A stretch of 22,455 nucleotides of DNA from a virus, in IMG/VR virus record IMGVR_UViG_3300035698_000961, positions 1 to 22,455 of that record. One strand, written 5' to 3'. Shown in pieces: positions 1 to 22,455 of the stretch (within the stretch, counting starts at the first letter, position 1; each line of letters opens with the position of its first letter). The notes under the pieces were generated by a model. That model did not search any database. It had not been told where the DNA came from and saw only the letters and a program-made list of their open reading frames with translations. The position numbers were made by a program, and so were the translations under genes.

Positions 1-558
1 GTAACGGGTATTGCTGCTAATACCCTACCTGCTTTACCAAACCCAATTCTACAAACCTTAGTAGGGATAGTGGAAATACACAAGAATGAGGCTGACCTTG
101 ATAATGCTTTCTACCACCCAGTAGAGATACCTACACTGGGGGCTGAAGAGGAATTGATTTGGGAGGACCTAACCCCTCTATATGTTAACAACTGGGCTAC
201 TTATGGAACATCAAACCCACAGATAACTAAAGACAAGAATGGCTGGGTTCACATGAGAGGGGTACTTGACCCATCAGCTGCAACTGCAGACCGGGTATTC
301 TCTTCGGTACCGGGTAAATACTTTCCGAGAGAAATTGATAGCTCCATTATTGGGGTTACCAATATACCGGTAAGTGATACAGTTTACAGCAATGCTAATG
401 CAGGCTTCAATAATATGAAGTTAGTTTATACAGCACCGGGCATAGTGGTAGGAAACAACTATGGGAGTATATTGATTGACAGCGGTACATCCTTAGCTTC
501 GGTAGGTTTGCAGGTATCATGGTGGGTAGGTAAAGACCCATTGCCAACCTACTTATAA
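1..558 (+). CDS. Tail fibre / receptor-binding-type protein, C-terminal part (5' partial)
   Basis: The reading frame is open from the first base, so this is the 3' end of a longer gene; the GTG at 70 is probably internal. About 185 residues are visible. The last ~130 read like the beta-rich C-terminal domain common in phage tail tips and receptor-binding proteins: a 'NNWATYG' segment, then 'KDKNGWVHMRG', a region matching the usual 'lP..y.P' step (VPGKYFPREI), and a hydrophobic beta-strand ending (VSWWVG). In that family the domain sits at the distal end of the tail and contacts the host surface. The gene closes the structural region and converges on the minus-strand gene 10 nt downstream. 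The fold is inferred from the pattern only; a minor virion protein with the same jelly-roll-like domain is the main alternative. Confidence 0.55.
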   Translation, partial: VTGIAANTLPALPNPILQTLVGIVEIHKNEADLDNAFYHPVEIPTLGAEEELIWEDLTPLYVNNWATYGTSNPQITKDKNGWVHMRGVLDPSAATADRVFSSVPGKYFPREIDSSIIGVTNIPVSDTVYSNANAGFNNMKLVYTAPGIVVGNNYGSILIDSGTSLASVGLQVSWWVGKDPLPTYL

Positions 559-568
559 GATAGGATAA

Positions 569-1198
569 TTAAGAGTGGAAGTACTCAGCTGCAAGTGCAA
601 TCTCTGACCTCACTTGAGCTCTAAGTTCACTAACCCTTTGAAGAGCAGCATTTGAATTGCCCCATCCTAAATACTCGGTTATTAATATAGCTGGGACTTT
701 AGAATGGGGCTTTTTATTTAACTCTTCCATCCTTTGTTTAATATAGATAGGGGGTTCTATATCCATACAGAAAACGTGAAAGGCATCTATACTTAGATGC
801 CTTTTCATGTATGAAATAACCTTGTTAAGTTTTTCCTCTTGTTCTTTATCTTCTTGTTGTGAGGATAACCCCTTGAAGTCATCTATATTATCGGTATTCC
901 TTACGGTTTCAAATTTTTGGGTTTGAGATATTTTCAATAGCCTATACTTATACATCTGTAAAGCCCTTATAATATGACCTTTCAAAATGGGGTAAGGATA
1001 TTTAGCTTGGTATTTCTGAAAAGCAAATATGAATTTAACATTGAACTCAGCGTAAACTTCTTTGGGAGATAGTCCTAATATATGGGGGTTAATATCTCTT
1101 GCAAGTTTATACCTAAGGTTTTCAGTTTCTTCATATAACTGGTTAAATTCTGCCGTGCTATATTTAGCTGGCATTTCCTTCAAGCGGTGTTCTTCCAT
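569..1198 (-). CDS. Putative divergent sigma-70-family factor
   Basis: This 209-residue protein is the only minus-strand gene in the window. Its middle (about residues 45-95) has the look of sigma region 2: an acidic helix (SPKEVYAEF), an 'AFQKYQAKYPY' stretch and then a basic helix (KGHIIRALQMYKYRLLK). Its C-terminus resembles region 4: an 'LSIDAFHVF' helix, a linker, and a helix-turn-helix-like 'ILITEYLGWGNSNAALQRV' followed by a charged helix. A Lys/Glu-rich linker separates the two. It would bind host core RNA polymerase and redirect it to phage promoters. It diverges from the replication operon across a 132-bp AT-rich region, a fitting place for a regulator. No region 1 or 3 is evident and identity to classical sigma factors is weak. 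It could be another DNA-binding regulator. Confidence 0.45.
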   Translation of the reverse strand: MEEHRLKEMPAKYSTAEFNQLYEETENLRYKLARDINPHILGLSPKEVYAEFNVKFIFAFQKYQAKYPYPILKGHIIRALQMYKYRLLKISQTQKFETVRNTDNIDDFKGLSSQQEDKEQEEKLNKVISYMKRHLSIDAFHVFCMDIEPPIYIKQRMEELNKKPHSKVPAILITEYLGWGNSNAALQRVSELRAQVRSEIALAAEYFHS

Positions 1199-1210
1199 GT
1201 ATACTATTTG
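1199..1210 (+). promoter_or_regulatory. Copy of the recurrent TATACTATT motif in the divergent region
   Basis: GTATACTATTTG reads on the plus strand immediately next to the start codon of the minus-strand sigma-like gene (ATG complement at 1196-1198). It matches the motif found before several plus-strand genes. If active it would start a transcript with a ~110-nt leader ahead of the helicase gene. Because GTATAC is palindromic, the site could instead overlap or regulate the start of the sigma-like gene. Confidence 0.4.
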
Positions 1211-1313
1211 TTAAGAGGATTTATATAATAGATTTCAAATATAATAGAATTTATCTATGCGGTTAGAATACTGAAAAAATAAATTAATCCAGTGAGTAAA
1301 AATGGGTAGAGAG

Positions 1314-1326
1314 TTTACTATATTAA
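1314..1326 (+). promoter_or_regulatory. Candidate promoter motif before the helicase gene
   Basis: TTTACTATATTAA starts 17 nt before the ATG at 1331, the same distance as the better TATACTATT copies elsewhere. It is a degenerate copy. An 'aaggag' abuts the ATG with no spacer, so it is unlikely to act as an ordinary Shine-Dalgarno sequence. Confidence 0.4.
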
Positions 1327-1330
1327 GGAG

Positions 1331-2770
1331 ATGGGAGAAGAATTAGAATTGGGTTCCGATAAGTATCAGTATTCATCTGACTTTCAAGAAAGTATCTTGA
1401 AGTTCACAGTAAAAGACATCAATGGTTACAAGGCATTAAACTTATATAAACCCGAGTACTTTGATTTGATAGAGCATCAAGTTATAGCTCAGTCCCTTCA
1501 ATCACATTTTTTAAAATCCCAACGTATACCATCTACCGCATCATTGCTGAAGGAATTGACTTCAGATATATACAAGAGACGGGAATGGAATAAGGCAATA
1601 ACTAAAGAAGATAAAGGACGTGTCACTAAACTTATATCTAAATTATATAGGGGAACTTCCAAAGACGGAGAAGAGATACTAGAGAAGTGCACTAAGTTTG
1701 CCCAGTTTATTGCATTAACCCATACGGTAGAGGATGCAGACCTGGGAGATTTCTCTAGGTATGACAACTTTTTAAAATCCATACAGAAGGCCATATCAAT
1801 AGGAACCAACCTTAATGACGAGGTTGGTACTTTCGTGTTAAAGGACGTCAGAGGTAGACAGTTGGATAGGAAAGTAAGACCTCCGGTTAAACCTTTCCCA
1901 TGGCATGGTATTAACACATTGACTAATGCCGGGGGCTCATCCAAAGGAACTGTCCATGTAATAGTGGATAAGGCAAAGGGATTTAAGACAGGGATGCTTG
2001 CCAACATAGGCATCGGCTATCTTAAAATGAAAAAGAATGTTTTAATGTTCGACCTTGAGAACGGAGAGGACAGTATAAGCATGAGGGTTGAACAGTCTAT
2101 TGGAGGTATTACTAAATCCCAATTACTTTCCGGTGAGTATGACAGTAAGATACAGAAAACCTTTAGAAAATGGAGAAGGTTAAAAACTGAGAGAGGTGAA
2201 CCCATAGAGCTTATCGTAAAGAGACTACCTGCCCTTGCCAATGCAAATGAGATGCAGTATTGGATTGACTACTACTACAAAGAGTTCGGTATTAAATTCG
2301 ATGTAATCATTATTGACTATGTGGGGTTGATGGGTTCTATATCTAATAAGGATGATGACTTCGGTAGAATATCAGATGCCTACCTAGATGTAAAGAACCT
2401 TGCTGCTGCTAATAAGATTGACCACCTATGGACAGCTCACCATGTTACAAGAGATGCAGAGAAAGACCGTCCAGGCTGTTATAAACCTTCACAACTTGCC
2501 AAATGTATTGATATTCACCGACACGTTGATAGTTTATTTGGTATCAATCAGAATGAGCAAGAGGAAGCAGCTGGGGTTGCAAGGTTAGAAGTAATTGACC
2601 AGAGAGATGGTTACCCAACTGGACATGCCTACTTCTTTGTAAGCCATGAGATACAAAGGATTAAACCCATGAGTATAAAACAGTCAAAGGAGTTTGCTGC
2701 GGCTATGCATGAGGACTATGGGGATGATGATGCAGGGCCTAGACGAAAGGATTTAGGAGATGACAAATAA
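1331..2770 (+). CDS. Replicative DNA helicase (DnaB / T4 gp41 superfamily)
   Basis: This 479-residue protein should be the hexameric 5'-3' helicase that unwinds the phage replication fork and recruits the primase encoded next. An alpha-helical N-terminal part (~1-165) is followed by a RecA-like motor. The P-loop is the unusual K214-A-K-G-F-K219-T220. It is followed by a strand and 'MFDLENGEDSISMRVEQ', as in gp41-type helicases. Walker B is VIIIDYVG with D329, and a conserved 'AHHVTRD' segment follows in the place of motif H4. The C-terminus is acidic and charged (HEDYGDDDAGPRRKD). Its stop overlaps the primase start by 11 nt, so helicase and primase are probably translationally coupled. The helicase assignment is firm; the P-loop variation is noted separately. 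Confidence 0.9.
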   Translation: MGEELELGSDKYQYSSDFQESILKFTVKDINGYKALNLYKPEYFDLIEHQVIAQSLQSHFLKSQRIPSTASLLKELTSDIYKRREWNKAITKEDKGRVTKLISKLYRGTSKDGEEILEKCTKFAQFIALTHTVEDADLGDFSRYDNFLKSIQKAISIGTNLNDEVGTFVLKDVRGRQLDRKVRPPVKPFPWHGINTLTNAGGSSKGTVHVIVDKAKGFKTGMLANIGIGYLKMKKNVLMFDLENGEDSISMRVEQSIGGITKSQLLSGEYDSKIQKTFRKWRRLKTERGEPIELIVKRLPALANANEMQYWIDYYYKEFGIKFDVIIIDYVGLMGSISNKDDDFGRISDAYLDVKNLAAANKIDHLWTAHHVTRDAEKDRPGCYKPSQLAKCIDIHRHVDSLFGINQNEQEEAAGVARLEVIDQRDGYPTGHAYFFVSHEIQRIKPMSIKQSKEFAAAMHEDYGDDDAGPRRKDLGDDK

Positions 2771-3740
2771 ACAAGAGGAGTTTAATAGCAAGCTATACCA
2801 CTACTGGAAACAGAGGTGGAATTTGTTTGACTACTCTAGGGGCTGGTTGAAGGGTGATTGTCCTGACTGTGGTAAGTTAAAATTCGGTATCAATGTATTT
2901 GCCAACTCTGCTAACTGCTTCTCCTGTGGTATAAAACCAAGACCCCTGACCTATGCTAGAGAGCTAGAGGGGTTAGAAACGATTAAGGAAATCAAAGACC
3001 TAATCAATACTTATACAGGTATAGGTTATGAGAGTTATGCCACTATTATGGGTGGAGCCATCAAAGAGGTAGAGAGGAATGTAATACTACCCCCTGAGTT
3101 CAGATTAATTACTGTGGGTGACTCTAGGATTGCAAAGCTCGCCAGAGGCTACATGAAAGGTAGAGGTTTTAAACTATCTAAGTTGGAAGAAGCTGGTGTC
3201 GGATATGCAGATACCGGCGAATATAGAGGACACATCATTATACCATACTACATATTTGGAGAGCTAATCTATTTTAATGCTAGGAGGTTTAGGGGAGCTG
3301 GCCCAAAGTTCAACAATCCAAATGAAGAGGAAATAGGTATAGGTAAGAATGAAGTCATCTATAACCAAGATGCCCTTTTTGAGTATGATAGGATATGGTT
3401 ATTAGAGTCAGCTACTAACTGCCTGACTATTGGGGACAAGAGTATTGGGCTAGGGGGAAAGACCGTTAGTGAAACCCAATACTCTACAATCATTAGAAGC
3501 CCAGTTAAAGAGCTTATCATTGCCTTAGATAGGGATGCATTACTCTGGGCTATCAAACTAGCATTAAGGTTAGTAAAACAGAAGAAAGTTAAGCTTATTA
3601 TATTTCCTGACGAGAATGACATCAATAAGATAGGTAAGAAGGCTTCTAAGGAATTGGAAAAGAAGTTCCCTTGGCTAAGGTACACAGATTTAATTAAGAT
3701 GAAACATCACTATGAGAAGGACAGCGAGTTTACATATTAG
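2760..3740 (+). CDS. DNA primase (zinc-ribbon plus TOPRIM, DnaG/gp61 type)
   Basis: This 326-residue primase would synthesise RNA primers for the lagging strand. The N-terminal zinc ribbon is complete: C34-P-D-C37 and C53-F-S-C56. The catalytic TOPRIM domain follows, with the acidic residue E216 in 'WLLESATNC' and the DxD pair D257-R-D259 in 'IIALDRDAL', then 'IIFPDENDIN'. It is shorter than cellular DnaG (about 600 residues) and close to the T4 gp61 size, with no room for a C-terminal helicase-binding domain of the DnaG type. It starts inside the end of the helicase gene and its own end overlaps the next gene by 29 nt. Confidence 0.88.
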   Translation: MTNKQEEFNSKLYHYWKQRWNLFDYSRGWLKGDCPDCGKLKFGINVFANSANCFSCGIKPRPLTYARELEGLETIKEIKDLINTYTGIGYESYATIMGGAIKEVERNVILPPEFRLITVGDSRIAKLARGYMKGRGFKLSKLEEAGVGYADTGEYRGHIIIPYYIFGELIYFNARRFRGAGPKFNNPNEEEIGIGKNEVIYNQDALFEYDRIWLLESATNCLTIGDKSIGLGGKTVSETQYSTIIRSPVKELIIALDRDALLWAIKLALRLVKQKKVKLIIFPDENDINKIGKKASKELEKKFPWLRYTDLIKMKHHYEKDSEFTY

Positions 3741-4584
3741 TAGCCATTCCCTAGTTCAAGTTTTAAGAACGATTAAGGGACTGGATGATACTCTCAAATT
3801 TGATGAGAAAGAACTAGCAGAGAGCATAATGGTAAGGTCTAAACCCCTATCCATCAACACCAGGACAGTTTCAATCAGCAACCAATTCCAAGAGCGAAAG
3901 ATTACTAAGATAATTAAATCAGGTCTACAAGAAGCCTTCCTATTTAATAAACTCCTACACATGATAAGGAAGAGCCTTAAGCATAGAGGTATAACGGAGA
4001 TAAAAGAAGGGGATAAGAACTGGGCTATTATTAAAGTGGCAACCTCTAATGCAGTAGGCTTCTGTAATGACTTCAACCTTGAGCCGGGAGAAGGGTTTAA
4101 GACCTATATAAAACTCGGGCTGTCAAGGATGAATAAGTATGCCCTTAACAGGTTTCCAATGATGCATGAGAATATCTGTGTAGATTATGAGGCTGAATTA
4201 ATTATTAGAGACGACCCTAACAAAGCCACCACAGAGCATTGCCATAGATACTATTGCGACATTCTTTTTCAAAAGACAGGGCTAACTGATTACTATAATG
4301 AGAACCCACAAAAATACATCTGCTTTGTTAGGGCAGCTGAGATTTGTGTCAATAAAAAGATTAAGGTAACTGACTATGTTGACAGCCAATTCCACGGGTT
4401 AGCATGGACATCAAACCCCCCTGACCCTTCACAACTATTGGGTGATAATGCGTGGCATAGGTTTACAAAGTACGCCTTCTCTGAGTCCATTAAAATAGGG
4501 GATGCCAAGCAAGGTAAAGCTATTAACAGTAAGTTGCAAAACTTCATTAACCAACACAAAGATGAAATCAACCGTAGCGATTGA
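3712..4584 (+). CDS. Hypothetical protein between primase and UvsW-like helicase
   Basis: I do not recognise this 290-residue protein. It is soluble and mixed alpha/beta, with no signal peptide or membrane segment. Visible features are a basic N-terminal third, a central block (~118-160) with 'GFKTYIKLGLSRMNKYAL' followed by 'HENICVDYEAE', and several scattered Cys and His residues (HCHRYYCD) that do not form a standard zinc motif. 'F-x-T-Y-I' followed by a basic helix loosely recalls sigma region 2, but the rest does not follow. Its position between primase and helicase genes suggests a replication accessory role such as helicase loading or origin binding; that is inference from context only. 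The start at 3712 overlaps the primase by 29 nt; a later ATG such as the one at Met40 is possible. Confidence 0.75.
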   Translation: MRRTASLHISSHSLVQVLRTIKGLDDTLKFDEKELAESIMVRSKPLSINTRTVSISNQFQERKITKIIKSGLQEAFLFNKLLHMIRKSLKHRGITEIKEGDKNWAIIKVATSNAVGFCNDFNLEPGEGFKTYIKLGLSRMNKYALNRFPMMHENICVDYEAELIIRDDPNKATTEHCHRYYCDILFQKTGLTDYYNENPQKYICFVRAAEICVNKKIKVTDYVDSQFHGLAWTSNPPDPSQLLGDNAWHRFTKYAFSESIKIGDAKQGKAINSKLQNFINQHKDEINRSD

Positions 4585-6010
4585 GATGAATAATAATAAA
4601 GCCCAGTTGCACGGTAGCAATAAGGTTCTTAATATTCTATATGATGCCTTTAAGATTAGACACCCCCAGGCATTTCACATGCGTAAATATATGCCTAGAG
4701 GCTGGGATGGAAAGATAGACATGATTAGTAAGTCAGGTTATATCAATCTAGGACTACTACCAAAGCTTATTGAGAAAATGGATGAGCTCGAGATTAGGTA
4801 TGAGATTGATGATTGTAGAACTCCTTTAGATACCAAACCGCAACTGGTTGATATATGGGGTGATATAAAACTAAGAGACTATCAAGCGGGCTCCGTTAAT
4901 TCGGTTATCAACTCGGTAATAAAGGATAGTACCGGAGATGAGATAGCTTTTTATAGGGGTATGCTGAAGGAGGCTACTAATGCGGGAAAGACTATTATTG
5001 CTGCCTCATTATTCCTATCCTTTAAGAAAATACCCACTTTAATGTTTATAAATGGGACTGACCTATACAACCAGGCTAGGGAGGAAATGCCCGGCTATTT
5101 GGGAGAAGAGAACGTGGGGTGGATTGACCCTAAAGAGATAAACTTAAAGCCATTTACTTTAGTGAAGGTTAAGACCCTAGCTAATAGGCTATCCGTTCTT
5201 AAAAAGGATTTATATGGGTATAGGATGGGTATCATTGATGAGTGCGACCTTGCAGACAATGCCACTTATAAGAAGCCATTATCAGCATTACTAAATTGTA
5301 CAGTAATGATTGGGATGTCCGGTACTGCTCAGATGGGTAAACTGGTAAAGCATAAACCCAAGGCCTATGCTATCGAAGGTCAATTTGGACCCATCATACA
5401 TGAGACTACCAACAGGCAGTTGATAGATAAGGGGCACTCCTCTGAGGTGGTTGTTAAACTGAACAAAGGAAACACTAAAGTATATGATGGCCTAACCTAC
5501 CAAGAAGAGTATGATGAATGTATCGTTTATAATAAGCAGCGCAATAGGCAGGTAGTCAAGAGGTTAAGATATAATTGCATAAAGAAAGGACGGCTTCCAG
5601 CATTGGTAGTTTGCTTAAGATTAGAGCACGTTAAAAAACTATCCAAGATGGTTAAAAAAGAGTTCCATGAAGAGCTGACTGTAGCATCAGCAACTGGTCA
5701 GATGAAGAGTAAAGAACGGAAACAGATTATAAAAGACTTTAAGGATGGTAAAATTGACATACTAATTACCTCAATGATTATTAGTAGAGGGATGAACTTA
5801 AAACGGATGATGTTTCTGTTCAATGCAGCTGGTGGAGAGAGCCCCGAAAGACCCCTTCAAATCTTGGGACGGGCAATGAGAAAATTAGATGGTATTAAAT
5901 ATAAATACTATGAGGACTTCATGGATGAGGGTAATTACATAAGAACACATAGCCGAAGGAGACGTCAATACTATGAGGCAGAGAATTTAGTGGTTCTTCC
6001 ATTATATTAA
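4562..6010 (+). CDS. UvsW-like SF2 DNA helicase
   Basis: This 482-residue superfamily 2 helicase would remodel branched DNA and R-loops, moving replication from origin-initiated to recombination-dependent, as T4 UvsW does. A small N-terminal domain with 'YMPRGWDGKIDMI' recalls the UvsW N-terminus. The motor follows, with P-loop TNAGKT (K143, T144), DECD box (D226-D229), motif III 'GMSGTA' and motif VI Q433-I-L-G-R-A-M-R440. The frame is open back to an ATG at 4502, but that would overlap the previous gene by 83 nt. I chose 4562, which gives a plausible first beta-strand (MKSTVAIEM). The ATG at 4586, just after the previous stop, is the other candidate. Confidence 0.87.
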   Translation: MKSTVAIEMNNNKAQLHGSNKVLNILYDAFKIRHPQAFHMRKYMPRGWDGKIDMISKSGYINLGLLPKLIEKMDELEIRYEIDDCRTPLDTKPQLVDIWGDIKLRDYQAGSVNSVINSVIKDSTGDEIAFYRGMLKEATNAGKTIIAASLFLSFKKIPTLMFINGTDLYNQAREEMPGYLGEENVGWIDPKEINLKPFTLVKVKTLANRLSVLKKDLYGYRMGIIDECDLADNATYKKPLSALLNCTVMIGMSGTAQMGKLVKHKPKAYAIEGQFGPIIHETTNRQLIDKGHSSEVVVKLNKGNTKVYDGLTYQEEYDECIVYNKQRNRQVVKRLRYNCIKKGRLPALVVCLRLEHVKKLSKMVKKEFHEELTVASATGQMKSKERKQIIKDFKDGKIDILITSMIISRGMNLKRMMFLFNAAGGESPERPLQILGRAMRKLDGIKYKYYEDFMDEGNYIRTHSRRRRQYYEAENLVVLPLY

Positions 6011-6015
6011 CTAAG

Positions 6016-6033
6016 GTATACTATTATAATAAA
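6016..6033 (+). promoter_or_regulatory. Candidate phage promoter (TATACTATT motif)
   Basis: GTATACTATTATAATAAA fills most of the 23-nt gap before the ATG at 6034, with the TATACT core 17 nt before the start. No -35-like sequence repeats between copies. If this is a -10 element, the transcript would have only a few leader bases and would serve the Cys-rich protein and the nucleotide cassette. Confidence 0.55.
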
Positions 6034-6426
6034 ATGAAGAGAAAGAAGAAAAAGAAGCCCAGCATTAAGAATGTTGATGTTTCTAAACCCATACTAGAGG
6101 TTTTAGGAACTGAAGATGACCCATGTTTTGGACACCATCTGGTAACGGACAAGGAATGTAAGAAGTGTGGAGACTCCGAACTCTGTGCAATCATCACTGC
6201 CCAAAAACTGAGAGTAGAGAGAGCTAAGCTAAGTAAGACCTCCACCTTTAGAGATGTAGAGGATGAGGATTTAATGGCTAAGAGAGATAATAAGATAAGG
6301 AAAACCATTAAGACCTTATTAAAAATGGAAAAGAACGATAGTACCATTGCTAAGAAACTCAAGAACCGGTACAACTTATCAACAGCAGAGTCTAATAAAT
6401 ACATCAAAGCATGTCGCAAGAAATAG
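6034..6426 (+). CDS. Small basic Cys-rich (putative zinc-binding) protein
   Basis: This 130-residue protein begins with a run of Lys/Arg (KRKKKKK). It then has a compact Cys/His cluster at ~31-52: 'DPCFGHH', then 'ECKKCGDSELCAI'. Four Cys plus two His could bind one zinc ion. The C-terminal half is helical and basic, with 'DSTIAKKLKNRYNLSTAES' resembling a short helix-turn-helix. A nucleic-acid-binding role is likely, but the specific function is unknown. It follows a promoter-like motif, so it is probably first in its transcript, and it overlaps the next gene by 16 nt. Confidence 0.8.
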   Translation: MKRKKKKKPSIKNVDVSKPILEVLGTEDDPCFGHHLVTDKECKKCGDSELCAIITAQKLRVERAKLSKTSTFRDVEDEDLMAKRDNKIRKTIKTLLKMEKNDSTIAKKLKNRYNLSTAESNKYIKACRKK

Positions 6427-7241
6427 AAGGTAGTATATTTGATGGACAGCTCCTAGAAAGGATGTTCGATAAACAAGAGGCTTATATGCTTAAGCTGTTT
6501 GAGAGAGAGGGTATGACTGAATGGCCACTTCTATTAAACATTAAACATAACCAGAAACTTATTAACTATACAGTTGATAGGGGTATCACTGAGTTATCGG
6601 AAGCATTTGAGGTTTCCCAAGCTTTAGCAATGGCCGCTGATAAGAACCAATTAGATGACCACCCTATTGATGAGATGGTAAAAGATTTCAACCTAGAGAT
6701 GGCTGACATCTTACACTTCTTTATCGAAACCTTTGTGTTTGTTGGTATTACTCCTCACGATATGGATAAATACTACCGAGAGCTTTTATCAGAGCAGGGT
6801 TTAAATGATACTTATTATTTCAAGGGTAATACCCTTAAAACAATCTTAGCATTTGCAAGACACCAGAACATCTTTGAGGGGTACTATAAAAATGATATGA
6901 TTAATGTCAACATTATGCCCCAAATTGATGAGCAAGACCCTCTAACCGATAGTCTATATATTGCAGGTAGGAAGGCATCAATGCGGAGGTTAATTGACCA
7001 ATCTTCTGAGCTATGGATGGTAACTCATTCATTTAAGATAGCCACAAACCTATTGAAGATGAAGCCACATAGAGTTTCAGGCCCTGAAACAGACTACTCA
7101 GTATTCTATGATAAGATTATGGGAGCCTGGGTAAGGTTATTCAAATACTTTGATATGGTGGGTGCAACAGAGTACAGTTTATACGAAAATTATATAACCA
7201 AAAATGAAGAGAACATTAAGCGGCTCAAGAATGAATACTGA
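6411..7241 (+). CDS. dUTPase-like all-alpha NTP pyrophosphatase
   Basis: This 276-residue, mostly helical protein fits the dimeric dUTPase / MazG-type all-alpha superfamily. That group uses an ExxE...ExxD metal site to hydrolyse dUTP (and often dCTP) to the monophosphate. The first pair is E61-L-S-E64 and the second E96-M-A-D99 in 'NLEMADILHFFIE'. The C-terminus 'YITKNEENIKRLKNEY' matches the family's 'Y..KN..N..R...GY' type ending, with Glu before the final Tyr where Gly is usual. It would supply dUMP (or dCMP) to the two thymidylate-synthase-like enzymes encoded next, and would keep uracil out of phage DNA. It overlaps the next gene by 11 nt. Confidence 0.68.
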   Translation: MSQEIEGSIFDGQLLERMFDKQEAYMLKLFEREGMTEWPLLLNIKHNQKLINYTVDRGITELSEAFEVSQALAMAADKNQLDDHPIDEMVKDFNLEMADILHFFIETFVFVGITPHDMDKYYRELLSEQGLNDTYYFKGNTLKTILAFARHQNIFEGYYKNDMINVNIMPQIDEQDPLTDSLYIAGRKASMRRLIDQSSELWMVTHSFKIATNLLKMKPHRVSGPETDYSVFYDKIMGAWVRLFKYFDMVGATEYSLYENYITKNEENIKRLKNEY

Positions 7242-8124
7242 AACCAACGAAGCTTGGTACCCAAACCTTGTTGAGGCATGGAAGGGTATCAATGAGTATT
7301 TGTTGACACAGGAACACGAGATTATAGATAAGGGCTGGGGTCAGTATGGACCGCAGATGACTACCTATAACAACCATATTTTTATTGAAAGCCTAGACTT
7401 CGACCCCGAGTTTGACTTCGGAAAGATACTGGGCTACTCGGATAAGAAATGGTCAGGACTAGTTAACAACTACGTAGACTTCGATTACCTTGACATGATT
7501 AAAAACGAAATCCAGTCAAGGATATTGAAGAAAGCAAAGAGCTATAATTACTCATACCACTTTGTGAATGTGCATGGTAGTGGAAAGGACTGCTTAATCT
7601 CACTCACCTTTACCAAAAGGATATATGACACCATACCAACGGTTGTATTCCATGTAAGGACTTCGGAGGTTACAAAGAGACTACCCTTTGACTTCCTATT
7701 AGCGAAAAGGATATGCCAGTACATATATGGAGAGGATGCAGAACTACATCTTGAATTTATTGCCCCTTCCTATTATATAACTTCCGAGAGCATCTTAATG
7801 TATGACAATGTTAAGAAGCTAAAAAGGCTATTAAGAAAGGTTAAAAAGAAAATGGGTTCACTGGGTAAATTCCAACAGAGAGTTATCATGGTCTACGATA
7901 AATTCATGACTACCCCATTGGAGCAGATAACTTTCAAGGTTAATCAGAGGTCAGCTGCCCAAATCCAAAGGGATGAGAATGGAGAGCCAATGTCAGGAGT
8001 TAAGTCAATGAAAGCAAAGGAGCTATGGCTTACTGATATTAAGATTGATTACCCTGGTGATTGCGTTACACCGAAAGCAAGATTTATGTACAGAAAAGAA
8101 CTAAGACAGGCTGGGAAACTATGA
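7231..8124 (+). CDS. Divergent thymidylate-synthase-superfamily protein (first of a tandem pair)
   Basis: This 297-residue protein lines up with the core of thymidylate synthase/dCMP hydroxymethylase. A Cys (C121 in 'GKDCLISLTF') lies 22 residues before R143 in 'RTSEVTKRLPFDF', matching Cys146 and Arg166...Pro-Phe-Asn of E. coli ThyA (spacing 20). D154 falls exactly on the position (R+11) that is Asn177 in dUMP-specific ThyA and Asp179 in T4 dCMP hydroxymethylase. The Arg pair expected before the Cys is not visible (Lys-rich 'KKAKSYNYS' instead). The usual His near the end reads 'SYYIT'. Activity is therefore uncertain; it may be a partner subunit of the next gene product, with which it shares an ATGA overlap. 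Start 7231 was preferred to the ATG at 7204 because it limits overlap to 11 nt. Confidence 0.6.
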   Translation: MNTETNEAWYPNLVEAWKGINEYLLTQEHEIIDKGWGQYGPQMTTYNNHIFIESLDFDPEFDFGKILGYSDKKWSGLVNNYVDFDYLDMIKNEIQSRILKKAKSYNYSYHFVNVHGSGKDCLISLTFTKRIYDTIPTVVFHVRTSEVTKRLPFDFLLAKRICQYIYGEDAELHLEFIAPSYYITSESILMYDNVKKLKRLLRKVKKKMGSLGKFQQRVIMVYDKFMTTPLEQITFKVNQRSAAQIQRDENGEPMSGVKSMKAKELWLTDIKIDYPGDCVTPKARFMYRKELRQAGKL

Positions 8125-8951
8125 TTGTAAAAAGGTACAACAGTTTAGAGTCAGCTATATGGGCTGCAGCTCAACACCTATTCCAAGAAGGGATAGAATA
8201 CCGCTCCGACAAATGGCAGGGCAAGGAGACAGAGCAGATGCACACTATGCTATCTGTAGCCCACCTTTCATTTAGAGCACCCATTCCTAACTCTACTGCC
8301 ATGCTTCTAAGGAAATCAGGAGCCCAAGAACCATGGGCTGAGGACCATTTCCAAGAGAGGGTGGGGGGTTTACCATTGAACCCAGGCAATGAGTATAAGA
8401 ATTGGAAGTTCTATAAGCACAACCCCGAAAACGATAAATTCCGAACAGAGGGAGAGAAATTTACCCACTCCTACATGGAGAGGGTTTGGCCTAAGTATGC
8501 GGGTGATGCTGAGATTGAACACACCGTTAATACACCCGCCAACCGAGGTATTCGTTATGAATATGGAGACCTGAAAGATGTAGTAGAGCTTATAAGGAAT
8601 GAACCCCTAACCCGTCAAGCCTTCCTTCCAATATGGTTTCCCGAAGATACTGGGGTACTTCATGGAGGCAGAGTTCCATGCACGATAGGCTACCACTTCC
8701 AAGTTAGGAACGCTGGGTTAAATGTCACCTACTATATTAGAGCCTGCGACTTCTTTAGACACTTCCAAGATGATGTATACCTTGCGGGTAGATTAGGACA
8801 ATGGCTCCTCTCACAATTAAAGGACCACGGTGCTAATCAAACCTATTGGAAGAACATCGTAATGGGCGACCTTACTATGCATATTGCAGACTTTCATTGC
8901 TTTGCTCACGAAAAAAGAATGTTATTAAAACACATGAAAGATGAGGCTTGA
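8121..8951 (+). CDS. Thymidylate synthase / dCMP hydroxymethylase family enzyme
   Basis: This 276-residue protein carries most of the thymidylate-synthase catalytic signature. R165-Q-A is in the partner-phosphate Arg region and V-P-C187 carries the nucleophile, followed by 'YHFQVRN'. R207-A-C-D210 lies 20 residues after the Cys, as in E. coli ThyA, and H259-C-F261 matches the 'DaHiY' motif. D218, 11 residues after R207, occupies the base-selecting position (Asn in ThyA, Asp in T4 dCMP hydroxymethylase), and the local 'FQDD' resembles 'FRND' of T4 gp42. The reaction is probably transfer of a one-carbon unit from methylene-tetrahydrofolate to C5 of dCMP or dUMP. The N-terminal half has no clear TS likeness. 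The ATG at 8121 sits in an ATGA overlap with the previous stop, so I prefer it to the in-frame ATG at 8061. Confidence 0.75.
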   Translation: MIVKRYNSLESAIWAAAQHLFQEGIEYRSDKWQGKETEQMHTMLSVAHLSFRAPIPNSTAMLLRKSGAQEPWAEDHFQERVGGLPLNPGNEYKNWKFYKHNPENDKFRTEGEKFTHSYMERVWPKYAGDAEIEHTVNTPANRGIRYEYGDLKDVVELIRNEPLTRQAFLPIWFPEDTGVLHGGRVPCTIGYHFQVRNAGLNVTYYIRACDFFRHFQDDVYLAGRLGQWLLSQLKDHGANQTYWKNIVMGDLTMHIADFHCFAHEKRMLLKHMKDEA

Positions 8952-9414
8952 AAGAGATGAACTTTATATGGGTGTAGCCCAGTTGATGTCCCTACGAAGC
9001 ACCTGTAAAAGGATGGCAGTAGGGGCAGTATTAATCATGGATGGTAGAATTATATCCTGCGGTTATAATGGAGCCCCATCTAAATTACCCCACTGCTTAG
9101 AGAACGGTTGCGATATTAACTCAGCCTGTAATCACTCATACCATGCCGAGGCAAATGCTATCATGTGGGCATTGAATAAGCAGATACCCATAGACGGTGC
9201 AACATTATACTGTACACATAGCCCATGTATGGGTTGTGCAGAGTTATTAGTCCAATGCATGAGAGCAGGGCAACACATCAAAAGAGTAGTATATTTTGAT
9301 GAATACCGAGATAAAGAGGGTTTACTATTCTTAGAAAGAAATCAGATTAAAACAGAGCATTACCAAGATGGGCGGAATTTCCAAACACAGCTTCGAGATT
9401 GTAAACTCAGTTAA
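8941..9414 (+). CDS. Deoxycytidylate (dCMP) deaminase
   Basis: This 157-residue zinc enzyme converts dCMP to dUMP. The catalytic zinc site is complete: H68-A-E70 and P95-C96-M-G-C99. The substrate-side 'GYNGAP' (N43) typical of dCMP deaminases, as opposed to cytidine deaminases, is present. Extra residues C22, H51, C57, C63 and H65 could form the second, structural zinc site known from some phage enzymes. Length matches the family. It overlaps the TS-like gene by 11 nt and the polymerase gene by 47 nt. In T4 a dCMP deaminase coexists with a dCMP hydroxymethylase, so its presence does not rule out modified-cytosine synthesis. Confidence 0.93.
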   Translation: MRLERDELYMGVAQLMSLRSTCKRMAVGAVLIMDGRIISCGYNGAPSKLPHCLENGCDINSACNHSYHAEANAIMWALNKQIPIDGATLYCTHSPCMGCAELLVQCMRAGQHIKRVVYFDEYRDKEGLLFLERNQIKTEHYQDGRNFQTQLRDCKLS

Positions 9415-11512
9415 GAAAGCAAAGATAGTTGCAAACTATGCCAAACAGACTGGGTATTTTGCACATGACTTTGAAACCAATGCCCTTCCTATAACCGAAC
9501 CGGACTTCTACCCTACCATGCTTGGGTTCTCTATACAGCCCGGCTATGCTTATGTTATTCCAATGGAGCACAAGGAGAGCAGCCTTAGGAAAAGGCAATG
9601 GATGAGGGTAATCCACTACATAGGTAAAAATATCATTGAAAACCCTGACATTGTAAAGATTGCATTTAATCTGAAGTTCGAGTATAAGATTTGGTTGCGA
9701 TATGGATATGTTCCACGGGGCGTAGTACTTGACCCAATGATAGGGAAATATCTTTTGAATGAAGAACGTCCAAATGACTTGGCGACTTGCTCTGAAAGAG
9801 TATTTGGAGATGCATTTGCAGGGTTCAAGGATGAGACCAAAGCTCTAGCATCTAAATATGGATGGGCGAACATCCCTTTACAACCCCTTGCTGAAAGAAA
9901 TGCTTTAGATAATGACCTTGCATTAAGGCTCATGTTATTCTATGAAAGGAAGCTTATAGACAACGACTTCTATAACCTATTCAGAAATCTAATGATGCCC
10001 AATACAAGGGTACTAGCTGAGAGTGAGTTTAGGGGTTTTGATATTAATGTTCCATATCTACTGGGGCTAGAGGAAAAATACAGAAAGCTGCTAGATGATT
10101 TAGAGGCTAAGCTAAGAGGTCATAAAAGGATAAGGAGATATGAGAGGGCTAGACTAAAGGCAGCCAGAAAGGGTATGATTAAAACTGTTAAAAAGGAAAT
10201 CAAAGCTTTAAAGAAAGAGGGTAGAGCTTCCACTGACAGGGTAATTACATCAAGAGAGCAGAAGATAAGCAATTATGTTAAGGGTATATATACCACGAAT
10301 AAAGAGGTGAAGCTTATGGAGCCCCTTAACTTTGGAAGTCCTAAGCAAATGATTGACCTTCTATTCGACAGCGACAAGGGCTTCGACTTCGAGGTAATCT
10401 CCGTAACAAAGAGCGGGCAACCATCAACCGGTGAAGAGGACTTATTAAAATTGGCAAAGCAAGATAAGTCAGGTTTCCTTGAACAACTAATAAGGAACAG
10501 GGGACTAGAGAAACTTAACAGTACCTATATCAAGGGTATGATAGATGCAGTCCAAGAGGATGGCAGAGTTCATGGGGGTTTCCTATTGCATGGAACCGTA
10601 ACAGGGAGATTATCATCAAGAGGGCCAAACTTGCAGAACATACCAAGGATTACAACCAATGCCGACATCAAGCCGATGTTTATCCCACCTCCCGGCTACC
10701 TTCTAATGGAGGCTGATTACTCACAGGCAGAGCTAAGGGTAATAGCTGAATGGGCTAACGAAAAGGTCATGCTTGAATGGTTTGCCACCGGAAAGAACGT
10801 CCACGTAGCAACCGCATGTAAGATGTTCGGTGAGATGGACAGGTATGATGAGATTTTTGCTATCACTAAGGATGATGACCACCCTGACAATGCTTTTTGG
10901 ATGGTCAGGAAGAAGAAAGCAAAGCTCGTTAACTTCGGTATCTTATATGGAGAAACTGCCAAGAAACTATCCCAGCAATTAGGGGTATCAGTTAAGGAAG
11001 CACAGGACTTTATGAACCAGTGGTTTGAAACTTTCCCTAAGATTACCAAGAAGATTAAACAACAACACAAACTGGTAGAGCGACAGGGGTATTTCGTTAA
11101 CTGGTTTGGAAGGAAGAGAAGGCTCCCAGCAATATGGGATAAGCAAAGGAACTTCGGGGCATATCTCGAAGCACAAAGACAATCAGTCAATGCCTTTACA
11201 CAAGGAACCTCATCTGACTTCACCCAATTCTCTGCGGTACTTATAAGAGGTATGAGATTAAACGGGGAACTACCTTCATCAATGGAGCAGGTATATACTG
11301 TGCATGATAGTTTGGGCTTCATCATTAAACCAGAGGACATCCACAAAGTTTCACAACCTATTTATGATGTCTGCTCTAACCCAGCAACCAAAAAATACTT
11401 CGGCTTTGAATTGAAGAAGGTATATATGGGAGTTAACATTGAGATTGGAAAAACATGGGGAGGGTTAAGAGGTTATGATGCTTCAGAAGATTATTCAACT
11501 TGGATTAAATAG
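9368..11512 (+). CDS. Family A DNA polymerase (PolA type, with 3'-5' exonuclease-like domain)
   Basis: This 714-residue polymerase should be the phage replicase. The polymerase motifs are intact: motif A 'EADYSQAELR' (D450), motif B 'AKLVNFGILYG' (K519, F523, Y527) and motif C 'YTVHDSLGF' (H646, D647). F523 sits at the position of E. coli Pol I Phe762. The N-terminal exonuclease-like domain has Exo I D34-F-E36 intact. Exo II reads N101-L-K-F-E105, with Glu where Asp is usual. Exo III has D183 but Ala179 where the catalytic Tyr is expected. There is no 5'-3' nuclease domain; that activity is encoded separately at 13931. A basic, helical insertion lies at ~240-300. The ATG at 9368 overlaps dCMP deaminase by 47 nt. 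Confidence 0.93.
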   Translation: MGGISKHSFEIVNSVKKAKIVANYAKQTGYFAHDFETNALPITEPDFYPTMLGFSIQPGYAYVIPMEHKESSLRKRQWMRVIHYIGKNIIENPDIVKIAFNLKFEYKIWLRYGYVPRGVVLDPMIGKYLLNEERPNDLATCSERVFGDAFAGFKDETKALASKYGWANIPLQPLAERNALDNDLALRLMLFYERKLIDNDFYNLFRNLMMPNTRVLAESEFRGFDINVPYLLGLEEKYRKLLDDLEAKLRGHKRIRRYERARLKAARKGMIKTVKKEIKALKKEGRASTDRVITSREQKISNYVKGIYTTNKEVKLMEPLNFGSPKQMIDLLFDSDKGFDFEVISVTKSGQPSTGEEDLLKLAKQDKSGFLEQLIRNRGLEKLNSTYIKGMIDAVQEDGRVHGGFLLHGTVTGRLSSRGPNLQNIPRITTNADIKPMFIPPPGYLLMEADYSQAELRVIAEWANEKVMLEWFATGKNVHVATACKMFGEMDRYDEIFAITKDDDHPDNAFWMVRKKKAKLVNFGILYGETAKKLSQQLGVSVKEAQDFMNQWFETFPKITKKIKQQHKLVERQGYFVNWFGRKRRLPAIWDKQRNFGAYLEAQRQSVNAFTQGTSSDFTQFSAVLIRGMRLNGELPSSMEQVYTVHDSLGFIIKPEDIHKVSQPIYDVCSNPATKKYFGFELKKVYMGVNIEIGKTWGGLRGYDASEDYSTWIK

Positions 11513-11513
11513 G

Positions 11514-11532
11514 GTATACTATTGATATATAG
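11514..11532 (+). promoter_or_regulatory. Candidate phage promoter, long exact motif copy
   Basis: GTATACTATTGATATATAG ends right at the ATG at 11533, with the TATACT core 18 nt before it. Together with three bases before and one after, this forms a 23-nt exact match to 22138-22160. Exact conservation at such length, in the only short gap here (20 nt after the polymerase stop), argues for a functional promoter driving the UvsY-like, gp32-like and UvsX genes. Confidence 0.62.
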
Positions 11533-12003
11533 ATGGGAAAATTAAAAAAATATGCAGGCAAATCTGCCCTTATGAATATGGTTATTACCTATGGTGGTAA
11601 GGAAATCAAATTCAACCTATTTGAGGAGTTGGAGATAAGTGAGACGGCAATCACTGCTGACCTCCAAGACCAACCCCAAATCTATGGGTTTATTTTAATG
11701 CTAAGAACCTTCTATATTAAAAAGGCAAAAGAAGCAGAGAAAGACATGGCAGCAGCATTAGGTAAGTCAATCGAAAGATGCTTAACCTCCAGTGGAACTC
11801 GGTATTATAAAGAGCGCTCTAATTATATCCCAGCTAACATGGCTGAGAAGTTGGCAAAGAAAGACCTACTATATCAGAAGGCTTGGGCTAAGTCAATTAA
11901 GATGCACGATATTAGAGACCGATTAAACAATGTAGTAGAGGCATTTGAAACTAGGGCATCCCTACTTCAAACTCTATCGGCCAACCTAAGAAGAGAAAAT
12001 TAA
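11533..12003 (+). CDS. Small helical protein; candidate UvsY-like recombination mediator
   Basis: This 156-residue protein has a short beta-rich N-terminus (MVITYGGKEIKFNLF) and then a long helical, charged region. That region has a 'RYYKERSN' turn, a 'MAEKLAKKDLLYQKA' helix and a C-terminal helix ending 'ETRASLLQTLSANLRREN'. Helical content, size and the 'FETRASLL...R' ending recall T4 UvsY (137 residues), which loads UvsX onto gp32-coated ssDNA. Its position directly before the gp32-like and UvsX-like genes strongly suits such a mediator. Sequence similarity alone is weak, so the assignment rests mainly on context. Confidence 0.45.
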   Translation: MGKLKKYAGKSALMNMVITYGGKEIKFNLFEELEISETAITADLQDQPQIYGFILMLRTFYIKKAKEAEKDMAAALGKSIERCLTSSGTRYYKERSNYIPANMAEKLAKKDLLYQKAWAKSIKMHDIRDRLNNVVEAFETRASLLQTLSANLRREN

Positions 12004-12007
12004 ACGT

Positions 12008-12020
12008 TAAACTATAATAA
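12008..12020 (+). promoter_or_regulatory. Degenerate copy of the TATACTATT motif before the ssDNA-binding gene
   Basis: TAAACTATAATAA starts 18 nt before the ATG at 12026 and matches 11 of 13 positions of the copy before 6034. It sits in a 22-nt gap. An extra promoter here would suit a protein needed in high amounts, as gp32 is. Confidence 0.42.
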
Positions 12021-12025
12021 GAACG

Positions 12026-12820
12026 ATGGCAATTTCAAAGAAGCTCCAAGCAAAATTGGAGAAAAGAAAGAAAGCCCTTGCTGAGAAAAGCAAAGGAGGC
12101 TTTGATTACCTAACCTTTAAAGAGGGTACAACCCGAATCAGGCCACTTCCGGTGGGCGATGAAGAAGAACCTGGGTTTCCCATAACACACTTCTATTTGG
12201 GACCAGACATTAGAGGGGTAATCTCTCCTTCAACCTTTGGAGAGCCTTGTGCAATCATGGAAGCTTATGAAGAGCTATTGAAGGGTGATGATGCAGACAA
12301 AGAAGAGGCTGCTACCTTCAAACCGAAGGAGAAATACCTTATGCCTTGCCTTAAGTATGATGATGAAAAAGGAAGGAAGGTAGACGAGAGATTAGGACAG
12401 ACACTTGCCCTTCTATCTGGCCCACAGTATCAACAATTCCTAGACCTATTCCTAGATGAAGAATGGGGCGATTTCACAGACCCTAAGGAAGGCTATGACA
12501 TCAAGATTATCCGAACGGGTAAAGGGAAGATGGATACTAAATATGCTTTCACACCTACAAAGGTTAGACCAATTCCAAAGACCGATGTAAACTACGGTAA
12601 GGAGATATATGATTGCGAGGCTTTGATTAAAGCAATCACACCTGACTATGAGGAAACCGAGTCTAAGATTAACCAATTCTTGGGCATCTCTGACGATGAT
12701 GAAAAGCCTTCTAAGAAATCTAAGAAGGAAAAGCCTTCTAAGAAATCTAAGAAGGGAGCACCTGCTAAGAAGGAGCGACCTGCTAAGAAGAAGAAGAAAA
12801 GAAGCTCAGACGATAATTAA
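12026..12820 (+). CDS. Single-stranded DNA-binding protein (T4 gp32-like) with a basic C-terminal tail
   Basis: This 264-residue protein has the layout of phage gp32-type ssDNA-binding proteins. A basic N-terminal helix (KLQAKLEKRKKALAEK) would serve cooperative binding. It is followed by an OB-fold core with 'FDYLTFKEGTTRIRPLP', 'KPKEKYLMPCLKYDDEKG' and 'DFTDPKEGYDIKIIRTGKG', and a final 'PDYEETESKINQFLG'. It would coat ssDNA at forks and recombination intermediates. I see no gp32-style His/Cys zinc site. The last ~38 residues contain 17 Lys and 2 Arg, including two tandem 9-residue repeats, and end in SSDDN. T4 gp32 and bacterial SSB carry acidic tails instead. Its stop overlaps the UvsX start in a TAATG. 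Confidence 0.72.
   Translation: MAISKKLQAKLEKRKKALAEKSKGGFDYLTFKEGTTRIRPLPVGDEEEPGFPITHFYLGPDIRGVISPSTFGEPCAIMEAYEELLKGDDADKEEAATFKPKEKYLMPCLKYDDEKGRKVDERLGQTLALLSGPQYQQFLDLFLDEEWGDFTDPKEGYDIKIIRTGKGKMDTKYAFTPTKVRPIPKTDVNYGKEIYDCEALIKAITPDYEETESKINQFLGISDDDEKPSKKSKKEKPSKKSKKGAPAKKERPAKKKKKRSSDDN
12702..12755 (+). repeat. Two exact 27-nt tandem repeats inside the ssDNA-binding gene
   Basis: Positions 12702-12728 and 12729-12755 are identical 27-nt units, each encoding nine residues (K, E, P and S with Lys pairs). They form part of the Lys-rich tail. Such units can expand or contract by slippage, so tail length may vary between relatives. Confidence 0.85.
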
Positions 12821-13944
12821 TGGCTAAGAAGAAAGCCGTTAAAGTTCCTGACGACCTATCCAAGTACGGAGCAATATCAGCCGAAGCCGCAATGTCGGTG
12901 GAAGCTGATATACTTCGACTCCCGTCAAGGTGCCTTTGGTTAAACAACGATATAGGTGGAGGTTTTCTCTATGGGCGTATACATGAGATTTTTGGATTTG
13001 AAAGCACAGGTAAAACCCTTCTAGCATTGGATATTGCATTTGCAGCCCAACAATGCGGGGGGGTAGTAGGAATTGCTGATGCAGAGATGGCTTTCGATAA
13101 ACGATGGGCTATGAAGAATGGTTTAGAGATGGACACACTCCATATCTACGAAGAAAACTCCATTGATGATATTGCTGACTGGGCTAGGGACTTTGTTCTA
13201 TACTGGAGAAACGAACTCACTGCAAATGAGCCTATAGTTTTGATAGTGGACTCCATTGCAGCCCTAGATAAATCTGATTTTATGGGAGCTGATATGAGTG
13301 GAGGTAAAGCCCAAATGGGCAATCAAGCTAAAGCTCTTAATCAATTCTACCGAACAAGGAACAAAATCTTCAACCGAACTGGGGTAATTGTTATAATGAT
13401 TAATCAAGTTAGGAATAAGGTAGGAGCATCAATGTTTGAGAGCAATGAGACTACACCTGGGGGTAACTCTACAAAGTTCTACTCATCTATCCGAATTTCC
13501 ATTAATAGGGGTAAGCAGATTAAGGGTATCATGTCTGCTAAGGGTAAGTGGAAGGATGCTACCAAGGGAATTGGAGTTAAGAAGGTAGGGCAGAACGTTT
13601 ATGTTGGCTACCCCAAGAATAAGACTGCACCTCCAACTGGGAACCGAGCGACAGCCGTACATTTTATAGATAACAAAGCTGGTTATGTTGGGTTCGAGAG
13701 ATACTCAGGCATAGATGAAATCCTAATAGAAGAGGGTGTAATAACCAAGAGAGGTAGTAGATTTTATTACAAGGACAAGGAGATTGCAAATGGGCTTGAT
13801 AACTTTATGATTGAGTTTACAGAGAATGATAAGCTTAGAAGAAGGCTACTCAGGAAGTCCAAAATTAAAACCATTGGAAAGTTTAATGCAGAGTTAGAGG
13901 AATTAACCGAGAACAGATACCCAATAGAAGATGCCATTGACTGA
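12820..13944 (+). CDS. UvsX/RecA-family recombinase
   Basis: This 374-residue strand-exchange ATPase would form filaments on ssDNA and drive pairing and recombination-dependent replication. Walker A is G59-F-E-S-T-G-K65-T66. 'ADAEMAF' follows, with the conserved Glu that activates water. Walker B is L-I-V-D144-S, and N195-Q-V-R198 matches the RecA/UvsX post-Walker-B motif that senses DNA and ATP. 'TTPGGNSTKFYSS' matches the RecA 'PGG.al.f.ss' strand. Length suits UvsX (391 in T4). It follows the gp32-like gene with a 1-nt overlap and overlaps the FEN nuclease gene by 14 nt. Confidence 0.9.
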   Translation: MAKKKAVKVPDDLSKYGAISAEAAMSVEADILRLPSRCLWLNNDIGGGFLYGRIHEIFGFESTGKTLLALDIAFAAQQCGGVVGIADAEMAFDKRWAMKNGLEMDTLHIYEENSIDDIADWARDFVLYWRNELTANEPIVLIVDSIAALDKSDFMGADMSGGKAQMGNQAKALNQFYRTRNKIFNRTGVIVIMINQVRNKVGASMFESNETTPGGNSTKFYSSIRISINRGKQIKGIMSAKGKWKDATKGIGVKKVGQNVYVGYPKNKTAPPTGNRATAVHFIDNKAGYVGFERYSGIDEILIEEGVITKRGSRFYYKDKEIANGLDNFMIEFTENDKLRRRLLRKSKIKTIGKFNAELEELTENRYPIEDAID

Positions 13945-14821
13945 GACCATATTAATTATAGATGCAGACAACCATCTATACCGTTCATACTATAAACACT
14001 CTAGGATGAATTATAAGGGCACCAATACGGCTGCCCTTTTTGGTATGCCAAGGCTTATCCCTTCAATGATACGAAAGTTGAACCCAACTGAAACATATAT
14101 CGTATGGGACGGATTTAAGGATAAAAGACGACTACAGCTACTCCCTGAGTACAAGAAATCTGCCGGTCGAACTCAACTGGGAACAGACAAAACAGAAATC
14201 ATAAAACAGAAGAAAGTTCTTATGGTTATGTTTGATAAGCTGGGCATCCCTCAACTTCACAACCCTAAGATTGAAGGGGACGACCATACATACATGATGG
14301 CAAGGAAGGCTAGAGCAGAAGGTAAGAAAGTAATCATTGCCTCATCTGATAAAGACTTCAGGCAGTGTCTATCTCCTAACCTATCTATTTGGGATGATGT
14401 AAAGAACATTATGACCACCTATGAAAACTGCGAAGAACTATGGGGGTACACACCGGAGCAATGTATTGACTATCTATGCCTATTCGGGGACAAATCCGAT
14501 AATTTAAAAGGGTACCCCGGTATGGGTCCGGTCAAGACAACCCAATTTCTCAGCGAGCACGGCTCTATCAAGGGATTTTTAACCCAGCAAAGCCTGACCT
14601 TTAGAGGTATCGACAGAGTGAAGCTCGCTGAGATTTATGGGTATATGAGAGAGATGGTAGGGTTAAAATACTTCTATCTAAAGAATATCAAGGGTAATAG
14701 AGAGGTTACTATTATTAATGGGAGAAAGAAACCCAAGAAAAAAGCTTTCCGAAAGATTTGCAGTAAGTATAATCTTAGAACACACCAAACCGACAAATTT
14801 ATAAATAGCTTTAAACTATGA
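13931..14821 (+). CDS. 5'-3' exonuclease / flap endonuclease (T4 RNase H / T5 D15 family)
   Basis: This 296-residue FEN-superfamily nuclease would remove RNA primers and 5' flaps, supplying the 5' nuclease that the phage polymerase lacks. Acidic metal-binding residues appear in the family order: 'IIDADNHLYRSYY' at the N-terminus, 'VWDGFKDKRR', 'EGDDHTYMMA', 'SSDKDFRQ' and 'GDKSDNLKGYPGMG'. The last leads into the helix-hairpin-helix 'GPVKTTQFLSEHGS' that binds DNA. Length matches phage enzymes. It overlaps UvsX by 14 nt and shares an ATGA with the next small gene. Confidence 0.9.
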   Translation: MPLTETILIIDADNHLYRSYYKHSRMNYKGTNTAALFGMPRLIPSMIRKLNPTETYIVWDGFKDKRRLQLLPEYKKSAGRTQLGTDKTEIIKQKKVLMVMFDKLGIPQLHNPKIEGDDHTYMMARKARAEGKKVIIASSDKDFRQCLSPNLSIWDDVKNIMTTYENCEELWGYTPEQCIDYLCLFGDKSDNLKGYPGMGPVKTTQFLSEHGSIKGFLTQQSLTFRGIDRVKLAEIYGYMREMVGLKYFYLKNIKGNREVTIINGRKKPKKKAFRKICSKYNLRTHQTDKFINSFKL

Positions 14822-15081
14822 GTGAAAGGGTAATAGATATTAAGTTTAAAGGTATAGATGATTGGAGTAGACCCGTTTATAAGCAGGTAGATAGTAATAT
14901 CTATTATGGTAGCACCCTTAGCTTATTTCCTGACAGAATAAAAGCACCAGAAAATACAGTTAAAAGTATAAATACATACTTCAAGAAAAACCTTGATGAG
15001 TTAGAGTATTTTGGTAGAAGTTTTAACTGTGAACCTCACGGGGGTAGTGATAGCACTTGGAAGTTTAACATTATAGAATAA
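14818..15081 (+). CDS. Small hypothetical protein
   Basis: I do not recognise this 87-residue protein. It looks like a compact soluble domain: a first strand 'VIDIKFKGIDDW', a 'YYGSTLSLFP' segment, one helix (TVKSINTYFKKNLDELEYF) and a last strand 'STWKFNIIE'. It starts in an ATGA overlap with the FEN nuclease stop and ends 5 nt before the P-loop gene. Translational coupling with these neighbours supports it being real. Function is unknown. Confidence 0.75.
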   Translation: MSERVIDIKFKGIDDWSRPVYKQVDSNIYYGSTLSLFPDRIKAPENTVKSINTYFKKNLDELEYFGRSFNCEPHGGSDSTWKFNIIE

Positions 15082-15086
15082 AAAAC

Positions 15087-15719
15087 ATGAGAGTAGGAAT
15101 ATGTGGCCCGTCAGGGACAGGAAAGACCACCCTTGCGAAGAGGTTGGCAATGGAGTATGAATTGACCTACAAACCCTTATCTGCCAATACGGTACTGACA
15201 GAAATGGGTTATGATTTTGGGGCAAAGGAGATGGGACACCGTTGGATAATTAATAACTCTTCCGAGAAGATTGACTGGGGTATTGAGTTCCAAGAGCAAT
15301 TACTAAAGAGCCGCATTAATGCTTTGAAGGGGTTAGATAATGTTATTATTGACCGAACCCCCATTGATAACTTAGTCTACTCTATGTATGAGTGCCTTCA
15401 TAATGTAGATGAGAAATGGGTGGAAGCATTAAGAAAAAAGGCATTTGAATTTTACCTGACCTTTGACTTAATCATCTTTATACCTTACTCAAAGGAGCAG
15501 GGTAAAATTGAAGATAATGGTTCAAGAATACCAAACATATATTTCCAAGAACTAATCTCTACAATATTCGAGAGCCAGGTTAGGATTATTCATGACATGC
15601 TTTTTGATGAGGTAATGGAGAGTACACACAATGTACCGGCTCCAAAATTCATTAAGATTACTCAGTGGGATTTTGAGCAGAGACTTCGCTCTTGCAAAAC
15701 AGCTATAGATAAACTGTAA
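15087..15719 (+). CDS. P-loop nucleoside/nucleotide kinase-like ATPase
   Basis: This 210-residue protein begins directly with a P-loop, G7-P-S-G-T-G-K13-T-T, followed by 'LAKRLAMEY' as in the AAA_28/NadR-like kinase group. 'NVIIDRTPIDNLVYSMY' after ~90 residues looks like a Walker B/DRTP substrate motif seen in deoxynucleoside and nucleotide kinases. 'DLIIFIPYSKE' looks like the later core strand. A role in phosphorylating phage nucleotides (for instance a modified dNMP) is plausible given the TS-like pair, but kinases acting on modified bases in DNA or on unrelated substrates share this fold. The substrate cannot be read from the sequence. Its stop overlaps the next start in a TAATG. Confidence 0.7.
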   Translation: MRVGICGPSGTGKTTLAKRLAMEYELTYKPLSANTVLTEMGYDFGAKEMGHRWIINNSSEKIDWGIEFQEQLLKSRINALKGLDNVIIDRTPIDNLVYSMYECLHNVDEKWVEALRKKAFEFYLTFDLIIFIPYSKEQGKIEDNGSRIPNIYFQELISTIFESQVRIIHDMLFDEVMESTHNVPAPKFIKITQWDFEQRLRSCKTAIDKL

Positions 15720-16729
15720 TGGCTAAGAAAAGAAAGCTAATTGCATTAGCTTATGGCGACCACCATATAGGGGAGTTTAAACAGTTCAATAAGAATAACC
15801 AGAGGCTTAGAAACTCCTTAGATATATGGAGGGTACTAGGACATGAAGCTGAAAACAAGAAAGTACCCATCTTATTTACAGGGGATATGTTCGAGGTCCC
15901 TGACCACATGACCAACCGGGTATTCAACCTATCTTTAGAAGCCTACAAGGAAAACATAGAAAAGAAGAAGGTAGACTTCTATAGTATAGATGGAAACCAT
16001 GACCAGTCAGAGAGCAACACAATAACACACCGCTCTCAGAATTACCTCAATGGGTTCAATACTGTTTATGATACCTTCCACCACTTAGAGAATGATTACC
16101 AAGACCATGGAAAAGACTTCCGAGTTTTTGGAATACCCTATCTAAAAAGGAATGAGGGTTTTGTAAAGATAGTCGGACAGCTTTCTAAAAAGACCTCAAA
16201 GAAGCTTCTTAATATCCTATTGATACACACCGATGTTCATGGGGTATCATATCCAAATGGGTTAGTTCCAAATGATATACCCGGTCTACCTAGAGGGATG
16301 AACAAACTATTCAAGGCTTTTGATTTGGTTTTGGTTGGGCATATCCATAAGAAGATGAAGGTATCAGATAAAATCTTCATGCTGGGAGCCCCCCAACAAC
16401 AGAGCATTGAGGAAGCTGAGCTTAAGATGGGCTATTGGGAAGTCTACTCAGATAAAACCATGAAATTCAAACCATTGGATATGTACCCAGAGTTTAAGTT
16501 TATTATGGAAGGGGTTGAACCGCCTGATAACTTCCATTATTATACAGTTATCCAAAAGCCGAAGGAAAAAAAGAAGGTAGATAAGAAGGGGAAAGTTTTA
16601 AAGAAATTTTCCTTCTATCAATCACAGAGGGAATTAGTAGAAAATTACTTGAAGGAGATAGGGGTAGCGAATAAAGCTAAGAAAAGATTACTAACAAAGA
16701 TATTAGATGAAGCTGCAAAAAAGAATTGA
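15719..16729 (+). CDS. SbcD/Mre11-like nuclease (T4 gp47 type)
   Basis: This 336-residue calcineurin-like phosphoesterase would be the nuclease of the Mre11-Rad50-type complex that resects DNA ends. Metal-site motifs are in order: G13-D14-H-H16, G55-D56, G92-N-H-D95, H170-T-D-V-H174 and G207-H-I-H210. The C-terminal ~90 residues are Lys-rich and helical (KKVDKKGKVLKKF) and would hold the Rad50 partner. Length matches gp47. The partner ATPase gene follows with a 23-nt overlap, the usual arrangement. Confidence 0.9.
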   Translation: MAKKRKLIALAYGDHHIGEFKQFNKNNQRLRNSLDIWRVLGHEAENKKVPILFTGDMFEVPDHMTNRVFNLSLEAYKENIEKKKVDFYSIDGNHDQSESNTITHRSQNYLNGFNTVYDTFHHLENDYQDHGKDFRVFGIPYLKRNEGFVKIVGQLSKKTSKKLLNILLIHTDVHGVSYPNGLVPNDIPGLPRGMNKLFKAFDLVLVGHIHKKMKVSDKIFMLGAPQQQSIEEAELKMGYWEVYSDKTMKFKPLDMYPEFKFIMEGVEPPDNFHYYTVIQKPKEKKKVDKKGKVLKKFSFYQSQRELVENYLKEIGVANKAKKRLLTKILDEAAKKN

Positions 16730-18560
16730 ATTTTTAGAGCTCCAAATTGAGGGTTTCTTTTCTATCATAGCCCCACTCACTTACAAGTTGGATAGGATAG
16801 GACTAAACCTTATACAAGGGGAGAATGGTGCAGGTAAGACAACTATCTTATCTGCTTTACCGTGGGTGTGCTTCGGAATAGATTTAAAAGGACGGAGAAA
16901 CCCAGAGCCATGGGATGCAATACAACCCAAAGACTTCAAGGGTACCAAGGTAACCCTTACCTCAAAGGTTGATGGGAATTTTGTAGAGATAATTAGGCTC
17001 CACAAATATAAGGGCAAGGTAGACGGTATTAAGGGAGGCAGCCGTGTGATTTTAAAATTGAATGGTGTAACACGTGAAGAGTATCGTAACAAGGGTGACT
17101 TCACGAAAGCAATCATAGAATTGCTCGGTATGGATTATACCATTATGATTAACTCCATCATCTTCGGCCAGAAGCTTAAAACTCTTGTAGAAGAGACTGG
17201 TGCTAAGAGAAAGCAGGTATTTGATGAGCTATTCAAAGTGGACTACATCAATGATGCCAAGCAGTTAGCCCTAGATAAAAAGAAGGAGGTTCAGAAGGAG
17301 TTGGAAAAGAAAGAAGTAAAGAGGAAAGACCTTATAATGAAGGTAGAGCTTCTTAAATCCAAGAAACTGACCCAAAGGGCTAATTTAAAAGCCTACACAG
17401 AGAAAACAAATGATTTAAAAGCCCGTATACTAGATGGAGGTAAATCACTAGATAAACTACCCAAACTAAAGAAAGAGCTCTCAATCATTATACAAGAGAT
17501 GGGAAGGCTTAAATCGAAGGCTTTAGAAGAGAAGGCTAGAATAGAAAAACTAGATGGCCTTGAAAAAGAGGAGTTTAGAATGGATATGCGCTCAATAGAG
17601 TTATTTGCTGAGCCCGATGCTATAAAGGATAAGCTTAAAACCGTGAAGCTGTCTTTAGCTAATAAGAGAAAATGCCCGGCCTGTAATCAACCCCTAGTGG
17701 GAGAGAAAAGGTTAAAGCATGAAGAGACACTTAAAAACCAGAAAAAGAAACTAGAGAAGGACTTAAAAGCTGCCCAAAAGGAAGCATCTACTCACAAGGA
17801 AGCTTGGGATAAGCTAAAAATTAAAATAGGTAGGCTTAAAGAGAATAGCCCACTGTCTATATCAAAAAGATGGGATAGTCTTACCGCTAATAAGGCTAAG
17901 TATGAAGAGAAAATATATAGCACCAAAAAACTTAAAAAGAAAGTTAAGAAGTGGGAGTCCGAGCTATCGAGTGTAAAGAAGCCCAAGAGCTCCCTACAAG
18001 AAATTAGAAAGAAGATATCGTCAGGTAAGAAGGCTATAAAGAAATTCAACTTGACTGATTTAATGAATGAGGTAACACATTATGAATGGGCTATAAATAC
18101 CCCTTTATCTAACTCAGGGATTAAAGCCTATATCTTCAGCGAGATGTTGGATAACGTAAATGACCGGTTAGAGGTATATGCTCCATACATAGGGTTGAAG
18201 CCAAGATTTCAGGTTAATATAGACTCTGCCAGAAAAGACATTGACATTAAACTGATGAGGTTTGGTCAAGAAGTCAAGTATGAAGATTTATCAGGCGGAC
18301 AAGCACAACTAGTTGATGTAATTAGCCTAATGTCAATCCATGATATTTTTAGTGAAACGGTAGATTGTAATGTACTAATCACCGATGAGATATTTAAGTA
18401 CCTCGATGTTACAAATATCCAAATCGTATCTGAATTACTGAAAATCAAGAGCAAAGATAAAGCTAATCACGTAATCACTCATAATAAAGACCTGCGTACT
18501 CGAAATGCCTATATTACTGAAGTAATAGAGGACGAAGGAAAAACTAGGCTCGCAGTCTAA
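16707..18560 (+). CDS. SbcC/Rad50-like ATPase (T4 gp46 type)
   Basis: This 617-residue SMC-like ATPase partners with the Mre11-like nuclease in end resection. Walker A is G38-E-N-G-A-G-K44-T-T. Two Lys/Glu-rich coiled-coil stretches (~190-300 and ~345-455) flank a zinc hook C323-P-A-C326. The ABC signature is L528-S-G-G-Q532, Walker B is 'VLITDE' (D560, E561), and a later 'THNKDLRT' serves as the H-loop. The coils are short compared with cellular SbcC (about 1,000 residues) but normal for phage gp46 (560). A 36-nt gap with a promoter-like motif follows the gene. Confidence 0.92.
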   Translation: MKLQKRIEFLELQIEGFFSIIAPLTYKLDRIGLNLIQGENGAGKTTILSALPWVCFGIDLKGRRNPEPWDAIQPKDFKGTKVTLTSKVDGNFVEIIRLHKYKGKVDGIKGGSRVILKLNGVTREEYRNKGDFTKAIIELLGMDYTIMINSIIFGQKLKTLVEETGAKRKQVFDELFKVDYINDAKQLALDKKKEVQKELEKKEVKRKDLIMKVELLKSKKLTQRANLKAYTEKTNDLKARILDGGKSLDKLPKLKKELSIIIQEMGRLKSKALEEKARIEKLDGLEKEEFRMDMRSIELFAEPDAIKDKLKTVKLSLANKRKCPACNQPLVGEKRLKHEETLKNQKKKLEKDLKAAQKEASTHKEAWDKLKIKIGRLKENSPLSISKRWDSLTANKAKYEEKIYSTKKLKKKVKKWESELSSVKKPKSSLQEIRKKISSGKKAIKKFNLTDLMNEVTHYEWAINTPLSNSGIKAYIFSEMLDNVNDRLEVYAPYIGLKPRFQVNIDSARKDIDIKLMRFGQEVKYEDLSGGQAQLVDVISLMSIHDIFSETVDCNVLITDEIFKYLDVTNIQIVSELLKIKSKDKANHVITHNKDLRTRNAYITEVIEDEGKTRLAV

Positions 18561-18577
18561 TAAGTATCGTGGATAGA

Positions 18578-18590
18578 TATACTATTATCT
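18578..18590 (+). promoter_or_regulatory. Candidate phage promoter (TATACTATT motif)
   Basis: TATACTATTATCT lies in the 36-nt gap after the Rad50-like gene, with the TATACT core 19 nt before the ATG at 18597. It would drive the nuclease, the NusG-like gene and the unknown genes downstream. Confidence 0.55.
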
Positions 18591-18596
18591 AATACG

Positions 18597-19148
18597 ATGG
18601 CTATAAACAGTAGAAACAAAGGAAACAAAGCGGAACGAGTAGTTGCTAAACTGCTTCAAGAGTGGTCTGGCAAAGAGTTTGCACGAACACCCTCATCAGG
18701 TGGCCTCCAATGGTCAGCTACCAATGCAAAGGGGGATATAGTATGTACCACAGAGGGCCATCTATTCCCTTTATGCGTGGAAGTTAAACACCATGAGAAA
18801 GTAGATTTCAATGAGCTTTTAACGGGGAGTAAAAAGACACCCAAGATTATCCTATTTTGGGAGCAGTGCTTGAGAGATGCCCTACTTGCTAAAAAAGCCC
18901 CCATACTAATATTCCGATATAACAACTTACCCAAAGACTTCTTTTTTGTAGCCTTGGAAACATCTATATACCAGAGGATTAGGAAAGACCAGATGATGTC
19001 AGGGTATGGGCATGAGCTATTCCATATACGAACTGCTCAATATAACTTAACCATTATATCCACAAATACCCTGTTCAAATTCGATTACAAAGAACTTAAA
19101 AAAACACTAAAACCTCTATTGAAAAAATGGCGAAAAGGAAAGGCATAA
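18597..19148 (+). CDS. PD-(D/E)XK nuclease, Holliday-junction-resolvase-like
   Basis: This 183-residue protein has the compact PD-(D/E)XK core. 'NKGNKAERVVAKLL' carries the helix-1 Glu (E13), D47 is in 'AKGDIVC', and E62-V-K64 is in 'CVEVKHHE'. The 'GN.aEr...' start resembles archaeal Hjc-type resolvases and phage relatives. It would cut branched recombination intermediates or act as a structure-specific nuclease. The C-terminal half (LILFWEQCLRDALLAKKA-type helices, then a basic tail) is less typical. It overlaps the NusG-like gene by 22 nt. Other endonuclease roles within this fold, such as trimming concatemers, cannot be excluded. Confidence 0.72.
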   Translation: MAINSRNKGNKAERVVAKLLQEWSGKEFARTPSSGGLQWSATNAKGDIVCTTEGHLFPLCVEVKHHEKVDFNELLTGSKKTPKIILFWEQCLRDALLAKKAPILIFRYNNLPKDFFFVALETSIYQRIRKDQMMSGYGHELFHIRTAQYNLTIISTNTLFKFDYKELKKTLKPLLKKWRKGKA

Positions 19149-19894
19149 AATATAAGTGGTTTATTGCTTATATTGACGGAGAGGAACTCAGCTCATTAAA
19201 GAGGGAGTTACGGAGCTTGGATAATACTGAGCATATCAAAACCTATGTGCCTACACTTAAGGTACTTCAGAAACAGTTTAAAGGGAAAAGCCATTTTCAA
19301 AATAAACCCCTACTACTTAATTATGGGTTCTTTAAAATACCTGTATCATGGGGGTATAACCAAGAGTTTATGAGAGGGTTGCAAGATAAACTATCATGCT
19401 TAACCTCATGGTCAAAAGACCCCGCTAACTTAGTTGAAGGTGACCGAGTTAGATACCGAGCGAAGGCTGACTCAGAGGACACCATTAAGGTATCTAAAAA
19501 GAAATTCCACATGATGAAGGAGCGTAAAACCTATGCACCCATATCCGAGGCAACCGATAAAGAGATACAGAGGTTAATGGATATAGAGGCTGAGTTTAAA
19601 ATACACTCAGATAAAGACCTCACCAGATTAAAGGAAGGAGATAGCATAACCTTAAAAGGTAAACCCTTCGACAACTTAGAGGCAGTGATACTTGAGATTG
19701 ACCACCACCGTAGAAAAGTAAAGGTTAAGATTGGGGATGGTAATTTATTTTCAGAAGTGGAGGTTGAGTTTGAGAATGTATTTTACTCGATATATACCGA
19801 TGACATGGATGAGAGAGTAGGTAGGCATTTAAACATAGATGACTTCTACGGAGCAGGTAAATCAGATAACACAGAAATACACTTCGATGACTAA
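19127..19894 (+). CDS. NusG/Spt5-like transcription elongation factor
   Basis: This 255-residue protein begins with an NGN-like domain (~9-95): 'KWFIAYIDGEE', 'HIKTYVPTLKVLQKQFKG' and 'PLLLNYGFFKIP', matching NusG's aromatic beta-strand and 'lfpGYvfv' region. A first KOW-like strand 'VEGDRVRYRAK' (~105-115) is followed by a ~50-residue helical insert. A second, better KOW, 'LKEGDSITLKGKPFDN' to 'VKVKIGD', lies at ~167-200. The tail is acidic. It would bind elongating RNA polymerase and probably promote antitermination through the long phage operons. It is longer than bacterial NusG (about 180) because of the extra domain and insert. It overlaps the next gene by 8 nt. Confidence 0.68.
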   Translation: MAKRKGIKYKWFIAYIDGEELSSLKRELRSLDNTEHIKTYVPTLKVLQKQFKGKSHFQNKPLLLNYGFFKIPVSWGYNQEFMRGLQDKLSCLTSWSKDPANLVEGDRVRYRAKADSEDTIKVSKKKFHMMKERKTYAPISEATDKEIQRLMDIEAEFKIHSDKDLTRLKEGDSITLKGKPFDNLEAVILEIDHHRRKVKVKIGDGNLFSEVEVEFENVFYSIYTDDMDERVGRHLNIDDFYGAGKSDNTEIHFDD

Positions 19895-20831
19895 ATTTTG
19901 CCAAGAGGCCTATGATATACTGACGGACGATGAGAAGATGGCCCTTAACCTTCAAATCATTGGGGGTAAATCCAGTTGGGATGCCGGCCAGATTATAAAG
20001 AGGTCACATTACAAGTACCTAGAGATTAAATCAAGGGCTCAAAAATTCCTAGAGATATTCACTATCCATTACAACCTATTTGGGAGACTTATACCTGAAG
20101 AGCTTAGGATGAATGAGGGGGTAGAAACATACCTAAAGAATGTTATAGAAGGCCGGATGAATATCAGTTCGGCAGTCTTGGGAATAGAGAACCGTAGTTT
20201 TTCAGTACGGGGTATTAGGAATAGATATATAAAAACTGAAATAGAGAAACTACGGAACAGTAAGGCAGCCTCTGCTTATCAACTTTATAATCTCATACTG
20301 GACTTCGACAGATATAATAACTTTAGAATATTACCAGAAGAATTACAGGAGCCTTCAGCTTTCAAGAGAAGGAACAAAAACCTCCACAAGAAGCACATCA
20401 AGGCTATGATAAACCTATCCGAAGATGATATGGAATATCTAGTTAAAAGCTTTGGTAACCACACATCTAAAAAGAAGCTCTATACCTATTTTATAGAGGA
20501 TGCCGAGATACAGATGTATACTGCATACACTTTAACTGATACTAAGGAAGCAAGAGAGGCTTTAACTAAGCATAAGTTATATGGGTTCTCCAGTGAAACT
20601 AAGGCAGGTGAATTTGTTAGATTAATAGTAGAGTTTTGCGCCCTAGATAACAATCATTGTACTCAGGGACAACGGTTCTGGCCTTTGTATAGAGATTATA
20701 TAAAGTATGCTATTAATTATAAGGAGATGAATAACCTATCTTCACAAAGAGGGTTAGAGTGGGGAAATGAGGACCAAGACAAGAAGAGGCTACCTAATGC
20801 AAAAAAAATATTCAAGTCTGAGAAACCCTAA
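19887..20831 (+). CDS. Hypothetical protein downstream of the NusG-like gene
   Basis: I do not recognise this 314-residue protein. It is mostly helical and soluble, with a charged C-terminus (KKRLPNAKKIFKSEKP). The N-terminus has 'ILTDDEKMALNLQIIGGKS' followed by 'WDAGQIIKRSHYKYLEIKS', a helix-turn-helix-like arrangement. A later block ~220-265 contains 'GEFVRLIVEFCALDNNHC'. The frame is open back to an ATG at 19839, but 19887 gives a tidy 8-nt overlap with the NusG-like stop. Context suggests transcription or replication, but no function can be assigned. Confidence 0.72.
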   Translation: MTKFCQEAYDILTDDEKMALNLQIIGGKSSWDAGQIIKRSHYKYLEIKSRAQKFLEIFTIHYNLFGRLIPEELRMNEGVETYLKNVIEGRMNISSAVLGIENRSFSVRGIRNRYIKTEIEKLRNSKAASAYQLYNLILDFDRYNNFRILPEELQEPSAFKRRNKNLHKKHIKAMINLSEDDMEYLVKSFGNHTSKKKLYTYFIEDAEIQMYTAYTLTDTKEAREALTKHKLYGFSSETKAGEFVRLIVEFCALDNNHCTQGQRFWPLYRDYIKYAINYKEMNNLSSQRGLEWGNEDQDKKRLPNAKKIFKSEKP

Positions 20832-20843
20832 GAACCTAATTCT

Positions 20844-20851
20844 TATATTTG
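20844..20851 (+). promoter_or_regulatory. Possible Bacteroidota-type -7 box
   Basis: TATATTTG fits the TAnnTTTG -7 pattern of Bacteroidota vegetative promoters and lies 16 nt before the ATG at 20868, in a 36-nt gap lacking a good TATACTATT copy. No TTTG/TTG -33 box appears at the normal distance, so this is weak. Confidence 0.22.
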
Positions 20852-20867
20852 GATTAAATATAAAAAG

Positions 20868-21464
20868 ATGGGAGTAAAAACAGTTAAAAACATTGGTGGA
20901 GCCGAACAACAACTCCATAAATACAACCTAAAGGATTTAAAGAGAGCCTGCCTCGTAAGGGGTATGGAGTTCCAAGCTTCTACTGAGGCTGATATTTGGG
21001 GACTTCAATCCTTCTTTATAAAAAATCAATGGGTAGAGCCAGATAATTCATTATTGGATGCCTTTGATGACTGGTTTGATATGGAGATGGCATTAATAGG
21101 AAAGGGTGCAGACAACCCCGAGTATGATTGGATGTTCCACCCATCATTAAGAATGGGATTTACTACTGGTACCGATGATGAGGGAAACCAAATAGGTAGT
21201 AAGAAGCCAAGACTATTCAAGAAACCCACTACTAAGGTTAAAAAGAAGAGATTAAAAGCTTTAGGAGGTATCTTTGAAGGGACTAAGAAGGCTATGACAA
21301 TGGAACTCGCTATAACCAAACTTAAGAAGGTTAAAGAACTTGGCGAGGAACCCAACCATGAGACTATTCTAGCAAGAATAATAAAGAAGGTTACTAAACA
21401 GTTTCCTGAAGCTAACCCAAAATCAATGAAGATATGGTACAACAAAGCAAAGAAGATGGTTTAA
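20868..21464 (+). CDS. Hypothetical protein with SAP-like N-terminus
   Basis: This 198-residue protein begins with a short helical hairpin, 'YNLKDLKRACLVRGMEFQAS', which has the spacing of SAP/LEM-like DNA-binding motifs. It continues with an acidic segment (LLDAFDDWFDMEMAL), a basic Lys-rich linker (KPTTKVKKKRLKAL) and a helical C-terminus (ETILARIIKKVTKQF). The alternation of acidic and basic parts suggests a nucleic-acid or protein adaptor. No enzyme motif is seen. It starts after a 36-nt gap and overlaps the next gene by 31 nt. Confidence 0.72.
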   Translation: MGVKTVKNIGGAEQQLHKYNLKDLKRACLVRGMEFQASTEADIWGLQSFFIKNQWVEPDNSLLDAFDDWFDMEMALIGKGADNPEYDWMFHPSLRMGFTTGTDDEGNQIGSKKPRLFKKPTTKVKKKRLKALGGIFEGTKKAMTMELAITKLKKVKELGEEPNHETILARIIKKVTKQFPEANPKSMKIWYNKAKKMV

Positions 21465-21862
21465 CACAAGGGAATGATAACCCAGGCACAACCCCTATAA
21501 CTCTACCCGAGCTTATAAAATTAATGCCTCATTCCACTGCTAATGCCTTTAAGGTTAAGAAAGCACCGGGAGCCATTTATTTTATGCTTGACACTTTACC
21601 GATTAAGGCTACCACTAAGGAGGGTAATAAAGTTATCAATGTTTTAAAGTTCGGAAGGGATTGCAGTATAGTTAAAACCCAATCTATGGTGGACTTGGAT
21701 GCGACACTGGAACCAGTTAAATTGGAGGAGTTAGAAGCTCACATACTTGAAAAAATTGAACGCCTTAAATTAATCACCTCTGCTGCGGCAGTACAGGAAG
21801 ATTATACCGAGGCTAAATCTAACCTTGCCCACTATGATAGATTGGGCTTTAACATAAACTAA
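21434..21862 (+). CDS. Small hypothetical protein
   Basis: This 142-residue protein is unknown to me. An N-terminal Gly/Asn/Thr-rich stretch leads to 'LPELIKLMPHSTANAFKV', a beta-rich middle (GAIYFMLDTLPIKATT, then VINVLKFGRDCSIV) and a helical C-terminus (KLEELEAHILEKIERLKL). The ATG at 21434 gives a 31-nt overlap with the previous gene. No earlier ATG fits, and the next in-frame Met would cut into the conserved-looking core. One base separates its stop from the next ATG. Confidence 0.65.
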   Translation: MVQQSKEDGLTQGNDNPGTTPITLPELIKLMPHSTANAFKVKKAPGAIYFMLDTLPIKATTKEGNKVINVLKFGRDCSIVKTQSMVDLDATLEPVKLEELEAHILEKIERLKLITSAAAVQEDYTEAKSNLAHYDRLGFNIN

Positions 21863-21863
21863 G

Positions 21864-22115
21864 ATGGCAAAAATCATTGCAGTAAACAGAACAGTTACCC
21901 TTAATGAAGAGGGAGCTCTAGTATACCAAGAACATGAAAACTCTAAGGAAGAGGAGTTGGAAGATTTGGGTGTAATTGAAAGTGAGGCTATCATTGGCCT
22001 TGTGACTAGTATAGGTCAGGAAAATACCGATGAAATCAATATGACAAAGGCTGCCCTAGCTATGAGACCGCCTGGAAGTAAAGGCATAGTGGTAGAGAAA
22101 AGACTAGCTGAATAG
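21864..22115 (+). CDS. Small hypothetical protein
   Basis: This 83-residue protein is acidic in the middle (ENSKEEELEDLG), with beta-like ends 'IIAVNRTVTLNEEG' and 'GIVVEKRLAE'. It starts 1 nt after the previous stop, so both are very probably translated from one message. No motif or function is recognisable. Confidence 0.62.
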   Translation: MAKIIAVNRTVTLNEEGALVYQEHENSKEEELEDLGVIESEAIIGLVTSIGQENTDEINMTKAALAMRPPGSKGIVVEKRLAE

Positions 22116-22140
22116 ATTTTACTTTATCACCCGAAGAAGG

Positions 22141-22159
22141 GTATACTATTGATATATAG
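22141..22159 (+). promoter_or_regulatory. Candidate phage promoter, second long exact motif copy
   Basis: GTATACTATTGATATATAG is the same 19-mer as at 11514-11532 (23 nt identical with flanks) and sits in the 77-nt gap after 22115. Here the TATACT core lies 51 nt before the ATG at 22193, so the leader would be ~35-40 nt. No ORF starts at the closer distance, which favours a transcriptional role over a translational one. Confidence 0.62.
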
Positions 22160-22192
22160 AAGAATATTTATTAACCTCCATAAAAACATAAA

Positions 22193-22455
22193 ATGGAAGA
22201 TTTTTTAGCAAAGGTACAAGAGGCTCTCGAAGGAGAAACCCTAGAAACAGTTGAAGTGCTCGGAAACGGGCTGCGACTAGTAACCGGAAACGGTGCTGAG
22301 GTAGTAGTAACCCCAATCTCTTGCTCTGATGATGCCGGTGAGGCAGAAGAGGACGAAGAGGACGATGAGGCCGATGAGGAAGATGAGGAAGATGAGGAAG
22401 ATGAGGCCGATGAGGAAGATGAGGAAGATGAGGCCGATGAGGAAGATGAGGAAGA
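22193..22455 (+). CDS. Acidic repeat protein (3' partial)
   Basis: The frame runs off the right edge with 87 codons visible. The first ~45 residues look folded: a helix 'FLAKVQEALEGETLETV', then strands 'VEVLGNGLRLVTGNG' and 'EVVVTPISC'. The rest is almost pure Asp/Glu, built from DEE and DEA triplets. Such acidic tails occur in DNA-mimic, chaperone-like and virion-assembly proteins; the function here is unknown. The gene has its own promoter-like motif, so its expression may be set apart from the upstream operon. Confidence 0.75.
   Translation, partial: MEDFLAKVQEALEGETLETVEVLGNGLRLVTGNGAEVVVTPISCSDDAGEAEEDEEDDEADEEDEEDEEDEADEEDEEDEADEEDEE
22364..22455 (+). repeat. 9-nt tandem repeat encoding Asp-Glu-Glu/Ala
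   Basis: From 22364 to the window end the DNA is made only of GATGAGGAA and GATGAGGCC units (10 full units and a partial one), kept in frame with the acidic-protein gene. The GCC variants partly recur every 27 nt. The array probably continues beyond the window. Confidence 0.9.

Follow-up and report, generated by a model that had tools for sequence, protein, structure and literature searches.

Within the thymidylate synthase (TS) superfamily one residue steers the choice between dUMP and dCMP, Asn selecting the former and Asp the latter (Hardy and Nalivaika 1992 and Liu and Santi 1992, as cited in PMC8670742), and TS methylates dCMP once this Asn is changed to Asp (Liu and Santi 1992, as cited in PMC8670742). 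The dCMP hydroxymethylase gp42 of phage T4 uses Asp179 to recognise cytosine and to protonate N3. Its Asp171 takes part in the pterin water network and the contact to tetrahydrofolate, Asp145 matters for hydroxymethylation, and the C-terminal tail of TS is missing (PMC6400193).

Two further enzymes bring the TS fold to cytidylates. MilA (PDB 5jnh, 5b6d) is a CMP 5-hydroxymethylase of an antibiotic pathway with ribonucleotide substrates; it has Asp at position 177, Lys in place of Arg126 and a helical C-terminal extension. AfhB of HY126 (PDB 9iqu, 9iqc), a recent deposit, is a flavin-dependent dCMP 5-hydroxylase to which ORF048c of RB69 is near-identical.

The MetaGPA study selected metagenomic DNA in which every cytosine was modified. 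According to its passages on TS (PMC8670742), TS was the top domain, and its residue 177 was mostly Asp on modified contigs and mostly Asn on unmodified ones. The domain co-occurred with pyrophosphohydrolases and dCMP/MafB19-like deaminases, and it was paired with a carbamoyltransferase that was shown to act on 5hmC.

The locus and its neighbours

The window, i.e. the whole stretch of 22,455 bases that was analysed, is a fragment of a tailed-phage genome from a virus record. It encodes a replication set of DnaB-like helicase, primase, helicase, DNA polymerase I (PolA), SSB, RecA/UvsX-like recombinase, exonuclease, SbcCD and RusA-like resolvase. Between the helicase and PolA, overlapping genes follow one another, which encode a pyrophosphohydrolase, two proteins termed P1 and P2, a dCMP deaminase and PolA. 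The genes of P1 and P2 overlap by 4 bp (ATGA). The relevant features are:

6034..6426, + strand: putative 130-aa protein with a CxxCGDSELC motif; closer relatives of the window and gut phages also have it upstream of the pair
6411..7241, + strand: MazG/dUTPase_2-like nucleotide pyrophosphohydrolase, 11-bp overlap with P1
ATG 7231 to stop 8124, + strand: P1, divergent TS-superfamily protein of an unannotated family, 297 aa
7471-7473, 7591-7593, 7657-7659 and 7690-7692, + strand: codons of Y81, C121, R143 and D154 of P1
ATG 8121 to stop 8951, + strand: P2, 276-aa TS-family protein of the Asp177 type, probably a dCMP hydroxymethylase
8679-8681, 8739-8741 and 8772-8774, + strand: codons of C187, R207 and D218 of P2, numbered from ATG 8121
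8941..9414, + strand: dCMP deaminase (phrog_174, E 1.5e-49), 11-bp overlap with P2
9368..11512, + strand: DNA polymerase I family replicase, just downstream of P1/P2 in the module (phrog_17, E 2.4e-115)
15087..15719, + strand: P-loop kinase, thymidylate-kinase-like (phrog_2107, E 9.6e-17)

The first-pass annotation had described the two middle ORFs as tandem TS-superfamily genes, both with Asp at the base-selecting position. Both ORFs are present, and the residues it had picked (C121, R143 and D154 of P1; C187, R207 and D218 of P2) proved to be the right ones. Its use of the Asn/Asp rule agrees with the published work, including Asp177 as the mark of TS on cytosine-modified contigs in the TS passages of PMC8670742. 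It had also regarded the neighbours as fitting a modified-base pathway, which was supported. The order pyrophosphatase-P1-P2-dCMP deaminase-PolA was conserved in the named phages examined, and an Asp177-type TS near a pyrophosphohydrolase and a dCMP/MafB19-like deaminase is the arrangement given for MetaGPA contigs in those passages; in a Pfam search the deaminase of the window matched both dCMP and MafB19-like deaminase models. Pyrophosphatase, dCMP deaminase and kinase are partners of T4 gp42, too. The pyrophosphohydrolase is a probable dCTP/dUTP pyrophosphatase that would feed dCMP and dUMP, the kinase is a candidate for phosphorylation of a modified dNMP, and PolA would have to accept the modified dCTP.

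The TS-family protein P2

P2 is clearly a TS-family protein. In profile searches it matched Pfam PF00303 with an E-value of 6.9e-6, above the cut-off, and phrog_160 with 4.9e-25. Arg165, Cys187, Arg207, Asp210, Asp218 and His259 were all but invariant among 95 distinct relatives (C187 94/95, R207 95/95, D210 94/95 and D218 92/95), and Y118, which like Asp210 corresponds to a pterin-side residue of gp42 (Tyr96), was kept in 93/95. Arg207 follows the catalytic Cys by 20 residues and Asp218 follows the Arg by 11. The alignment with T4 gp42 showed that Tyr96, Cys148, Arg168, Asp171 and Asp179 of the T4 enzyme are all kept in P2, Arg207, Asp210 and Asp218 being paired with Arg168, Asp171 and Asp179 at equal spacing. 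The gp42 stretch RSNDVVFGFRND lines up with the P2 consensus RSCDxxRHFRDD, in which the FRND/FRDD motifs are near-identical. By alignment and by the fixed Arg+11 spacing common with gp42, the Asp residues of both P1 and P2 would thus occupy position 177/179.

Asn replaces Asp218 in three of the 95 relatives, i.e. in the TS of phage M6, in the canonical ThyA of locus L104 and in a Cys-less TS of locus L023. Phage M6, the TS of which thus differs from P2 in this residue, is a thymidine-hypermodifying phage. We consider a dCMP-type specificity of P2 highly probable. The proposed dCMP preference and modified-cytosine pathway are well supported for P2, while for P1 we infer them.

Hydroxymethylation is somewhat favoured as the reaction of P2. 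Like gp42, P2 has no folate-closing C-terminal TS tail; in the alignment it ends shortly past the His207 region, and the ThyA of L104 extends further. E79, present in 91/95 relatives, has a helix place similar to that of T4 Glu60 (Glu58 in E. coli TS) and is a candidate counterpart by alignment and model rather than by superposition. On the other hand, identity with gp42 is only about 16% over the alignment, and the position of T4 Asp145 is Arg184 in P2. In contrast to T4, no glucosyltransferase was seen near P2.

The same findings bear on the possibility that P2 methylates dCMP at C5, like the enzyme of phage XP12, which would leave 5-methylcytosine in the DNA. The Asn-to-Asp switch makes TS methylate dCMP (Liu and Santi 1992, as cited in PMC8670742), and Muddy, Serbin and PMBT14 have no annotated glycosyltransferase, as would be the case if the base offered no hydroxyl group for decoration. 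Yet the folate-covering tail of TS is missing from P2 as it is from gp42, and P2 homologues of two loci, L081 and L051, have in their vicinity a carbamoyltransferase whose Pfam families are those of the enzyme shown to act on 5hmC. This proximity supports hydroxymethylation by the P2 family indirectly, because both loci belong to a clade that lacks P1. We regard a methylase as unlikely.

The first-pass annotation had suggested structure prediction as a check and had offered a methyl or a hydroxymethyl product. The AlphaFold models of both proteins matched TS-superfamily folds, with AfhB on top (Z 14.2 for P1 and 19.7 for P2). The P2 model (pLDDT 86) also matched MilA with Z 19.4 and many TS chains with Z 18-19 in the comparison with PDB structures. 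The best PDB profile matches of P2 included the dCMP/CMP enzymes AfhB and MilA, and AfhB led these as well. Since both models thus resemble most closely, among solved structures, an enzyme that hydroxylates dCMP at C5 with flavin, the choice between two products was too narrow and 5-hydroxycytosine has to be added as a third product class.

In this case P2 (or P1) would yield 5-hydroxy-dCMP by flavin and oxygen, with no need for folate, like ORF048c of RB69 or AfhB of HY126, and the DNA would contain 5-hydroxycytosine. A TS-superfamily 5-hodCMP synthase of RB69-type phages is described in PMC13390438, and AfhB shares the Cys, the Arg and the Asp at the base-selecting position with P1 and P2. 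However, the scores of P2 with AfhB, MilA and ordinary TS lie within about one Z unit, so that the fold leaves the product unsettled. Furthermore, the residue at the Asp169 position is Asn in AfhB, a family mark deduced from this one AfhB sequence, whereas P2 has Asp210, which places it with the folate enzymes. Thus we view a 5-hydroxylase as rather unlikely, and for P2 we continue to favour hydroxymethylation.

P2 of the window carries Ala208 (8742-8744), a residue it shares with six relatives, while most of the family has Ser. Enzymes of deoxynucleotides usually have Ser here as well, which counts against the favoured reading. MilA has Ala at the corresponding Ser167 position, and the same Ser-to-Ala change accounts for its use of the ribonucleotide CMP (PMC5175136). 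MilA differs from P2 in its Lys for Arg126, where P2 has Arg165.

The partner protein P1

No Pfam model matched P1, and its relatives matched only two PHROGs, phrog_13667 and phrog_34294, which are entries of unknown function with no link to the TS superfamily. The 55 distinct relatives were on average about 20% identical to one another, and Y81, C121, R143 and D154 were the only invariant positions, a residue pattern that exceeds chance. Comparison of the P1 and P2 families with hhalign brought Cys, Arg and Asp into register with E-values of 5.8e-5 and 1.5e-4 and probabilities of 66% and 52%. The AlphaFold model of P1 (pLDDT 93) has a TS fold. Its top PDB match was AfhB with dCMP (183 residues, rmsd 3.8), followed by MilA with Z up to 12.7 and ordinary TS with about 10. 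The profile-profile comparison with the P2 family and the predicted model together assign P1 to the TS superfamily. The A1 and A4 profiles gave no TS match among PDB sequences, only insignificant ones to citrate synthase or ferritin; P1 is thus not tied to solved TS structures by sequence alone. Its identity with AfhB is 13%, and unlike AfhB it has a C-terminal helical extension, which it shares with MilA. The basic C-terminal part had raised the idea of a DNA-binding enzyme, which was rejected in view of tail net charges from -10 to +28 with a median of +2.

The two proteins had been treated alike in the first-pass annotation. This was correct with respect to Cys, Arg and Asp, but the proteins are not equivalent. 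From the alignment, Tyr81 of P1 is probably the counterpart of Tyr94/96. At the Asp169 position (R143+3), where P2 has Asp and AfhB Asn, the 55 P1 members have Glu (39), Tyr (13) or Asp (3), and no conserved match of Glu58 or other invariant acidic residue was found among them. Judged by its conserved positions, P1 retains the ring-activating residues and has lost the usual folate ones. The absence of the folate-contacting Asp169 and of a conserved Glu58 match makes a role as a second folate-dependent hydroxymethylase unlikely. P1 has neither Asp nor Asn at this position, so that it is mainly P1 that might use a flavin- or oxygen-type reaction, although we consider P1 as a flavin-type hydroxylase doubtful.

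Whether P1 catalyses at all has to be weighed against a role as the partner subunit of P2, which in a heterodimer would shape or regulate the active site of P2 with no activity of its own. TS active sites take Arg126 from the other subunit. A conserved Arg126 equivalent is missing in P1, with K or R at position 103 in 33 of the 55 members and an unsure alignment in this region, and at many loci P1 and P2 are closely adjacent and coupled by ATGA. Yet Cys, Arg, Asp and Tyr of P1 itself are invariant, although a subunit with no catalytic role could do without them, and a whole clade has P2 without P1. A mere subunit is therefore unlikely in our view. For P1 as an active second enzyme of cytosine we see about even odds.

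P1 partners are not known from T4, and the TS passages of PMC8670742 do not mention one. The kind of enzyme is already known; new here is the P1 family, which is paired with P2, widespread, unannotated and reduced in its active site.

Distribution of the pair and the proposed pathway

The P1/P2 module was found in Mycobacterium phage Muddy and in phages of Gordonia, Serratia, Yersinia, Pseudomonas and Streptomyces as well as in gut phages. Relatives of P1 lie beside or near P2 in Muddy, Cozz and Button (Gordonia), Opt-155 (Serratia), P744 (Yersinia), Strzyga (Brevundimonas), Shrew (Curtobacterium), PMBT14 (Pseudomonas), KimJongPhill (Streptomyces), gut phages and IMG/VR contigs. In Muddy, which grows on M. 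smegmatis, the homologues of P1 and P2 are gp47 and gp46. With tblastn P2 matched 74 Gordonia records, 20 Mycobacterium records including Muddy, and many others. In most cases the annotation reads thymidylate synthase for P2 and hypothetical protein for P1. When GTDB was scanned with narrow patterns from three close P1 sequences, no cellular relative was returned.

P2 without P1 occurs in a clade made up mainly of large phages. In the P2 tree the P1-lacking rows formed one large clade and one extra row (two changes). Few positions separate P1-bearing from P1-lacking P2, and catalytic residues are not among them. P1 was sought in 20 P1-lacking records and found in none, while it was recovered in 16/16 control records, most of which had not been part of the training alignment. 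GT2 genes were present in 15/20 P1-lacking records versus 3/30 P1-bearing ones. The P1-lacking records are much larger, however, and below 75 kb only 1/6 of the P1-lacking contigs had a GT2 gene. The notion that P1 replaces a sugar transferase was therefore dropped.

P2 homologues are automatically annotated as thymidylate synthase, and dTMP synthesis, too, could be served by the neighbouring dUTPase-like protein and dCMP deaminase. Nevertheless, it is very improbable that the Asp misleads and that P1, P2 or both make dTMP in the ordinary way. Instead of the Asn177 of ordinary ThyA, Asp is fixed in both families (55/55 for P1 and 92/95 for P2), and Asp177 is the published substrate switch (TS passages of PMC8670742). 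Moreover, at least ten phages with the pair encode a separate ThyA or ThyX. Among 30 records with the pair, ThyX was present in six and a canonical ThyA in one (L089). Three more loci have their own dTMP synthase, i.e. a ThyA in L104, a ThyX in L006 and a ThyX just downstream in L018. A phage with its own dTMP synthase has no need of two others, which argues against this function of the pair. The first-pass annotation had seen no second ordinary thymidylate synthase. This holds for the 22-kb window, where neither ThyX nor ordinary ThyA was found, but it says little, because the record is a fragment; more telling is that relatives carry the pair plus a separate ThyA or ThyX.

Our main reading, with a probability of roughly 0.6, is that both proteins are enzymes with a TS fold in a pathway that modifies cytosine, in which P2 carries out the 5-hydroxymethyl-dCMP step and P1 a second, folate-independent step at C5. 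The genes, the fold match, the conservation, the synteny and the presence of separate dTMP synthases beside the pair are shown, whereas we infer the substrates, cofactors, products and order of steps as follows. dCMP would be supplied by the MazG-like pyrophosphatase. P2 most likely acts like T4 gp42: Cys187 would attack C6 of dCMP, Asp218 would hold and protonate the cytosine ring, 5,10-methylene-tetrahydrofolate would donate the carbon, and water would complete the reaction to 5-hydroxymethyl-dCMP. The product would then be phosphorylated by the kinase and put into phage DNA by PolA. P1 keeps Tyr81, Cys121, Arg143 and Asp154 for activation of a cytosine ring while the contacts that usually bind folate are missing, so that a second reaction at C5 that does not depend on folate is most likely for it, either on dCMP or on the product of P2. 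This reaction may be flavin-dependent as in the dCMP 5-hydroxylases AfhB and RB69 ORF048c.

The phage thus probably alters its cytosines chemically. The open literature yielded neither biochemical nor mass-spectrometric results on phages carrying the pair, and the published accounts of P744, PMBT14, CUB19 and PfDIW6 contain nothing on DNA modification. A tentative extension, which we hold at less than even odds, is that P1 founds a TS-fold family that works without folate in a separate, undescribed reaction at C5 of a cytosine nucleotide, and that together with P2 it gives phages, Muddy included, a cytosine base foreign to T4-type phages.

If both proteins act on cytosine, these phages would have modified DNA, which bears on evasion of restriction and CRISPR, on sequencing and on genome engineering. 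The module is common, Muddy is a phage used in therapy, and several of the hosts can be cultured in ordinary laboratories. P1 would also show how much the TS fold can lose without giving up its action on a pyrimidine.

Some minor observations were made along the way. A 255-aa protein of the window (19127-19894) resembles by eye antitermination proteins of the NusG/RfaH type; it had no significant Pfam match. In L104 (2667-6352) four TS-superfamily genes follow each other, P1, a canonical ThyA with Asn177, a second P1 and P2, with PolA next. The slot between the two P1 copies is taken by ThyA in L104 (3668-4639) and by the non-homologous ThyX in L006 (12960-13601), both gut phages. Directly upstream of a normal P2, L023 (7803-8501) encodes a TS-like protein with Thr for the catalytic Cys and Asn at 177, possibly a dead paralogue. 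Finally, ORFs that by eye resemble HNH-type homing endonucleases are located amid the P1/P2 genes of gut phage L009 (9821-10330 and 6150-6734).
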